Shown: positions 1-64,000 of the stretch, one piece after another
How positions within the stretch are numbered: position 1 is the first letter of the stretch
Layout: the number at the start of each line of letters is the position of its first letter
From: Lachnospiraceae bacterium
GTDB taxonomy: Bacteria; Bacillota; Clostridia; Lachnospirales; Lachnospiraceae
DNA length: 64,000 nt
Direction of reading: 5' to 3'
Assembly: GCA_910574195.1 (NCBI GenBank)
Contig: CAJTBF010000002.1
Coordinates: 1 to 64,000, forward strand
Position numbers and translations under genes: made by a program
Notes under the pieces: model-generated
What the model was told of the DNA's origin: nothing
Seen by the model: only the letters and a program-made list of their open reading frames with translations
The model's database searches: none

Positions 1-24
1 AACATTGACAACAAGCTGGAAAAT

Positions 25-131
25 CTTATCCCGAATTTATATATGAGAAAGCTCAATTTATAAGGCTCTATTAAAGAATTCGGGATAAGATACTTTTCGG
101 TATAACTCTAATTATCCCGAATTCGGGATAA
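25..131. repeat. Inverted repeats of a TTATCCCGAATT motif
   Basis: The motif cttatcccgaatt (25-37) recurs inverted at 77-89. A perfect 20-bp palindrome, ttatcccgaattcgggataa, lies at 112-131. The surroundings are AT-rich and non-coding. The arrangement could be an operator array or an element end upstream of the truncated mobilisation gene. Its function is unknown. Confidence 0.6.
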
Positions 132-189
132 TAAGAGCAAGATTCTACCATAGTGCCAAAATTCGCTTATCGCTCATTTTGTCCTATGG

Positions 190-277
190 GAATCTTGTTG
201 GGGTTGCCACCCCAAGCCCGCCTTTTTGCGGCTTGCGCCGCTTGAAAAAATCCACCCATGAAAGGAGGTTCACAGCC
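190..277 (+). other. Possible oriT-like hairpin region upstream of MobC remnant
   Basis: Two small hairpins precede the MobC-like start: ttgggg/ccccaa at 198-215, and gcggc/gccgc at 228-241. A strong ribosome binding site (aaaggagg, about 260-267) follows. Transfer origins often sit just upstream of mobC-type genes, so this may be what remains of one. The hairpins are visible; the oriT role is inference from position only. Confidence 0.25.
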
Positions 278-420
278 ATGAAAAGATACAACACGCCCCA
301 CCGCCGCCGGGTAATCAAGACACGCTTGACCGAGGAAGAGTACGCCGAGTTTTCCGAGCGTGTCACCCTCTGCAAAATGAGCCAAGCCGAGTTTATCCAG
401 CAAGCCTTAATCAAGTCTTT
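278..420 (+). pseudogene. Truncated MobC-like relaxosome protein
   Basis: ATG at 278 follows a strong ribosome binding site. The first 45 or so codons read as a basic N-terminus, then a ribbon-helix-helix-like stretch (TRLTEEEYAEFSERV, then MSQAEFIQQAL) typical of small plasmid or conjugative-element MobC proteins that help the relaxase at oriT. Homology stops around 408-420. Beyond that the frame reads antisense through a transposase start and ends at 520 without the usual MobC C-terminus. This is a remnant of an integrated mobilisable element cut by an insertion. The family call rests on a short stretch. Confidence 0.5.
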
Positions 421-477
421 AGCGAGCTTCACTGCCTGTACTTTGTATTCGTGGTCATATTGTCTGTTTTCTGCCAT
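412..477 (-). pseudogene. IS3-family transposase orfA start, remnant
   Basis: Reading left from ATG at 477, about 22 residues match the N-terminus of IS3/IS150-type OrfA helix-turn-helix proteins (MAENRQYDHEYKVQAVKLAK). The reading then passes into the antisense of the MobC-like gene. A ribosome binding site is present just upstream on the minus strand (ggagtg, about 487-492). No inverted terminal repeat or orfB is present. Only the 5' edge of an insertion sequence survives. Confidence 0.5.
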
Positions 478-617
478 TTTGTTCACTCCTTATTCTCTTG
501 ATTATATCTCAAATCCTTGAGAATGTGGTGTCAACTTTTTTTATACCACATCAGTATGCCTTATATTCCAACATTATCCTACTATTTCACTATTTCTATT
601 AGCATTTATGTTACCTT

Positions 618-673
618 GGCTCATTAATCGGCTCATTAATCGGCTCATTAATCGGCTCATTAATCGGCTCATT
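618..673. repeat. 12-bp tandem repeat (4.7 copies)
   Basis: The unit ggctcattaatc is repeated at 618, 630, 642 and 654, with a partial copy at 666. It abuts and overlaps the stop codon (669-671) of the leftward regulator gene. Read leftward in one frame it encodes Asn-Glu-Pro-Ile repeats followed by a stop, so it looks like the former or alternative C-terminus of that gene. Confidence 0.9.
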
Positions 674-2036
674 TTCGTTCATAATATGAACTCCTGCCAG
701 CACCTTTCTGTTCCAAAATTCCAATTTCACACAATCTATTGAGATAACGTTTTGTCGTTGCCACTGATTTTCCCAATAAATCACGGCCTATCGCATTCGT
801 AATTATTGAATTATCATCCAGATACTTCAATATCGGAGCCATGCGCTCTTGTTCTTCTTGTGATAATTTTTCTAATCGCACATTAGGCAAAAATTCTTTT
901 TCACGTCTATCCTTTAATAATCTATTATACTGGTCACAAGGCTTACACAATACCATAACTCCTCTGGCATTAGCATCAATAACCGGATAGGGAGCCTTTT
1001 CTGCTTTGCATACCTCCATAATCTTATCAAATCCTCTTCCCCATGATTCAATCTCTCCAGCTTTATAGAAAACATCTGCTATTTTAGGATTATACGGTAT
1101 TGAAGAATGCTTCTCATATATTTTATCTACTGGCAAATTTTCCGGCCATTTTCCATCATTCCAAACATATATTTTATCTTCATAAATGCTAATCTGAATG
1201 GGAATTCCGGTACTATAATCTTTGTGATTAATGGCATTCAGCAGGATTTCACGAAATCCCTCCATCGGAAACATATATGTTTCCGTTCTCTGCAGACCTT
1301 CATAATCAATCAACGCTTTCATATACTTCGTATAAATCAACTCTACCGTCTTATCCGCTTGTAAAATTAACGGTCCATGGATTTCGTCTTGATACCTCAA
1401 ATCAGAATTCGATTCTCCAAAATATCCAATTTTTATATATGCGCCTGTTACCCATTTTTCCGGATCGGGATGAAACATTAAAATTGCTGCCCGTATCAAA
1501 TTTTCTCTTTCAAATAGCTTCAAATTCTCTAACAATAGCTTGTCGTTAACTTCTGCCGCAATTTTACTTAACCGCTTTTTATAAACAGATTTTTTTCTAA
1601 ATTCCTGTAATGCTTCCTTACTTAAACTATCTGCTGTTTCTCCTGGTATCGGCACATTATCCCATGTTCTCCCTTGCTTTTCATAAAGAAATTTTAATAA
1701 TTCTATTCCCTTTATTTCCTGCATGGTACTACCACTGCGATAATAATATTTTCCCCTATAATTAACCGGAAACGGATAACTGTCAACAATAATCTCTATA
1801 TATTCTAATCCATTCTCTTCTATAAGGTTTACATCCGCAATAATATTCATCGTGGAAACAATTTTATTTGGAATATCTTCTAATAGTTTTTTAGCATTAC
1901 GAATCCCTGCTATATCCCCATTATCATCTTTCCCAATAATAAGTATTCCACCCTGTGCATTAGCATAGCCACAGATCCATTTCAAATATTCATCTTTCCA
2001 AATTTCCTTCCATTCAGCACCCTGATGCTCTAACAT
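669..2036 (-). CDS. AlbA_2 / HATPase domain transcriptional regulator-like protein
   Basis: The protein has 455 residues. The N-terminal ~125 residues match the Schlafen AlbA_2 (divergent AAA-4) domain, with an N-A-Q-G-G-I-L-I-I-G core. A central segment (about 250-345) resembles the HATPase_c_4 ATP-binding module (EILLNAINHKDY, then ESWGRGFDKI). The C-terminus looks like a winged helix (SIITNAIGRDLLGKSVATTKRY). Such proteins are usually annotated as ATP-binding regulators; their biochemical role is poorly defined. ATG at 2036 follows aggaaag. The gene stands alone beside tRNA genes and mobile-element debris, so it may be accessory. The stop falls in a tetra-A run next to a 12-bp repeat, and losing one A would extend the protein with NEPI repeats. 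Confidence 0.8.
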   Translation of the reverse strand: MLEHQGAEWKEIWKDEYLKWICGYANAQGGILIIGKDDNGDIAGIRNAKKLLEDIPNKIVSTMNIIADVNLIEENGLEYIEIIVDSYPFPVNYRGKYYYRSGSTMQEIKGIELLKFLYEKQGRTWDNVPIPGETADSLSKEALQEFRKKSVYKKRLSKIAAEVNDKLLLENLKLFERENLIRAAILMFHPDPEKWVTGAYIKIGYFGESNSDLRYQDEIHGPLILQADKTVELIYTKYMKALIDYEGLQRTETYMFPMEGFREILLNAINHKDYSTGIPIQISIYEDKIYVWNDGKWPENLPVDKIYEKHSSIPYNPKIADVFYKAGEIESWGRGFDKIMEVCKAEKAPYPVIDANARGVMVLCKPCDQYNRLLKDRREKEFLPNVRLEKLSQEEQERMAPILKYLDDNSIITNAIGRDLLGKSVATTKRYLNRLCEIGILEQKGAGRSSYYERK

Positions 2037-2118
2037 TTTTCTTTCCTGCTTTCACTTGTCTGGTTCTTTTATATTATAATCTATTTCCCGTTTATCTTCA
2101 ATTGATTAATACAAAAAA

Positions 2119-2149
2119 GAAACCTTGCATAAATCCAATACAAGGTTTC
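2119..2149. terminator. Hairpin, possible bidirectional terminator
   Basis: The 9-bp stem gaaaccttg (2119-2127) / caaggtttc (2141-2149) is flanked by an A run on the left. The rest of the 2037-2431 gap holds no gene that I can support. Confidence 0.4.
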
Positions 2150-2393
2150 ATTACATGGAAAGCCACAGCTTTACCTACGTTTTCGTACATCCCGTAAATA
2201 ATTTTTCTTTTTATAAATCTTTCTTAATTACCATTCTTGTTTTAAACAAATATAACTAAAATCTACCATTCTGCATAAAATCATTATTAAGCTTTTCATA
2301 TGTGCTACTATTTCATTGAGCCATTGAAGCTAACCTTTTTCGGTTAACAGTATATTCCTGTCAAAATTTCTTCTCTCTTATCTTCGGATACAC

Positions 2394-2427
2394 AAAACCC
2401 GCAAACACTAACGTCCACGGGTTTTTT
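2394..2427 (-). terminator. Terminator downstream of the tRNA pair
   Basis: On the minus strand the arms aacccg and cgggtttt form a hairpin just past the tRNA-Asn 3' end. A/T runs flank both sides, so it may work in both directions. Confidence 0.5.
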
Positions 2428-2431
2428 CAAA

Positions 2432-2503
2432 CTCCCCGAGTTGGGCTCGAACCAACAACCCCGCGGTTAACAGCCGCGTGCTCTACCATTGAGCTATCGA
2501 GGA
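2432..2503 (-). tRNA. tRNA-Asn (GTT)
   Basis: The minus strand folds as a cloverleaf. The acceptor TCCTCGA pairs with TCGGGGA (G-U allowed), the D-arm contains TAGCTCAATGGTAGAGCA, the anticodon loop CTGTTAA gives GTT, and the T-arm carries GGTTCGAGCC. No CCA is encoded. It lies 73 bp downstream of tRNA-Ala on the same strand and is probably co-transcribed with it. Confidence 0.95.
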
Positions 2504-2576
2504 TTACAGTCATATTCAAAAAATGATAGTTACAAATCTATATAGGAAGATCCCGGTACTTCCGTACCGGGATACA

Positions 2577-2649
2577 TGGAGAATACGAGAGTCGAACTCG
2601 TGACCTCCTGCTTGCAAGGCAGGCGCTCTCCCAACTGAGCTAATCCCCC
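2577..2649 (-). tRNA. tRNA-Ala (TGC)
   Basis: This is a minus-strand cloverleaf. The acceptor GGGGGAT pairs with ATTCTCC, the D-arm contains TAGCTCAGTTGGGAGAGC, the anticodon loop CTTGCAA gives TGC, and the T-arm contains GAGTTCGACTC. CCA is not encoded. A perfect 9-bp hairpin (2551-2572, tcccggtac/gtaccggga) lies between it and tRNA-Asn and may be a processing or pausing structure. Confidence 0.95.
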
Positions 2650-2878
2650 GCGATATCTGCGGTGTAATTCTGCAGCTATTACAAAATAACATATTTTATA
2701 TTGTTCTGTCAATACAGTATCTGCATTTTTTTGGATTTTATAAGTGGATGGGTCGGATATATCATAACTGGATATTTTGAAATAACCAGTTTTATGATAT
2801 TCTAATATATAAAAAGGGGTATAATTCATAGAAAATGTTTGTGGGAATTCTACTTTTTGTGATATATAGGAGAGAAAG

Positions 2879-3730
2879 ATGACAAAAAAGATAGCGGTAA
2901 TTAATGATTTATCTGGTTTTGGGCGTTGTTCTCTGACAGCGGCAATTTCAGCAATTTCCGTAATGGGTGTGCAGCCCTGCCCGTTGCCGACGGCGATTTT
3001 GAGTGCACAGACGGGGTATCCCAGCTATTATTGGGACGACTACACGGACAGGATGGAGTATTTTCGGCAGGAATGGGAGAAGATGGATGTAGACTTTGAT
3101 GGAATTTATACGGGGTTTGTAGCGAATGAGGCGCAAATCGCGCAGATTTTTCGTTTTTTAGATACCTTTTATAAGAGAGATACATTTTTACTTGTAGATC
3201 CGGTTATGGGAGATGAAGGGAAAGTATACAAGATCTTTACAACGGGGTTGTTACAGCAGATGCGAAAGCTGGTGATGCGTTCGGATGTAATTACGCCGAA
3301 TCTGACAGAACTTTGTCTGCTGACGGATACGGCCTATGCAGAGGCAGAACAGGAAACAGACCAGGAGAGACTGCAGATGCTGATAGAAAAGAGGGTAAGG
3401 AAATTAATCCAGGGCGGGCCAAAGACGGTGGTGGTGACAGGAATTCGGCTTACAGGTTTGAAAACCGGGACACCTCGGATCGGGAATCTGGCGGTGAACC
3501 GGGAACAGAGCAAATGGTCCGTATTTCCTTATGTCGGAGGAAGCTTTTCGGGAACGGGAGATTTGTTTGCATCAATTCTGGCCGGCGGAATCGCGAGGGG
3601 AGACGACATCTTTCAGGTTATGGAGCTGGCGGGTACATTGATTGCCAGGGCAATGCAGGACTCTGTCCGGGAAAATGTGGAGCGAAATGCGGGGACGAAT
3701 TATGAAAAGTATCTCGGTATGTTATTGTAA
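2879..3730 (+). CDS. pdxY: Pyridoxamine kinase
   Basis: A 283-residue ribokinase-superfamily enzyme that phosphorylates pyridoxal/pyridoxamine with ATP in B6 salvage. The N-terminus NDLSGFGRCSLTAA and the following LSAQTGYPSYYW match the PdxY/PdxK substrate-binding region. GSFSGTGDLFASIL near residue 223 is the kinase anion-hole/catalytic-base motif (GTGD). ATG at 2879 follows aggagagaaag. The radical SAM gene starts 20 bp downstream, so the two are likely co-transcribed. Whether it should be pdxY or pdxK is a naming question; the enzyme class is clear. Confidence 0.9.
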   Translation: MTKKIAVINDLSGFGRCSLTAAISAISVMGVQPCPLPTAILSAQTGYPSYYWDDYTDRMEYFRQEWEKMDVDFDGIYTGFVANEAQIAQIFRFLDTFYKRDTFLLVDPVMGDEGKVYKIFTTGLLQQMRKLVMRSDVITPNLTELCLLTDTAYAEAEQETDQERLQMLIEKRVRKLIQGGPKTVVVTGIRLTGLKTGTPRIGNLAVNREQSKWSVFPYVGGSFSGTGDLFASILAGGIARGDDIFQVMELAGTLIARAMQDSVRENVERNAGTNYEKYLGMLL

Positions 3731-3750
3731 GAGGAAATGAGGTGAGAAAC

Positions 3751-4347
3751 ATGGCAGATATTTTATATACGTACAATGGGAAGGTGTATGTCAACCTGAC
3801 AAACCGGTGTGACTGTAACTGTAAATTTTGTATTCGTAGTCATCATGATACCGTAGGCGATGCGGTGACACTATGGCACAGGAAGGATCCCACATTGGAG
3901 GAAGTGAAAGCAGCTATGGATGCGTATGATTTCAGCGAAAAGAAAGAGCTGGTTTACTGCGGGTATGGCGAACCAACCTGTGCCCTTGAAAATCTGATGG
4001 GATCCGCAAGATACGGAAAGGAGCGTTATGGGCTGCAGATTCGGGTGAATACGAACGGCTTGGGGAATCTTTATCACAAGAAAGATATTGTACCGATTCT
4101 TGCGGAAGTGGTGGACTCCGTTTCCATCAGTCTGAATGCGCCCACAAAAGAGACATATATGGAAGTAACCCGTCCGCAGTTCGACGATGCTTTTGAGGCC
4201 ATGCTGGCGTTTACAAAAGCATGCGGCAGGGTGATTCCGGAGGTGAAAATGACGGTGGTGGATGTGTTGCCGAAAGAGGAAATAGAAGCCGGCAGGAAAC
4301 TGGCGGAATCCCTGGGGGTAGAACTGCGCGTGCGGAGTTATGTGTAG
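3751..4347 (+). CDS. TatD-associated radical SAM protein
   Basis: A small (198-residue) radical SAM protein. The Cx3Cx2C cluster motif is CDCNCKFC near residue 21, followed by GYGEPT (SAM-binding GGE-like) and NTNGLGN. This pattern matches the short family often found beside or fused to TatD nucleases; the substrate is unknown. The GTG nine bases upstream (3742) overlaps the ribosome binding site gaggtgag, so ATG 3751 is the better start. No tatD gene is visible nearby. The stop codon TAG is immediately followed by GTTAC, the start of an inserted repeat. Confidence 0.8.
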   Translation: MADILYTYNGKVYVNLTNRCDCNCKFCIRSHHDTVGDAVTLWHRKDPTLEEVKAAMDAYDFSEKKELVYCGYGEPTCALENLMGSARYGKERYGLQIRVNTNGLGNLYHKKDIVPILAEVVDSVSISLNAPTKETYMEVTRPQFDDAFEAMLAFTKACGRVIPEVKMTVVDVLPKEEIEAGRKLAESLGVELRVRSYV

Positions 4348-4382
4348 GTTACTGTGCACACTCCACGGGCGCGTACAGCAAC
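4348..4382. repeat. Short GTTAC-ended segment beside MITE copy A
   Basis: The segment starts GTTACTGTGCAC and ends GTACAGCAAC, so its ends are roughly inverted. It is preceded by atgtgtag and followed by atgcgtag (7 of 8 identical). It may be a separate, older or internally deleted relative of the adjacent element, or the left part of a nested insertion. Confidence 0.35.
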
Positions 4383-4389
4383 ATGCGTA

Positions 4390-4454
4390 GTTACATTTCA
4401 CCCCCCACGCCAGTTGCTCGCAATGATTTCGTACGATCTGGTGTGAAAAGTAAC
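4390..4454. mobile_element. MITE-like element, copy A (65 bp)
   Basis: The ends are GTTACATTTCAC and GTGAAAAGTAAC inverted. Inner arms (cacgccag / ctggtgtg in this family) give a long hairpin with a loop of about 24 nt. Exact 8-bp direct repeats catgcgta flank it (4382-4389 and 4455-4462), the sign of a target duplication. It carries no coding capacity. Related copies lie at 24094-24157 and 51212-51500. Confidence 0.8.
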
Positions 4455-4588
4455 CATGCGTAGTCTTTTGAAGCATCTCATGTTTGTTTTCTATTGATTT
4501 AGAACGGATTTTGGGATATAGTAGTTGATAGATAAGTGATGCATTTTACAAGCCAAAATCGGAAGAAAAATCAGTAGGAGGTATGAAG

Positions 4589-5761
4589 ATGAATTATAAT
4601 TGCTACATTCCCACACGTGTGCTGTTTGGAGCGGGGAGTTTGAATGAACTGCATGCGCAGAAGATGCCGGGAAAGAAAGCGATGATTGTTATTTCCAACG
4701 GAAAATCCACTCGTGCAAATGGTTCTCTTGCACGCACGGAAGAGCAGCTTCGTATGGCGGGAGTAGAAACGGTGATATTTGACAAGGTAGGTGCAAACCC
4801 GCTGAAGTCGACGGTGGAAGAGGGAGGAAGATTTGCCAAAGAGCAGGGGTGTGATTTTGTAGTGGCGTTGGGCGGCGGTTCCGTTATGGATGCGGCAAAG
4901 ATTATGGCAATGTATGCGCTGCAGCCGGGGGATCTCTGGGATTATGCGGAGGGGATTACCGGAAAGGGACAGCCTTTGGTTCATCCCACCTTACCGGTGA
5001 TTACGATCACGACGACTGCGGGAACCGGTTCAGAAGTAGATCCCTGGGGCGTCATTACGAATCCGGAGACCAATGAAAAGATCGACTGCGGCGGACAGGA
5101 CAGTCTGTTCCCGCTGGTTGCCATTGTGGATCCGGAGCTGATGCTGAGTATTCCACCTAAGTTCACAGCGTATCAGGGGTTTGACGCTTTGTTCCACAGT
5201 ACGGAAGGATATATATCCGGTGTGAATAATCTGATGAGCGATATGGTGGAATTGGCGGCTATTGAGAATATCGGAGCTTATCTGGAGCGGGCGGTGAAGG
5301 ACGGATCGGATCTGGAGGCGAGAGAGCATGTGGCTTTTGCTAATACGATGTCGGGATATTCCATGGATGTGGGTGTATGCACCAGTGAGCATGCGATGGA
5401 ACATGCCATGAGCGCGTACCATCAGGATTTACCGCACGGCGCCGGATTGATTATGATTTCAAAGGAGTATTATACTTATTTTGTAGAAAAACATGTTTGC
5501 GATGATCGTTTTATCCGTATGGCGAAGGCGCTCGGAAAAGAGGACGCAAAGGATCCGATGGATTTTGTAGATGCGCTTGTAGAACTGCAGGAGGCTTGTG
5601 GAGTTGCGGACCTGAAGATGTCTGATTATGGGATTCAGAGGGAAGAATTTCTGACATTGGCCCAAAATGCACGGGCAATCTCGGGCGGCTCCTATTCGTC
5701 GGATCGCGTGCAGATGACGGATGAAGAATGTGTTGCAATTTTCGAAAAATCCTATCGGTAA
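4589..5761 (+). CDS. Iron-containing alcohol dehydrogenase
   Basis: A 390-residue group III Fe-ADH that reduces aldehydes or ketones with NAD(P)H. The nucleotide-binding GGGSVMDAAK is near residue 93 and TTTAGTGSEV near 140. The metal ligands read in the expected order: Asp in FDALFHSTEGY, His in that same motif, and His residues in EHAMEHAMSAYH...LPHGAG. The pattern resembles butanol-dehydrogenase-like members; the physiological substrate is not predictable. ATG 4583 abuts the ribosome binding site aggaggt, so ATG 4589 (7-nt spacing) is preferred. It is monocistronic with hairpin terminators downstream. 4455-4588 otherwise holds only an AT-rich promoter-like stretch. Confidence 0.9.
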   Translation: MNYNCYIPTRVLFGAGSLNELHAQKMPGKKAMIVISNGKSTRANGSLARTEEQLRMAGVETVIFDKVGANPLKSTVEEGGRFAKEQGCDFVVALGGGSVMDAAKIMAMYALQPGDLWDYAEGITGKGQPLVHPTLPVITITTTAGTGSEVDPWGVITNPETNEKIDCGGQDSLFPLVAIVDPELMLSIPPKFTAYQGFDALFHSTEGYISGVNNLMSDMVELAAIENIGAYLERAVKDGSDLEAREHVAFANTMSGYSMDVGVCTSEHAMEHAMSAYHQDLPHGAGLIMISKEYYTYFVEKHVCDDRFIRMAKALGKEDAKDPMDFVDALVELQEACGVADLKMSDYGIQREEFLTLAQNARAISGGSYSSDRVQMTDEECVAIFEKSYR

Positions 5762-5780
5762 GAGACGGAGGAAACATTAC

Positions 5781-5807
5781 GGAGAACCTGTCACTGGCAG
5801 GTTTTCC
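5781..5807 (+). terminator. Hairpin after the alcohol dehydrogenase
   Basis: The 10-bp arms ggagaacctg and caggttttcc (one G-T pair) lie 20 bp past the stop. The T tract is weak. Confidence 0.5.
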
Positions 5808-5870
5808 GCATACTAAGGCATAGGAGAAACCTGCCGCGGGCGGTTTGATTCACATACGGTGACATGAAAA

Positions 5871-5927
5871 AATCTCCACAGAAATTAGTTTCTGAGCTTT
5901 CAGAAAGAATCTCTGTGGAGATTTTTT
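5871..5927. terminator. Bidirectional terminator between convergent genes
   Basis: The 12-bp arms aatctccacaga and tctgtggagatt have an A run before and a T run after. It serves the rightward dehydrogenase and possibly the leftward map transcript. Confidence 0.8.
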
Positions 5928-6016
5928 ATAATATCATTCGACATCCTGTATGAAATACCATCCGGGAGGCGGACAGCTTTCATAAGCCGGTACAGTATAC
6001 TCAAAGGACATCCCGA

Positions 6017-6880
6017 TTATTTTGACAGAACTTCGGCGCCGTCTTCCGTGATCAGCACCATATATTCAATCTGTGCAGATAACCCGTCATCCATGGTATA
6101 GACGGTCCAGTCATTTTCTTCGTCCACGAAGAAGTCCGGCCCCCCCTCGTTGATCATAGGCTCGATTGTGAACATCATACCTGGTACCAGCAGCATTTCA
6201 CTGCCCTTGGGAGTGACGTAGCTGACAAAGGGTTCTTCGTGGAATTCCAGACCGATTCCATGGCCGCCGATATCTTCCACCACGGAATATCCGTTTGCCT
6301 GTGCATGGGAATTGATGGCATAGGCAATGTCGCCTAAGTGTCCCCATGGTTTTGCCTCGGCCAGTCCCAGGTGCACACATTCCTCCGTTACACGGATGAT
6401 GCGTTCGGCGCGCTCCGAAATCCGCCCCATTTTGAACATACGGGAAGCATCGGAATAATAGCCGTCCAGAATGGTGGATACATCCACATTGATAATGTCC
6501 CCTTCTTGCAGAAGGATGTTTTCGTCCGGAATTCCGTGACAGACTTCATTGTTTAAAGAAGTGCAGACACTTTTGGGAAATCCCTGATAATGAAGAGGCG
6601 CGGGAATGCCGCCGTGACCGGTTGTGAAATCATATACGATCCGGTCAATTTCAGCGGTACTCATTCCAATTCGGATGTGCCTTTCTACTTCATCCAATAC
6701 GGCTGTATTCAGAGCGGCGCTTTCCTTGATTTTTTCAATCTGAAAAGGTGTCTTTAAGATCTTTCTCGGGGGAACGATTTCGCCCCGGTCTGCATGGACC
6801 AGCATCCTTTGTTCTATGGGCATATGACATTTTTTATATTTTTTGCCGCTGCCGCACCAGCATGGTTCGTTACGCTGCAT
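6017..6880 (-). CDS. map: Methionine aminopeptidase with SEC-C zinc motif
   Basis: Type I methionine aminopeptidase of about 287 residues that removes the N-terminal Met from nascent proteins. The N-terminus MQRNEPCWCGSGKKYKKCH is a SEC-C zinc-binding motif likely to contact the ribosome or nucleic acid. Catalytic landmarks follow: HYQGFPKSVCTSLNNEVCHG, the metal ligands in INVDVS...GYYSDASRMF, GHGIG, and the closing Glu in FTIEPM. ATG 6880 sits 8 nt after gagagg; ATG 6886 is too close to it. The longer open frame overlaps the upstream DUF1015 gene and is unlikely. It is last in a minus-strand cluster. Confidence 0.9.
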   Translation of the reverse strand: MQRNEPCWCGSGKKYKKCHMPIEQRMLVHADRGEIVPPRKILKTPFQIEKIKESAALNTAVLDEVERHIRIGMSTAEIDRIVYDFTTGHGGIPAPLHYQGFPKSVCTSLNNEVCHGIPDENILLQEGDIINVDVSTILDGYYSDASRMFKMGRISERAERIIRVTEECVHLGLAEAKPWGHLGDIAYAINSHAQANGYSVVEDIGGHGIGLEFHEEPFVSYVTPKGSEMLLVPGMMFTIEPMINEGGPDFFVDEENDWTVYTMDDGLSAQIEYMVLITEDGAEVLSK

Positions 6881-6929
6881 TTTCATTACCTCTCTTTTCC
6901 ATTTTCGAATGAAAGAATCGAACATCTTT

Positions 6930-8273
6930 TTATTCCTCGAATTTGTGAATAAATAACCCGCTTCGCAGTTTGGGTTCAAACCACGTAGATTTTGGCGGCA
7001 TCAATCGACCGGAATCCGCGACCAGGAGCAGTTCTTCCATAGAAGTCGGATACATGGCAAAAGCGATCCGTTCCAGAGCTGATTCAGTGGAGGAAGAGTT
7101 CTCAGAAGAGAAGTTCGAGACCGGAGTCTGCGTAGGGGCAGAAACCTCTTTTGCTCCGGCATCGACCAGTCGGACAAGTTCCGAAAGCCCGCGGATGCCA
7201 CCCACAAATTGAAGCCGGGGGTCCGTCTTTGGATCCTGGATGCCAAGCAATGGATTTAAAATAAAATCCTGTAGAATGGATACGTCGAGATCAGAGACAG
7301 GATCACCGGTGTACAGTTCCCGGTGCGCCTTCAGCCGATACCATGTATGCTGTCCGTACATGGTAATCTCTCCTTTTTGCTGCGGACGGCACGAAGAAAG
7401 TGAGGAATCTGTAAAAGACGCCGAAATTTCCGTGATCTCAAATTTTTCCCGGACTTTCTGTAAGAATTCTTTGAAAGTATATCCATTTAATCCGGTTACA
7501 ACCCGGTTATAGTCAAAAATCTGCAGTTCATCTGCCGGAAAGAGAACAGAAAGAAAATAATTGAATTCTTCCGTACCGTCATAATCGGGGTGCTGACTTC
7601 GGCGCCTGAGTCCGACTTTTACGGCGGACGCTGCGCGATGATGCCCGTCTGCAATGTAAAGATGGCGGATTTGAGAGAAAAGATCAGAAATCTGCTCAAT
7701 CTGTCTTTGCTCCCCGATTTTCCAGACCTGATGGCGAACCTGATCTTCGGAGATGAAATCATAGAGCGGTGATTCGCTTTTTATTGTTTTGGTGAGCTGC
7801 TTTAATTCCGGCTGTGGGCGATATGCCAGAAAAATAGGTCCGGTCTGTGCGCTTAATGTGTCCACATGACGGATTCGGTCTAACTCTTTATCTTCTTTCG
7901 TATTTTCATGTCTGCGGATGGTACCGTCCTGATAATCGTCAATGGAAGCACAACCTACGATTCCGGTCTGTGTCCGGCCATGCAGGGTAAGAGCATATAG
8001 ATAATAACAGGGCGTCTCTTCTGTCAAAAAAGAATGATTCGAAATCATTTCTTCCAGAATATCTCGGGCACATGTATAAACCTGTGGAGAATACATATCT
8101 GTTTCATCAGGAAACTGTGTCTCTGCACGGTCTATTTTCAGAAAGGAAAGCGGGTTTTGCGCTACGATTTCTTTTGCTTCCTTACGGTGGTACACATCAT
8201 AAGGAAGCGCGGCAATAGAAGCCGCTTTTTCCTTTGCAGGCCGTACACTTCGAAAGGGACGGATGATGGACAT
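6930..8273 (-). CDS. DUF1015 family protein
   Basis: A 447-residue protein matching the DUF1015 family: RPFRSVRPAKEKA at the start, then LPYDVYHRKEA, RHENTKEDKELDR and ADGHHRAASAVK with the conserved His pair. The family has a ParB/sulfiredoxin-like fold, and an archaeal member is a free-serine kinase (SerK). Bacterial roles are mostly unproven, though an amino-acid kinase function is a reasonable guess. ATG 8273 follows aaaggagtg; the GTG nine bases upstream overlaps that site. It lies 17 bp after the HD gene and ahead of map, so it is likely operonic. Confidence 0.75.
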   Translation of the reverse strand: MSIIRPFRSVRPAKEKAASIAALPYDVYHRKEAKEIVAQNPLSFLKIDRAETQFPDETDMYSPQVYTCARDILEEMISNHSFLTEETPCYYLYALTLHGRTQTGIVGCASIDDYQDGTIRRHENTKEDKELDRIRHVDTLSAQTGPIFLAYRPQPELKQLTKTIKSESPLYDFISEDQVRHQVWKIGEQRQIEQISDLFSQIRHLYIADGHHRAASAVKVGLRRRSQHPDYDGTEEFNYFLSVLFPADELQIFDYNRVVTGLNGYTFKEFLQKVREKFEITEISASFTDSSLSSCRPQQKGEITMYGQHTWYRLKAHRELYTGDPVSDLDVSILQDFILNPLLGIQDPKTDPRLQFVGGIRGLSELVRLVDAGAKEVSAPTQTPVSNFSSENSSSTESALERIAFAMYPTSMEELLLVADSGRLMPPKSTWFEPKLRSGLFIHKFEE

Positions 8274-8290
8274 GAAAAACACTCCTTTGT

Positions 8291-9058
8291 TTAAAAAATT
8301 TTCTTCTGCACATACTGATTGAGATAAGCTTCTATTTCTTTCATCTGTGCATTTGTTACCGGATCTGTGTATGGAATCCGATGAATGATTCTGGAAACAT
8401 AGTCGTTCTCTGCGACGATATCCAGACTTTCCCGAAAATTCAGATCAAAAAAATATGCCACATAGGAAATCCAGTAATCGAGAGCAGTCTTGCGGTCTGC
8501 GGACAGGATACACTGATTTTGGAATACCGTATCATAGATGACAGGTGAAATTTTCTGGGAACCAATGATTTCTGCAGAGAGACCAAGGATCGTTTCCAGA
8601 TCATCTTCCAGTTTTACCCGGCAGTTATCTAATTTGTCGGCGTCCCGAATAAGGCGCGCATGGAGCAGCGTCCGTGTATCGGGAATTTCCTCCAGGCGGT
8701 AGTCGCTGTGCCGGGCAATTGCAGTGCGAATCACAGGATCCCATGTATCATCCGGAAGGAATTGGCGGATCAACCCCTCGTCAAATAAGATTTGCACCCC
8801 ATAAGCAGCGTGATCCATCGTTCCCGGTTCAAAACTGTCGAATCGTCGCAGCTGTTCAAATCGCCCGATGTCATGCAGCAGGGCGATAAGCTTTGCAAGC
8901 TGTACGTCTTCATCCGGCAGATGCATTCTACGGGACAATTCCTCTATCTGGGAAATAACACCGTAGGTATGTATGATTTTGAGGCGGACTTTATCGTCTT
9001 CCTGATCATAAGCGGTCAGATAAGTTTGAAATGTATGTGCTGCATGAAGAAAATCCAT
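8291..9058 (-). CDS. HD domain phosphohydrolase
   Basis: A 255-residue single-domain HD protein. The metal-binding HD pair appears in LIALLHDIGRFEQ near residue 72, with downstream His (HAAYG, ARHSDYR) and DADKLDN. These are the ligands of metal-dependent phosphohydrolases acting on nucleotides or related phosphoesters. No partner domain (RelA, GAF, CRISPR) is fused, so the substrate cannot be read. ATG follows aggagt. It sits between a membrane protein and DUF1015 on the minus strand with short gaps. Confidence 0.8.
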   Translation of the reverse strand: MDFLHAAHTFQTYLTAYDQEDDKVRLKIIHTYGVISQIEELSRRMHLPDEDVQLAKLIALLHDIGRFEQLRRFDSFEPGTMDHAAYGVQILFDEGLIRQFLPDDTWDPVIRTAIARHSDYRLEEIPDTRTLLHARLIRDADKLDNCRVKLEDDLETILGLSAEIIGSQKISPVIYDTVFQNQCILSADRKTALDYWISYVAYFFDLNFRESLDIVAENDYVSRIIHRIPYTDPVTNAQMKEIEAYLNQYVQKKIF

Positions 9059-9073
9059 AAAAGTGACTCCTGT

Positions 9074-9688
9074 TTATTTTTCGTGTTTTCCTCTCCAGAT
9101 CCATAGTGCAATCACGATACCTGTTATGTATAGGATATTCACAAGAACTGTCGGATTATCCCTCAACAATCCGACAACCGCCACGATAGCAGCCAGGGAA
9201 ATCAGGATCTGAAGGGTGGTGAAGATTCGTTTTTCTTTGATTTCCTTGGCATTTTGAAGCATCTCAATCTTCCGTTGCTCCAGCGCCAGGTATTCCATCA
9301 GATCTTCCTCCGGAATCCGGGACAGGATCCAGTCTTCTTTTGTGAAGTCTTCCACGTCTTTTTTGAAATGAAAGAAATCACGGATCCGATGCTTTTCCTG
9401 ATCATTGCTGTCGGTTAAGTTCGGCTGAACTCTCTTTTTTGGCGCTTCCTGGGCGGATGTTTTTGTAAGCTCCCCTTCTGTTGCGTCATCCGTGCCGGGA
9501 GTGGAGGAGACAGAATCCCTCTCCTTCTTTGCAGCAGCTAAAACGCTGTCTTCTTTCGATGAATTTGCGGATTCTGTTATGGTCGGCTTTACCGACTCCA
9601 TAGCGATAACAGTTCCCATGGGTTCCGCTGAAGCAGCGGGGGCTTCTGCCGTAGTGCTTTCTTTCTGGTAAATATGTTCTTCTGACAT
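9074..9688 (-). CDS. Uncharacterised two-helix membrane protein
   Basis: 204 residues. The first ~100 are low-complexity, rich in Ser, Thr, Ala and Glu, and probably disordered. An acidic stretch with FFHFKKDVEDFTKEDWILSRI follows, then a helical segment and two hydrophobic helices near 155-173 and 181-199 with a basic end (WRGKHEK). I do not recognise the family. It precedes the HD gene by 15 bp and is the first gene of the minus-strand cluster. ATG 9688 follows aaggagg. Confidence 0.65.
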   Translation of the reverse strand: MSEEHIYQKESTTAEAPAASAEPMGTVIAMESVKPTITESANSSKEDSVLAAAKKERDSVSSTPGTDDATEGELTKTSAQEAPKKRVQPNLTDSNDQEKHRIRDFFHFKKDVEDFTKEDWILSRIPEEDLMEYLALEQRKIEMLQNAKEIKEKRIFTTLQILISLAAIVAVVGLLRDNPTVLVNILYITGIVIALWIWRGKHEK

Positions 9689-9832
9689 AGATTTCCTCCT
9701 TATTAATTATGCAGTGAATCAGTAAATGTTACAGCAGCCAAAAGGCTTGTTCTCCCTTTGCATATCATATCAATTTTCGACAAAAAGTGCAAGGGATAGA
9801 AGTGATTGTGACGGGAAAGAATACAAAAATAC

Positions 9833-9889
9833 GAATAAGAGTGAATCATGCGAATAAGAGTGAACCATGCGAATAAGAGCGAACGATAC
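9833..9889. repeat. 19-bp tandem repeat, three copies
   Basis: The unit gaataagagtgaatcatgc starts at 9833, 9852 and 9871; the third copy is diverged. It lies in the leader of the LCP gene and ends next to its ribosome binding site. The unit length is not a multiple of 3. Confidence 0.85.
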
Positions 9890-9905
9890 GAAAGGAAAAC
9901 AAACT

Positions 9906-11150
9906 ATGAAGGAAAAGGAACGGTTATATCAAGAGAACAATGCAGGCAGGAAACAATGGGGATATAGGATAGGAATGATTCTATACATGATTTCGGCAGC
10001 GGGACTTGTACTTGGCAGTTTTAGGGCAGGGATATTTCCATTAAGGTACAGTCTCAGCCTGGGAATGTTTCTGGCAGTGCTGGGAGGTATACTGACCGTG
10101 ATCGAAAGGCGGCGGGACGCTCCTGTACTGGCGGGAAGTCTTGCGGTTTTTCTTACGGCAGGATGTCTGGCCGGGATTTTTTTTATGACTCGTACGGTCC
10201 GTATGATTGAACAGGTGGCGGAAAGGGGGCGTTTGGAATCAACGGAGAAAGCCGCACAGACAGCAGGACGGGGAGCCGTCCCGGAGAAAGCCCTTGAAAA
10301 AGACGCAGAAAAAGTTTCCGAAAAAATGGGGGAAGAAAAAATAGAAAATGCTCCGGAGAATATGACGCAACCTGAAAAGGATTCTTTTCTTGTATATCTT
10401 AGCGGTGTGGATACCTATGATGGTATGGAGGAGGAACCGCGCAGTGATGTGAACATTTTGGCTGCGGTCAACACGGAGACGAAAAAGATTCTATTGATAT
10501 CAACACCGAGAGATTCTTACCTGGAGTTTTCAGTAACGGAAGGAACAAAGGACAAACTGACCCATGCAGGCGTATACGGAACGGATGTTTCGATCAATGC
10601 ACTGGAACAATTGTATAAAGTAAAGGTGGATTATTATTTGCAAATGAATTTCAGCGGCTTTGTTCGTATCGTGGATGCGTTGGGTGGAATTGATGTATAT
10701 TCGGACTATACGTTTACTACAAATGAGAATGAGACATTTCAGCAGGGATATAATTGGCTGACAGGGGAGCGGGCATTGGCTTTTGCGAGGGAACGATATA
10801 GTTTTGCGGAAGGGGATTTTCAGCGGGCGAAAAATCAAATGGAGATTGTACGTGCAGTAATCCAAAGAGCGGCTTCCCCTGCAATGCTGCTGAATTACAA
10901 TGCCGTGATGGAAGCGATAGAAGGAAGTGTGACTGTGAGCATACCGGAGGACAGGGTGAGAGAACTGGTCAAAATGCAGCTTTCTGATCATGCACAGTGG
11001 GAGGTGGAATTTTACACAGTGCAGGGGGAAGGAAGATATGCGGAGACATTTTCCATTCCGGGGGAGGAAGTCTATGTGGTGGATCTGGATCCGACTTCCA
11101 TAGAGACGGCGAGACAGAAGCTGATGCAGTATGGTTTTGGTCAGGAATGA
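9906..11150 (+). CDS. LCP (LytR-CpsA-Psr) family protein
   Basis: A 414-residue membrane-anchored LCP protein. These enzymes attach teichoic acids or capsule polymers to peptidoglycan using lipid-linked donors. Three hydrophobic helices occupy the first ~100 residues, then comes a charged Ala/Glu/Lys linker, then the LCP domain. The domain has SDVNILAAVN, ISTPRDSYLE, the pyrophosphate-binding Arg/Asp set, DALGGIDVY and LAFARERYSF...DFQRAKNQ. ATG 9906 follows aaagga; the upstream in-frame ATG at 9867 lies inside the 19-bp tandem repeat and lacks a site. It appears monocistronic. Confidence 0.85.
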   Translation: MKEKERLYQENNAGRKQWGYRIGMILYMISAAGLVLGSFRAGIFPLRYSLSLGMFLAVLGGILTVIERRRDAPVLAGSLAVFLTAGCLAGIFFMTRTVRMIEQVAERGRLESTEKAAQTAGRGAVPEKALEKDAEKVSEKMGEEKIENAPENMTQPEKDSFLVYLSGVDTYDGMEEEPRSDVNILAAVNTETKKILLISTPRDSYLEFSVTEGTKDKLTHAGVYGTDVSINALEQLYKVKVDYYLQMNFSGFVRIVDALGGIDVYSDYTFTTNENETFQQGYNWLTGERALAFARERYSFAEGDFQRAKNQMEIVRAVIQRAASPAMLLNYNAVMEAIEGSVTVSIPEDRVRELVKMQLSDHAQWEVEFYTVQGEGRYAETFSIPGEEVYVVDLDPTSIETARQKLMQYGFGQE

Positions 11151-11345
11151 GTTATAGTTTACCGGGGGCCGGCGAACAGTAACGCTCCCGATTTGTGATC
11201 GTGCAGCAGAGTGCATGGACGGGGCGGACGGTAGACGGTACCGGTCTGTTAGCGGAATTGGAACTTGCGTATCGGGAGTGCTTTTGATACACTGAATAAA
11301 GAAAGAACAGCAGGCTTCGGAAAAGGAACGGGAAAGGGGAAGAGT
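11151..11345. other. Non-coding gap with paired arms
   Basis: No gene is supported here. The arms ctcccgat (11185-11192) and atcgggag (11271-11278) could pair across about 80 bp, and cgtgcagcagagtgcatg gives a small hairpin similar to one inside the 51212-51500 element. It may be a decayed repeat. Confidence 0.4.
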
Positions 11346-11612
11346 ATGTCGAGTGAGGAATTATGGGAAGAATTGTTGAAGCATCAGGGAAAAGTTTTTC
11401 ATACAGTGAAGGGACTGGAATTCCGTTATGAGGTAATCGGCGGGGAGATTTTTGTGGATCGGCGGTCGAAAACGATTACCCGGGCGACTATGGAAAAAGC
11501 GCTGGAAAAAGTGCAGACCATGCCTGAGACCGTTACAGGCCCCAAAAGTCTGGGAGTATTTGGCGCCCCCTATGTCTGGGCGATTTTTCGGCAATTTGGC
11601 GTGACCGGATGA
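11346..11612 (+). CDS. Small conserved-looking protein of unknown function
   Basis: 88 residues, starting MSSEELWEELLKHQGK after ggggaagag. It is a compact alpha/beta-looking protein (FRYEVIGGEIFVDRRSKTITRATMEKALEKV) with no signal peptide or membrane helix. The stop is followed by the glgB promoter region. I do not recognise a named family. Charged composition and a good ribosome binding site argue that it is real. Confidence 0.6.
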   Translation: MSSEELWEELLKHQGKVFHTVKGLEFRYEVIGGEIFVDRRSKTITRATMEKALEKVQTMPETVTGPKSLGVFGAPYVWAIFRQFGVTG

Positions 11613-11725
11613 AAGTAGAAAATACAGTAATATTTTTGGTACATTTTCATGGAGTATTCTCTTTCCTTTTTTTTAGATATCAAGTATAATATTACCAAAT
11701 GATACAAGATGTGACGAGGTGTGGA

Positions 11726-13675
11726 ATGAAAAAGGTGACAACAGTGACAACAAAGAAGATAGCGAAAGCAAAGAAGAACGTACAGTCTTATGAGATCGGC
11801 GAGCTGGATCAGTATCTGTTCGGGCAAGGAGTTCACTACGAACTTTATAAAAAGATGGGAGCACATAAGGTGACCGTGGACGGTGTGAAAGGTGTGTATT
11901 TTGCAGTCTGGGCTCCACACGCAGAAAAAGTGACGGTGATCGGAGAATTTAACAACTGGGATCTGGAGGCGGATGAGATGGAGCGTCAGGATCCCGTGGG
12001 AATCTATACCTGTTTCGTACCGGGGGCAGAAGAGGGGCAGCTTTATAAGTTCTGTATTGAGACTGCCAAAGGAGAAAAACTGTTTAAAGCAGATCCTTTT
12101 GCGAATGCGGCGGAACTCCGTCCGGGGAACGCTTCCCGTATTACAGATATCTCTCATTTTAAATGGACGGACCAGGCATGGCTGGATGCGAGAAAAGATT
12201 GGGACAATAAAGAGAACCCTATGTCGGTGTACGAAGTACATATGGGCTCCTGGATGCGCCATCCGGGCCGTGAGGACGAGGGGTTTTACACCTATCGTGA
12301 ATTTGCAGTGTCCATTGCAGAGTATGTGAAAAAGATGGGATATACCCATGTAGAATTGATGGGAATTGCCGAGCATCCGTTTGACGGTTCCTGGGGATAT
12401 CAGGTGACGGGATATTATGCACCGACTTCCCGCTATGGGACGCCGGAGGATTTCGCATTTTTAATAGACTATCTGCATAAGAATAAGATCGGCGTAATTC
12501 TGGACTGGGTTCCGGCACATTTTCCGCGGGATGCGCACGGGCTGGCGGATTTTGACGGAACGCCTACCTTTGAATACGCCGATCCCAGAAGAGGGGAGCA
12601 TCCGGATTGGGGAACAAAGATTTTTGATTTAAGTAAGACGGAAGTAAAGAATTTTCTGATCGGGAATGCCCTGTTCTGGATTGAGCATTACCATGTGGAC
12701 GGATTGCGGGTAGATGCAGTCGCTTCCATGTTGTATCTGGATTATGGAAAGCAGGACGGGCAATGGGTTGCCAATAAGTATGGCGGAAACGAGAACCTGG
12801 AGGCCGTCGAATTTTTCAAACATCTGAACTCGGTGGTGCTGGGACGGAATCAGGGAGCGGTTATGATTGCCGAAGAATCTACGGCATGGCCGAAAGTGAC
12901 CGGAATTCCGGAAGAGGACGGGCTTGGATTCAGTATCAAATGGAATATGGGCTGGATGCATGATTTTACAGAATATATGAAACTTGATCCGTTGTTCCGA
13001 AAGAATGCGCATTATATGATGACATTTTCTATGGAATATGCGTACAGTGAGAATTACATTCTTGTACTTTCTCATGATGAAGTAGTACATTTGAAGTGTT
13101 CCATGCTCAACAAGATGCCGGGCCTGGGATTCGATAAGTTTGCAAACTTAAAAGTGGGTTATGCTTTTATGATCGGACATCCGGGAAAGAAGCTGCTCTT
13201 TATGGGTCAGGATTTTGCACAGCTGCGGGAGTGGAGTGAAGAACGGGAGCTGGACTGGTACCTTCTGGCAGAGGGACCGCATCAGCAGATACAGAATTGG
13301 GTGCAGGATCTTCTGCATTTGTATCAGAAGAATCGGGCCTTATATGATCTGGATACCGAGAAGGAAGGATTTGAGTGGATCAATAAGGACGACGTGTTCC
13401 GCAGTATCTTCAGCTTTGTAAGGCATTCGAAGGATGGAAAGAAGAATTTGCTTTTTGTATGTAATTTTACCCCGGTGGAAAGAGAAGACTACCGGGTGGG
13501 TGTGCCAAGAAGAAAGCAGTACAAGCTGATTCTGAACAGCGACGATGCGAAATACGGCGGAACAGGGGCGGAACGTCCCTTGATCTATAAGGCAGTGAAA
13601 GGAGAATGTGACGGGCAGAAATATTCTTTCGCTTATCCTCTGCCGCCCTATGGAGTTGCCGTGTTTGAATTTTAA
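11726..13675 (+). CDS. glgB: 1,4-alpha-glucan branching enzyme
   Basis: GlgB (649 residues) makes alpha-1,6 branches in glycogen. Domain order is an N-terminal CBM48 (FAVWAPHAEKVTVIGEFNNW), a GH13 barrel and a C-terminal beta domain. The catalytic nucleophile is the Asp in DGLRVDAVASMLYLDY, the acid/base is the Glu in MIAEESTAWP, and the third Asp is in LSHDEVVH. ATG 11726 (MKKVTTV) follows gaggtg; upstream ATG 11699 has no site. A -10-like tataat lies at 11685-11690. No other glycogen genes are adjacent. Confidence 0.92.
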   Translation: MKKVTTVTTKKIAKAKKNVQSYEIGELDQYLFGQGVHYELYKKMGAHKVTVDGVKGVYFAVWAPHAEKVTVIGEFNNWDLEADEMERQDPVGIYTCFVPGAEEGQLYKFCIETAKGEKLFKADPFANAAELRPGNASRITDISHFKWTDQAWLDARKDWDNKENPMSVYEVHMGSWMRHPGREDEGFYTYREFAVSIAEYVKKMGYTHVELMGIAEHPFDGSWGYQVTGYYAPTSRYGTPEDFAFLIDYLHKNKIGVILDWVPAHFPRDAHGLADFDGTPTFEYADPRRGEHPDWGTKIFDLSKTEVKNFLIGNALFWIEHYHVDGLRVDAVASMLYLDYGKQDGQWVANKYGGNENLEAVEFFKHLNSVVLGRNQGAVMIAEESTAWPKVTGIPEEDGLGFSIKWNMGWMHDFTEYMKLDPLFRKNAHYMMTFSMEYAYSENYILVLSHDEVVHLKCSMLNKMPGLGFDKFANLKVGYAFMIGHPGKKLLFMGQDFAQLREWSEERELDWYLLAEGPHQQIQNWVQDLLHLYQKNRALYDLDTEKEGFEWINKDDVFRSIFSFVRHSKDGKKNLLFVCNFTPVEREDYRVGVPRRKQYKLILNSDDAKYGGTGAERPLIYKAVKGECDGQKYSFAYPLPPYGVAVFEF

Positions 13676-13685
13676 GAGACCGAAA

Positions 13686-13714
13686 GGGGCGCCGGAGAAG
13701 GCGTCCCGTTTTTT
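13686..13714 (+). terminator. Rho-independent terminator of glgB
   Basis: ggggcgcc pairs with ggcgtccc around a short loop and is followed by gtttttta. It overlaps the stop of the convergent CPBP gene. Confidence 0.85.
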
Positions 13715-14771
13715 ATAGCAATAGCTGCAGGATAATCTGGATGATCCAGGAAAGAGAAAAAAGGATCGTGCCAATATTCAGAAGAGCAGCCCGAAACAAT
13801 GCACTTTTTGAAAGAGAAGTCTCCCCTGCCTTTAGGTTCATTTTTCTGGCATTTACAGCCAGACAGATGATGCCCGTGACGAAGAATGTAAAAATCATTA
13901 AACTATACAGACCAAGGATGAGAAATTCACCGGTATGGCTTTGGAATAAGGGCAGAAGGGAGGCAATATTTCCGGAGAAATCAGACAATTCTTTGTAAAC
14001 AGGAAGACCTGACAGCAGGATACCGGCTACGGAACCCAGAAAGTTGACAACCATGTGCAGAAAGACCGTGTACAGGATTTTTCCGGTTTTTACATAGATA
14101 AAAGCAAAAAATGCGCCCAGGGTAAAAGCATATGCAAATTGGTTCAGATTTCCGTGGAACAGGCCGAAAAAGAGAGCGGAGAAAAGAATGGAAATGCCTT
14201 CTCCGTATTTTACAGTACGGTCTATAAGTAATTTGCGAAAAATCAATTCTTCGAATACGGGCGCGCATAGAACCGTCACGAAAAAAGCGGGCAGGGGACT
14301 GACTCCGTCGATCATGGTCAGAATGGAGTTTTCTACTCCGGACCCCTTAAGAAGGCCGATGAGCCAGGTACAGAACAGACCGGCCAGATTACTTAAATAC
14401 ATCATGGAGTAGCACATGAAGAAGGCCTGTATCCATTGGAAAAATGTCATACTGTGTTTTGGAAGAGACACGGCAGGGATTCTTTGGATTAAGAAGATCA
14501 TAAACGGCATTGCGATCAAATAGAGAGGAAGCGAGGAATATAGAAAGACAGCGTCTGCTGTTTCAATCCGGATAAAAGGGATTCTGGTTATAAGAGGAAA
14601 CCAGAGCAAAGATAAAACCAGAACGAACAGAGTTCCGGTGAAATATCTCAGACTAAGAGAACGAAAATATCGGCGGGCGATTTTCTCTGGATTCTCCGGG
14701 GAAGAAGAGGGTTCCTGTGTACTGTTTTCTGTCTCCTGGATGGAGGATAGGGGTGATATATTCTTTTTCAT
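13713..14771 (-). CDS. CPBP family intramembrane metalloprotease
   Basis: A 352-residue multi-pass membrane protein of the CAAX-protease/bacteriocin-processing family. The signature EExxxR is in PVFEELIFRKLL, followed by FGLFHGNLNQ and LGAFFAFIYVKTG, which hold the conserved His and Asn region. About eight hydrophobic segments are present. Members process peptides, confer bacteriocin self-immunity or act in stress signalling. ATG 14771 follows aaaggaga. It lies 38 bp downstream of the anti-sigma gene and could belong to that operon; if so, it is a candidate intramembrane protease for the anti-sigma pathway (inference). Confidence 0.8.
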   Translation of the reverse strand: MKKNISPLSSIQETENSTQEPSSSPENPEKIARRYFRSLSLRYFTGTLFVLVLSLLWFPLITRIPFIRIETADAVFLYSSLPLYLIAMPFMIFLIQRIPAVSLPKHSMTFFQWIQAFFMCYSMMYLSNLAGLFCTWLIGLLKGSGVENSILTMIDGVSPLPAFFVTVLCAPVFEELIFRKLLIDRTVKYGEGISILFSALFFGLFHGNLNQFAYAFTLGAFFAFIYVKTGKILYTVFLHMVVNFLGSVAGILLSGLPVYKELSDFSGNIASLLPLFQSHTGEFLILGLYSLMIFTFFVTGIICLAVNARKMNLKAGETSLSKSALFRAALLNIGTILFSLSWIIQIILQLLL

Positions 14772-14809
14772 AGGTAAATCTCCTTTCGGGCATCCCATAT
14801 TGAAAGGGG

Positions 14810-15667
14810 CTATCTATTTCCTGACAGTCCCCTTTTTCTTCCATTTCCGTGATTTTGCCTGTGGCCCTTGCCGGAGCCCTGCTGTCCATGGTCTCCTTGT
14901 CCGGGGCAACTACTATGGTTGGATAATGTTTCGCTTTCAGTATCCTCGGGCGGCGTCTCATTTTCTCTGTCATCCGGCAACGTCTCTTTTTCATTATCAG
15001 CGGATAGACGATCAAGAAGATCCCGGAGTTCTCTCATTGTCATGTTTTGAATTATTTCAGGACGAATACCGGGATCGAGAGCCTGTATTTCCAGGAAAAT
15101 TTTATACTTCCCACAGGAAAGTCCCATCTCGTGTGCTGCGGCAACCTCTTCCGAAGACGCAGAGTAACAGTAAGTATTTTTTTGCGCCGCCGTGCATACC
15201 TCAATGTTTGAAAGAACCCTGGTAGATTGTGTTTTGTCTGGTCCGGTAACGGTGATTGTCATGATTTCATTGTCGGACAGTAAAGCGGCGATATTTTCAT
15301 CTTTTAATATCTGGTCGATGGCATCGGTATAATTTCTGAATTTTATATCAAGAGTATTTGTAAGTTTCTGTCCGTCGTCATTGAGGCCGTTTATAGAAAT
15401 AATCCGGTCAAATCGGTTGACGCTTAACTCGATCGACGGGTTTATGTCGATACTGATTTCCGTTGTCGGAGTAAAATAAAGCCAGCGCCCTGTAACCAAT
15501 AGAAGCAAAAAACATGCGCATGTGGCGGCATAAGCACAGAATCGCAGATATCGGGTTCTCGTCTTTGTATATCTTTGTGATTCCTGGGAAAGGAATTGTT
15601 TGGTATGATTCTTTAATTCTTCTTCCGCGTATATTTGATTGAAGATTTCTTTTAGTGCTTTATTCAT
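14810..15667 (-). CDS. RsgI-like anti-sigma factor with Asn-Pro (SEAL) motif
   Basis: 285 residues. There is a short cytosolic N-terminus (about 1-41), one transmembrane helix (about 42-65), then an extracellular domain beginning with ISIDINPSIELSVN (Asn76-Pro77). It continues NGLNDDGQKL, as in the RsgI family. Some RsgI-like SEAL domains are known to cut themselves at this Asn-Pro bond and so prime regulated intramembrane proteolysis. The C-terminus is acidic and then Gly/His/Gln-rich (SSCPGQGDHGQQGSGKG). ATG 15667 follows gggaggtg. The start overlaps the sigma-factor stop by 8 bp, implying translational coupling. Confidence 0.75.
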   Translation of the reverse strand: MNKALKEIFNQIYAEEELKNHTKQFLSQESQRYTKTRTRYLRFCAYAATCACFLLLLVTGRWLYFTPTTEISIDINPSIELSVNRFDRIISINGLNDDGQKLTNTLDIKFRNYTDAIDQILKDENIAALLSDNEIMTITVTGPDKTQSTRVLSNIEVCTAAQKNTYCYSASSEEVAAAHEMGLSCGKYKIFLEIQALDPGIRPEIIQNMTMRELRDLLDRLSADNEKETLPDDRENETPPEDTESETLSNHSSCPGQGDHGQQGSGKGHRQNHGNGRKRGLSGNR

Positions 15668-16145
15668 ATTCATCACCTCCCAGCTTTTCCCGGAGCATTT
15701 TCCTGGAACGAGTCAGGAGTGTATAGATGGTATTGGTATTTTTCCCTAGGATGCGGCTGATCTGCGGAGCAGTGTAATCCTCGAAGTAGTGAAGGTAGAC
15801 GACCTCTCTGTATTTTGGAGGAAGTGAAAGCACGGCTTCTAATACTTCTCTGTGGTCTGCCGACAGTTCTGCCGGCTGTTCCATAATTTCATCTAACGAT
15901 ACGGTATGGCTGTGAAAAAAGTTTTTGAGCAGGTCTTTGCAGGCATTGATTGTAACCCGAATAAACCATGCTCTTTCATGTTCCTCATTTTCAAAAGAAA
16001 CAGAACTAAGGACATACTTCAAAAATACCGTTTGAAATATGTCCTCGGTATCTGCATGATTTTTCAGATGTATCATGCAAAGCCGCCGAATTGTATCTGC
16101 ATGCCGTTCGATTGCCCTGTTTACTTCTTCCTCATTCCGCATCAT
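15660..16145 (-). CDS. ECF-type RNA polymerase sigma factor
   Basis: A 161-residue sigma-70 family protein. Region 2 reads RRLCMIHLKNHADTEDIFQTVFLKY with WFIRVTINACKDLL. Region 4 reads LPPKYREVVYLHYFEDYTAPQISRILG then NTIYTLLTRSRKMLREKL, the helix-turn-helix for the -35 element. The start at 16145 (MMRNEEEV) lies 7 bp after the stop of the secreted-protein gene and has only a weak site, suggesting translation by coupling. It is paired with the overlapping anti-sigma gene, a standard sigma/anti-sigma arrangement. Confidence 0.85.
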   Translation of the reverse strand: MMRNEEEVNRAIERHADTIRRLCMIHLKNHADTEDIFQTVFLKYVLSSVSFENEEHERAWFIRVTINACKDLLKNFFHSHTVSLDEIMEQPAELSADHREVLEAVLSLPPKYREVVYLHYFEDYTAPQISRILGKNTNTIYTLLTRSRKMLREKLGGDEYE

Positions 16146-16152
16146 GTTTTGC

Positions 16153-16710
16153 TTATCTGTTGCGTCCGCATCCACCCCGAAAACCATTTCCTCTTCCACC
16201 GCAATGGGCACCATATCCGTTTCCGGTGCCTGAGCCGGTCATGTAATTATCACAAACGCCATCGTTATTTGTATCTGCAAAATTTATGCCGCGGCCATTT
16301 CCGGCCGGACAGTTTCCGTAAGAGGCATTGCAGTTATCGCAAATGTTATCATTGTCCATATCCATATAATTGTCGCAAATACCATCATTATTTGTATCCA
16401 CAAAATTCATGCCGCATTTATTTCCGGCCGGACAACTTTCATAAGGAGAATTGCAATTGTCACAAATGTTGTCACTATTCATATCCATATAGTTGTCGCA
16501 AACACCGTCGCCATTTGTATCAACGAAACATGCGCCATAGTTGGTATTTTCCATGCAGCTTTTGTAATACCTGCTACAGTTATTATAAACATTATTTCCG
16601 TTTGAATCAACAAAATTCCATCTGGTTCTTGGACCTGCTGCAAACGCGCTGATTGTTCCCATGGATAATAAGAATACGGTTATTAAGATGCCAATACCTA
16701 TTTTTTTCAT
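16153..16710 (-). CDS. Secreted Asp/Asn-rich calcium-binding-type repeat protein
   Basis: 185 residues. A clear signal peptide (MKKIGIGILITVFLLSMG, cleavage after AFAA) is followed by about three repeats of ~41 residues. Each contains FVDTNxDGxCDNYMD then NxDNICDNC and an SCPAGN-like turn. The D-x-N-x-D-G spacing resembles EF-hand, dockerin or thrombospondin type-3 calcium loops, with paired Cys likely forming disulfides. The end is Gly-rich (GGRGNGFRGGCGRNR). ATG follows ggaga. It is first in the operon with the sigma and anti-sigma genes, so it may be the regulated cargo or the signal. No named family is recognised. Confidence 0.7.
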   Translation of the reverse strand: MKKIGIGILITVFLLSMGTISAFAAGPRTRWNFVDSNGNNVYNNCSRYYKSCMENTNYGACFVDTNGDGVCDNYMDMNSDNICDNCNSPYESCPAGNKCGMNFVDTNNDGICDNYMDMDNDNICDNCNASYGNCPAGNGRGINFADTNNDGVCDNYMTGSGTGNGYGAHCGGRGNGFRGGCGRNR

Positions 16711-16913
16711 GATTATTTCTCCAATATTTTGGATATTATTTCTGGTTCTATTTCTAATACGATTGTAAAAAAAGAATCCATTCAAAATTTCAAAAGTTTT
16801 TATGAAACAGTACCCACTTTTTGGGATATCTGTTATAATAGCAGCAGTATGAAAATAGTAGATTGCTATTTACAGATGTCTCGGGGACAAAGGTGATAAA
16901 CAGGAGAACGGAG

Positions 16914-18293
16914 ATGGAGAAAAAACAATTTACAAAAATCAGGGGGATAAAATTTCACACATTGAATTATTTTATAGTTCTGGTGGCATGTATCCTGTAT
17001 GTACTTATTATCTATGCGACGATACAGGTCAGTGTGAAATATGATGATATGGTGTCTGCAACCAATGCTTATATCGGATGTACAAAAGAGATTGCCCGTG
17101 TGAAGGAAGGTTCCGATTATCTTACGGAACAGGCCAGGCTTTATGCCGTGATGATGACCCCTTTCTATATGGAACAGTATCTGGAAGAAGCGAATGTAAC
17201 GAAGCGCAGGGAAAATGGAATGGAAGCGATGGAGCAGTATTCTTTTGGTGAAAAAGAACATCAGCTTCTTCAGACAGCATTGAAGGAATCGGATCAGTTA
17301 ATGGAAAAAGAACTGTATGCAATGAAACTGATTTCTGTGGCAAATGCATATGATGCGGAGATGCTTCCAGATGAGGTGCGGGAGATACAACTTACGACGG
17401 AAGATCAGGCGCTTTCATCGGAAAAGATGGTGAGCAGGGCTCAGGAGATGGTATTTGGGTCGGCTTATCAGCAGGAAAAAGCGCAGATTATGAAGGATAT
17501 CAATTTGTTTATTGATACTATCGTCAGTCAGACCGAAGGAATACAGGAAGAACGGGTGCAGTCTTTGGAGCAGACGCTTCGGGAGCAAAGAGTTTTGATC
17601 AGTTTGTTGTTTGTGATGAATATTCTGACATTTATTCTGATTGTTACGATGATTGTAAAACCGCTGCAATTACATATCAACTGTATTCAGGAGGGAAAGT
17701 TGCTGCAGATTACAGGAGCTTATGAATTCCGGTATCTGGCGCTGATTTATAATGATATTTATGAGTTGAAAACAGCGAATGAAGCGCTTTTGCGCCATAA
17801 GGCAGAGCACGATCCATTAACAGGCATTGCGAACCGGGGAGCGTTTGAGCAATTGCGGACTTTATTGAAAGCTACCAAAACGCCAATCGCATTTTTGTTG
17901 ATTGATGTGGATGAATTTAAGCAGATCAATGATGGGTTTGGGCATGAAACGGGGGACGAGATCTTAAAGAAGGTGGCGCGCCTGATGCAGGAACAGATCC
18001 GTTCTCAGGACTATGCTGCACGGATCGGCGGAGATGAATTTGCAATCATTATGACGGAGATAGAGCAGAAGCAGAAGGAAGTAATTGAAAAGAAAGTTCA
18101 GGAGATGAACCGGAAACTGCAGAATCCGGAAGATGGTCTTCCGCCGGTATCTTTGAGTGTGGGGATCTCATTCTCCAGGGAGGGTTTTTCAGAGGATTTA
18201 TATAAAAACACAGATCAGGCACTTTATTATGTGAAAGAGAACGGAAGAAACGGCTGGAAATTCTATGAAGAACTTCCCTCTACGCAGCGGTAG
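16914..18293 (+). CDS. Membrane diguanylate cyclase (GGDEF)
   Basis: 459 residues. One transmembrane helix at about 17-40, an extracellular helical sensor of ~190 residues, a second helix near 225-250, then a GGDEF domain. The domain starts EHDPLTGIANRGAF and has IDVDEFKQINDGFGHETGDE and the intact active site RIGGDEFAI. RSQD sits at the I-site position (RxxD), so product inhibition by c-di-GMP is likely. ATG 16914 follows ggagaacgg. A -10-like tataat with extended TG lies at 16834-16839. No EAL domain is present. Confidence 0.9.
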   Translation: MEKKQFTKIRGIKFHTLNYFIVLVACILYVLIIYATIQVSVKYDDMVSATNAYIGCTKEIARVKEGSDYLTEQARLYAVMMTPFYMEQYLEEANVTKRRENGMEAMEQYSFGEKEHQLLQTALKESDQLMEKELYAMKLISVANAYDAEMLPDEVREIQLTTEDQALSSEKMVSRAQEMVFGSAYQQEKAQIMKDINLFIDTIVSQTEGIQEERVQSLEQTLREQRVLISLLFVMNILTFILIVTMIVKPLQLHINCIQEGKLLQITGAYEFRYLALIYNDIYELKTANEALLRHKAEHDPLTGIANRGAFEQLRTLLKATKTPIAFLLIDVDEFKQINDGFGHETGDEILKKVARLMQEQIRSQDYAARIGGDEFAIIMTEIEQKQKEVIEKKVQEMNRKLQNPEDGLPPVSLSVGISFSREGFSEDLYKNTDQALYYVKENGRNGWKFYEELPSTQR

Positions 18294-18424
18294 CATGTTT
18301 AAAGGGGCGAACATGAATACAGGAAATATGGGTGGAAGAGCAGTTTATTCGGCTCACAGAACAAAAAAACAATCGAATTTGCGCGGATACAAGAAATAAA
18401 AGCAGATTTATGTTACAATTTGTC

Positions 18425-18667
18425 CAAAGTGCCTGGAATTCCAGATTTTATCGCGGACTCCTTTAAAAAAGAAATATATGGGTTTGACATGGAAGGTGTT
18501 TCGTCAGATTCAGGTACAAGACCACGGTTTTCTTCTGTTTTGTACGAATGCTAGTCCGAGAAAGTTGTTTACATCAATATAGTCTCCGGAGGAGACGGAA
18601 CATGTGCAAAGAAATGTCGCAGACTTGCAAATAGACGTTGCAGGGAATTGTGACATTTCTTTTTTGC
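18425..18667 (+). ncRNA. Candidate structured RNA of unknown class
   Basis: A 430-bp gene-free gap holds an extended -10-like tatgttacaat (about 18411-18421). It then shows paired arms: cggact with agtccg about 100 nt apart, and gtacaagac with gttttgtac inside them. There is also a ctggaattccag palindrome. It ends in a strong terminator. This looks like an independent transcript of about 240 nt (6S-like, or a leader). I could not match it to a known class. Confidence 0.35.
18610..18665 (+). terminator. Rho-independent terminator
   Basis: The arms agaaatgtcgc and gtgacatttct (11 bp, one G-U) enclose an inner hairpin and are followed by six T. It lies 68 bp upstream of the next start, so it ends an upstream RNA or attenuates the surface-protein gene. 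Confidence 0.75.
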
Positions 18668-18732
18668 GTTATACAATGCGGAAAATTTGTGGTGTTTTGT
18701 AATTTAACAAAGAAAGGTATGGGTGATTGTTT

Positions 18733-20070
18733 ATGGAGGAAACAGCAGTCTCTGTATGGAGGACAGAGAGATTATTTTTGATGCGTCTTAGCAAAGGAAT
18801 CGCAGGGATTCTTCTGGTGTTTGCGTTATGCAGCAGCCAGGTAGTACCGAAAGTCGTGGGAGAGGTTATCGGGGGATTGGTTTTTTCGTCAATAGAGAAC
18901 GGAAAGACAGCATCTTACGGAAGGGAGAAAGAGAAAATTTATGCGGATACTGACGGGAAGAGAATGCTGGAAGAAGTTTTTCTTCCGGATTTTCCCGTCA
19001 GAGACCAACTTCTGACTGACATTTCTATAACAGATAAGCCGGGACTTTTACAAGAGTTGTCAGAGGAAAAAGGAAGGGAGCCTTTTCTGCCGGAAATACA
19101 TAAACCAGAAGAAACAGTATCCGAGGAAGAAATTCCGGTACAGACAGAGAAAGAGCCACTTTTTTCTGATGGAAAAGGGACAGGGATCCCGCGAGAACCA
19201 TCTGGCCTCTCGGATGTTTTGCAAGATCCTTCGGAATTTACGGGAGTGTGGCATCCGGTTGAACAGATTATACCGGGAGCAGAAAATGAGATAAAACAGG
19301 ATAATCTTAGACCAGGAAATCCAATCGAAACAAATCCCCCTGCTTTGGACGATCCCATAGAGCCAAACGAACCAGAAGTTCCCATAGAACCAATTGAACC
19401 GGAGATTCCCGTAGAGCCAATTGAACCGGAGATTCCCGTAGAGCCAATTGAACCGGAAGTTCCCGTAGAACCAATCGAGCCGGAGATTCCCATAGAACCG
19501 GTGGAACCAGAGACACCGGGAGTAGGGGAGAATTCGTGCTTTTTATTAGACGAGACCGGGATGCTTCTGAGCTTCCGACCGGAATATGCGGTGATAGAAA
19601 GAGGATGTTTGTTTCTTCCGGACGATTGTACCGGGATCAGAAGAGGTGTGTTCTCCGGGTGCGGAGCGGGAATTAGGGAATTGTATATTCCGGCAGCGGC
19701 AACATGGATAGAGGAAGGCTCTCTTATGGGATTATCGGAATTGGAATGGATTGAAGTGGAGGGAGGAAATGCAGCATATATCACCGAAGATGGAGTATTA
19801 TTTGATTGCACACGTTCGCTGCTGCTTGCATTTCCAAATGGCAGGACGGAAACCTATCTGGTACCGTCGGGCGTGGTGCGGATCGCAGGAAGTGCCTTTG
19901 AAGATACCTGCCTTTCAAGAATTGACATCAGGGACTGCAATGTGATCCAATTTGGAGAAACAGTATTTGGTAGTTCGAACGGAAATGGAATTCAGATCAG
20001 AGTCCCCTTGGGAACCGGGGACGTTTATGCAGAAATTTTGGCGGGATATGGGCTGGAGATTATAGAATAA
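18733..20070 (+). CDS. BspA-like leucine-rich repeat surface protein with Pro/Glu repeats
   Basis: 445 residues. A hydrophobic segment at about 22-45 (signal or anchor) is followed by an acidic linker. Next come tandem PIEPEIPVE-type repeats at about 210-260, a wall-spanning stalk, and then a C-terminal domain with BspA-type LRR_5 features (CTGIRRGVFSGCGAGIRELYIPAAATWIEEGSLMG shape, ITEDGVLFD, IAGSAFED). Such proteins are usually adhesins or binding proteins. The start is uncertain: ATG 18733 follows a weak aaaggtatggg, with TTG 18727 and ATG 18781 as alternatives. No sortase motif is visible. Confidence 0.7.
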   Translation: MEETAVSVWRTERLFLMRLSKGIAGILLVFALCSSQVVPKVVGEVIGGLVFSSIENGKTASYGREKEKIYADTDGKRMLEEVFLPDFPVRDQLLTDISITDKPGLLQELSEEKGREPFLPEIHKPEETVSEEEIPVQTEKEPLFSDGKGTGIPREPSGLSDVLQDPSEFTGVWHPVEQIIPGAENEIKQDNLRPGNPIETNPPALDDPIEPNEPEVPIEPIEPEIPVEPIEPEIPVEPIEPEVPVEPIEPEIPIEPVEPETPGVGENSCFLLDETGMLLSFRPEYAVIERGCLFLPDDCTGIRRGVFSGCGAGIRELYIPAAATWIEEGSLMGLSELEWIEVEGGNAAYITEDGVLFDCTRSLLLAFPNGRTETYLVPSGVVRIAGSAFEDTCLSRIDIRDCNVIQFGETVFGSSNGNGIQIRVPLGTGDVYAEILAGYGLEIIE

Positions 20071-20110
20071 AGCCGAAAAAAATAAGGAATGCCGGATTTT
20101 TTGATCGGAA

Positions 20111-20172
20111 GTTACTTTCACGTCTCAGGAATGCGCAACCTGGCGCATTCTGTGAGAACAGACTTACGCGGC
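20111..20172. mobile_element. Degenerate MITE-like element, copy D
   Basis: Exact 8-bp direct repeats gatcggaa flank it (20103-20110 and 20173-20180). The left end GTTACTTTCAC matches the family. The right end has decayed (cttacgcggc). The interior holds a hairpin, gaatgcgc/gcgcattc. Confidence 0.5.
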
Positions 20173-20258
20173 GATCGGAATATTTTTCATGTGTGATTCA
20201 TGGGATTATAATTGAGTCGTGATAGAATTTATGGTATACTTTTTTAAAGAGTTGTTAT

Positions 20259-20432
20259 GTGATATGGAGAGAGAAAAGGCAGAACGTTTTACTTTTGCCG
20301 GCATCTGCCGGCAGGAACAGGCTGTTGATTTTGAAAGGAGGGGGAAGTTTCATCTGTGAGTGTGGCCGACAGGTAAGCGTGACGCCGTTGGCAGAACTTT
20401 TGGAGAAAAAACAGAAAATAAAAGCAGAATAA
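20259..20432 (+). other. Possible small ORF upstream of hypB
   Basis: An open frame from GTG 20259 to TAA 20430-20432 encodes 57 residues ending FICECGRQVSVTPLAELLEKKQKIKAE in two parts (Cys-x-Cys motif). A second frame from ATG 20264 stops mid-way at about 20362. Neither has a clear ribosome binding site. It ends just before the hypB site. It could be a decayed small gene; it does not match HypA. Confidence 0.25.
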
Positions 20433-20445
20433 GGAGGAAAAGGAG

Positions 20446-21114
20446 ATGGGAGAATTCCGGATTCTTGAAGTGAAACAGAGTATATTTGCAGATAATGATA
20501 AAAGGGCAGATGAGGTAAGGGAAGAACTGAAAAAGAAGAAAGTATTTTTACTGAACCTGATGTCCTCGCCGGGATCCGGTAAGACAACGACATTACTGAG
20601 AACAATTGAAGCATTAAAAGAGGAATTACGAATCGGGGTTATGGAAGCAGACATTGACTCCGATGTGGATGCGCAGACTATTTCGGCGCTTGGTGTGAAG
20701 GCAATCCAGCTTCATACAGGCGGAATGTGCCATTTGGATGCCGATATGACAAGACAAGGACTTGAGGGACTGGAGACCGGTGACTTGGATTTGGCAATTC
20801 TGGAAAATGTAGGGAATCTTGTCTGTCCGGCGGAGTTCGACACAGGCGCGGTGAAGAACGCGATGATTTTAAGCGTTCCGGAGGGGGATGATAAGCCGCT
20901 GAAATATCCGCTTATGTTCTCGATTTGTGATGTGGTATTGATTAATAAGATTGACGTACTGCCATATTTTGATTTTGATATGGATGCCTGCAGAACGTAT
21001 GTATGGAAACGAAACCCGAATGCAAAAATTATTCCGATTTCGGCGCGGACCGGAGAAGGAATCCAGATCTGGACGGACTGGCTGAAAGAGGAGGTCAGAT
21101 CCTGGCAGAAATAA
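20446..21114 (+). CDS. hypB: Hydrogenase nickel incorporation GTPase HypB
   Basis: A 222-residue SIMIBI GTPase that drives Ni insertion into NiFe hydrogenase (and can serve urease). Walker A is SSPGSGKTTTLL near residue 40, switch/Walker B regions are MEADIDSDVDAQ and LENVGNLVCPAEFDTG, and specificity is INKID. The metal-site Cys-His is in GGMCHLDA. It lacks the N-terminal Cys cluster or His-rich tail of some HypB. ATG follows aaggaggaaaaggag. No hypA, C, D or hydrogenase gene is nearby. The FapA-like gene follows by 15 bp. Confidence 0.9.
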   Translation: MGEFRILEVKQSIFADNDKRADEVREELKKKKVFLLNLMSSPGSGKTTTLLRTIEALKEELRIGVMEADIDSDVDAQTISALGVKAIQLHTGGMCHLDADMTRQGLEGLETGDLDLAILENVGNLVCPAEFDTGAVKNAMILSVPEGDDKPLKYPLMFSICDVVLINKIDVLPYFDFDMDACRTYVWKRNPNAKIIPISARTGEGIQIWTDWLKEEVRSWQK

Positions 21115-21129
21115 GAAAGTGGTGAGTGT

Positions 21130-22878
21130 ATGGCATTTAAGAAATCATTTCTGGAGCGTTTCTTTGGCTCAAAACAGGAAAAAAATGTAAAAGAATCAAT
21201 GGAGCATATGACACAGGAAAAATCAGAAAAACCAACAGATGTAAAAGAAGAACCGGCTGTTTTTCTGGAATTACCGAGAGATCATGCACTGAATCGTCTG
21301 TATGAATTGCGAATCAGCGAGTCCAAAGAGTTGTCGGCTCCCCGGTTGTGTATGGAAAAAGAACAGGGAATGTCTCCGGAGGAAATAGAAAAGGAATTAA
21401 AAGCATTTCAGTCGGAGATGACCACGGCAGCGAATTTACGTTTGAAACATGCGATGCCGAAAGAAGAAAAAGAATCGGAAGAAGAAAAGAAATCAAAAGA
21501 AGAAAATAAATCAGAAGAAGAAAAGGAGCAAAAAGAAGATTTCGGGATGGATGCGCTGCCGCTGATCTATGTTCCAAAGGATCGGATGTCGGCATGGATG
21601 ATGGTATTTCCACCGGTGGCAGAAGGGAGAGAGTTGGACGGGGAAATATTGAAAAAGGCGCTGGAAGAAAAAAAGGTGACGTCCGGGATTGATGAAAAGA
21701 AACTGGAAGAATTGCCGGGACATCCGGAACAATATTTTTGTTTGTGGAGAGTTGCGAAAGGTACGCCGGCTGTTCAGGGAACAGACGGGCAGATTGAAGA
21801 TTTCTTTTCACGGTCTGTGGAACGTAAATTTGCGGTAGATGAACATGACAGGATGGATTATACGTCTCTGAATTTATTTCAGACTATTGAAAAAGGCGCG
21901 GCAATCTGTCGGAGGATACCGCCTACCTCCGGTGTGCCGGGGAAAGATGTGCAGGGCCGGATCCTTCCTGCCAGGGACGGAAGAGAAGTCACGCTTCCAA
22001 AAGGAAAAAATACAGAGATCAGTGAGGATGGAACTCGTTTGCTGGCATTGAAGACCGGAGATGTGGAGTTTCGTGACAGGGCGTTCCATGTGAAATCTTT
22101 GTTGGAGATTGCCGGGAATGTAGATTATTCAACCGGAAATATTGACTACAAAGGGGAAGTGCATATCCATGGGAACGTGAGTAGCGGATTTTCTGTCCGG
22201 GCAGAGGGAAATATTGTTGTAGATGGTGTCGTGGCGTCCGGCAATGTAGAAGCCGGCGGAGATCTGATTGTTGCCAAGGGGATTGTGGGCGGCGGGGACG
22301 CTATGATTCGGACAGATCATGATCTCTACACAAAATACCTGGAGAATAGTACGGTGCATGTCCAGGGGAATGTATACGCCGATTCCATTGTCAACAGTGA
22401 AGTATATTGTGATGGGAATGTGCAGGCAACGTCCGGGAGAGGAGTCCTGGTCGGTGGGAAAGTTCGGGCGTCTCATAAAGTCAGTGCAAAGACGATCGGG
22501 TCGAAAGCGGAAAGCGCTACGATGATTTTCCTGGGAGGACGGCCCTGTGTCGAATTTGAGATAGAGTCTCTGGAAGAAAATACCCAACTGCTGGTCAAAC
22601 AATTGGAAAAACTGGAATGTCGTCCGGACAGTCCTTCGAAAGTGCAGCGTATGGAAGAATTTCAGCGAGATCTGCTTGAAAAGCAAGCGAAATTGGAACA
22701 GTTGAAAGAACAAATGGCGGCAATAGAAGAATCAGAAGATCCGGTGAAGTGTAAAGTAGAATGTGATACTGCATATCCGGGAATGCTTTTGAGTATCGGC
22801 GAGGTGAATTTCCGTTTGAAGCAAGAAACGTGGAAATGTGTTGCGAAGCTGGTGGATGGGGAAATTCGTCTGGTATAG
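21130..22878 (+). CDS. FapA (DUF342) family protein
   Basis: 582 residues. A charged N-terminus includes a Lys/Glu-rich coil (about 115-140), followed by the DUF342/FapA core. The core is a beta-helix of repeated glycine-rich turns (HIHGNVSSGFSVRAEGNI, VVDGVVASGNVEAGGD, AKGIVGGGDA, VHVQGNVYADSIVNSEV) and a C-terminal coiled coil (about 480-540). FapA proteins are polymer-like surface or flagellar-assembly-linked proteins in other bacteria; no flagellar genes are seen here. The site gtggtgag is weak. It is likely co-transcribed with hypB and the GH5 gene (24 bp gap). Confidence 0.8.
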   Translation: MAFKKSFLERFFGSKQEKNVKESMEHMTQEKSEKPTDVKEEPAVFLELPRDHALNRLYELRISESKELSAPRLCMEKEQGMSPEEIEKELKAFQSEMTTAANLRLKHAMPKEEKESEEEKKSKEENKSEEEKEQKEDFGMDALPLIYVPKDRMSAWMMVFPPVAEGRELDGEILKKALEEKKVTSGIDEKKLEELPGHPEQYFCLWRVAKGTPAVQGTDGQIEDFFSRSVERKFAVDEHDRMDYTSLNLFQTIEKGAAICRRIPPTSGVPGKDVQGRILPARDGREVTLPKGKNTEISEDGTRLLALKTGDVEFRDRAFHVKSLLEIAGNVDYSTGNIDYKGEVHIHGNVSSGFSVRAEGNIVVDGVVASGNVEAGGDLIVAKGIVGGGDAMIRTDHDLYTKYLENSTVHVQGNVYADSIVNSEVYCDGNVQATSGRGVLVGGKVRASHKVSAKTIGSKAESATMIFLGGRPCVEFEIESLEENTQLLVKQLEKLECRPDSPSKVQRMEEFQRDLLEKQAKLEQLKEQMAAIEESEDPVKCKVECDTAYPGMLLSIGEVNFRLKQETWKCVAKLVDGEIRLV

Positions 22879-22902
22879 AAGATGGAGGAAGAGCTGCCGG
22901 GG

Positions 22903-24093
22903 ATGAAAAAGGGGAATGTGAAAAAGAAGAGAAGAAAGTGGCTGTGTATTTTCTTGCTGACAGGGCTTGCGCTCTGTCAGCAGGGGTGTGGGGAATCTTC
23001 CACCCAGGAGACGGACGGACAAAGTGCGCAGAAAGAAGAAGTGCAGGAACAGGAGCCAGAACAGGATACAGTCGAAAAGTCAGAATTAAAATCAGATCAG
23101 GAAGCAGACATAGAGAAAAACACGCAGACAGAGAGTGAAAAAGAGAAACAAGAGGCTCTCTCATCGGGATTGGCATGTCCTTCTGTGAACGGAGCGCTTC
23201 ATGTGGAAGGAACGAGACTGGTGGATCGGACGGGGACGCCGGTGCAGCTTAGAGGGATCAGTACCCATGGAATCGCCTGGTTTCCGGATTATGTAAACGC
23301 ACAATGTTTTGGGGAACTGCACGAGCAATGGAAAGCGAATGTAATCCGTCTGGCGATGTACACGGCAGAGTACGGTGGTTATTGTACGGGTGGAGAGAAA
23401 GAACATTTGAAGGAACTGATTCGAAACGGTGTCCGGTATGCTGCGGAGCAGGATATGTATGTGATTGTAGACTGGCATATTTTATCGGATGCGGATCCGA
23501 ATATATATATGGAAGAAGCGAAATCTTTTTTTGCAGAGATAGCGGGAGAATACGCTGATGCGGACCATATTCTGTATGAAATCTGTAATGAGCCGAATGG
23601 AAGTACCGATTGGAACGCGATTAAAAGATATGCGCTTGAAGTCATCCCGGTGATTCGCGCTCAGGATTCCGATGCGGTGATTCTTGTAGGGACGCCGAAC
23701 TGGTCGCAATTTGTGGATCAGGCAGCGGCCGATCCGATTACAGAATATGAAAATCTGATGTATACGCTTCATTTCTATGCCGCTACACATACGGATGATC
23801 TGCGGCAAAAAATGCAGGCGGCGGTGGAAAACGGCCTGCCTGTTTTTGTGTCAGAATATGGAATCTGTGATGCCAGCGGCAATGGCGCCATTGATGAAGC
23901 GCAGGCGAATCTGTGGGTGGAAGCGATGGACCGCCTTGGAATCAGTTATGTGGCATGGAATCTGTCAAATAAAGAGGAATCGTCGGCTATGTTACAAAGC
24001 TCTTGCGGAAAAACCAACGGATTTGTACAGGAAGATCTCAGCGCTTCTGGAAAATGGCTGTATCGGATGCTGACAGAAGCAGAGCAGAAGTAG
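22903..24093 (+). CDS. GH5 family endoglucanase-like lipoprotein
   Basis: About 396 residues. A lipoprotein signal has a basic start (MKKGNVKKKRRKW), a hydrophobic core and a Cys at QQGC. An acidic, Gln/Glu-rich linker follows, then a GH5 cellulase-type barrel: LRGISTHGIAWF, NVIRLAMY, YVIVDWHILSD. The acid/base Glu is in YEICNEPNG and the nucleophile Glu in VFVSEYGICD. It probably cleaves beta-glucans or mannans at the cell surface. ATG 22903 lies ~10 nt after ggaggaagag; ATG 22882 lacks a site. Its stop TAG is immediately followed by an inserted MITE-like element. Confidence 0.88.
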   Translation: MKKGNVKKKRRKWLCIFLLTGLALCQQGCGESSTQETDGQSAQKEEVQEQEPEQDTVEKSELKSDQEADIEKNTQTESEKEKQEALSSGLACPSVNGALHVEGTRLVDRTGTPVQLRGISTHGIAWFPDYVNAQCFGELHEQWKANVIRLAMYTAEYGGYCTGGEKEHLKELIRNGVRYAAEQDMYVIVDWHILSDADPNIYMEEAKSFFAEIAGEYADADHILYEICNEPNGSTDWNAIKRYALEVIPVIRAQDSDAVILVGTPNWSQFVDQAAADPITEYENLMYTLHFYAATHTDDLRQKMQAAVENGLPVFVSEYGICDASGNGAIDEAQANLWVEAMDRLGISYVAWNLSNKEESSAMLQSSCGKTNGFVQEDLSASGKWLYRMLTEAEQK

Positions 24094-24157
24094 GTTACAT
24101 TTCACCCTCGCGCCGGTTATCCAAAACAATTTCATACGATCCGGTGTGAAAAGTAAC
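24094..24157. mobile_element. MITE-like element, copy B (64 bp)
   Basis: The ends are GTTACATTTCAC and GTGAAAAGTAAC inverted. Exact 8-bp target duplications agaagtag lie at 24086-24093 and 24158-24165. The left duplication contains the GH5 stop codon, so the insertion spared the gene. Confidence 0.85.
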
Positions 24158-24180
24158 AGAAGTAGAGCAAAAAAAATCAA

Positions 24181-24209
24181 TTTACACCCGTATAGAGAGA
24201 TGCTATAAT
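24181..24209 (+). promoter_or_regulatory. Sigma-A promoter of the pantothenate operon
   Basis: tttaca (24181-24186), a 17-bp spacer, then tataat (24204-24209). It is the only strong promoter between the GH5 gene and the DUF2520-pan genes. Confidence 0.75.
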
Positions 24210-24210
24210 A

Positions 24211-24252
24211 GCCTCGGATAGTATTCCCAGGGAAACTATACCGAGGCAAATT
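24211..24252 (+). terminator. Promoter-proximal hairpin (attenuator-like)
   Basis: gcctcggatagt (24211-24222) pairs with actataccgaggc (24235-24247), followed by aaatttta. It would form from the first nucleotides of the operon transcript. It may stabilise the 5' end or reduce read-through. Confidence 0.5.
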
Positions 24253-24254
24253 TT

Positions 24255-24384
24255 ATACCTTATCGGACGCAAAGCGTCCGCCCACCCGAAGGGTATCAGA
24301 TACGGGATGCCCGGTGGGTATACCTTATCGGACGCAAAGCGTCCGCTCACCTGAAGGGTATCAGATACGGGGTGCCCGGTGGGT
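24255..24384. repeat. 65-bp direct tandem duplication
   Basis: Two units (24255-24319 and 24320-24384) differ at a few bases. Each holds the hairpin cggacgcaaagcgtccg and the partly complementary cccaccc/ggtggg arms. They lie in the pan operon leader. 24385-24498 shows nothing else. Confidence 0.9.
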
Positions 24385-24498
24385 ATATTTATTTACAGAT
24401 CCAGAGATCCACACCGGAATACAGATGGAACTTATATCATTTTTGCATAGTGTGAAAGAATGAGATTTCATTATTGTTATGAAAAAGAAGGTGGTTGA

Positions 24499-25383
24499 AT
24501 GAGGATTGGATTTGTGGGTGCAGGAAAAGTAGGATGCACTCTGGGAAAGTATATGGTGGAGCACAATATTTGTGTATCCGGCTATTATAGCAGAAGCAGA
24601 GAGTCTGCCAGGTGGGCATCTGAGTTTACGCACACAAACTGTTATGAGACGTTGGAAGGACTGGCGTTATCAAGCGAAACACTCTTTTTGACGGTTCCGG
24701 ACGGAGCGATTAAAGAGGTGTGGAATGATCTGAAGCAATATGCATTAGAAGGTAAATGTATTTGTCATTGCAGCGGTGCGATGAGTTCCGCCGCGTTTTC
24801 CGGGATTGACCAGATGGGGGCATTTGGTTATTCTATCCATCCCTTATTTGCAGTCCATAGTCGGCTGCAGTCTTATCGGGAGATTTCACAGGCATATTTT
24901 ACAATTGAAGGAGCAGAGAAGCACGTAGAGTTCTGGAAAGAATTTTTTGAGGCATTGGGGAACCCGGTGTGTGTCATCCAACCGGAAGGAAAGATTCTTT
25001 ATCACAGTGCGGCCGTGTTTGTAAGCAACCTGGTAACGGGATTGTTTGAGACCGGTATAGAACTTTTACAGAAGTGTGGGTTTGAAAGAGAAAGCGGAGA
25101 AGAAGCGCTGCGTACTCTCTTTCTGAATCACTGTCATTCTGTGGCAACGTCAGGAGTAGTAGAATCACTGACCGGTCCGGTGGAACGTGCGGATCTTGCA
25201 ACCGTGCAGAAGCATCTTTGGGCGTTGCCCGGAAGAGAGCGGGAGATCTATGTCCGGCTGTCGGAAGTGTTGGTAGAGATTGCCCGGCAAAAACATCCGA
25301 AAAGAAATTATGAGGAGCTTTCCCGGTTTTTAAGAAAAAGCAGAGAAAGTGAGCAGGCCAGGGAAAGGGAGGAAGTAAGTTAG
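24499..25383 (+). CDS. Rossmann-like / DUF2520 protein, candidate ketopantoate reductase
   Basis: 294 residues. The N-terminal NAD(P)-binding Rossmann motif is MRIGFVGAGKVGCTLG, followed by LFLTVPDGAI, then a helical DUF2520 C-terminal domain from about 125 (SIHPLFAVHS, LYHSAAVFVSNL, LTGPVERAD). It resembles ProC/6PGDH-fold reductases. It heads a run of panB-panC-panD-coaBC with no canonical panE, so it may supply ketopantoate reductase activity as reported for non-PanE (PanG-type) enzymes. That is inference from context. The ribosome binding site gaaggtgg is good. Confidence 0.75.
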   Translation: MRIGFVGAGKVGCTLGKYMVEHNICVSGYYSRSRESARWASEFTHTNCYETLEGLALSSETLFLTVPDGAIKEVWNDLKQYALEGKCICHCSGAMSSAAFSGIDQMGAFGYSIHPLFAVHSRLQSYREISQAYFTIEGAEKHVEFWKEFFEALGNPVCVIQPEGKILYHSAAVFVSNLVTGLFETGIELLQKCGFERESGEEALRTLFLNHCHSVATSGVVESLTGPVERADLATVQKHLWALPGREREIYVRLSEVLVEIARQKHPKRNYEELSRFLRKSRESEQAREREEVS

Positions 25384-25452
25384 AAAGGCGAAAGTGCGCC
25401 AATATGTTTCATGATGCATTGGTACTTTTCGCAGAAAGGCGGATTAATAAGA

Positions 25453-26280
25453 ATGAAAAATACAGTTGCAACATTTCAAAAGGCGAAGCAGGACGGAAAG
25501 CGGATTTCCATGCTGACGGCATATGACTATTCCACGGCAAAGCTGGAGGATGAAGCCGGAATTCACGGAATTCTGGTGGGAGATTCCCTGGGAAATGTGG
25601 TGCTTGGCTATGAAGATACGATTTCTGTTACGATGGAAGATATGATTCATCACGGCGCCGCAGTTGCCAGAGGCGCAAAAAGTGCATTGGTTGTCATAGA
25701 TATGCCGTTTATGTCTTATCAGAGTGGAGTATACGATGCACTATGCAATGCGGGACGGCTGATGAAGGAAGGACGGGCCAATGCAGTGAAGTTGGAAGGC
25801 GGGCAGGAGGTAGTTCCGCAGATCAAGGCAATTGTACAGGCAGGAATCCCGGTGATGGGGCACCTTGGATTGACGCCCCAGTCTGTAAATGCCTTTGGCG
25901 GGTATAAAGTACAGGGGAAAGACACGGAAACGGCGCAGAAACTTTTGGAGGATGCAAAAGCGGTTGCAGAGGCAGGGGCATTTGCAGTAGTATTAGAATG
26001 TGTTCCGGCAGCGCTGGCGGAGAAAATTACAAAAGCAGTTCCGATTCCCACAATCGGGATTGGAGCGGGAGCCGGCTGCGACGGGCAGATTCTGGTTTAC
26101 CAGGATATGCTGGGAATGTTTTCCGATTATACCCCCAAGTTTGTAAAACGTTTTGCGGATATCGGCGGAGCGATGAAAGAAGCTTTTCAGGCGTATATCG
26201 CAGAAGTGGCGTCCGGAACATTCCCGGCAGAGGAACATGGTTATGGAATTTCCAGTGATGTGATAGAAAAATTATATTGA
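25453..26280 (+). CDS. panB: Ketopantoate hydroxymethyltransferase
   Basis: PanB (275 residues) adds a hydroxymethyl group from methylene-THF to alpha-ketoisovalerate, the first step of pantothenate synthesis. Family motifs are [29 protein letters not shown] (metal Asp), [15 protein letters not shown] and [12 protein letters not shown] (catalytic Glu), with [21 protein letters not shown] near the end in separate blocks. ATG 25453 (MKNTVATF) follows aaaggcgg; the earlier ATGs at 25411/25414 would add unconserved residues. It is second in the operon. Confidence 0.95.
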
Positions 26281-26306
26281 ATACCGAAGAATAAGGTGCA
26301 AAATGA

Positions 26307-26376
26307 TTACAGTTCAGCCCAGGATTTTGCATTTGCTGCAAAGTCCGTAAGAACGCATAACAGTTGGAATAGAATG
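26307..26376. repeat. Dispersed repeat REP2, copy 1
   Basis: About 70 bp starting ttacagttcagcccagga, with the hairpin ttgcatttgctgcaa and the tail taacagttggaatagaat. Near-identical copies lie at 42230 and 53161. This one sits between panB and panC. Confidence 0.85.
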
Positions 26377-26433
26377 TATTCGGCGGTACGGACTTTTCAG
26401 GGAGTCTGCCATACAGAGAATGGAGGAAGAAAG

Positions 26434-27276
26434 ATGCAGATAGAGAAAACAGTAGAGGGAGTAAGAGCCCAGGTTCGCGCATGGAGAAAAGAAGGACTGC
26501 GTATTGGTCTGGTGCCGACAATGGGGTACTTACATGAAGGTCATCAAAGTCTGATTGACCGGGCGGTGAAAGAAAATGACCGTGTGGTAGTCAGCGTGTT
26601 TGTAAATCCGATTCAGTTCGGGCCCACAGAAGATCTGGACACCTATCCAAGAGACTTTGAGGCGGATTGCATTCTGTGTGAAAAGGCAGGCGCGGCGCTT
26701 GTTTTTGCACCGGAGGTATCCGAGATGTATGTGGAGGACTTTTCTACGTTTGTAGATACCAGTAAAGTGACGGAAGAATTATGTGGAAAAAGCCGTCCCA
26801 CACATTTCCGCGGCGTATGCACCGTAGTAAATAAACTGTTTCATATTGCAGCTCCGGATCGGGCCTATTTCGGACAAAAAGACGCACAACAGCTTGCGGT
26901 TGTCCGCCGGATGGTCCGGGATCTGAATATGGACATTGAAATTATCGGCTGCCCGATTATCCGGGAAAAAGACGGTCTGGCAAAAAGCTCCAGGAATGCA
27001 TATTTATCCCCGGAAGAACGAAAGGCCGCGCTGGTACTTTCAAAAGCAATCTTTACAGGCAAAGCAATGGTGGAAGAAGGGGAAAAAGACGGCGAGAAAG
27101 TACTGGAAACCATGCAGAACATAATCCAGGCGGAACCCCTCGCACGTATCGATTACGTAGAGATGGTAAAATGGGATACCATTGAACCCCACCATCAGAT
27201 CGACTGCCCCATCCTCGTAGCCATAGCCGTCTACATCGGCAAAACCAGATTAATTGATAACTTTCTATCACACTAA
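26434..27276 (+). CDS. panC: Pantothenate synthetase
   Basis: PanC (280 residues) joins pantoate and beta-alanine with ATP. It is a class I aaRS-like fold with a HIGH-type motif VPTMGYLHEGHQSLI, pantoate-site VFVNPIQFGP and DTYPRDFEAD, TVVNKLFHI, FGQKDAQQLAVVRRM, and the KMSKS-like loop AKSSRNAYLS. ATG 26434 lies 9 nt after ggaggaag. A longer frame upstream runs through the REP2 repeat and is not coding. A 127-bp tandem repeat separates it from panD. Confidence 0.95.
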   Translation: MQIEKTVEGVRAQVRAWRKEGLRIGLVPTMGYLHEGHQSLIDRAVKENDRVVVSVFVNPIQFGPTEDLDTYPRDFEADCILCEKAGAALVFAPEVSEMYVEDFSTFVDTSKVTEELCGKSRPTHFRGVCTVVNKLFHIAAPDRAYFGQKDAQQLAVVRRMVRDLNMDIEIIGCPIIREKDGLAKSSRNAYLSPEERKAALVLSKAIFTGKAMVEEGEKDGEKVLETMQNIIQAEPLARIDYVEMVKWDTIEPHHQIDCPILVAIAVYIGKTRLIDNFLSH

Positions 27277-27303
27277 GCCTTGCGATTTCTCCCAAAATCA
27301 CAA

Positions 27304-27731
27304 TGCCAGACTAGTCTGGCAGGGTGGTTTTGTGAGAAATCATGAGGCGCGTGCGCCGAAGCGAGATGTAGCGAAGTGGAATCGAGCGTGCAAGGCTGGA
27401 AGAAGCCGAAAACCAGATTTCTCAGCCGACTGCCAGACTAGTCTGGCAGGGTGGTTTTGCGAGAAATCATGAGGCGCGTGCGCCGAAGCGAGATGTAGCG
27501 AAGTGGAATCGAGCGTGCAAGGCTGGAAGAAGCCGAAAACCAGATTTCTCAGCCGACTGCCAGACTAGTCTGGCAGGGTGGTTTTGCGAGAAATCATGAG
27601 GCGCGTGCGCCGAAGCGAGATGCAGCGAAGCGGAATCGAGCGTGCAAGGCTGGAAGCGGCCGGGGACCAGATTCCTTAGCCGAATGCCAGACTAGTCTGG
27701 CAGGGTGGTTTTGCGAGAAATCATGAGGCGC
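27304..27731. repeat. 127-bp tandem repeat with perfect 18-bp palindromes
   Basis: Three full units and one partial. Each starts with the palindrome tgccagactagtctggca (27304, 27431, 27558, 27685; exact 127-bp period). Each unit also holds ggcgcgtgcgcc and inverted gagaaatc/gatttctc arms. 127 is not a multiple of 3 and no conserved frame spans it. It fills the panC-panD gap inside the operon. Confidence 0.95.
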
Positions 27732-27764
27732 ACATAAAATCAAAGAGAAGGAGTATATTCTATT

Positions 27765-28166
27765 ATGATATGTACAATGTTAAAAGGTAAAATCCACCGT
27801 GCCACAGTCCTCCAGGCAGAACTGGACTATGTGGGCAGTATTACCATCGACGAGGCATTGATGGAGGCTTCCGGAATTCAGGAGTATGAACAGGTGCAGA
27901 TCGTGGACGTGAACAATGGGCAGCGTTTTGAAACCTATGTCATTGCCGGGGAGCGAAACAGCGGTATGATCTGTCTGAATGGTGCGGCTGCCCGTCAGGT
28001 ACAGGTGGGAGACAAGATTATTATTATGTGTTATGCAGGAATGACTTCCGAGGAAATCAAAGAATATCACCCAAAAGTCGTATTTGTAGACGAACAGAAT
28101 CAGATCAGACAAATCACGCATTATGAAAAACATGGCCGCCTGCAGGACATGGAAGAGGTGAAATAA
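27765..28166 (+). CDS. panD: Aspartate 1-decarboxylase
   Basis: PanD (133 residues) makes beta-alanine from aspartate with a pyruvoyl cofactor formed by self-cleavage. The cleavage site Gly-Ser is in [10 protein letters not shown], preceded by [12 protein letters not shown] and followed by [10 protein letters not shown] and [23 protein letters not shown] 27765 lies 11 nt after gaaggag; ATG 27777 is also possible, but the MICTMLK start is typical. Its stop touches the coaBC start (TAA-ATG), so the two are translationally coupled. Confidence 0.95.
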
Positions 28167-29378
28167 ATGCTGAAAGGGAAAACCATAGTTCTTGGAGTCA
28201 GCGGCAGTATTGCAGCCTACAAGATTGCAGGACTGGCCAGTCGGCTTGTAAAGCTTCATGCAGATGTGCATGTCATTATGACGCAGAACGCTACCAATTT
28301 TATCACTCCCATTACATTTGAATCTTTGACGGGAAACAAATGTATGGTAGATACATTTGACCGGAACTTTCAGTTTCATGTGGCTCATGTTTCCCTGGCG
28401 AAAAAGGCTTCCGTACTGCTGGTAGCTCCGGCTTCGGCCAATATCATTGCGAAACTGGCTTATGGGCTTGCCGATGACATGCTGAGTACAACCGCGCTGG
28501 CTATGACCTGCCCGGTGCTTGTCTCTCCGGCCATGAATGTGAATATGTATCACAATCCGGTGGTACAGGAAAACCTGGAAAAGCTTGCACATTCCGGGAA
28601 AATTGTGATTCCTCCGGAGAACGGTTATCTGGCCTGCGGCACGACGGGAGACGGGAAAATGCCGTCGGAAGAGGTTCTCCTGTCTTACATTTTACGGGAG
28701 ATTGCGTTTCCAAAAGACTTAAAAGGAAAAAGGGTACTGGTAACGGCAGGGCCAACCCGGGAAGCGCTGGATCCGGTTCGTTTCTTAAGTAACCATTCCA
28801 CCGGGAAGATGGGATACGCCATCGCCAGACAGGCCATGCTGCGGGGGGCAGAGGTGACGCTGGTCAGCGGCCCGGTCTCTTTGACGCCCCCGCCTTTTGT
28901 GAAAGTGATTCCGGTTGTCAGTGCGGCAGAAATGTTCCAGGCAGTCTCCGCTCATTGGGAGGGGCAGGAACTGCTGATTAAAGCGGCAGCAGTTGCAGAT
29001 TATACGCCTCTTGATATGGCGGAGGAGAAATTGAAAAAGGAAGATGGAGAATTTGCCGTGCCTTTGAAAAGAACAGAGGACATTCTTTTGTGGCTGGGGG
29101 AACATAAAAAGCCGGGTCAGGTGCTCTGTGGATTTTCGATGGAAACAAACAATGTAGTGGAAAATTCAAGAAAAAAATTAGAAAAGAAGCATGCCGATCT
29201 GATTGCAGCCAATAGTCTGAAAGAGACGGGGGCCGGATTCGGGACGGATACCAATCATCTTCTTTTGATTGGAAAAGAGGGTGTGAAAGATCTGCCGTTG
29301 CTTTCCAAAGAAGAGGCGGCGAATATACTGTTGGATGAATTATTACGAATCGATGAGAATTACCGAAAAATAAGTTGA
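28167..29378 (+). CDS. coaBC: Bifunctional phosphopantothenoylcysteine decarboxylase / phosphopantothenate-cysteine ligase
   Basis: 403 residues. The CoaC half (1-185) is a flavoprotein with GVSGSIAAYK, the His in HVAHVSLA, the SPAMNVNMY motif and the ACG-type Cys in GYLACGTTGDGKM. The CoaB half (from about 188) has VTAGPTREALDPVRFLSN, STGKMGYAIA, AAAVADYTP and a C-terminal IAANSLKETGAGFGTDTN. Together they turn phosphopantothenate into phosphopantetheine for CoA. It is last in the pan operon; its stop overlaps the -35 box of the rplJ promoter. Confidence 0.95.
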   Translation: MLKGKTIVLGVSGSIAAYKIAGLASRLVKLHADVHVIMTQNATNFITPITFESLTGNKCMVDTFDRNFQFHVAHVSLAKKASVLLVAPASANIIAKLAYGLADDMLSTTALAMTCPVLVSPAMNVNMYHNPVVQENLEKLAHSGKIVIPPENGYLACGTTGDGKMPSEEVLLSYILREIAFPKDLKGKRVLVTAGPTREALDPVRFLSNHSTGKMGYAIARQAMLRGAEVTLVSGPVSLTPPPFVKVIPVVSAAEMFQAVSAHWEGQELLIKAAAVADYTPLDMAEEKLKKEDGEFAVPLKRTEDILLWLGEHKKPGQVLCGFSMETNNVVENSRKKLEKKHADLIAANSLKETGAGFGTDTNHLLLIGKEGVKDLPLLSKEEAANILLDELLRIDENYRKIS

Positions 29379-29403
29379 CAACCATAGGGAACAATGGTAT
29401 GAT
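29375..29403 (+). promoter_or_regulatory. Sigma-A promoter of rplJ-rplL
   Basis: A consensus ttgaca (29375-29380), a 17-bp spacer and tatgat (29398-29403). The -35 box overlaps the coaBC stop codon. Confidence 0.9.
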
Positions 29404-29408
29404 AATCA

Positions 29409-29530
29409 GGCAATTAGCTGCCGAAGACAGTAGGTGCCGTAAGGCATAAGATGGGAACGCCTACCGAGGGATGCGAGATTCATAGTATTGGATTTTACCT
29501 CTGTGTCTTGGTGTGCACAGAGGTTTTTCT
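29409..29530 (+). ncRNA. L10 ribosomal protein leader
   Basis: It has the typical L10 leader core (gctgccgaagacagtaggtg, then ggcataag and gggaacgcctaccgagg). This mimics the 23S rRNA site so that L10(L12)4 can repress its own operon. A hairpin acctctgtg/cacagaggt followed by T5 (29497-29528) is the leader terminator. Confidence 0.9.
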
Positions 29531-29579
29531 GTGTACGGCTGAATGTAACTGAAATTTATACAAGGAGGTGCACCAGAAC

Positions 29580-30089
29580 GTGGCAAAAGTTGAATTAAAA
29601 CAACCAATCGTAGCAGCCATCGCCGAGGATATTAAAGATGCTCAGTCCGTAGTGCTTGTGGATTACCGTGGTTTGACCGTGGCACAGGATACGGAACTTC
29701 GTAAGCAGCTCAGAGAAGCAGGCGTAGTGTATAAGGTCTGCAAGAATACGATGATGAAGAGAGCTTTCGAGGGAACAGAGTGCGAGAGTCTGAGTGAATA
29801 TCTGGAAGGACCGAGCGCGCTTGCAATTTCCAAAGAGGATGCGACGGCTCCGGCGAGAATTCTCTGCAATTTTGCGAAAACTGCCGATAAGTTGGAACTG
29901 AAAGGCGGCGTGGTAGAAGGAGCTGCATATGATGCGGCAGGTCTGACAGAGATTTCCAAGATTCCGTCAAGAGAAGTTCTTCTCTCCAGATTGCTTGGAA
30001 GTATGCAGTCACCGATTACGAACTTTGCCCGCGTGATCAAGCAGATCGCGGAAAAGGACGGCCAAGAAGCGGAAGCTGCTGCAGAGTAA
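29580..30089 (+). CDS. rplJ: Ribosomal protein L10
   Basis: Stalk base protein uL10 (169 residues), which binds 23S rRNA and carries L7/L12 dimers. It has VVLVDYRGLTVAQDTELR, KVCKNTMMKRAF and the C-terminal helix for L12. The start is GTG 29580, 8 nt after aaggaggtg; an in-frame GTG at 29568 lies inside the ribosome binding site. It is regulated by the leader immediately upstream and followed by rplL. Confidence 0.95.
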   Translation: MAKVELKQPIVAAIAEDIKDAQSVVLVDYRGLTVAQDTELRKQLREAGVVYKVCKNTMMKRAFEGTECESLSEYLEGPSALAISKEDATAPARILCNFAKTADKLELKGGVVEGAAYDAAGLTEISKIPSREVLLSRLLGSMQSPITNFARVIKQIAEKDGQEAEAAAE

Positions 30090-30244
30090 GGCTTTTGAAG
30101 AAAGTCTGGAAAAGCATTCCAGGAAGCGGATTTGAGAATCCATGCAGATTGGAAGAAAGATCAGGAACAGAAAAAGAGGTCTGACAGAAAAGAATAAAAA
30201 TGTCAGAGAGATAAAACAGAAAAAAGATAATGGAGGATGTAAAA

Positions 30245-30622
30245 ATGGCTAAATTAACAGCAGCTGAGATGATCGAAGCGATCAAAGAATTATCCGTATT
30301 GGAATTGAATGAATTAGTAAAAGCATGCGAAGAAGAATTCGGCGTATCTGCAGCAGCAGGCGTTGTAGTTGCAGCAGCAGGCGGAGACGGTGCGGCGGCA
30401 GCAGAAGAGAAGGATGAATTCGATGTAGAACTGGTATCTGCAGGCGCATCCAAGGTAAAGGTGATCAAAGCCGTTCGTGAGATCACAGGTCTTGGTCTGA
30501 AGGAAGCAAAAGAGCTGGTTGACAATGCTCCGAAGGTAGTAAAGGAAGCAGTTTCCAAGGCAGAAGCTGAGGAGATCAAAGCAAAACTGGAAGGCGAAGG
30601 CGCAGAAGTAAATCTGAAATAA
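30245..30622 (+). CDS. rplL: Ribosomal protein L7/L12
   Basis: bL12 (125 residues), the multi-copy stalk protein that recruits translation GTPases. The N-terminal dimerisation domain starts [16 protein letters not shown], an Ala/Gly-rich hinge ([14 protein letters not shown]) follows, and the C-terminal factor-binding domain has [22 protein letters not shown] 30245 follows ggagg; the ATG at 30230 overlaps the site. The 155-bp gap after rplJ holds no gene. Confidence 0.96.
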
Positions 30623-30658
30623 TTTTGAGGTTTTATGCTGTTTATCCAGAGAAAAAGC

Positions 30659-30713
30659 ATATCCCGTGGAAATCCGTACTTTTCGGTACAGGATTCTCTG
30701 CGGGATATTTTTT
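30659..30713 (+). terminator. Terminator of rplJ-rplL
   Basis: Nested stems atatcccg/cgggatat and aatcc-gtac/gtac-ggatt are followed by a T run. Confidence 0.85.
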
Positions 30714-30841
30714 ATGATATAAGAAATTTCGTTCCCTATATCATAAAACCATCCGGAAGGATATACACTCGAGCGAAGAAGTGGCTCAATAAGTTTTCGG
30801 CGTATGGTTTCCTTTATTCTAAAACAATTTTGAAAAAAGTG

Positions 30842-30872
30842 TTGACTCTTACGCAACGTAATAGTTTATATT
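30842..30872 (+). promoter_or_regulatory. MerR-type promoter with 19-bp spacer and dyad operator
   Basis: ttgact (30842-30847) and tatatt (30867-30872) are 19 bp apart. The spacer holds the perfect dyad ttacg-caa-cgtaa. Overlong spacers with a central dyad are the hallmark of MerR-activated promoters. It drives the regulator gene 30 bp downstream, so autoregulation is likely. Confidence 0.8.
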
Positions 30873-30902
30873 GATATTACCAAGTGGATGGAGGATATGC
30901 CA

Positions 30903-31637
30903 ATGATGACAGTACATGAAGTGAGTAAGCTTGCCGGGGTGAGTATACGCACTCTGCAATATTATGACAAGATCGGTCTTTTGCATCCGACGGGACGCAC
31001 CGATGCAGGGTACAGGCTGTATGACGATGCAGATCTGGAACGCCTTCAGCACATCTTATTGTTTCGTGAATTGGAGTTTCCGTTGAAAGACATCAAGGCA
31101 ATCATAAACAGTCCTGATTTCGACAGAAGTAAAGCATTGGAGCAACAGATAAAGTTGCTTAAGCTGAAAAAGGAACATATTGAAAACCTGATGAACTTTG
31201 CGCTTGGAATAAAAATGTTAGGAGTGAGGCACATGGACTTTAAGGCTTTTGACAGAAGCAAACTGGATGAGTATTCCAGACAGGCGAAAGAACTTTATGG
31301 GAATACACCGGAATATAAAGAGATGAGGGAGAAAATGAAGAATAGAACAGAGAAAGAGGATCATTTTCTGGCTGACCGGTTTATGTTGTTCTTCAAAGAA
31401 GCCGGTGGGATAAAGAATACGGATCCGGCATCTCCTGAAGCGCAGGATCTTGTAAAAAGGATACAGGATTTCATCACTGAGAATCTTTATACCTGTACCA
31501 ATAAGATTCTTAAGGGATTGGGAAAGATGTATTCCGGAGGTGGAGATTTTACGAAGAACATCAATGAATACGGCGGTGAGGGTACCGCAGAATTTGTCGA
31601 TAAGGCGATTCAGATTTACTGTGATAACGCTGAATAA
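30903..31637 (+). CDS. MerR family regulator with TipAS domain
   Basis: 244 residues. The N-terminal MerR winged helix reads MTVHEVSKLAGVSIRTLQYYDKIGLL then GYRLYDDADLERLQHI, and a dimerisation coil follows. The C-terminal TipAS-like domain (about 125-244: YGNTPEYKEMREK, LADRFMLFFKE, YTCTNKILKGLGKMY) binds thiopeptides or other drugs in relatives such as TipA, Mta and SkgA. ATG 30903 lies 8 nt after ggagg; earlier ATGs overlap the site. No obvious efflux pump is adjacent. Confidence 0.88.
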   Translation: MMTVHEVSKLAGVSIRTLQYYDKIGLLHPTGRTDAGYRLYDDADLERLQHILLFRELEFPLKDIKAIINSPDFDRSKALEQQIKLLKLKKEHIENLMNFALGIKMLGVRHMDFKAFDRSKLDEYSRQAKELYGNTPEYKEMREKMKNRTEKEDHFLADRFMLFFKEAGGIKNTDPASPEAQDLVKRIQDFITENLYTCTNKILKGLGKMYSGGGDFTKNINEYGGEGTAEFVDKAIQIYCDNAE

Positions 31638-31773
31638 GGAGAATGCGATGATTCTTTACTGAGAGTCGGGAAACCGGCTCTCTTTTACTGTGCGCGTCCA
31701 CCACTTTATTTGGTATAATTATTATTAGTTTACCATTATCAGAAAGAGAATACCAAAAAGAGGATAAAAGGAA

Positions 31774-32540
31774 ATGAGAAAAAAACAAAAGTTTTTCAGT
31801 CTGCTGTTTTTCGGTTTTTTATTGTTTAGCTTTTGCCCTGCGGCAGTCTGTGCCCAGGAAGCAGATTCAGGGGACGGCGGTGATGTCACGGTCGGATCTC
31901 CGGCTTTGGATGCGCAGGCGGATGTGATTACCGGTGAAGGCTTTGTGTTTGACCAGACCACAGGGACCTTGACGATCGACGAATATGATGAAAATTGGGA
32001 ATGGCCCGATTCTCTGTCAAAAACAGAGGTAACCGCGCTGCGGATAAAGAAAGCGGCAGGGGTGTTTCTAGTCAGGGCGGTTCCGCAGTGTCTTCGGCCA
32101 ACGTACCTTATGGTGACAAAGTGGTGAAACCAGCGGAGCCCGCCCGGGAGGGCTTTACCTTTGCCGGATGGTACCAGGAAGCCGCCTGTACTACCCCCTG
32201 GAATTTTGACAGGGATCAGGTGACAGGGGATCTCACCCTTTATGCCAAATGGACGGAAAGAAGCCAGGGGGAAACGCCTGGTGGAGGAACATCCGGTAGC
32301 GGAACGAGCGGTGGAGGAACGAGCGGTGAAGGAACTCCTGATGCAGGGAGTTACGGAGATGGAATCTCTCCGGGCAGCACTGCAGCAAGTGCCGGTTCGC
32401 CAAATTCCAAAACGCCTTCGTCTCCGCATACCGGTGAAAGTGATTGTGTAGTATGCTGGTTTATTCTGCTGTTCTTTTCTGCCGGTGTATGGATGTTTCT
32501 GTACCTCTATAAGAAGAACGATATAGAATGCCTGAAATAA
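31774..32540 (+). pseudogene. Frameshifted cell-wall surface protein with InlB B-repeat
   Basis: The first frame (from ATG 31774) gives a signal peptide (MRKKQKFFSLLFFGFLLFSF, cleaved near VCAQ) and a short BspA-like module (FDQTTGTLTIDEYDENW), then stops at 32127. The second frame, entered near 32060-32090, gives SSANVPYGDKVVKPAEP, an InlB/Listeria-Bacteroides repeat (GFTFAGWYQEAACTTPWNF...LTLYAKW), a Gly/Ser/Thr linker, SPHTG, a hydrophobic helix and YKKND. SPHTG plus helix plus basic tail looks like a sortase-type anchor. An internal deletion with frameshift is the simplest reading. Confidence 0.75.
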
Positions 32541-32551
32541 ATATGAAAATG

Positions 32552-32606
32552 GACACCCGTCGTTGCGGAAAAGCCTTTCGTACAGACGGGTGTTCTTTCT
32601 ATTTTT
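32552..32606 (+). terminator. Terminator after surface-protein pseudogene
   Basis: Long stem: gacacccgtc / gacgggtgttc with an inner tgcggaaa/tttcgta pairing, followed by tttctattttt. Confidence 0.8.
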
Positions 32607-32702
32607 CATTCAGAATTCCGGTTTTCTACCACAGAAATCCCAAAATGTCAAGAACTTTTTTCTATTTATCCCTGAATTGTCCCAAAATAACCCAAAAATG
32701 AG

Positions 32703-32732
32703 TTGACAGTGAAAAGTCTTTTGTGCTATAGT
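32703..32732 (+). promoter_or_regulatory. Promoter of rpoB-rpoC
   Basis: ttgaca (32703-32708), an 18-bp spacer and tatagt (32727-32732). It leaves a ~350-nt untranslated leader before rpoB. Confidence 0.75.
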
Positions 32733-32904
32733 AAAAAATGCGCTATTGTGGAAAGTTGTGCCATTCAGGCTTGGTTTTATTGATGCAGGAGTGCTTTCCG
32801 CAAAACCTGAAAAATCCCGGTATACGGCAGGGAATGTGCCAGGAACCAGTATTGCGGGAAAGAGCAATCGAACACCTGCGGCACATGTATGCATGGATTA
32901 GGCG

Positions 32905-32938
32905 GCGCACAGAGCGGGATGCAGGGAGTGCGTTTTTT
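32905..32938 (+). terminator. Possible attenuator in the rpoB leader
   Basis: gcgcac (32905-32910) pairs with gtgcg(t) (32928-32933), followed by six T. It sits within the long rpoB leader, about 150 bp before the start codon. No gene is supported in 32733-33088. Confidence 0.5.
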
Positions 32939-33088
32939 CAACACATCCATGATATCTATTAGAATACGCTCCAAGGGGAAAAATATACAGGGTAACTCGC
33001 AGCCTGCATACAGGGTACGGTCGGAGATTCTTGTTTTATTAATAGGAAGAAACAGTGCCCGCAAAAATAAATGAGGAGTGAAACGTCA

Positions 33089-36000
33089 ATGGAGAAAAAC
33101 AGAATTCGTCCCATCACAAACGGAAAAAGTTCACGTATGAGCTATTCCAGACAAAAAGAAGTATTAGAGATGCCGAATTTAATTGAAGTGCAGAAAGACT
33201 CTTATCAGTGGTTTCTGACTGACGGATTAAAAGAGGTTTTTGATGATATTTCTCCGATTGCTGATTACAGCGGTCATTTAAGTTTGGAATTTGTCGATTT
33301 CAGACTCTGCGAGGATGAAGTAAAGTACACGATTGAAGAGTGTAAGGAACGGGATGCAACGTATGCCGCGCCTCTGAAAGTGAGAGTTAGACTCTACAAT
33401 CGAGAGAATGATGAGATCAATGAACATGAGATTTTTATGGGTGATCTTCCGTTGATGACCAAGACAGGTACATTTGTAATCAATGGTGCGGAACGTGTAA
33501 TTGTAAGCCAGTTGGTTCGTTCTCCTGGTATCTATTATGGAATTGCCCATGATAAACTTGGGAAAGAACTATATTCTTCCACCGTGATTCCGAATAGAGG
33601 AGCATGGCTGGAATATGAGACAGACTCCAACGACGTATTTTATGTCCGTGTGGACCGGACGAGAAAGGTACCGATTACTGTGTTGATCCGTGCACTGGGA
33701 ATCGGAACGAATCCGGAGATTCTTGAGTTATTCGGAGAAGAGCCGAAGATTCTTGCGAGTTTTGGAAAGGACACTGCTGAGAACTATCAGGAGGGTCTGT
33801 TAGAGTTGTATAAAAAAATCCGTCCGGGTGAGCCGCTTGCCGTAGACAGTGCGGAAAGCCTGATCACCAGTATGTTCTTTGATGCAAGGCGTTACGATCT
33901 TGCCAAAGTAGGACGTTATAAGTTTAATAAGAAACTGGCACTCAGGAACCGTGTGAAGGGTCGTATTTTGGCGGAAGATGTGGTGAGTCCGATTACCGGG
34001 GAAGTGGTGGCAGAAGAAGGAATGAAGTTGACACCGGAGATTGCAGATGCGATTCAGAATTCCGGCGCTGCATTTTTATGGGTGCGGGGAGAAGACGACA
34101 GCCGTAATATTAAAGTGCTTTCCAATATGATGGTAGATTTGCGGGCGAGCGTGGACATTGATCCGAAGGAAGTAGGAGTTACCGAGCAGGTATACTATCC
34201 GGTGCTGGAAGGGCTTCTGGAAGAGAGCGGCGGCGATATCGAAGAATTAAAGGGGATGATCCGGCGGGATCTGCATGATCTGATCCCCAAGCATATCACG
34301 AAGGAAGATATTCTTGCGTCTATCAATTATAATATGCATCTGGAATATGGTATGGGCAATGACGATGACATTGACCATCTTGGCAATCGCCGGATTCGTG
34401 CCGTGGGTGAATTGCTTCAGAATCAGTATCGGATCGGACTTTCCAGATTGGAGAGAGTGGTTCGTGAACGAATGACCACACAAGATCAGGAGGGGATTTC
34501 CCCGCAGTCTCTGATTAATATTAAACCGGTGACAGCGGCTGTGAAGGAATTTTTCGGATCTTCCCAGTTGTCCCAGTTCATGGATCAGAATAATCCGCTG
34601 GGTGAGTTGACACACAAGCGTCGTCTCTCCGCATTGGGACCGGGGGGATTGTCCAGGGAACGTGCCGGATTTGAGGTGCGTGACGTTCATTATTCTCATT
34701 ATGGGAGAATGTGCCCGATTGAGACGCCCGAAGGTCCGAACATTGGATTGATCAATTCTCTGGCATGTTATGCAAGAATTAACCAGTATGGATTTGTAGA
34801 GGCGCCCTATCGTAAGATTGATAAATCCGATCCGGAGAATCCGGTAGTAACGGACGAAGTAGTCTATATGACGGCGGATGAAGAGGATTATTATCACGTG
34901 GCACAGGCGAACGAAGCGTTGGATGCGGAAGGACATTTTGTGCGGAAGAATGTATCCGGACGTTACCGGGAAGAGACGCAGGAATATGAGCGAAGCAAGT
35001 TTGACTTCATGGATGTGTCCCCGAAGATGGTGTTTTCCGTGGCGACGGCGCTGATTCCGTTCCTGGAAAATGACGACGCCAACCGGGCGCTGATGGGTTC
35101 AAACATGCAGCGGCAGGCGGTGCCGCTTCTGACGACGGAAGCGCCGGTGGTCGGAACCGGAATGGAAGTGAAGTCCGCAGTGGACTCCGGCGTCTGTATT
35201 GTGGCGGAGAAGGCCGGTGTGGTAGAACGTTCAACCTCTACCGAGATTATGGTACGGCACGACGACGGAAGTAAGAAAACTTACAAATTAACCAAGTTTT
35301 TGAGAAGTAATCAGAGTAACTGTTATAATCAGCGGCCGATTGTAGAGAAAGACGAGCGGGTAGAGGAAGGACAAGTGATCGCGGACGGTCCGTCTACCTC
35401 TAACGGTGAGATGGCGCTGGGAAAGAATCCTCTGATCGGATTTATGACCTGGGAAGGTTACAACTATGAGGATGCGGTTCTGCTGAGCGAACGTCTGGTA
35501 CAGGATGATGTCTATACTTCCGTGCATATTGAGGAATATGAGGCGGAGGCCAGAGACACCAAGCTGGGGCCGGAGGAGATCACCAGAGACATTCCGGGTG
35601 TCGGGGACGATGCTCTGAAAGATCTGGATGAGCGGGGAATCATTCGAATTGGTGCGGAGGTCCGTGCCGGAGACATTCTGGTAGGAAAAGTAACGCCGAA
35701 AGGCGAGACGGAACTGACGGCGGAAGAACGTCTGCTGCGTGCCATCTTCGGTGAGAAAGCGCGTGAGGTTCGGGATACTTCACTGAAAGTCCCCCATGGA
35801 GAATATGGAATTGTGGTGGATGCAAAAGTATTTACCAGGGAGAACGGTGACGAACTCTCTCCGGGGGTGAATCAGGCAGTACGAATCTATATTGCGCAGA
35901 AGAGGAAGATCTCTGTGGGTGATAAGATGGCAGGACGTCACGGAAACAAAGGTGTGGTTTCCCGTGTACTGCCGGTGGAAGATATGCCCTACCTTCCCAA

Positions 36001-36952
36001 TGGACGTCCGCTGGATATTGTGTTGAATCCGCTGGGCGTGCCGTCCCGTATGAATATTGGACAGGTGTTGGAGATTCATTTGAGTCTGGCGGCGAAAGCG
36101 CTGGGATTCAATATTTCCACGCCGGTATTTGACGGGGCGAACGAGGTAGATATTATGGATACTCTGGATCTGGCAAATGATTATGTCAATCTGGAGTGGG
36201 AGGAGTTCGAAAAGAAACATGGAGAGGAATTGCTCCCGGAAGTTTTGAACTATTTATCCGAGAACCGGGAGTATCGGAAAGTCTGGAAGGGGGTTCCGCT
36301 TTCACGCGACGGAAAAGTACGTCTGCGCGACGGTCGGACAGGAGAATTTTTTGACAGTCCGGTTACTATTGGGCACATGCATTATCTGAAACTGCATCAT
36401 CTGGTAGATGATAAGATCCATGCGCGTTCTACCGGACCATACTCTCTGGTTACACAGCAGCCGCTGGGTGGAAAAGCACAGTTCGGCGGACAGCGTTTCG
36501 GTGAGATGGAGGTTTGGGCACTGGAGGCATACGGTGCATCTTATACACTGCAGGAGATCCTGACGGTGAAATCGGACGATGTGATCGGACGTGTAAAGAC
36601 ATACGAGGCAATTATTAAGGGAGAGAATATTCCGGAACCGGGTATTCCGGAATCCTTCAAAGTACTCTTAAAGGAACTGCAGTCTCTTGCGCTGGATGTG
36701 CGCGTCCTGCGGGATGACAATACAGAAGTAGAGATCATGGAGACCGTAGATTATGGAGAGACCAATCTAAATTCTATTATCGAAGGCGACAGAAGATACG
36801 GCGGGGACGAATCTTACGAAAAACACGGCTACACGGAGCAGGAATTCGTGGACGGAGAACTGGAAGATGTAAAACCGGAGGAACTGGACGACAGTGAATT
36901 TGAGGAAGACGTGGAGATCGAATTTGACGAGTATTTTGACGATGTGGAATAG
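33089..36952 (+). CDS. rpoB: RNA polymerase beta subunit
   Basis: 1287 residues, the full-length beta subunit forming one half of the RNAP active cleft. The rifampicin region reads [20 protein letters not shown] then [17 protein letters not shown], wild-type at the usual resistance positions (Asp in FMDQN, His in THK, Ser in RLSALG). Later landmarks are [36 protein letters not shown] and the C-terminal [24 protein letters not shown] in shorter blocks, with an acidic tail. ATG 33089 follows aggag; ATG 33071 lies before that site. rpoC follows by 14 bp. Confidence 0.98.
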
Positions 36953-36966
36953 GAGGAGCCAACTAT

Positions 36967-39900
36967 ATGCCAATGAATAATGAAAAACAATATGAACCGC
37001 TGACATTTGACGCAATTAAAATCGGTCTGGCTTCACCGGATAAAATTATGGAGTGGTCGCGGGGAGAGGTTACCAAGCCGGAGACCATCAATTACAGAAC
37101 TCTGAAACCTGAAAAAGACGGGCTTTTCTGCGAGCGGATTTTTGGCCCCAGCAAGGACTGGGAGTGCCACTGTGGAAAATATAAAAAAATTCGTTACAAA
37201 GGCGTGGTATGTGACCGCTGTGGTGTGGAAGTAACAAAGTCTTCCGTGCGGCGGGAACGTATGGGGCATATTGCACTGGCGGCGCCGGTTTCTCACATCT
37301 GGTATTTCAAAGGAATTCCAAGCCGGATGGGATTGATTCTGGACATTTCTCCGCGTACCCTGGAACGGGTGCTGTATTTCGCATCTTATATTGTATTGGA
37401 CAAGGGAGAGACCGGTCTGCAGTATAAGCAGGTGCTTTCCGAGGCGGAATACCAGGAGGAAAAGGAAAAATGGGGCAGTCAGGCATTCCGTGTAGGGATG
37501 GGTGCAGAGGCGATTCAGGAACTTTTACAGGCCATTGATCTGGAAAAAGAATATGCGGAGCTTCAGACAGCGCTGGAAAATGCATCGGGGCAGAAGCGTG
37601 CCCGTATTGTAAAGCGTCTGGAAGTTGTGGAGGCATTCCGGGAGTCCGGGAACAAGCCGGAATGGATGATTCTGACGGCGATCCCGGTGATTCCGCCGGA
37701 TCTCCGCCCGATGGTACAGTTGGACGGCGGTCGTTTTGCGACTTCCGATCTGAATGATCTATACCGTCGGATCATCAATCGAAATAATCGTCTGAGACGT
37801 TTGCTGGAGCTGGGCGCGCCGGATATTATCGTCCGGAATGAAAAGCGGATGCTGCAGGAAGCGGTGGATGCGCTGATTGATAACGGACGCCGCGGACGTC
37901 CGGTAACAGGACCGGGAAATCGGGCGCTCAAGTCTCTTTCTGATATGTTAAAAGGAAAGTCGGGGCGCTTCCGTCAGAATCTGCTTGGAAAGCGTGTGGA
38001 TTATTCCGGACGTTCGGTTATCGTGGTAGGACCGGAGCTGAAAATTTATCAGTGCGGTCTGCCCAAAGAAATGGCCATTGAATTGTTTAAACCGTTTGTA
38101 ATGAAAGAGCTGGTTGCGAACAATACGGCGCACAATATCAAGAATGCGAAAAAAATGGTGGAAAGGCTGCAGCCGGAAGTATGGGATGTTCTGGAGGAGG
38201 TTATCAAAGAGCATCCGGTTATGCTGAACCGTGCCCCCACCTTGCATAGATTGGGAATTCAGGCGTTTGAGCCGATTCTGGTAGAAGGAAAGGCAATCAA
38301 GCTGCATCCGCTGGTATGTACGGCTTACAATGCGGACTTCGACGGGGACCAGATGGCAGTCCATGTTCCCTTGTCTGTGGAAGCACAGGCGGAGTGCCGT
38401 TTTCTCCTTCTTTCTCCGAACAATCTGCTGAAACCGTCCGACGGTGGTCCGGTAGCGGTTCCGTCACAGGATATGGTTCTCGGAATTTATTATCTGACAC
38501 AGGAACGCCCCGGTGCCAAGGGAGAAGGCATGTTCTTCAAGAGTGTGAGCGAAGCGATCCTGGCCTATGAAAACGGATACATTACGCTGCACTCCAGAAT
38601 CAAAGTGCGTGTCAGTAAAACACTGGCAGACGGTACGACAAAGAGCGGCATGATCGAAGCGACTCTGGGACGATTGTTGTTCAATGAGATCATTCCCCAG
38701 GATCTGGGATTCGTGGACCGTGAGGTGGAAGGCAATGAATTGCGTCTGGAAGTAGATTTCCACGTGGGCAAGAAGCAGTTAAAACAGATTCTGGAAAAAG
38801 TCATCAATACCCATGGGGCAACACAGACGGCGGAGGTGTTGGATGATGTGAAATCCATCGGATATAAATATTCCACCCGTGCGGCAATGACCGTATCCAT
38901 CTCGGATATGACGGTGCCGCCGCAGAAGCCGCAGATGATTCAGCATGCACAGGATACCGTGGATAAGATCACAAAGAATTATAAACGTGGTCTGATCACA
39001 GAAGAAGAGCGTTATAAAGAGGTTGTGGAAACCTGGAAGAGTACCGACGACAGTCTGACGGAAGCGCTGCTGAGTGGACTGGATAAATATAATAATATTT
39101 ATATGATGGCAGATTCCGGCGCCCGTGGTTCCGATAAGCAGATCAAGCAGCTTGCCGGAATGCGGGGATTGATGGCGGATACAACAGGTCGGACGATTGA
39201 ATTGCCTATCAAGTCTAATTTCCGGGAGGGATTGGACGTACTGGAATACTTTATGTCCGCGCACGGCGCCCGGAAAGGGTTGTCAGACACGGCGCTTCGT
39301 ACGGCTGACTCCGGATATCTGACCAGACGTCTGGTAGATGTCTCTCAGGAACTGATTATCCATGACAGCGATTGTGTGCAGGATACAGACAAAGAGATTC
39401 CGGGTATGTATGTGAAAGCATTCATGGATGGAAATGAAGAGATCGAGAGTCTGCAGGAACGTATCACGGGGCGTTTTTCCTGTGAGGATATCAAAGATAA
39501 AGACGGAAATGTTTTGGTGAAAGCCAACCATATGATCACACCGAGGCGGGCGGAGCGCGTCATGAAGAAGGGAGTGGATCAGAATGGAAGCAGACTGCAG
39601 CGGGTGAAGATCCGTACCATTCTGACTTGTAAATGTAAAAATGGTGTCTGCTCCAAGTGCTATGGCGCCAATATGGCGACCGGTGAAGCGGTGCAGGTCG
39701 GAGAAGCAGTGGGAATTATTGCAGCCCAGTCCATTGGGGAGCCGGGTACACAGCTCACTATGCGTACTTTCCATACCGGTGGTGTGGCCGGAGATGATAT
39801 TACCCAGGGTCTTCCTCGTGTGGAGGAGTTGTTTGAGGCGAGAAAGCCCAAGGGACTTGCAATCATTACGGAATTTGCAGGAACAGCGACACTGAGCGAT

Positions 39901-40722
39901 ACGAAGAAGAAACGGGAAGTGATTGTTACAAATGAAGAGACCGGAGAATCGAAAGCTTATCTGATTCCGTATGGTTCCCGCATCAAGGTGCAGGACGGCC
40001 AGGTTCTGGAGGCCGGTGACGAGCTGACAGAAGGAAGTGTGAATCCCCATGATATTCTGAAGATTAAAGGTTTGCGGGCAGCGCAGGATTATCTGCTTCG
40101 TGAAGTACAGCGTGTATATCGTCTGCAGGGTGTGGAAATCAACGATAAACATATCGAAGTAATTGTGCGCCAAATGCTCAAGAAAATTCGGATTGAGGAA
40201 AAGGGCGATTCGGAATTCCTGCCGGGCAGTATGGCAGACGTGCTGGAGTTCAATGAGGTAAATGAACAGCTTGCGGAAGAAGGAAAAGAAGTGGCGACCG
40301 GAGAACAGATCATGCTTGGTATTACGAAAGCGTCTCTGGCAACGGACTCCTTCCTGTCGGCGGCATCGTTCCAGGAGACCACAAAAGTTTTGACGGAAGC
40401 GGCGATCAAGGGCAAGATTGATAATTTGATTGGTCTGAAAGAAAATGTAATCATCGGAAAACATATTCCGGCTGGTACCGGTATGAAGAAGTATCGGGAT
40501 GTGCGGCTGAATACAGATGTGAAGCCGGAAGATGAGATTTCGTTTGAGGAAGAAGATCTGGAACTGCCGGAGGATCTGGAAGAGATGGCAGAGGCTGCCG
40601 GAATGCCGGAAGGGGAAGCTTCCCAGGACAGCCTGGCAGAAGATATGCCGGAAGACTTCGAAGAGGAAGATACGATGCTGGAAGAACTGATTGCGCTGGA
40701 TGAAGAGGATCCGGAGGAATAA
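36967..40722 (+). CDS. rpoC: RNA polymerase beta' subunit
   Basis: 1251 residues. The N-terminal zinc finger is [20 protein letters not shown]. The catalytic Mg2+ triad is in [12 protein letters not shown] near residue 458. The second zinc site is [13 protein letters not shown], the trigger-loop region follows [15 protein letters not shown], and the C-terminus ends in a long acidic tail ([14 protein letters not shown] onward). ATG follows aggaggag. It is co-transcribed with rpoB. Confidence 0.98.
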
Positions 40723-40740
40723 GAACGATAGGCCGGATTC

Positions 40741-40773
40741 CATAACTATTTAGCCTATGGCTGGATAGTTATG
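40741..40773. repeat. Hairpin module shared with the 53161 repeat
   Basis: cataactat and atagttatg form a 9-bp stem preceded by aggccggattc. The same layout (aggccggattccgtaactat ... atagttacgg) occurs at 53263-53307. Confidence 0.65.
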
Positions 40774-40783
40774 ATAAGACCAT

Positions 40784-40820
40784 GAGGGGGAAGGAGAAGA
40801 AATACTCTTTCCCTCTTTTT
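40784..40820 (+). terminator. Terminator of rpoB-rpoC
   Basis: gagggggaaggag pairs imperfectly with ctctttccctc and is followed by T5. Confidence 0.75.
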
Positions 40821-40904
40821 GTGTCTGCGTTTTGAAAAGGAGCCGGCAACAGGCTTCTGAAAGAAAGCATAGGAAGAGAATATAGAAAAGAAAGGATAGA
40901 AAAT

Positions 40905-41501
40905 ATGGGAAAAAGAATTATTTTGGGTTCTGCATCTCCAAGAAGAAGAGAGCTTCTAAGGCAGATTGGCGTAGAGTTTGAAGTTATGGTAAGCAAAGGT
41001 GAGGAAAAGTATAAAAGTGCAGTTCCGGAAGAAATCGTAAAAGAGCTGGCACTGGAAAAAGCAGAAAATGTATCGGAAGAAATCGAAAAGTGTACAAAAA
41101 AAGATCTCGTGATTATTGGAGCGGATACCATTGTTGTGCTGGGCGGGGAGATTTTGGGGAAACCAGTGGACGAGGCGGATGCATTTCGTATGCTGAAAAG
41201 TCTGCAGGGAAGGGTGCATCGGGTATATACGGGAGTCGCTCTATTGGATTTCGATGCCAAAGGCAGGAAGCAAACCACAGTTCATGCCGAAAAGACAGAT
41301 GTGTACGTACATGAAATGGGACAGGAAGAAATCCGCCGTTACATTGCGACGAAGGAGTCAATGGATAAAGCCGGGGCATATGGGGTACAGGGAAAATTTG
41401 CATCTTATATTGACCGGATTGAAGGGGACTATTATAATGTGGTGGGACTGCCGATTGCCTATGTCTACCGGCAATTAAAGCAAACAGGGTGGGAGCAGTA
41501 A
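40905..41501 (+). CDS. maf: Maf family nucleotide pyrophosphatase
   Basis: A 198-residue house-cleaning enzyme hydrolysing non-canonical or modified NTPs, historically linked to septum inhibition. Motifs: ILGSASPRRRELLRQIG at the start, IGADTIVVLGGEILGKP with the catalytic Asp, GRVHRVYTGVAL, and YGVQGKFASYIDRIEGDYYNVVGLP in two blocks. ATG follows gaaaggataga. Its last 37 bp overlap the convergent metallopeptidase gene. Confidence 0.93.
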   Translation: MGKRIILGSASPRRRELLRQIGVEFEVMVSKGEEKYKSAVPEEIVKELALEKAENVSEEIEKCTKKDLVIIGADTIVVLGGEILGKPVDEADAFRMLKSLQGRVHRVYTGVALLDFDAKGRKQTTVHAEKTDVYVHEMGQEEIRRYIATKESMDKAGAYGVQGKFASYIDRIEGDYYNVVGLPIAYVYRQLKQTGWEQ

Positions 41502-42082
41502 TACAGGCTTGTTCCATGTTCCTTCAGCCATGTCTGCTGCTTTTTATAATCCGGCATGACGGAGGCTACCACCTGATAAAAAGCCGGGGAGTGATTCATC
41601 TCGATCCGGTGTGCCAGTTCATGGATCACAATATAATCGACAACCTCTTCCGGTGCAAAAATCAACCGCCAATTATAATTCAGATTGCCCGCACTACTGC
41701 AGCTTCCCCATCGTGTCTTCTGTTCACGAATGGAGATACGGCCGTAAGTAACGCGCAGGACGGATGCATAATGTGCGGTTTTTTTTGTGAAAATCCGGCG
41801 GGCCAATTCGATGTATCGGCGCCGTCTGGTCTCGGAAAAACGGGGCGGATCCGGCAACGTATTTTCTTTTGCTTCTTTTTGATGCTTTCGGATCCAATTT
41901 TCTTTTTCGGATAAAAAACGTTCAATCAATTCCTGTGATGTCTGTTTTGGAGCACGGACAAGGATCTGGCCTTTTGATGTCACTTGTATAGCCAGGGTTT
42001 TGCGGGAACTGTAGATCACTTCATATTCTACCGGGGAATGTTGCTGCCCTTTTGTTTTACAGGGATAAAGCAATGAATTCAT
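41465..42082 (-). CDS. YgjP-like M48-type metallopeptidase
   Basis: 205 residues. The zinc motif HExxH is in YIVIHELAHRIEMNHSPAFY (third ligand in the downstream His). It is preceded by the hallmark TRWGSCSSAGNLNYNWRL of the DUF45/YgjP (SprT/WLM-like) family. The role is uncertain. ATG 42082 (MNSLLYPCK) lies 7 nt after gaggtg; the longer frame to 42121 lacks a site. It is convergent and overlapping with maf. Confidence 0.82.
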   Translation of the reverse strand: MNSLLYPCKTKGQQHSPVEYEVIYSSRKTLAIQVTSKGQILVRAPKQTSQELIERFLSEKENWIRKHQKEAKENTLPDPPRFSETRRRRYIELARRIFTKKTAHYASVLRVTYGRISIREQKTRWGSCSSAGNLNYNWRLIFAPEEVVDYIVIHELAHRIEMNHSPAFYQVVASVMPDYKKQQTWLKEHGTSLYYCSHPVCFNCR

Positions 42083-42229
42083 TATAGGCACCTCAATGGG
42101 AAGACGCCTGCAGATACTCAAATGGAGTTTGCAAATGGCGCTGTTATTTTTTGTTATGCAATGAGTTTTACGATTTGTTTCCTGGTGTCATTATAACATC
42201 TGTTTATGATAATCACAATTTGATCTTTC

Positions 42230-42310
42230 GTAACAGTTCAACCCAGGACTTTGCACTTACTGCAAATTCCGTAAGAACACATCATAGTTGGAATAGAATC
42301 CGGCCTCTTT
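42230..42310. repeat. Dispersed repeat REP2, copy 2
   Basis: It starts gtaacagttcaacccagga, with actttgcacttactgcaaat, cgtaagaacacatcatagtt and ggaatagaatccggcctc. The downstream hairpin module is cut short compared with the 53161 copy. It lies in the gap before the IbrA-like gene. The rest of 42083-42499 shows an AT-rich promoter-like tataat near 42370 and no gene. Confidence 0.85.
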
Positions 42311-42499
42311 CTTTTTTTCTTGTCGTATTCTGTTGAATTTCCTGTTTTTCTATGGTACTCTAACAAACATATATAATTTCCAAAATATGGTAAAAGTGAT
42401 AAAAACTCAGAAAAGCGTAAAAATCGACATATAGACTTGCAGATTGATTGATACGCGGGCGAGTGGAGTGGCAAACAGAAAAAATCAGGGAGAATAAAA

Positions 42500-43831
42500 A
42501 TGGTACGGGAATACTTGGAGCAAGATGTATATACGGCATTGCAGGACCGACTGAAATTGCTTTTCAGGGAATTCGAGAACATTTATATTTCTTTTTCAGG
42601 AGGAAAAGACAGCGGCCTGCTCTTGAATCTGGTACTGGATTTTCAGAAGAGGTATTATCCGGATCGTAAAATCGGTGTATTTCATCAGGATTTTGAAGCG
42701 CAGTACACACTGACCACGGAATATGTGGAGAGAACTTTCGAAAGAATTAAGGATCGGGTGGAGGCTTACTGGGTATGTCTGCCTATGGCTACACGGACGG
42801 CCGTGAGCAGCTATGAAATGTACTGGTATCCATGGGATGATACGAAAGAAGAACTGTGGGTGAGAAAGATGCCGCGGAAGGATTATGTCATTCATTTGGA
42901 GAATAATCCAATCTTTACGTATCGTTACCGGATGCATCAGGAAGATCTGGCCAAGCAGTTCGGGCGTTGGTACAGATTAACTCATGGAAATAAGAAGACA
43001 GTATGCCTGCTGGGAATGCGTGCAGTAGAGTCTCTGCAGAGATACAGTGGATTTCTGAATAAAAAGTACGGTTATCAGGGCGAATGCTGGATCAGCAGAC
43101 AATTTAAGAATGTCTGGTGCGCCTCACCTCTTTATGACTGGTCGGCGCAGGATGTCTGGCATGCAAATTATCAGTTTCAATATGACTATAATCATCTGTA
43201 TGATCTTTACTATAAAGCTGGATTGAAAGTTTCTCAGATGCGTGTGGCCTCTCCATTTAACGATTATTCTAAGGATGCATTAAACCTTTATCGGGTGATT
43301 GATCCTGAAATCTGGGTAAAGCTGGTGGGACGGGTACAGGGAGCCAATTTCGGCAGTATTTACGGAAGAACAAAGGCTATGGGATACCGGAAAGTAACCC
43401 TGCCGGAAGGACATACATGGCGGTCCTATACGCTGTTTCTCCTGGAAACACTTCCGGTGCGTCTGCGAAATAATTATATAAAAAAATTTAAAAGTTCCAT
43501 TGAATTTTGGCATAAAACAGGAGGCGGGTTGGACGAGGAAGCGATACAGGAGTTAGAGGAGCATGGATACAGGATCCAGAGAAATGGGGTTTCTAATTAT
43601 ACCCTGAATAAAAAATCGAGGGTGATCTTTTTGGGAAGGATTCCGGACGATACAGATGATATTAAGTCGACGAAGGATATCCCCAGTTGGAAACGGATGT
43701 GTTACTGTATTCTGAAAAATGATCATATCTGTCGATTTATGGGATTTGGTATGACAAGGGAACAGCAGAAACGGATTGATATGATTCGGAAGGAATACAA
43801 AAGTGTGGAGGAGATGTATTATGGAGTATAA
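42500..43831 (+). CDS. IbrA-like PAPS-reductase family protein (DUF3440)
   Basis: 443 residues. The ATP-pyrophosphatase P-loop is ISFSGGKDSGLLL near residue 33, with GVFHQDFEAQY and later GMRAVESLQR, CASPLYDWSAQDVW. This is the PAPS reductase/DUF3440 pattern of IbrA, found with a ParB-like partner. In E. coli IbrA/IbrB activate eib genes; the chemistry is unknown. The N-type ATPase suggests adenylation or thiolation of a nucleic acid or cofactor (inference). ATG 42500 follows aggga. The next gene overlaps by 11 bp. Confidence 0.82.
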   Translation: MVREYLEQDVYTALQDRLKLLFREFENIYISFSGGKDSGLLLNLVLDFQKRYYPDRKIGVFHQDFEAQYTLTTEYVERTFERIKDRVEAYWVCLPMATRTAVSSYEMYWYPWDDTKEELWVRKMPRKDYVIHLENNPIFTYRYRMHQEDLAKQFGRWYRLTHGNKKTVCLLGMRAVESLQRYSGFLNKKYGYQGECWISRQFKNVWCASPLYDWSAQDVWHANYQFQYDYNHLYDLYYKAGLKVSQMRVASPFNDYSKDALNLYRVIDPEIWVKLVGRVQGANFGSIYGRTKAMGYRKVTLPEGHTWRSYTLFLLETLPVRLRNNYIKKFKSSIEFWHKTGGGLDEEAIQELEEHGYRIQRNGVSNYTLNKKSRVIFLGRIPDDTDDIKSTKDIPSWKRMCYCILKNDHICRFMGFGMTREQQKRIDMIRKEYKSVEEMYYGV

Positions 43832-44345
43832 AAGCCCGGTATATAAAGTGATTGCAGTTCCGATTGAAAAAGTCAAGCCGAATACATATAATCCAAATAC
43901 GGTGGCGCCGCCGGAGATGAAGCTGCTCTATGAAAGTGTAAAAAACGATGGTTACACGATGCCGATTGTCTGTTATTATGACAAGGAGGCGGACGAGTAT
44001 ATCATTGTGGACGGGTTCCACCGCTATCGGATTATGCTGGAATATCCGGATATTTATGAGAGAGAAAACGGAATGCTTCCGGTCTCCGTGATTCATAAGC
44101 CGCTGGCACAGAGAATGGCAAGTACAATTCGTCATAATCGTGCCAGAGGGAGTCATGATGTGGATTTGATGAGCAATATTGTAAAAGAACTTCATGAATT
44201 AGGACGCTCCGATGCATGGATTTCCCGCCATTTGGGTATGGACAGGGATGAGATTCTTCGTCTGAAACAAATTACGGGGCTGGCGGCGTTGTTCAAGGAT
44301 GTAAAATTCGGACAGGCATGGAGGCCGGCGGATGAGGAGGAATAA
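43821..44345 (+). CDS. IbrB-like ParB/sulfiredoxin-fold protein
   Basis: 174 residues. The ParB N-terminal-type domain reads VPIEKVKPNTYNPNTVAPPEMKLL, MPIVCYYD, IIVDGFHRYRIM (nucleotide-binding GxHR-like) and STIRHNRARGSHDVD. A short helix-turn-helix-like segment follows (WISRHLGMDRDEILRL). ATG 43821 lies inside the IbrA 3' end after ggagg, so the two genes are translationally coupled and probably make a complex. Confidence 0.82.
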   Translation: MEYKSPVYKVIAVPIEKVKPNTYNPNTVAPPEMKLLYESVKNDGYTMPIVCYYDKEADEYIIVDGFHRYRIMLEYPDIYERENGMLPVSVIHKPLAQRMASTIRHNRARGSHDVDLMSNIVKELHELGRSDAWISRHLGMDRDEILRLKQITGLAALFKDVKFGQAWRPADEEE

Positions 44346-44464
44346 GGGGCTGGCGGCTATCCGGACAGGACATATATCCTCCGTCACCAGGCAGCGCAGT
44401 GTCTGGTGCGGTGTGAGCAGTAACACCGGGCGCACAATAACAAAGATTTCTTTCTGGTGAATGG

Positions 44465-44493
44465 TTGACGCGGGAAAAGCGTTTTGCTAAAAT
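44465..44493 (+). promoter_or_regulatory. Sigma-A promoter upstream of the XRE gene
   Basis: ttgacg (44465-44470), 17 bp, then taaaat (44488-44493). The region 44346-44464 has hairpins but no gene. This promoter separates the XRE gene from ibrAB. Confidence 0.7.
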
Positions 44494-44607
44494 AGAAAAG
44501 GAAAACAAAAGATTTATGTAGAAACAATATTGTTTCTATTGGAATAGATCCGGAAGAGAAACATTCATTTTGCTGTAATGATTGCAGGACGCCTGAGGAG
44601 GAAGAAT

Positions 44608-45477
44608 ATGGAAGATTTAACATTTGGGGAGCAAGTCAAGATTATCTTAAACCGCAGAGGTATGACGATTAAAGAATTGGCAGAGCAGATCCAGGAGCGT
44701 ACCGGAAAAGCAATGTCCAGACAGAATCTGACGCAGCGTCTTGGAAGAGATAATTTTCAGGAAAAGGATATGCGTATGATCGCAGCAATTTTGGGCTGCC
44801 CGTTTCACCTGAGTATTTTTCCCATTGAAGCGTTGGACGGAAAACAGCCGGAGCCGTTGGAAGAGGTTTTGTTGAAATATGTGAAAAATCCGAGAGTACA
44901 GTCGAAAAAAAAGAAAGAAGAGGACGATGCATACCAACAGGTATTTCTGTTTGAACAGGAAGCAGAGGGAACTGTAGAAAGCGTAAAAGCGACAGAGCCG
45001 GAGAAAATAGAAGAGCCCAAAAGAATACCGGCTGCGGCGGCGAAATCGAGAGTGGAAGAAGCCGTTTCCGGACAGGAGGAAGAGAGGGATATCACCATTG
45101 GTGAGATTTATGAACTTCATGAAGAGTTGAATGAACTGGAAGACGGGAAGGAGACAGAGGAGATCAAACGGATGCCGCCTGTTCCCAGGGAGCACGGCGG
45201 AGAGAGCAAGAGTAAAGGAACAAAAGGATTCGATCCGGTTATTCATTACGAGGATGCGCCGGAAGACTTGTCGCTTGGAGAGATGAATCCTTATACCGGG
45301 CGGGAGTATCAGACAAACAGTGTGCGAATGCATCCGTCCCGTATCGGATATGTACAAGTGTATGACCGGGCGCAGCACGGGTGGACAGATATGACAGAAT
45401 GGGCGTTTCTCGGTTATCAGGAACGGAAAAAAGCATTGCTTGGAAGAGATTATGAACCCCCAATTTACCTGGACTAA
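44608..45477 (+). CDS. XRE-type HTH protein of unknown function
   Basis: 289 residues. The N-terminal helix-turn-helix (about 8-70: VKIILNRRGMTIKELAEQIQ, SRQNLTQRLGRDNF) is followed by a long charged linker. A C-terminal segment (about 215-289) reads GFDPVIHYEDAPEDLSLGEM, NPYTGREYQT and TEWAFLGYQERKKALLGRDY. The HTH form suggests DNA binding, but no operator is evident. ATG 44608 follows gaggagg. dgt follows by 24 bp, so a shared transcript is likely. I do not recognise the C-terminal family. Confidence 0.7.
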   Translation: MEDLTFGEQVKIILNRRGMTIKELAEQIQERTGKAMSRQNLTQRLGRDNFQEKDMRMIAAILGCPFHLSIFPIEALDGKQPEPLEEVLLKYVKNPRVQSKKKKEEDDAYQQVFLFEQEAEGTVESVKATEPEKIEEPKRIPAAAAKSRVEEAVSGQEEERDITIGEIYELHEELNELEDGKETEEIKRMPPVPREHGGESKSKGTKGFDPVIHYEDAPEDLSLGEMNPYTGREYQTNSVRMHPSRIGYVQVYDRAQHGWTDMTEWAFLGYQERKKALLGRDYEPPIYLD

Positions 45478-45501
45478 CAGAAAAGAGGAAGGAACTATAA
45501 G

Positions 45502-46917
45502 ATGAAATGGAATACGTTACTGTGTGCAAAACGAATGCGGGGCGGTTATGGAACCGGTTCTGCCGGAAAAGCGGCAGATTTGAGAAGTGAGTTTGAGAAG
45601 GACTATCATCGAATTATCGGGAGTGCGTCCTTTCGCCGTCTGCAGGATAAGACACAGGTTTTTCCTCTGGATAAGAGCGATTTTATCCGGACGCGCCTGA
45701 CACACTCTCTGGAGGTTTCTTCGTTTGGAAAATCATTGGGACAGAATATTGGCCAGAATATTCTGACAGATGGATTGGATTCTGACTTTACACCGCAGAT
45801 GAAGGAGGATCTCTGTCATATCCTGCAGTGTGCGGGGCTGATTCATGATATCGGGAATCCGCCGTTCGGGCATTTTGGCGAGATGGCAATCCGGGAATGG
45901 TTTAAACAAAATCTGAGTCAGATTTATTTTTATGAAAAGCCGTTGGTTCAATGGCTGGAACCGCAGATGAAAGAAGACTTTTATCATTTTGAGGGAAATG
46001 CGCAGGCGCTTCGCCTTGTAACAAAATTACATTATCTTGTAGATGAAAATGGGATGAATCTGACTTATGCGCTGCTGAATACAATTGTGAAGTATCCGGT
46101 TCCCTCCACAGGCATCAATAAGAAAACGGGAAACTGCAAGGATAAAAAGATGGGATACTATTATGCGGATCGTGCGGTGTTCGAAGAGATCACAAGAGAG
46201 ACGGGGACGTTTCCGAACCGGCATCCGCTGACCTATATTCTGGAAGCGGCGGATGATCTGGCTTATACAACGGCAGATATAGAGGATGCGTTTGTAAAGG
46301 GATATATTTCTTATTACCTGCTGGAGGAAGAACTTGGAAAGTTGGAGGCGAAGTTTGAGCATCCGGAATTCCCGGCGCAGGAAAAATTACGGATCTACTA
46401 TCGGCGGGGAGTAGAAAAGGGACTCTGGAATCCGCAAAGTTATGCGGTGAAAAACTGGATTGTGCGGCTGCAGGGATATTTGATCAGTTGTGCAACGTCC
46501 AGTTTTACGTTGCATTATGAAGCAATCATGAACGGGGAGTATAAAGAAGATCTTTTTGCAGGAACATATGGAGGGGTGTTGATTGATATGCTGGGTGATC
46601 TGGCATATGAAAAAGTATTTTGCTCCAATGATATTTATAAAATGGAGATTGCAGAGGGAGTAATTCTGGATTTTTTGATGAATAAACTGGTAAAGGCAGT
46701 TCTCTATTATGATACCGGGCGGGATCTGACCTCCACAGATATCCGGGTGATCTCTTTTATATCGGACAATTATCTGAACGCATACCGGCACCAGGCAAAA
46801 GGAAAAAGCGAAGCGGAGAAATTGTATCTCCGCCTGCTTCTTGTGACGGATTATGTGTGTGGTATGACCGACAGCTATGCGAAGCGCCTGTATCAGGAAT
46901 TAAAGGGAATTATATAA
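45502..46917 (+). CDS. dgt: Deoxyguanosinetriphosphate triphosphohydrolase-like protein
   Basis: A 471-residue HD-superfamily dNTPase that removes triphosphate from dGTP or other dNTPs. The N-terminal DYHRIIGSASFRRLQDKTQVF and TRLTHSLEVSSFG carry the first His. The HD pair is in CAGLIHDIGNPPFGHFGE and the last Asp in EAADDLAYTTADIEDA. The length fits the long Dgt type. Ribosome binding site aggaagg. It may control dNTP pools or help limit phage replication, as reported for some relatives. Confidence 0.9.
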   Translation: MKWNTLLCAKRMRGGYGTGSAGKAADLRSEFEKDYHRIIGSASFRRLQDKTQVFPLDKSDFIRTRLTHSLEVSSFGKSLGQNIGQNILTDGLDSDFTPQMKEDLCHILQCAGLIHDIGNPPFGHFGEMAIREWFKQNLSQIYFYEKPLVQWLEPQMKEDFYHFEGNAQALRLVTKLHYLVDENGMNLTYALLNTIVKYPVPSTGINKKTGNCKDKKMGYYYADRAVFEEITRETGTFPNRHPLTYILEAADDLAYTTADIEDAFVKGYISYYLLEEELGKLEAKFEHPEFPAQEKLRIYYRRGVEKGLWNPQSYAVKNWIVRLQGYLISCATSSFTLHYEAIMNGEYKEDLFAGTYGGVLIDMLGDLAYEKVFCSNDIYKMEIAEGVILDFLMNKLVKAVLYYDTGRDLTSTDIRVISFISDNYLNAYRHQAKGKSEAEKLYLRLLLVTDYVCGMTDSYAKRLYQELKGII

Positions 46918-46923
46918 AGTATT

Positions 46924-48198
46924 TTATTTTAGATACCGGCACCAGTAACCGAAGGTACCGGATGGGTTGTATTCGTCTTCAGAGAGATGCAGTACTTCAT
47001 TATAAGAGTCTGTGAATTGCGGAAAACCAAATAGTTCTGCGGCCCTGGATTCCCTTGCATCATAGATGCCGGGGACACCCAGCCAATAATGACCATCTTC
47101 TTCGATCAGGAGCAGATGGTTATAGTTATGGTAGCCATGCATCAGGAAACTGTTGCCGGCCAGGCTCCAATATTTACGGGGTAAAGCGGAAAGCTCGGAG
47201 CGCTGAATTTTCCGGATGCTTTCCCGGGAAGTATTCTGAGAAGCCCTGCCTGCCTCAGCTGCTTCCAGAAGGATCGAAGATGAAGAAGTTGTATCGGTTC
47301 TAGCTGCTTCTGAAGATGGAGAGGTTGTATCGGTTCTAGCTGCTTCTGAAGATGGAGAGGTTGTATCGGTTATAATTGTTTCCGAAGTTGTGGAGGTTGT
47401 ATCGGCCTCTGTGTTTTCCGGGGATGTGGAGGAGGTATTTGCTTCTGCCGTTTCCGGCGGTATGAGAGTTGTTCCGGCCTCCGGTGTTTCCGAAATTGCG
47501 GAGACAGTACCTGTCTCTGCTGCTTTCGGGGATGCACAGATCGTATCGTTCTTAGTTGTTTCCGAAGGTACAGGAGTTGTCCCGGCTTCCGGTGTTTCCG
47601 AAATTGCGGAGACAGTACCTGTCTCTGCTGCTTTCGGGGATGCACAGATCGCATCGTTCTTAGTTGTTCCCGAAGATATGGGAGTTGTCCCGGCCTCCGT
47701 TGTTTCCGGAGAAGCGGATGTATTCTGTGCCCTCTCAGGAATAGGAGACTTGGAAGGGATCTGCGTGGTTACGGAAGCGGGGCGCCCGGAGGGCGCATCT
47801 GCCGGTTCTGCTTTGGATGAAACAAATTGGATTTTTCGGGTATCGAAACCGGCGTCGGATGTTGCGGCGGCGAGAACGGTTCCGCCGGGAAGAGGCAGAA
47901 GAAATCCATCAACATGAGGGAGTGGACGCCCTTCGGGAAATTGGGATTCGGCGGCGTTTAGCCGGGCGGAAACGGCGTGGCTTGTGCAGGTGATTTCTGC
48001 GAGGACTGCGGCCTTTGCAATTCCGTTTTCCAGATAGAAAGCGCAAAGATTTAAATTGTCTGTGCAGGAAACAGGGATTCCCCGTGCGTGAAACTGCAGG
48101 GTACAGGAGCGGTAATGACGCGTTATTTTCAGAAAACCGGCGTTGCGCAGCTTTTGTGCATTGCTGTATTCGTAAAGATAGAAAATACCAGTGTTCAT
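46924..48198 (-). CDS. DUF6128-like protein with Thr/Ser/Pro tandem repeats
   Basis: 424 residues. An N-terminal domain (about 1-135, FYLYEYSNAQKLRNAGFLKI) and a C-terminal domain (about 335-424, YWSLAGNSFLMHGYHNYNHL, then GVPGIYDARESRAAELFGF) resemble the two ends of a Lachnospiraceae family annotated DUF6128. Between them lies a low-complexity region built from 12-residue TDTTSPSSEAAR-like units and 36-residue higher-order units. There is no signal peptide or anchor. ATG 48198 follows ggagg. The function is unknown; the repeats look length-variable. Confidence 0.65.
   Translation of the reverse strand: MNTGIFYLYEYSNAQKLRNAGFLKITRHYRSCTLQFHARGIPVSCTDNLNLCAFYLENGIAKAAVLAEITCTSHAVSARLNAAESQFPEGRPLPHVDGFLLPLPGGTVLAAATSDAGFDTRKIQFVSSKAEPADAPSGRPASVTTQIPSKSPIPERAQNTSASPETTEAGTTPISSGTTKNDAICASPKAAETGTVSAISETPEAGTTPVPSETTKNDTICASPKAAETGTVSAISETPEAGTTLIPPETAEANTSSTSPENTEADTTSTTSETIITDTTSPSSEAARTDTTSPSSEAARTDTTSSSSILLEAAEAGRASQNTSRESIRKIQRSELSALPRKYWSLAGNSFLMHGYHNYNHLLLIEEDGHYWLGVPGIYDARESRAAELFGFPQFTDSYNEVLHLSEDEYNPSGTFGYWCRYLK
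47288..47700. repeat. In-frame minisatellite, 36-bp and 108-bp periods
   Basis: The 36-bp unit starting gttgtatcggttctagctgc occurs at 47288, 47324 and 47360 (third diverged). A 108-bp unit repeats nearly exactly at about 47484 and 47592. All periods keep the frame of the DUF6128-like gene. Confidence 0.9.
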
Positions 48199-48285
48199 AA
48201 TTGCCTCCAGTCTTGTCTTTTCTATCACTAGTGTATTCCGGCCGGATAGGAAAAAGAACTCTGCATATAGAAAGAGGGAGAGACG

Positions 48286-48870
48286 ATGAAGAAAAGATCT
48301 TCAGAAAAAAAAGAGTGCTGCCCGGAAAATAAGGCAGGACAGGATGAAAAATATATGCGGGAGGCACTCCGGCAGGCAAGGAAAGCATATGCATTGGAAG
48401 AAGTGCCGATTGGATGTGTGATTGTATATCAGGGAAAGATCATTGGCAGAGGATATAACCGGCGGACAGTAGATAAGAATCCGCTTGCCCATGCGGAACT
48501 GACAGCGATCCGGAAAGCAGCCAGGAAGCTCAATGACTGGCGGCTGGAAGAATGTACGTTGTATGTTACATTGGAGCCGTGTCAGATGTGTTCCGGCGCA
48601 ATTGTGCAGGCCCGGATTCCACGGGTGGTGGTAGGGTGTATGAATCCGAAAGCGGGATGTGCGGGATCTATTTTAAATCTTTTGTGTATGAGAGAATTTA
48701 ATCATCAGGTGGATTTGACAACCGGGATTCTGGAAGAAGAATGCAGCGGGATGATGAAGCTGTTTTTCAGAGAGTTGCGGGAAAAACAAAAAAAGAGACG
48801 GGCGGAGGAGATCTGTAACGGTGCGTTGGGAGACGTTCAGGAACGACAGGGGACAGAGGAAACGGAATAA
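48286..48870 (+). CDS. tadA: tRNA adenosine(34) deaminase
   Basis: TadA (194 residues) converts A34 to inosine in tRNA-Arg(ACG). It is a cytidine-deaminase-fold enzyme with zinc His and catalytic Glu in LAHAELTAIR and the zinc Cys pair in LEPCQMCSGAIVQARI. It also has VVGCMNPKAGCAGSILNLL and a C-terminal LFFRELREKQKKRRA. The ~20-residue N-terminal extension (ATG 48286 after gagggagag) is longer than usual. The convergent SRP RNA gene follows. Confidence 0.93.
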   Translation: MKKRSSEKKECCPENKAGQDEKYMREALRQARKAYALEEVPIGCVIVYQGKIIGRGYNRRTVDKNPLAHAELTAIRKAARKLNDWRLEECTLYVTLEPCQMCSGAIVQARIPRVVVGCMNPKAGCAGSILNLLCMREFNHQVDLTTGILEEECSGMMKLFFRELREKQKKRRAEEICNGALGDVQERQGTEETE

Positions 48871-48875
48871 AACAG

Positions 48876-48920
48876 AAAAAAATAGAAGCATACAGCAAAC
48901 CGAAAGGTCTGTTATGCTTC
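48876..48920 (-). terminator. Terminator of the SRP RNA gene
   Basis: Read leftward: gaagcataacagacc pairs with ggtttgctgtatgcttc and is followed by tattttttt. Confidence 0.88.
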
Positions 48921-48924
48921 TCTT

Positions 48925-49189
48925 TACGTGCATTACGCTTCGAATGCGTCTCCGCAAACGGAATCCTGGCAGTTGGCTCAGTCCAGGCGCCCTCACAACA
49001 CCCGGAAGGTTCTGCTTAGTGCTGCTTCGTTCCCGACCTGACACGGTTCACAGATTTCCGTCGCGTGAGACCCGGACTTTCAACGCTACTTGCCAGAAAC
49101 AGCTTTGCAGATCAGCACCCTCCGCGTAATATCACCCCTGCTATAGCGGATTGCAGGTACAAGGTACCGCTAACACCCCGGCTGCACGA
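48925..49189 (-). ncRNA. ffs: Signal recognition particle RNA (large bacterial type)
   Basis: The minus strand contains the conserved SRP domain IV core (gtgtcaggtcgggaacgaag, then cagcac) and an Alu-domain region (gggtgctgatctgcaaagc). Length is about 265 nt, the long form seen in Firmicutes. A consensus promoter lies at its right and a strong terminator at its left. Confidence 0.93.
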
Positions 49190-49195
49190 GTCTTA

Positions 49196-49224
49196 ATTTT
49201 ACCGTGTTTTTGTGAAAATGTCAA
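49196..49224 (-). promoter_or_regulatory. Promoter of the SRP RNA gene
   Basis: On the minus strand ttgaca (49224-49219), a 17-bp spacer and taaaat (49201-49196). The start point is about 49189. Confidence 0.88.
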
Positions 49225-49307
49225 TGGATGTAGTAAAAAGAAGTGGAAATTTTGTAACAACAGGGGTGCCGAAAGGAAAGAGAAACAGGAAAGGGCAGGT
49301 GTCTTTT

Positions 49308-51035
49308 ATGCATATTTTGTTGGCGGCGATCAATGCAAAATATATTCATTCTAATCTGGCAGTTTACAGCCTGCGGGCTTTTGCGGCGGCAGAGAAGGAA
49401 GTGTATGCACAGTCGATGTCGATTGCGGAGTACACGATCAATCAGCAGGTGGATGAGATTTTAACGGATCTGTATAAAAGGAAGCCGGATGTTCTTTGTA
49501 TTTCCTGCTATCTGTGGAATATTCTTTATGTAGAACAACTGGTACGGGAGCTGCCGAAAGTTCTGCCGGATTTGGAAATCTGGCTGGGAGGCCCGGAAGT
49601 TTCCTATCATGCAGAGAAGGTGTTAAAACGGATGCCGCAAGTTCGGGGAGTGATGCGCGGGGAAGGCGAGAATACGTTTCTGGAACTGGTGAAATACTAC
49701 CTGAGAGAAATTCCGTCACTGGAACAGATGATGGGGATTACATATATGGAAAAAGGAGAAATCCGGGCGCATCCGGCCGGTCCGGCGCCGGATCTGGATC
49801 GGCTTCCGTTTGTATACGAAGATTTGAAAGACTTTCAGAACCGGATTCTGTATTATGAGTCAAGCCGGGGATGCCCGTTTTCCTGCACGTATTGCCTTTC
49901 TTCCATAGAGAAATGTCTGCGGTTTCGCAGTCTGGATCTGGTAAAGAAGGAACTGCAGTTTTTTATTGACAGGGAAGTACCGCAGGTGAAGTTTGTGGAC
50001 CGAACCTTCAATTGCCGGCATGAGCATGCATTTGTAATCTGGTCTTATCTGGCGGAACATGACAGGGGGAAAACGAATTTTCATTTTGAGATTGCGGCAG
50101 ATCTGCTGCGGGAGGAAGACTTTCGCCTGATCGCTTCGATGCGTCCGGGCCTGATTCAGTTAGAGATTGGGGTGCAGTCTACCAATCAGAGGACGCTTCG
50201 CGCAATCAGGCGGAAGATGGATTTTGAACGGGTAAAAACGGCGGTGGAACGGATTCGCGATATGCACAATGTACATCAGCACTTGGATTTGATTGCAGGA
50301 TTGCCTTATGAAGATTATGAAAGTTTCCGAAATTCATTTGATGAGGTGTACGATCTGCAGCCGGAGCAACTGCAGCTTGGATTTTTAAAAGTGCTGAAAG
50401 GTTCGGCCATGGAGGAGCAGGTACAAGCCTGTCAATTGCTGTATCAGGATCGGCCCCCGTTTGAAGTGTTGTCCACAAGGTGGATTTCTTATGGGGAGAT
50501 TGTCCGGCTCAAAGGTGTGGAGGAAATGGTGGAAGTTTACTATAATAGCGGGCAGTTTTTCCACACGATGCGATTGCTGCGAAAGGCGTTTCCGGATGCT
50601 TTTTCTCTGTACGAAGCATTGGCGCAATATTATGAGACCCATGGATTGTGGGGGAAGAGTTATTCCCGTATTGCGCGGTATGAGATTTTGTTTGCATTTA
50701 TTCTGGAATCCGATATAGAATATGTGAGAAAAGGATTGGAGAAGCCATATAGACAGGCATTGATATATGACCTGTATCTTCGGGAGAATGTAAAGAATCG
50801 TCCGTCATTTGCAGGAGCGCAGACAGTGACCAGGGAGGAATCCGCCCGGTTTTATGAGGAAGAAGAGCAAAATCGCCGCTACCTGCCAGAGTATGAGACT
50901 TATGACAGGAGGCAGATGCGTAAAATGACACATTTGGAACGGATCGAAGGGGAAGTGCTTCTGTTTGATTATCTGCATCGCGACAGAAGGACAAAGGAGG
51001 CGCGTGTTGTTCCTGTGCAGATAGAAACAAAATAG
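49308..51035 (+). CDS. B12-binding-domain radical SAM protein (DUF4080)
   Basis: 575 residues. The N-terminal cobalamin-binding-type Rossmann domain (about 1-140: MHILLAAINAKYIHSNLAVY, DVLCISCYLWN, IWLGGPEVSYH) is followed by a radical SAM barrel. Its cluster motif is Cx3Cx2C in SSRGCPFSCTYCLSS near residue 188, with KFVDRTFNC and EIGVQSTN. A C-terminal DUF4080 region is all-helical. The conserved B12 His motif is not obvious. The substrate is unknown. ATG 49308 follows aagggcaggtg; the longer frame to 49212 covers the SRP promoter. Confidence 0.85.
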   Translation: MHILLAAINAKYIHSNLAVYSLRAFAAAEKEVYAQSMSIAEYTINQQVDEILTDLYKRKPDVLCISCYLWNILYVEQLVRELPKVLPDLEIWLGGPEVSYHAEKVLKRMPQVRGVMRGEGENTFLELVKYYLREIPSLEQMMGITYMEKGEIRAHPAGPAPDLDRLPFVYEDLKDFQNRILYYESSRGCPFSCTYCLSSIEKCLRFRSLDLVKKELQFFIDREVPQVKFVDRTFNCRHEHAFVIWSYLAEHDRGKTNFHFEIAADLLREEDFRLIASMRPGLIQLEIGVQSTNQRTLRAIRRKMDFERVKTAVERIRDMHNVHQHLDLIAGLPYEDYESFRNSFDEVYDLQPEQLQLGFLKVLKGSAMEEQVQACQLLYQDRPPFEVLSTRWISYGEIVRLKGVEEMVEVYYNSGQFFHTMRLLRKAFPDAFSLYEALAQYYETHGLWGKSYSRIARYEILFAFILESDIEYVRKGLEKPYRQALIYDLYLRENVKNRPSFAGAQTVTREESARFYEEEEQNRRYLPEYETYDRRQMRKMTHLERIEGEVLLFDYLHRDRRTKEARVVPVQIETK

Positions 51036-51062
51036 ATTCTGTTACGGAAAGGGAGAGTTAAA

Positions 51063-51164
51063 ATGAATTTTTATGATAAAAGATTTCGGAAGATTGCGTC
51101 AATTTTAATTTTGTTGGTGATTGTCGCAATGGTAGCCACGGCGATTATACCATATCTGGTATAG
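51063..51164 (+). CDS. Small single-helix membrane protein (33 aa)
   Basis: It reads MNFYDKRFRKIASILILLVI then VAMVATAIIPYLV. There is a basic cytosolic start and one transmembrane helix. A good ribosome binding site gggagag lies 6 nt upstream of ATG 51063. Architecture and size resemble the tiny Prli42-like/DUF4044 proteins of Firmicutes, but that is a shape resemblance only. It follows the DUF4080 gene by 27 bp. Confidence 0.65.
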   Translation: MNFYDKRFRKIASILILLVIVAMVATAIIPYLV

Positions 51165-51211
51165 AGAATCACCTCTTGTTAGAAAAGTCTGTGGACGGCA
51201 ACTATATACGT

Positions 51212-51500
51212 GTTACATTTCACACCCACGCCAGTTACTCGCAATGATGTCATATGATCTGGTGTGAATGCAACGAATCCGGCTCATCTCAAGTTGCCTT
51301 ACGGCAAGGGGCCGGATTCTCCATGGGGGAACGTGCATCCTCCGCCGCCGTGCAGCAAAGTGCACGGCGCCTTGCATCTTGCTGCAAGGCATCCGGCCAG
51401 TAAAGCAGCGGTTTCAGGCATCCAGCCCCTCGCCCTTCGGCGACTTTTCAATGGGCTGGATGCGTTACAGCTCGCGGCCGGTTAGGCCGTGAACTGTAAC
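51212..51500. mobile_element. MITE-like element, long copy C (289 bp)
   Basis: The left end GTTACATTTCAC and right end GTGAACTGTAAC are inverted. Exact 8-bp target duplications atatacgt lie at 51204-51211 and 51501-51508. The first ~60 bp match copies A and B. The interior is a chain of hairpins: gaatccggc/gccggattc, ttgccttacggcaa, gtgcagcaaagtgcac, ccttgcatcttgctgcaagg, and gcatccagccc/gggctggatgc. Open frames across it (51264-51492) are hairpin artefacts. Confidence 0.85.
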
Positions 51501-51525
51501 ATATACGTAAAGGAATGGGACTGGA

Positions 51526-53088
51526 ATGACGGCAGGAAAAAGAAAGAGCAGAAAAAAGCGGAGATGGGGCCGTTACAGAAAACGGAATCTGCTTCAGTTG
51601 GGAGCGGTATTGCTGCTGGCAGTGTTTGTGGTTCTGGGCAGTCAGATGTTTCTGCGGGGTTATGTGAACAAACATGAGGATGGCAGGGCACTTTCCGGAG
51701 TGTTTGTAGGGAATACCGATATTTCCGGGATGGACAGCAAGGAAGCAATGCAGGCAGTTCAAAAGGAGATTGCCGGTTATGAATCAGTGAATCTTCATTT
51801 TCAGATTACAAAGGGGCAGGAGATTCAGGCCTCTTTACAGGAACTGGGGGTTTCTTCGGCAAATTTAAAAGATACGGTAAAAAAAGCCGTGCAATACGGA
51901 CGAGACAGGGATCTGGTTCAGTCGTATAAAGCAATCAGGAAAGCGGAAAAAGGAAAATTGGAGCAGCATTTTCCTGTACAGTATCAGGTGGATCCCAAAG
52001 CAGCGGAGAAGATTCTGAACGTCCGGGCAGGGAGCGTGCTGCGCGTTCCGGTGAATGCCTCTATTACACAGGAGGGAGAAGAAGTCCGAATTACGGAGGG
52101 ACAAAAAGGGGAAGGTCTGGATCTGGAACAGACGCTGGAGAATGTGCGTCTGTTTCTGAATGAAGGCTGGGATGGAAAGAGCGGCACAGTGCAGGCTGTT
52201 GTTGTAAAGAAGGATCCTGTGGTTACGACGGAAGATTTGGAGCAGATGACGGATATTCTGGGAAGTTATACGACTTACTATGGGGAAGACGGAAGCGGCA
52301 GAAGCCAGAATATTGCTTCCGGGGCCATGCATCTGAACGGGATTTTTCTGCGGCCGGGGGAAGAACAATCGGTCAATGCGGCCATGGAGCCTTATACTGC
52401 CGAGAATGGATATGCGGAGGCGGCGTCTTTTGAAAGTAATACCGTTGTACAGACGATGGGAGGCGGAATCTGTCAGGTGTCCACCACATTATACAATGCG
52501 CTGCTGTACGCCGAACTGGAGATTGTGGAACGCTATCCGCATTCTATGCTTGTGTCCTATGCAGAGCCTTCTATGGATGCGGCAATTGCAGATGATGTCC
52601 TGGACTTGGTATTTAAGAACAATCAGGAAACTCCGATTTATATAGAAACCGTACTGGCGGAGGGGAATCTTACCTTTCGGATCTACGGAAAAGAAACCAG
52701 GAATCCCGGCAGAGAACTGACTTTTTTCAGCGAGACGACGGAAAGCAAGGATACGGAAGGGAAACGTTTTGTCGCGACGGACGACTATATCGGTTATATG
52801 GGAATCCAGAGCTATGCGCATCCGGAGATTTCGGCACAGCTTTGGAAAGTCGTTACGGAGGACGGCGTAGAGAGCAGCAGGGATGTGATCAATTACAGCC
52901 AATATATGGCATCCCCGGAGACATACGGGGTAGGTACGGCTTCCGAGGATCCGGCAGCAGTGGAAAAGATGAAAGCTGCTATCCTGACACAGGATGAGGC
53001 TACGATTCAGGCCGTCATGCAGGAGATTTTGTATGGTCCGCCTGTACAGGAGGAATCAGGAGAACTGTCCCCGGAAGGAAATTCCTGA
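51526..53088 (+). CDS. VanW family protein
   Basis: 520 residues. A basic N-terminus and one membrane helix (about 22-46) are followed by two YoaR/PG_binding_4-like modules (about 60-245). The VanW domain follows (GRSQNIASGAMHLNGIFLRPGEE, GGGICQVSTTLYNALLYAELEIVERYPHS, shown here in overlapping parts), then a C-terminal extension. VanW-type proteins are cell-envelope proteins found near but not required for vancomycin resistance; no van genes are here. ATG 51526; the site ggaatggg is only fair. Confidence 0.85.
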   Translation: MTAGKRKSRKKRRWGRYRKRNLLQLGAVLLLAVFVVLGSQMFLRGYVNKHEDGRALSGVFVGNTDISGMDSKEAMQAVQKEIAGYESVNLHFQITKGQEIQASLQELGVSSANLKDTVKKAVQYGRDRDLVQSYKAIRKAEKGKLEQHFPVQYQVDPKAAEKILNVRAGSVLRVPVNASITQEGEEVRITEGQKGEGLDLEQTLENVRLFLNEGWDGKSGTVQAVVVKKDPVVTTEDLEQMTDILGSYTTYYGEDGSGRSQNIASGAMHLNGIFLRPGEEQSVNAAMEPYTAENGYAEAASFESNTVVQTMGGGICQVSTTLYNALLYAELEIVERYPHSMLVSYAEPSMDAAIADDVLDLVFKNNQETPIYIETVLAEGNLTFRIYGKETRNPGRELTFFSETTESKDTEGKRFVATDDYIGYMGIQSYAHPEISAQLWKVVTEDGVESSRDVINYSQYMASPETYGVGTASEDPAAVEKMKAAILTQDEATIQAVMQEILYGPPVQEESGELSPEGNS

Positions 53089-53160
53089 TACAGGCTCCGC
53101 CAGGAAAGCTGTCCGGCAGAATGTTTAGGAACCGCCGGACAGGAAAAAAGACGGAATAAG

Positions 53161-53309
53161 GTGACAGTTCAGCCCAGGACTTTGCACTTGCTGCAAAGTC
53201 CGTAAGAACGCATAACAGTTGGAATAGAATTCGGCCTCTTTGCCGTAAGGCAAACTTTAACAGGCCGGATTCCGTAACTATGAAGCCGAAGGCTGAATAG
53301 TTACGGAAC
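53161..53309. repeat. Dispersed repeat REP2, copy 3, with two extra hairpin modules
   Basis: REP2 core at 53161-53231 (gtgacagttcagcccagga ... ggaatagaat). Then the hairpin gaattcggcct/aggccggattc enclosing tttgccgtaaggcaaa, and then ttccgtaactat/atagttacggaa. Parts recur in copy C (51275-51330) and at 40730-40773. It fills the gap between the VanW and HypE-like genes. Confidence 0.88.
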
Positions 53310-53331
53310 AACAAAAACAGAGGAAAAGAGA

Positions 53332-54330
53332 ATGAAAGCAGGAAAGTTATCCCAGACTATTTGGAGACGGGCGGTGCAAAAGCAGTTGCATATAGATCAA
53401 AAAGAACTTTTTCTGTTTCCCTCCCAGGAGGAGAACTGTGCGGCGATTCGCGGGAAGGACGGGCAGGTGGTTTTTTCCGCGTCGGCCGCTGTGTATGGGA
53501 ATGCACCGCAGGTGGGGACATATGCAGTCATAAAAGCAGTCAATGATCTTGCGAGCAGGGGGGGGACTCCGACAGGGGTTTCAGTACAGTTTCTGCTTCC
53601 TTCCCGTATAGAAGAGGCGCAATTGGCAGAGAGTATTTGTGAGACGGAGAAGATCTGTGCAGAAATGGGAATACTACTGGCAGGAATACAGGCGGAGGTC
53701 AGTCCGGCCCAACGGCAGACGACGATACAGGTATTCGTATCGGGAAGTGCGGCAGAGTCGGAACTTCGGCGTCTGACGGGCATTGTGCCGGGACAGGAGA
53801 TTTTCCTGTGCGGATACGTGGGACTGGAGGGTACGCTGCGGATTTTGGATGAGTGCAAAGAAGAATTGAAAGAACGGTTTGCACCGGTGTTTCTTCGCCA
53901 GGCGGCGGCACAAAAGAAGCAGTTGATTCGTCTGCCGCAGCTTTCTTTTCCGGCAGGAAGTGTTACGGCAATACAACAGATCGGAAGCGGCGGGATTCTG
54001 GGTACACTCTGGGAGGCGGCGGAGGCGGCGGATGTGGGGCTTTGGCTGGATATGTCGGCGATGTGTATTCGGCAGGAGACGGTGGAGATCTGTGAATATT
54101 ATCGTCTCAATCCTTATCAGATGACATCCGCCGGAAGTTTTTTGCTCATAACAAAAGATGGGGAGCTGTTACAGAAGAAACTGGAGGAAATGGGAATCCG
54201 CGCCGGGAAGCTGGGGAGAACTACGGCGGGAAGCGCGCGGGTGATTCGAAACGGAGAAGAGGAACGGTTTCTGGACCGTCCGGCGCCGGATGAACTGGCA
54301 CGCTGGTGGGAAGAACGTCTGCGTATCTGA
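53332..54330 (+). CDS. AIR synthase-related (HypE-like) protein
   Basis: 332 residues with the PurM/HypE/ThiL/SelD ATP-binding fold. VGTYAVIKAVNDLASRGGTP matches the conserved N-domain, and VFVSGSAAE, GSGGILGTLWEAAEAADVGL and TSAGSFLLI mark the C-domain. The HypE C-terminal PRxC thiocyanate motif is absent (the end is WWEERLRI), so carbamoyl-dehydrating HypE activity is unlikely. Often annotated hydrogenase maturation factor. ATG 53332 follows gaggaaaagag. trmL follows by 66 bp. Confidence 0.78.
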   Translation: MKAGKLSQTIWRRAVQKQLHIDQKELFLFPSQEENCAAIRGKDGQVVFSASAAVYGNAPQVGTYAVIKAVNDLASRGGTPTGVSVQFLLPSRIEEAQLAESICETEKICAEMGILLAGIQAEVSPAQRQTTIQVFVSGSAAESELRRLTGIVPGQEIFLCGYVGLEGTLRILDECKEELKERFAPVFLRQAAAQKKQLIRLPQLSFPAGSVTAIQQIGSGGILGTLWEAAEAADVGLWLDMSAMCIRQETVEICEYYRLNPYQMTSAGSFLLITKDGELLQKKLEEMGIRAGKLGRTTAGSARVIRNGEEERFLDRPAPDELARWWEERLRI

Positions 54331-54396
54331 AAATAGCAGGAAACGGGAAAGCCGTATCTTTTGGACAGAGGCGCCTGGAAAAGGGGAAGAAAGAGG

Positions 54397-54888
54397 ATGA
54401 ATATTGTATTACTTGAACCGGAGATTCCGGCCAATACCGGCAATATCGGAAGAACCTGTGTGGCGACGGGAACCCGGCTGCACCTGATTGAGCCGTTGGG
54501 ATTTCGGCTGGATGAGAAAGCTTTACGGCGGGCAGGTATGGATTACTGGAAGGAACTGGACGTATCTGTCTATCTGAATTATGAGGATTTTCTGGAGAAA
54601 AATCCGGGGGCAAAAATGTATATGGCTACGACAAAAGCGGAAAAAATGTATACACAGGTTTCTTTTGAACCGGACAGTTATGTAATGTTTGGAAAAGAGA
54701 GTGCGGGTATTCCGGAGGAAATCCTGGTAAAGAACCGGGAACGTTGTATCCGGATTCCTATGATGGGCCGGATTCGTTCTCTGAATCTGGGGAATTCCGT
54801 TGCAGTGATTCTTTACGAAGCGCTGCGGCAGAACCAGTTTGCCGGCATGAATCCCAAAGGACATTTACATCGGCTGACATGGGAATGA
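54397..54888 (+). CDS. trmL: tRNA (cytidine/uridine(34)-2'-O)-methyltransferase
   Basis: TrmL (163 residues), a SPOUT-fold SAM methyltransferase that methylates the wobble ribose of tRNA-Leu isoacceptors. The N-terminal NIVLLEPEIPANTGNIGRTC, mid motif VMFGKESAGIPEE and C-terminal knot MMGRIRSLNLGNSVAVILYE are all present. ATG 54397 follows ggggaagaaagagg; the ATG at 54361 adds a non-conserved Arg/Lys stretch. The V-ATPase operon begins about 175 bp later. Confidence 0.93.
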   Translation: MNIVLLEPEIPANTGNIGRTCVATGTRLHLIEPLGFRLDEKALRRAGMDYWKELDVSVYLNYEDFLEKNPGAKMYMATTKAEKMYTQVSFEPDSYVMFGKESAGIPEEILVKNRERCIRIPMMGRIRSLNLGNSVAVILYEALRQNQFAGMNPKGHLHRLTWE

Positions 54889-55065
54889 AGGAGAATGCTC
54901 CGGGGAATCGCCGCATTTTCCGAATGAGCCAAATCGGTGTCGGGTCAGGAAGATATTGGTAACATTATATACAATTCAGCATGATAAATATTGGAAAATC
55001 TGTGGACTATCCACAACGAATATGCTATGATAATTAGGTGTACTCAGAAAGGCGGTGACTTAAAA

Positions 55066-55374
55066 ATGGTAGAAAACACGATTCAGGTAATCAGAGAAAC
55101 AGAAGCAAAGGCTGATGAGATCGTGAAGGAAGCAGAACGGAAACAGAAAGAGCTTCTGGAAGCGGCAACCAAAGAGGCGGAGCAGATCAAATCAGAACAG
55201 ATTCAGAGCATGAAACAGAAGGCCGATACAGATATGGAGGCGGCAAAAGAGAAAGGTACACAGAATCTGGAGAAAGCGACAGCCGAGATCGCGCGGGAAG
55301 TTGCAGCATTGAAAGAACTTGCGATGCAGAAAGAAGATGCGGCGATAAATGGTGTGATTGCAGGTTTAATATAA
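55066..55374 (+). CDS. V-type ATPase peripheral stalk subunit (H/G type)
   Basis: 102 residues, almost entirely one coiled coil rich in Lys, Glu, Ala and Gln (RETEAKADEIVKEAERKQKE onward), as expected for the EG/EH peripheral stalk. ATG 55066 follows aaaggcggtgac. It is the first gene of the V-ATPase operon, ahead of subunit I. Names differ between systems (NtpF, AhaH, G); position and coil support the role. Confidence 0.82.
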   Translation: MVENTIQVIRETEAKADEIVKEAERKQKELLEAATKEAEQIKSEQIQSMKQKADTDMEAAKEKGTQNLEKATAEIAREVAALKELAMQKEDAAINGVIAGLI

Positions 55375-55471
55375 GATAGGAAGATCCGATAAGATCGGGG
55401 GAGATTTCTCTGAAACGGATGCGAAAAGCATCTGGAAAAACTGAATAAAATAGAAAAGGAGGGATTGGATT

Positions 55472-57966
<2,495 letters not shown>

Positions 57967-58000
57967 TTGGTAAAAAAATCAGAAATATGAGGTGTGACAG

Positions 58001-58594
58001 ATGGGTGGATTAGACAAGATTAAAAGTCAGATCCTGGATGAAGCGAACCACTCAGCAGAAGCAATCATTGCGGAGGCAAAAGAAAAGGCGGAACAGATTC
58101 TCACTGCCGCCAGAGAAGAGGCAAAAGCAGAGACCTCCAGAATTTCTTCGAAATCCCAGGAAGCGGTGGAGACCTACGCGGATCGGACAAAATCGGCCGC
58201 AGATATGCGTCGGAAGCAGGCGATTCTTCAGGCGAAGCAGGATGTGATCGCACAGGTACTGCAAAAGGCATATGAAAAGGTTTGTGCGCAGAGTGATGCC
58301 GCTTATTTTGATATGATTGGAAAAATGCTGGAAAAGTATGTGCAGCCGGGAGAAGGCGTGATTCGTTTTAATGAGAAGGATTTGAAGCGAATGCCGAAAG
58401 GATTTGAAGCGGAGATCGAAAAAGCGGCCAAAGCAAAAGGCGGAAGTTTGCATTTGTCGGCCGAAGCTCAGGAGATGGACGGCGGTTTTATCCTCGTATA
58501 TGGCGGGATCGAAGAGAACTGTACCATCCGGGCAATGTTTGAAGCAAAGAGAGATGAGCTGTCGGATAAGGTTCATGAGGTGTTGTTTATATAG
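58001..58594 (+). CDS. ntpE: V-type ATP synthase subunit E
   Basis: 197-residue peripheral stalk subunit. A long N-terminal coiled coil (ILDEANHSAEAIIAEAKEKA ...) is followed by a globular C-terminal domain (GGFILVYGGIEENCTIRAMF) that binds the catalytic head. ATG 58001 follows gaggtgtgac. It lies between K and C in the usual operon order. Confidence 0.92.
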   Translation: MGGLDKIKSQILDEANHSAEAIIAEAKEKAEQILTAAREEAKAETSRISSKSQEAVETYADRTKSAADMRRKQAILQAKQDVIAQVLQKAYEKVCAQSDAAYFDMIGKMLEKYVQPGEGVIRFNEKDLKRMPKGFEAEIEKAAKAKGGSLHLSAEAQEMDGGFILVYGGIEENCTIRAMFEAKRDELSDKVHEVLFI

Positions 58595-58624
58595 AATGTT
58601 ACAATAAGCACAGGAGGGAAGATT

Positions 58625-59596
58625 TTGAATGATTTAGAATATACCTATGCGGTTGCGCGTATACGTGCATTGGAAGCATCCCTGCTGACGGATTCGGTAA
58701 TTGACCAGCTCGTGAACTGCCAGAATGAAAAGCAGTGTCTGGAACTGTTGAGTGAAAAGGGCTGGGGCGATCATGATACGCCCCTGGAAGCATCTGCAAT
58801 ATTGAAACGGGAAGAAGAGAAGACATGGGAGGTGATCCGGGAGATCGCGCCGGATCTGTCTGTGTTCGATGTGCTTTCCTATTCCAAGGTGTACCATAAT
58901 TTAAAAGCAGCCATCAAGGAAGTGTGTACCGAAGTTCAAAATGAAAATATCTTCTATGATGATTGTTCGATTCCGGGAGAAGAGATGCTGCAGATTGTGA
59001 AGGACAAGGAGTTCGGACGTCTGCCGGGAAATATGCCGTTTGTGGCACAGGAGGCATATGATACGCTTCTGCATACGCGGGACGGCCAATTGTGTGATGT
59101 GATTGTGGACCGGGGCGCGCTGGATGCGATTTATGAGGCAGGGTGCAGCGCCAAAGATGAGATCATCCGGAATTATGCGGAATCTACGGTTGCGATCGCT
59201 GATATCAAGACGGCCGTGCGTGCGCAGAAGACGGGGAAATCCCTGGATTTTATGAAGCGTGCCATGGCGGAATGTGAGAGTGTCAGCGTGGAGCAGCTTG
59301 CCAAGGCGGCTCTTGCCGGAGCGGAAGCCATCGGAGAGTATCTGTCCGGTACGACCTACGCGGAGGGAGCGCAGGCGTTGGAAGAGTCTCCATCGGCGTT
59401 TGAGCGCTGGTGTGATAACCGGATGATGGAGACGATCCGTCCGCAAAAGTATAATGCGTTTTCAGTAGGTCCGCTGGTGGCATATCAGCTTGCCAGGGAG
59501 AATGAGATCAAAACTGTTCGGATTATCCTGACCGGAAAGCAGAATGATTTTCCGGAGGAGGCAATTCGGGAAAGGGTAAGGGAGATGTATGTATAA
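58625..59596 (+). CDS. ntpC: V-type ATP synthase subunit C (d), TTG start
   Basis: 323 residues, all-helical, the socket linking the rotor ring to the central stalk (YTYAVARIRALEASLL, CDVIVDRGALDAIY, NAFSVGPLVAYQLARENEIK). The start is TTG 58625, 7 nt after aggaggg; no ATG fits as well. The last 8 bp overlap subunit F. Confidence 0.92.
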   Translation: MNDLEYTYAVARIRALEASLLTDSVIDQLVNCQNEKQCLELLSEKGWGDHDTPLEASAILKREEEKTWEVIREIAPDLSVFDVLSYSKVYHNLKAAIKEVCTEVQNENIFYDDCSIPGEEMLQIVKDKEFGRLPGNMPFVAQEAYDTLLHTRDGQLCDVIVDRGALDAIYEAGCSAKDEIIRNYAESTVAIADIKTAVRAQKTGKSLDFMKRAMAECESVSVEQLAKAALAGAEAIGEYLSGTTYAEGAQALEESPSAFERWCDNRMMETIRPQKYNAFSVGPLVAYQLARENEIKTVRIILTGKQNDFPEEAIRERVREMYV

Positions 59597-59912
59597 GATT
59601 GCAGTAATCGGCGATTACGACAGTATCTACGGGTTCGCAACGCTGGGACTCAGCATCTGCCCGGTAAAAACCCGTGAAGAAGCCAGAGATAAGCTGCATC
59701 AGCTTGCCGGGGGAAAGTATGGGATCATCTATATTACCGAGGCGGTGGCGGCAGAGTTGAAGGAAGAGATCGCAGAATATCAGGAGCAGACCTTTCCGGC
59801 GATTCTTCAGATTCCGGGGGTATCCGGTAATACCGGAGCAGGCGTGGAAGGCGTGAAGAAGACGGTGGAACAGGCGGTCGGATCCGATATTCTGTTTGCA
59901 GAGGATAATTAG
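59589..59912 (+). CDS. ntpG: V-type ATP synthase subunit F
   Basis: 107 residues, a Rossmann-like central-stalk protein that activates ATP hydrolysis (YKIAVIGDYDSIYGFATLGL, IIYITEAVAAELKEEIAEY, ILQIPGVSG). ATG 59589 overlaps the end of subunit C, implying coupling. Also called subunit G in Enterococcus nomenclature. Confidence 0.9.
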   Translation: MYKIAVIGDYDSIYGFATLGLSICPVKTREEARDKLHQLAGGKYGIIYITEAVAAELKEEIAEYQEQTFPAILQIPGVSGNTGAGVEGVKKTVEQAVGSDILFAEDN

Positions 59913-59936
59913 GAAGAGGAAACATCTGCGCTACCG

Positions 59937-60006
59937 GGCTCGAAAGAACCTCGCCAGGTCAGCGAGATGTACTTAACAACTAGGTTCGTGAAGAACCTCA
60001 CCAAGT
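59937..60006. repeat. Imperfect direct repeat between subunits F and A
   Basis: ggctcgaaagaacctcgcca (59937-59956) and ggttcgtgaagaacctcacc (59983-60002) are related. The second forms the hairpin aggttc/gaacct. The 124-bp gap holds no gene. It may be an RNA processing or stability element that sets subunit stoichiometry. Confidence 0.55.
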
Positions 60007-60036
60007 TTTATAAGTAAGCAGGAGGTAATTCGTCAA

Positions 60037-61803
60037 ATGAGCACAGGCATTATTAAAAAGGTCGCAGGCCCACTTGTTATTGCATCGGGAATGCGGGACG
60101 CGAATATGTTTGACGTGGTTCGTGTCAGTAAACAGAGACTGATTGGCGAAATCATTGAAATGCATGGTGATGAGGCTTCCATACAGGTATACGAGGAAAC
60201 TTCCGGGCTGGGACCAGGGGAACCGGTAGAGTCTATGGAAGTGCCTATGTCCGTAGAGTTGGGGCCTGGACTGATCACCAGTATTTATGATGGAATTCAG
60301 AGACCATTGGACGACATTATGAAAGTGTCCGGGAACAATCTGAAGCGTGGAGTGGAAGTACCGTCTCTGAAACGGGATTTGAAGTGGGAATTTGTTCCTA
60401 CCGTGCAGGTTGGGGATGAAGTGGAAGCAGGCGACGTGTTTGGCACCGTGCAGGAAACGATTGTCGTACAGCAGAAGATCATGGTTCCGTTTGGAATCAA
60501 GGGAAAAGTAAAAGAGATTAAGTCCGGAGAATTTACCGTAGAAGATGTGGTGGCGGTCATCGAAACGGACAATGGGGACCGGGAATTGACCATGATGCAG
60601 AGATGGCCGGTTCGCCGCGGAAGACCTTATCAGAAAAAACTTCCGCCGGAGATGCCCCTGGTAACAGGACAGCGTGTTGTCGATACGTTTTTCCCCATTG
60701 CGAAAGGCGGTGTGGCGGCGGTTCCGGGACCGTTCGGAAGCGGAAAGACCGTGATTCAGCATCAGCTTGCAAAATGGGCGGAAGCGGATATCGTAGTTTA
60801 TATTGGATGTGGGGAACGTGGAAATGAGATGACGGACGTTCTGAATGAATTTCCGGAATTGAAGGATCCAAAGACCGGACAGTCTCTGATGCAGAGGACC
60901 GTTCTGATTGCGAATACGTCAGATATGCCGGTCGCGGCACGTGAGGCATCCATTTATACGGGAATTACGATCGCGGAATATTTCCGTGATATGGGATATT
61001 CCGTTGCATTGATGGCAGATTCCACGTCCCGTTGGGCAGAAGCGCTTCGTGAGATGTCCGGGCGTCTGGAAGAGATGCCGGGTGAGGAAGGATATCCGGC
61101 TTATCTGGGAAGCCGTCTGGCACAGTTCTATGAGCGTGCAGGACATGTTGTTTCTCTTGGAAAAGAGGGACGGGAAGGCGCTTTGTCTGTAATCGGAGCG
61201 GTATCTCCTCCGGGTGGTGATATTTCCGAGCCGGTATCTCAGGCAACCTTGCGTATCGTAAAAGTATTCTGGGGACTGGATTCTGCCCTGGCATATAAGA
61301 GACATTTCCCGGCCATCAACTGGCTGAACAGCTATTCGCTGTATCTGGATGATATGGAAAAATGGTTCAATTCCCAGGTGGCGGAAGACTGGATGTCAAA
61401 TCGGCAGAAGATGATGTCGCTTTTGCAGGAAGAGGCAGAACTGGAAGAAATTGTAAAGATGGTTGGTATGGATGCACTGTCTGCGGGAGATCGTCTGAAA
61501 ATGGAAGCTGCCCGTTCCATCCGCGAGGACTTTTTGCATCAGAACTCCTTCCATGAAGTGGATACCTATACGTCTTTGAAGAAGCAGCATATGATGATGC
61601 AGTTGGTTATGGCATATTACGAGATGGCAGTGGAAGCGCTCGGTCGGGGCGCGCAGCTCCAGCAGTTGATTAGCCTGCCTGTCCGGGAACAGATCGGGCG
61701 TTTCAAATATGTAACAGAAGAGCAGCTGGATACGGAATATGATAAAGTGACGAAGAAGCTGCACAGTGAGATTTCAAATGCATTGGGAAAGGAGGGATTC
61801 TAA
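60037..61803 (+). CDS. ntpA: V-type ATP synthase catalytic subunit A
   Basis: 588 residues. Walker A is [17 protein letters not shown] near residue 231, Walker B is [16 protein letters not shown], and the catalytic Glu is in GCGERGNEM. The ~90-residue non-homologous insertion typical of A-type A subunits is present (about 110-195). ATG 60037 follows gcaggaggtaa. Subunit B starts one base after the stop. Confidence 0.97.
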
Positions 61804-63174
61804 ATGCCGAAAGAATATCGTACGATACAGGAAGTAGCCGGCCCGTTGATGCTGGTGCGCGGTGTGGAGAATGTCACCTATGACGAGCTGGGCGAGATTG
61901 AGCTTGCCAGCGGAGAAACCCGCCGGTGCAGGGTATTGGAGATCAACGGAGGCGACGCACTGGTACAGTTGTTTGAAAGCTCTACCGGCATTAACTTATC
62001 TAACAGTAAAGTCCGGTTCCTTGGACGAAGCATGGAGCTGGGCGTATCGGAAGATATGCTGGGCCGCGTCTTTGACGGACTGGGCCGTCCCATTGACGAC
62101 GGACCGGAGATTCTGCCGGATGCAAGAATGGATATCAATGGTCTGCCGATGAATCCGGCGGCGAGAAGCTATCCGGAGGAATTTATTCAGACGGGTGTTT
62201 CTGCGATTGACGGTTTGAATACGCTGGTTCGTGGACAGAAGCTGCCGATTTTCTCGGCTTCCGGTCTGCCCCACTCCCAGTTGGCCGCACAGATTGCAAG
62301 ACAGGCAAAAGTATTGGGAACGGAAGAGAACTTTGCGGTTGTATTTGCCGCGATGGGTATTACGTTTGAGGAATCCAATTTCTTCATCGAAAGTTTTAAG
62401 GAAACCGGTGCCATTGACCGTACTGTTTTGTTTATCAATCTGGCAAACGATCCGGCCATTGAGCGTATTGCAACGCCGAAGATGGCGCTGACGGCGGCAG
62501 AATATCTGGCGTTTGAAAAAGATATGCATGTGTTGGTTATTCTGACAGATATTACGAACTATGCGGATGCACTGCGTGAGGTATCCGCGGCCCGTAAGGA
62601 AGTGCCGGGGCGCCGTGGTTATCCGGGATATATGTATACGGACCTTGCCACACTCTATGAGAGAGCCGGGCGGCAGAACGGGAAAAAAGGAAGTATTACC
62701 ATGATTCCGATTCTGACTATGCCGGAGGACGACAAGACGCATCCGATTCCGGACTTGACCGGGTATATTACAGAGGGTCAGATCATTCTGAGCCGTGACT
62801 TATACAGAAAAGGAATTGCACCGCCGATCGACGTATTGCCGTCTCTGTCCCGTTTGAAGGATAAGGGAATCGGAGAAGGAAAAACCCGTGCAGATCATGC
62901 CAATACAATGAATCAGCTATTTTCTGCTTATGCGCGTGGAAAAGATGCGAAAGAATTGATGGTGATCCTGGGTGAAGCTGCGTTGACGGAGATTGACCTG
63001 ATCTATGCAAAGTTTGCGGATGCATTTGAGAATGAGTACGTGTCGCAGGGATATACTGCTGACCGCGGGATTGAGGAAACTTTGGAGATTGGATGGAAAT
63101 TACTCTCCATGCTGCCGAGAACGGAATTGAAACGTATCGATGACAAATTCCTGGATCAATATTATCAGGGATAA
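61804..63174 (+). CDS. ntpB: V-type ATP synthase subunit B
   Basis: 456-residue non-catalytic head subunit with a degenerate P-loop ([16 protein letters not shown] in place of GxxxxGKT). It keeps the contact Arg region ([23 protein letters not shown] split over two motifs). ATG 61804 directly follows the A stop (TAA-ATG) with aaaggaggg inside A. Confidence 0.97.
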
Positions 63175-63263
63175 AAAGAAATCGTGTAATGGTTCCATCT
63201 CCGGCGTGAACGGATTTGGACGGTTACAGATCGTCAGCAGAATAGAAGGAGAGGTGATTCCAT

Positions 63264-63920
63264 TTGGCATCTACACAGGTAAATCCTACCCGTATGGAGC
63301 TGACTCGTATGAAGAAAAAGCGTATTACGGCCATTCGTGGGCATAAACTTCTGAAGGATAAACGGGATGAGCTGATGCGTCAGTATCTGGATCTGGTACG
63401 GGAGAATATGGAAGTACGGAAACGGGTAGAGGCAGGAATTCTTTCTGCCAATAAAAATTTCGTGATCGCCAAAGCAGGAATGTCGGAAGCCGCATTGAAT
63501 ACGGCATTGATGGCGCCCAAGCAGGAGATTAATCTGGTTGCGGGGGAGAAGAATGTCATGAGTGTCAATATTCCGACATTTGAATATAAGACAAGGACGG
63601 CGGATGAGAATGATATCTATTCTTATGGTTTTGCATTTACTTCCAGCGACCTGGACGGGGCGGTAAAATCTCTGGCAGATATTCTGCCGGATATGATCCG
63701 GCTTGCAGAATGCGAGAAGGCATGTCAGCTTATGGCGGCGGAGATTGAAAAGACAAGACGGCGTGTAAACGCCCTGGAACATGTGATTATTCCGGAGGCA
63801 GAGGCAAATATCAAATATATTACCATGAAGCTGGATGAGAATGAAAGAAGTACACAGATCCGGTTGATGAAGGTAAAAGATATGATGTTGGAAGAGGCAC
63901 ATAAGTATTCCGAAAAATAG
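63264..63920 (+). CDS. ntpD: V-type ATP synthase subunit D, TTG start
   Basis: 218 residues, two long helices forming the rotor shaft (NPTRMELTRMKKKRITAIRG near the start, TRRRVNALEHVIIPEAEANI near the end). The start is TTG 63264, 7 nt after aggagaggtg; the next ATG would delete conserved residues. It is the last gene of the operon. Confidence 0.93.
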   Translation: MASTQVNPTRMELTRMKKKRITAIRGHKLLKDKRDELMRQYLDLVRENMEVRKRVEAGILSANKNFVIAKAGMSEAALNTALMAPKQEINLVAGEKNVMSVNIPTFEYKTRTADENDIYSYGFAFTSSDLDGAVKSLADILPDMIRLAECEKACQLMAAEIEKTRRRVNALEHVIIPEAEANIKYITMKLDENERSTQIRLMKVKDMMLEEAHKYSEK

Positions 63921-63931
63921 AAAGATAAAAT

Positions 63932-63988
63932 AACGGCGGGGCTGCTGCATAGCGACGATAATTCGATTCTGTGGCGGCTCCGTTTTTT
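63932..63988 (+). terminator. Terminator of the V-ATPase operon
   Basis: aacgg...ggctgctgcata pairs imperfectly with tgtggcggctccgtt and is followed by six T. Confidence 0.7.
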
Positions 63989-64000
63989 CGTACCATCGTA

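Follow-up and report, generated by a model that had tools for sequence, protein, structure and literature searches.

The short repeats of the window (the whole 64,000-nucleotide stretch of Lachnospiraceae DNA analysed here) very probably form a MITE family with an ISBst12-like partner of IS66 type. Conserved ends, 8-bp target duplications, a high copy number and occurrence in relatives mark the family, and a branch of IS66-type transposase genes, found also within the same genus, agrees with it in ends and in the length of the duplication. In the mechanism we favour, an ISBst12-like DDE transposase would recognise the ends of about 12 bp (GTTACWNTTCAC) of gene-less MITEs and insert them by an 8-bp staggered cut, whose filling-in would leave the 8-bp duplications. 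The window copies would have been moved in trans by a transposase of the branch whose ends begin GTTAC, which was not found in their own genome, and internal deletions and fusions would have turned one size into another, after which some of the forms would have moved independently.

MITE copies in the window

The earlier note had described three copies with GTTAC...GTAAC ends and exact 8-bp duplications, and on re-reading their coordinates and flanks proved exact: catgcgta + 65 bp + catgcgta at 4382-4462 (copy A), agaagtag + 64 bp + agaagtag at 24086-24165 (copy B) and atatacgt + 289 bp + atatacgt at 51204-51508. The whole window was then scanned for GTTAC...GTAAC units of 15-320 bp, allowing at most two mismatches in total over the ends and the 8-bp duplication and at most one in the duplication. 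The scan returned four units: these three copies and, between ATGTGTAG and ATGCGTAG, one of 35 bp (4348-4382). With shuffled pentamers, 196 controls returned 0.26 units on average and never more than 3. The features are as follows (source of each in brackets).

4340..4347, unstranded: target duplication left of the 35-bp unit, ATGTGTAG (window scan)
4348..4382, + strand: 35-bp minimal unit of the same kind, ends GTTACTGTGCAC...GTACAGCAAC (window scan)
4383..4390, unstranded: target duplication right of the 35-bp unit, ATGCGTAG, 7/8 against the left (window scan)
4382..4389, unstranded: 8-bp target duplication left of copy A, CATGCGTA (window scan)
4390..4454, + strand: copy A, 65-bp MITE, ends GTTACATTTCAC...GTGTGAAAAGTAAC (sequence, genome search, window scan)
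4455..4462, unstranded: 8-bp target duplication right of copy A, CATGCGTA (window scan)
24086..24093, unstranded: 8-bp target duplication left of copy B, AGAAGTAG (window scan)
24094..24157, + strand: copy B, 64-bp MITE (sequence, genome search, window scan)
24158..24165, unstranded: 8-bp target duplication right of copy B, AGAAGTAG (window scan)
51204..51211, unstranded: 8-bp target duplication left of the 289-bp copy, ATATACGT (window scan)
51212..51500, + strand: 289-bp MITE, apparently composite (sequence, part-by-part genome matches)
51464-51500: 37-bp palindromic module, the right end of the 289-bp MITE
51501..51508, unstranded: 8-bp target duplication right of the 289-bp copy, ATATACGT (window scan)

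The 35-bp unit, which was absent from the earlier note, abuts copy A and has a duplication matching at 7/8 positions. Base 4382 has a double role, as the last base of the 35-bp unit and the first base of the left duplication of copy A. By its sequence, copy A is evidently inserted into the right duplication of the 35-bp unit, which would be the older of the two, because CATGCGTA consists of the last base of that unit and seven bases of its right duplication.

In all four window copies, seven of the eight outer bases are repeated in inverted orientation (terminal inverted repeats GTTAC..GTAAC), and at 35-289 bp the copies have the length of MITEs, too short for a transposase gene. The word hairpin, used in the earlier note, has only moderate support for the 65- and 64-bp copies: their ends can pair, but the DNA fold is weak (−7.3 and −8.1 kcal/mol) and is equalled by 9/200 and 12/200 shuffles, respectively. 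Units of 37 and 26 bases fold better than 199/200 and 200/200 shuffles.

Two of the units lie at the 3' ends of genes. The left duplication of the 35-bp unit takes in the TAG with which a radical-SAM gene (3742-4347) ends, and that of copy B the stop codon of a gene for a GH5 cellulase-like protein (22882-24093). In both, the stop codon of the upstream gene is kept by the duplication, which suggests, from two cases only, that gene 3' ends are a tolerated niche. Directly after copy B (about 24256-24390) the window carries, in tandem, a repeat with CTTATCGGACGCAAAGCGTCCGC...GGGTATCAGATACGGG...GCCCGGTGGGTATA, and similar sequence adjoins a truncated end at two other loci (L070 and L112).

The family in the genome of the window

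The 65-mer has eight copies in the genome of the window (G000) and no match in 11 congeners (both at E 0.001). Its flanking repeats, so far noted in the window, recur at other genomic copies: four of the eight have exact duplications (three in the window and one on contig C7), three have one mismatch and one has none. The 65-mer had no match in phage and plasmid collections, and exact patterns of the 18-bp, 26-bp and 65-bp types were not found in viral contigs.

The end motif GTTACWNTTCAC occurs 58 times in this genome, against 3 for the reversed control. A partner end with a duplication was found exactly for 13 of these ends, with one mismatch for 14 and with two mismatches for 0, where both ends of one element may each count; 20 flank-shifted controls gave means of 0.0, 0.15 and 1.45, respectively. 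About half of the 58 ends have no duplication-bearing partner. The units with duplications measure 35-37, 64-69, 146-155, 176 and 289 bp. At most 22 were counted, and the true number may be lower, since an element whose duplication is imperfect may have been entered once from each end.

These counts bear on the reading that the units are structural or regulatory repeats (REP-like sequences or terminators) kept by selection, with flanking repeats that arose by chance. The position of the 35-bp unit and copy B at gene stop codons, the pairing of the ends and the folding of the 37- and 26-base units beyond almost all or all of 200 shuffles would fit such a role. It predicts, however, duplications no commoner than in shifted controls, and exact 8-bp duplications were far above them; Rfam at gathering thresholds has no family at the MITE positions; and REP sequences moved by RAYT are not known to have target duplications, unlike the GTTAC units with their 8-bp duplications. 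We regard selected repeats as a most improbable account. The same Rfam search placed ordinary RNAs elsewhere in the window, the bacterial large SRP RNA (48926-49189, − strand) and the L10 leader (29403-29538, + strand).

Distribution in the Lachnospiraceae

The end motif was surveyed in 120 sampled genomes of the family, the genome of the window included. At least one GTTACWNTTCAC match was present in 84 of the 120, mostly at control level, and at least 20 in 11, which we call motif-rich. The maximum was 186 matches in a 4.9-Mb genome (G122; reversed control 0), and another relative (G069) had 98 against 1 in the reversed control. Duplications were sampled in both: 59 of the 186 ends of G122 gave 18 exact, 11 with one mismatch and 4 with two, and 58 of the 98 ends of G069 gave 12, 6 and 2. 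Shifted controls for the two genomes had means of 0.0 exact, 0.10-0.15 with one mismatch and 1.0-2.05 with two.

A scan free to choose its pentamer, seeking any [8-mer][5-mer]...[inverted 5-mer][same 8-mer] over 10-70 bp, found GTTAC 12 times and all other pentamers together 3 times in loci of the window's genome, G069 and G122, which had been chosen because they bear the motif. The 78 named transposase loci described below gave 0 GTTAC and 3 others, and the loci from the genus no case of any pentamer.

These results offer a probable origin for a repeat that is abundant and interspersed in some Lachnospiraceae genomes, and they link that repeat to a little-studied transposase branch. In a literature search that left most subscription journals outside, we found no paper on miniature inverted repeats in Blautia and, by title, no MITE of IS66 or ISBst12 kind; the strings GTTACTGTTCAC, GTTACTATTCAC, GTTACTTTTCAC, GTTACAGTTCAC and GTGAACAGTAAC turned up in two papers, neither with a title on transposons.

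The 289-bp copy and its insertion site

Positions 2-159 of the 289-bp copy match G000:C6:13234-13392 at 96%, and positions 152-289 match G000:C4:148496-148632 at 95%. Because its left and right parts match two different genomic copies, the element looks like a fusion of two elements that moved as one unit. Its earlier description as a long copy of the family therefore stands for the ends and the 8-bp duplication, which are exact, but not as a simple longer version, the copy being apparently composite. The right part is common in several congeners.

The genes that flank the 289-bp copy lie together in four congeners (L394, L395, L403 and L415). Compared with the window without the element, the spacers there differ by +33, +43, −41 and +59 bases, where about +297 would be expected if element and duplication were present. 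The stretch between the flanking matches was also free of duplication-bearing GTTAC...GTAAC units in two further congeners, G004 and G003, the second of which has a longer gap that contains other open frames. The 289-bp copy was thus not found between the same flanking genes in any of the six congeners examined. This comparison is between species of the genus only, and the exact insertion site cannot be aligned because the spacers are too diverged between species.

Non-autonomous transposition, proposed at the outset from the window alone, is well supported by the multiple copies, the conserved ends, the many different 8-bp duplications, the absence of such a unit between the flanking genes of the 289-bp copy in the six congeners examined, and a transposase branch that matches in ends and in duplication length, to which we now turn.

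A candidate transposase partner

At one locus of G062 (L126), two ends with perfect 23-bp inverted repeats containing GTTAC lie 2.3 kb apart on either side of an IS66-type transposase gene; their flanks do not match. A search of 15 genomes with the L126 protein found only itself; the search was therefore carried on with the Pfam model PF03050 (DDE_Tnp_IS66) and afterwards with a profile of six rows (A2). PF03050 led to L172, a divergent IS66-type gene with ends GTTACTGTTCACACCC/GTTACTGTTCAGACGC and an exact duplication GCCGGAAT, and scored above cut-off in L126, L172, L382 and L384. A2 yielded 78 named loci (from the best 80 of 109 matches), mainly in Lachnospiraceae and other Bacillota; a PDB sequence search with A2 gave no match.

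The ends of these elements were sought without reference to any motif. Among the 78 named loci, 18 pairs combined an exact 8-bp duplication with an end match of at least 11/14, and all 18 begin GTTAC; the remaining pairs all reached at most 9/14. The same scan of 30 classical IS66 control loci gave no exact-duplication pair above 10/14 and none beginning GTTAC; these loci had short flanks and their true ends were not recovered, so the control shows only that the scan itself does not produce GTTAC.

With nine loci from a congener (G002) added, 87 partner loci were examined for the ends, with no more than one of nine fixed positions mismatched. At least one end was present in 86 of the 87 and both in 55. 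Of the 51 with both ends and flanks, 25 had exact duplications, 0 had one mismatch and 26 had none; the 25 are not all independent, since L204-L206 share one duplication, which is therefore counted once. In G002, four of the six copies of a 2,458-bp IS and all three copies of a 2,176-bp IS carry an exact duplication with a 14/14 end match, giving seven insertions with seven different exact 8-bp duplications. A 121-aa open reading frame upstream of the transposase in a G002 IS (L382, 1602-1964) possibly encodes an accessory protein; the extra small frames of L126 and L382 have no Pfam or NCBIfam match, and L172 likewise has a second small frame.

An IS1182-type frame begins at the junction of the GTTAC IS in L172 (763-3120), L204 and L206, and the other part of this gene was not found at these junctions by the same search. 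The GTTAC IS and the IS1182-type frame occur with the same duplication in records that bear the names of three different species, and such a nested pair may have spread together.

Across 25 genomes searched, A2 matched only in the congeners G002, G005, G008 and G009, some of the matches being fragments. It had no match in any of the 11 motif-rich genomes, the genome of the window among them, and partner and MITEs were therefore not found together there. PF03050 detected one classical IS66 only in the window's genome, for which ends with a duplication were not found. The autonomous transposase with the same ends, for which the earlier note suggested a search, thus exists in relatives, including the same genus, but was not found by A2 in the genome of the window itself. 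In the motif-rich genomes the autonomous element may have been lost or may fall in a gap of the assembly, or the ends may be used by another transposase.

On the last of these views, the MITEs would be moved by a different transposase that happens to share the GTTAC ends, with the IS66-type branch one of several users. It would account for the lack of any A2 match in the 11 motif-rich genomes, five of which (G067, G069, G098, G121 and G122) have 30-186 ends and no detectable IS66-type transposase (E 0.001). Against it, no other transposase was seen between such ends among the far pairs listed (for G122, 100 of the 186 ends), where a 909-bp pair of G122 encloses a 257-aa gene-like frame that by look is not a recognised transposase, and a 2.2-kb pair in the window's genome is a MITE with a nested IS1182 that has its own ends. 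Furthermore, the autonomous copy of a MITE is commonly lost after spread. We consider a different transposase improbable and prefer the ISBst12-like partner.

IS1182 had itself been a candidate. The 2.2-kb pair (C5:98596-100787, 2,192 bp) encloses an IS1182 gene scoring 283.7 bits against an NCBIfam cut-off of 270, and the candidate was dropped because this IS1182 is nested inside the MITE with its own ends, GGGGGCTGTCGG/CCGACAGCCCC. The outer flanks of the pair (L069 797-2988, equal to G000:C5:98596-100787), CTAAACTT/CCAGACTT, match at 6/8 positions.

Relation to the ISBst12 group and to other systems

Its ends, its duplications and a transposase tree allow the family, which the earlier note did not recognise, to be put beside the ISBst12 group of IS66. 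In the tree, the GTTAC branch and ISBst12-like elements together split from classical IS66 at 100/100; support for the GTTAC branch itself is 91/77. The place of ISAva2, on a long branch, is unsure. On the NCBIfam IS66 model NF033517, nine members of the GTTAC branch score 101.7-172 bits, below the cut-off of 180, the lowest value coming from L177, which is cut off by a contig end; the classical IS66 of the window's genome scores 363.

On plasmids, the closest relatives are IS66-like elements with a single gene, including those annotated ISGst1, ISGka4 and ISAva2; we count ISGst1 and ISAva2 as ISBst12-like on the evidence of the single gene and of the tree. A table in PMC8024623 assigns the IS66-type copy of pHTA426 to the ISBst12 group and uses the name ISGka4 for another element. 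Seven ISBst12-like plasmid copies, hand-picked from 95 and 48 matching records and including two of the same IS, all have exact 8-bp duplications, with ends GTAAC in six and GTAAG in one (ISAva2). According to the accessible part of PMC12898284, ISDge4 of the ISBst12 group has an 8-bp repeat, and its ends read GTGACTACTCAGCA and GTAACTGCTCAGCA.

The GTTAC branch resembles the ISBst12 group in its 8-bp duplications and in the ends, GTAACTATTCAG / GTAACTGCTCAG being close to GTTACTNTTCA(C/G). It differs in the third base of the end, T instead of A, and in size: copies with exact duplications measure 1,906-2,929 bp in the GTTAC branch against 1,454-1,635 bp in ISBst12-like elements, and the open frame 528-607 aa against 449-490 aa. 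L126 and L382 also have an extra small frame. From sequence comparison, we class the partner as ISBst12-like and do not file it as a member of the ISBst12 group, because its ends begin GTTAC where that group has GTAA. Classical IS66 shares with the GTTAC branch the DDE_Tnp_IS66 domain and the 8-bp duplication (excerpts of PMC6778807 and PMC11946415), but its ends begin GTAAGCG (excerpt of PMC11946415), it lies apart on a long branch and its NF033517 score is 363 against 102-172.

The MITEs can also be compared, by description, with the BOX and RUP elements of Streptococcus pneumoniae, which in the accessible part of PMC3049150 are high-copy, short, modular and tightly folded, with inverted ends and target duplications, and for which mobilisation in trans by an IS was proposed. 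Both have these traits in common, with mobilisation in trans a proposal in each case; the proposed partner differs, being IS630-Spn1 for RUP (PMC3049150).

The smallest units

Units shorter than those of the window occur in relatives. In the G122 sample, units of 24-28 bp comprise 7 with exact duplications, 3 with one mismatch and 2 with two; in G069, two units of 18 bp have exact duplications, and units of 17-27 bp include 3 with one mismatch and 3 with two. One 17-bp unit has a duplication of 7/8. Over 40 shifted controls, small units averaged 0.0 exact, 0.025-0.075 with one mismatch and 0.0-0.175 with two. The window's own genome showed no unit of 15-34 bp with a duplication at any of its 58 ends, in a search whose length limit and end pattern exclude the units of 35-37 bp.

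In many long elements a palindromic terminal module nearly equals a solo unit. Units of 17-37 bp are probably not mobile themselves and would be remnants of longer inserts that lost their middle, either through near-precise excision or through slippage from an inner CAGYAAC to the outer CAGTAAC; this is compatible with transposition by an ISBst12-like partner. Since the inner boundary of the palindromic module repeats the outer right end almost exactly and in the same direction, deletion between the two would leave precisely the short unit and its duplications. The many sizes, and 17-19-bp units with variable junctions that are too short for two full 12-bp sites, point the same way. Solo units also mix GTAAC and GCAAC right boundaries, but this is not decisive because inner boundaries vary in long elements too. 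Weighing against deletion, 24-28 bp is the commonest size class with duplications in the G122 sample, which would need many independent deletions.

Alternatively, the 18-28-bp units with exact duplications (and the 17-bp unit with 7/8) were themselves inserted, each carrying roughly two abutting or overlapping transposase sites. They would then be the smallest mobile DNA elements, and the palindromic end modules of longer elements would be self-sufficient transposons. We think this unlikely and deletion the better account, because abutting or overlapping sites would presumably leave no room to bend the DNA into a two-ended complex. The sizes form a series from 289 down to 18 bp with exact 8-bp duplications at many of them, so that both the minimum length of a DDE transposon and the origin of short forms, by deletion or by transposition, can be put to the test.
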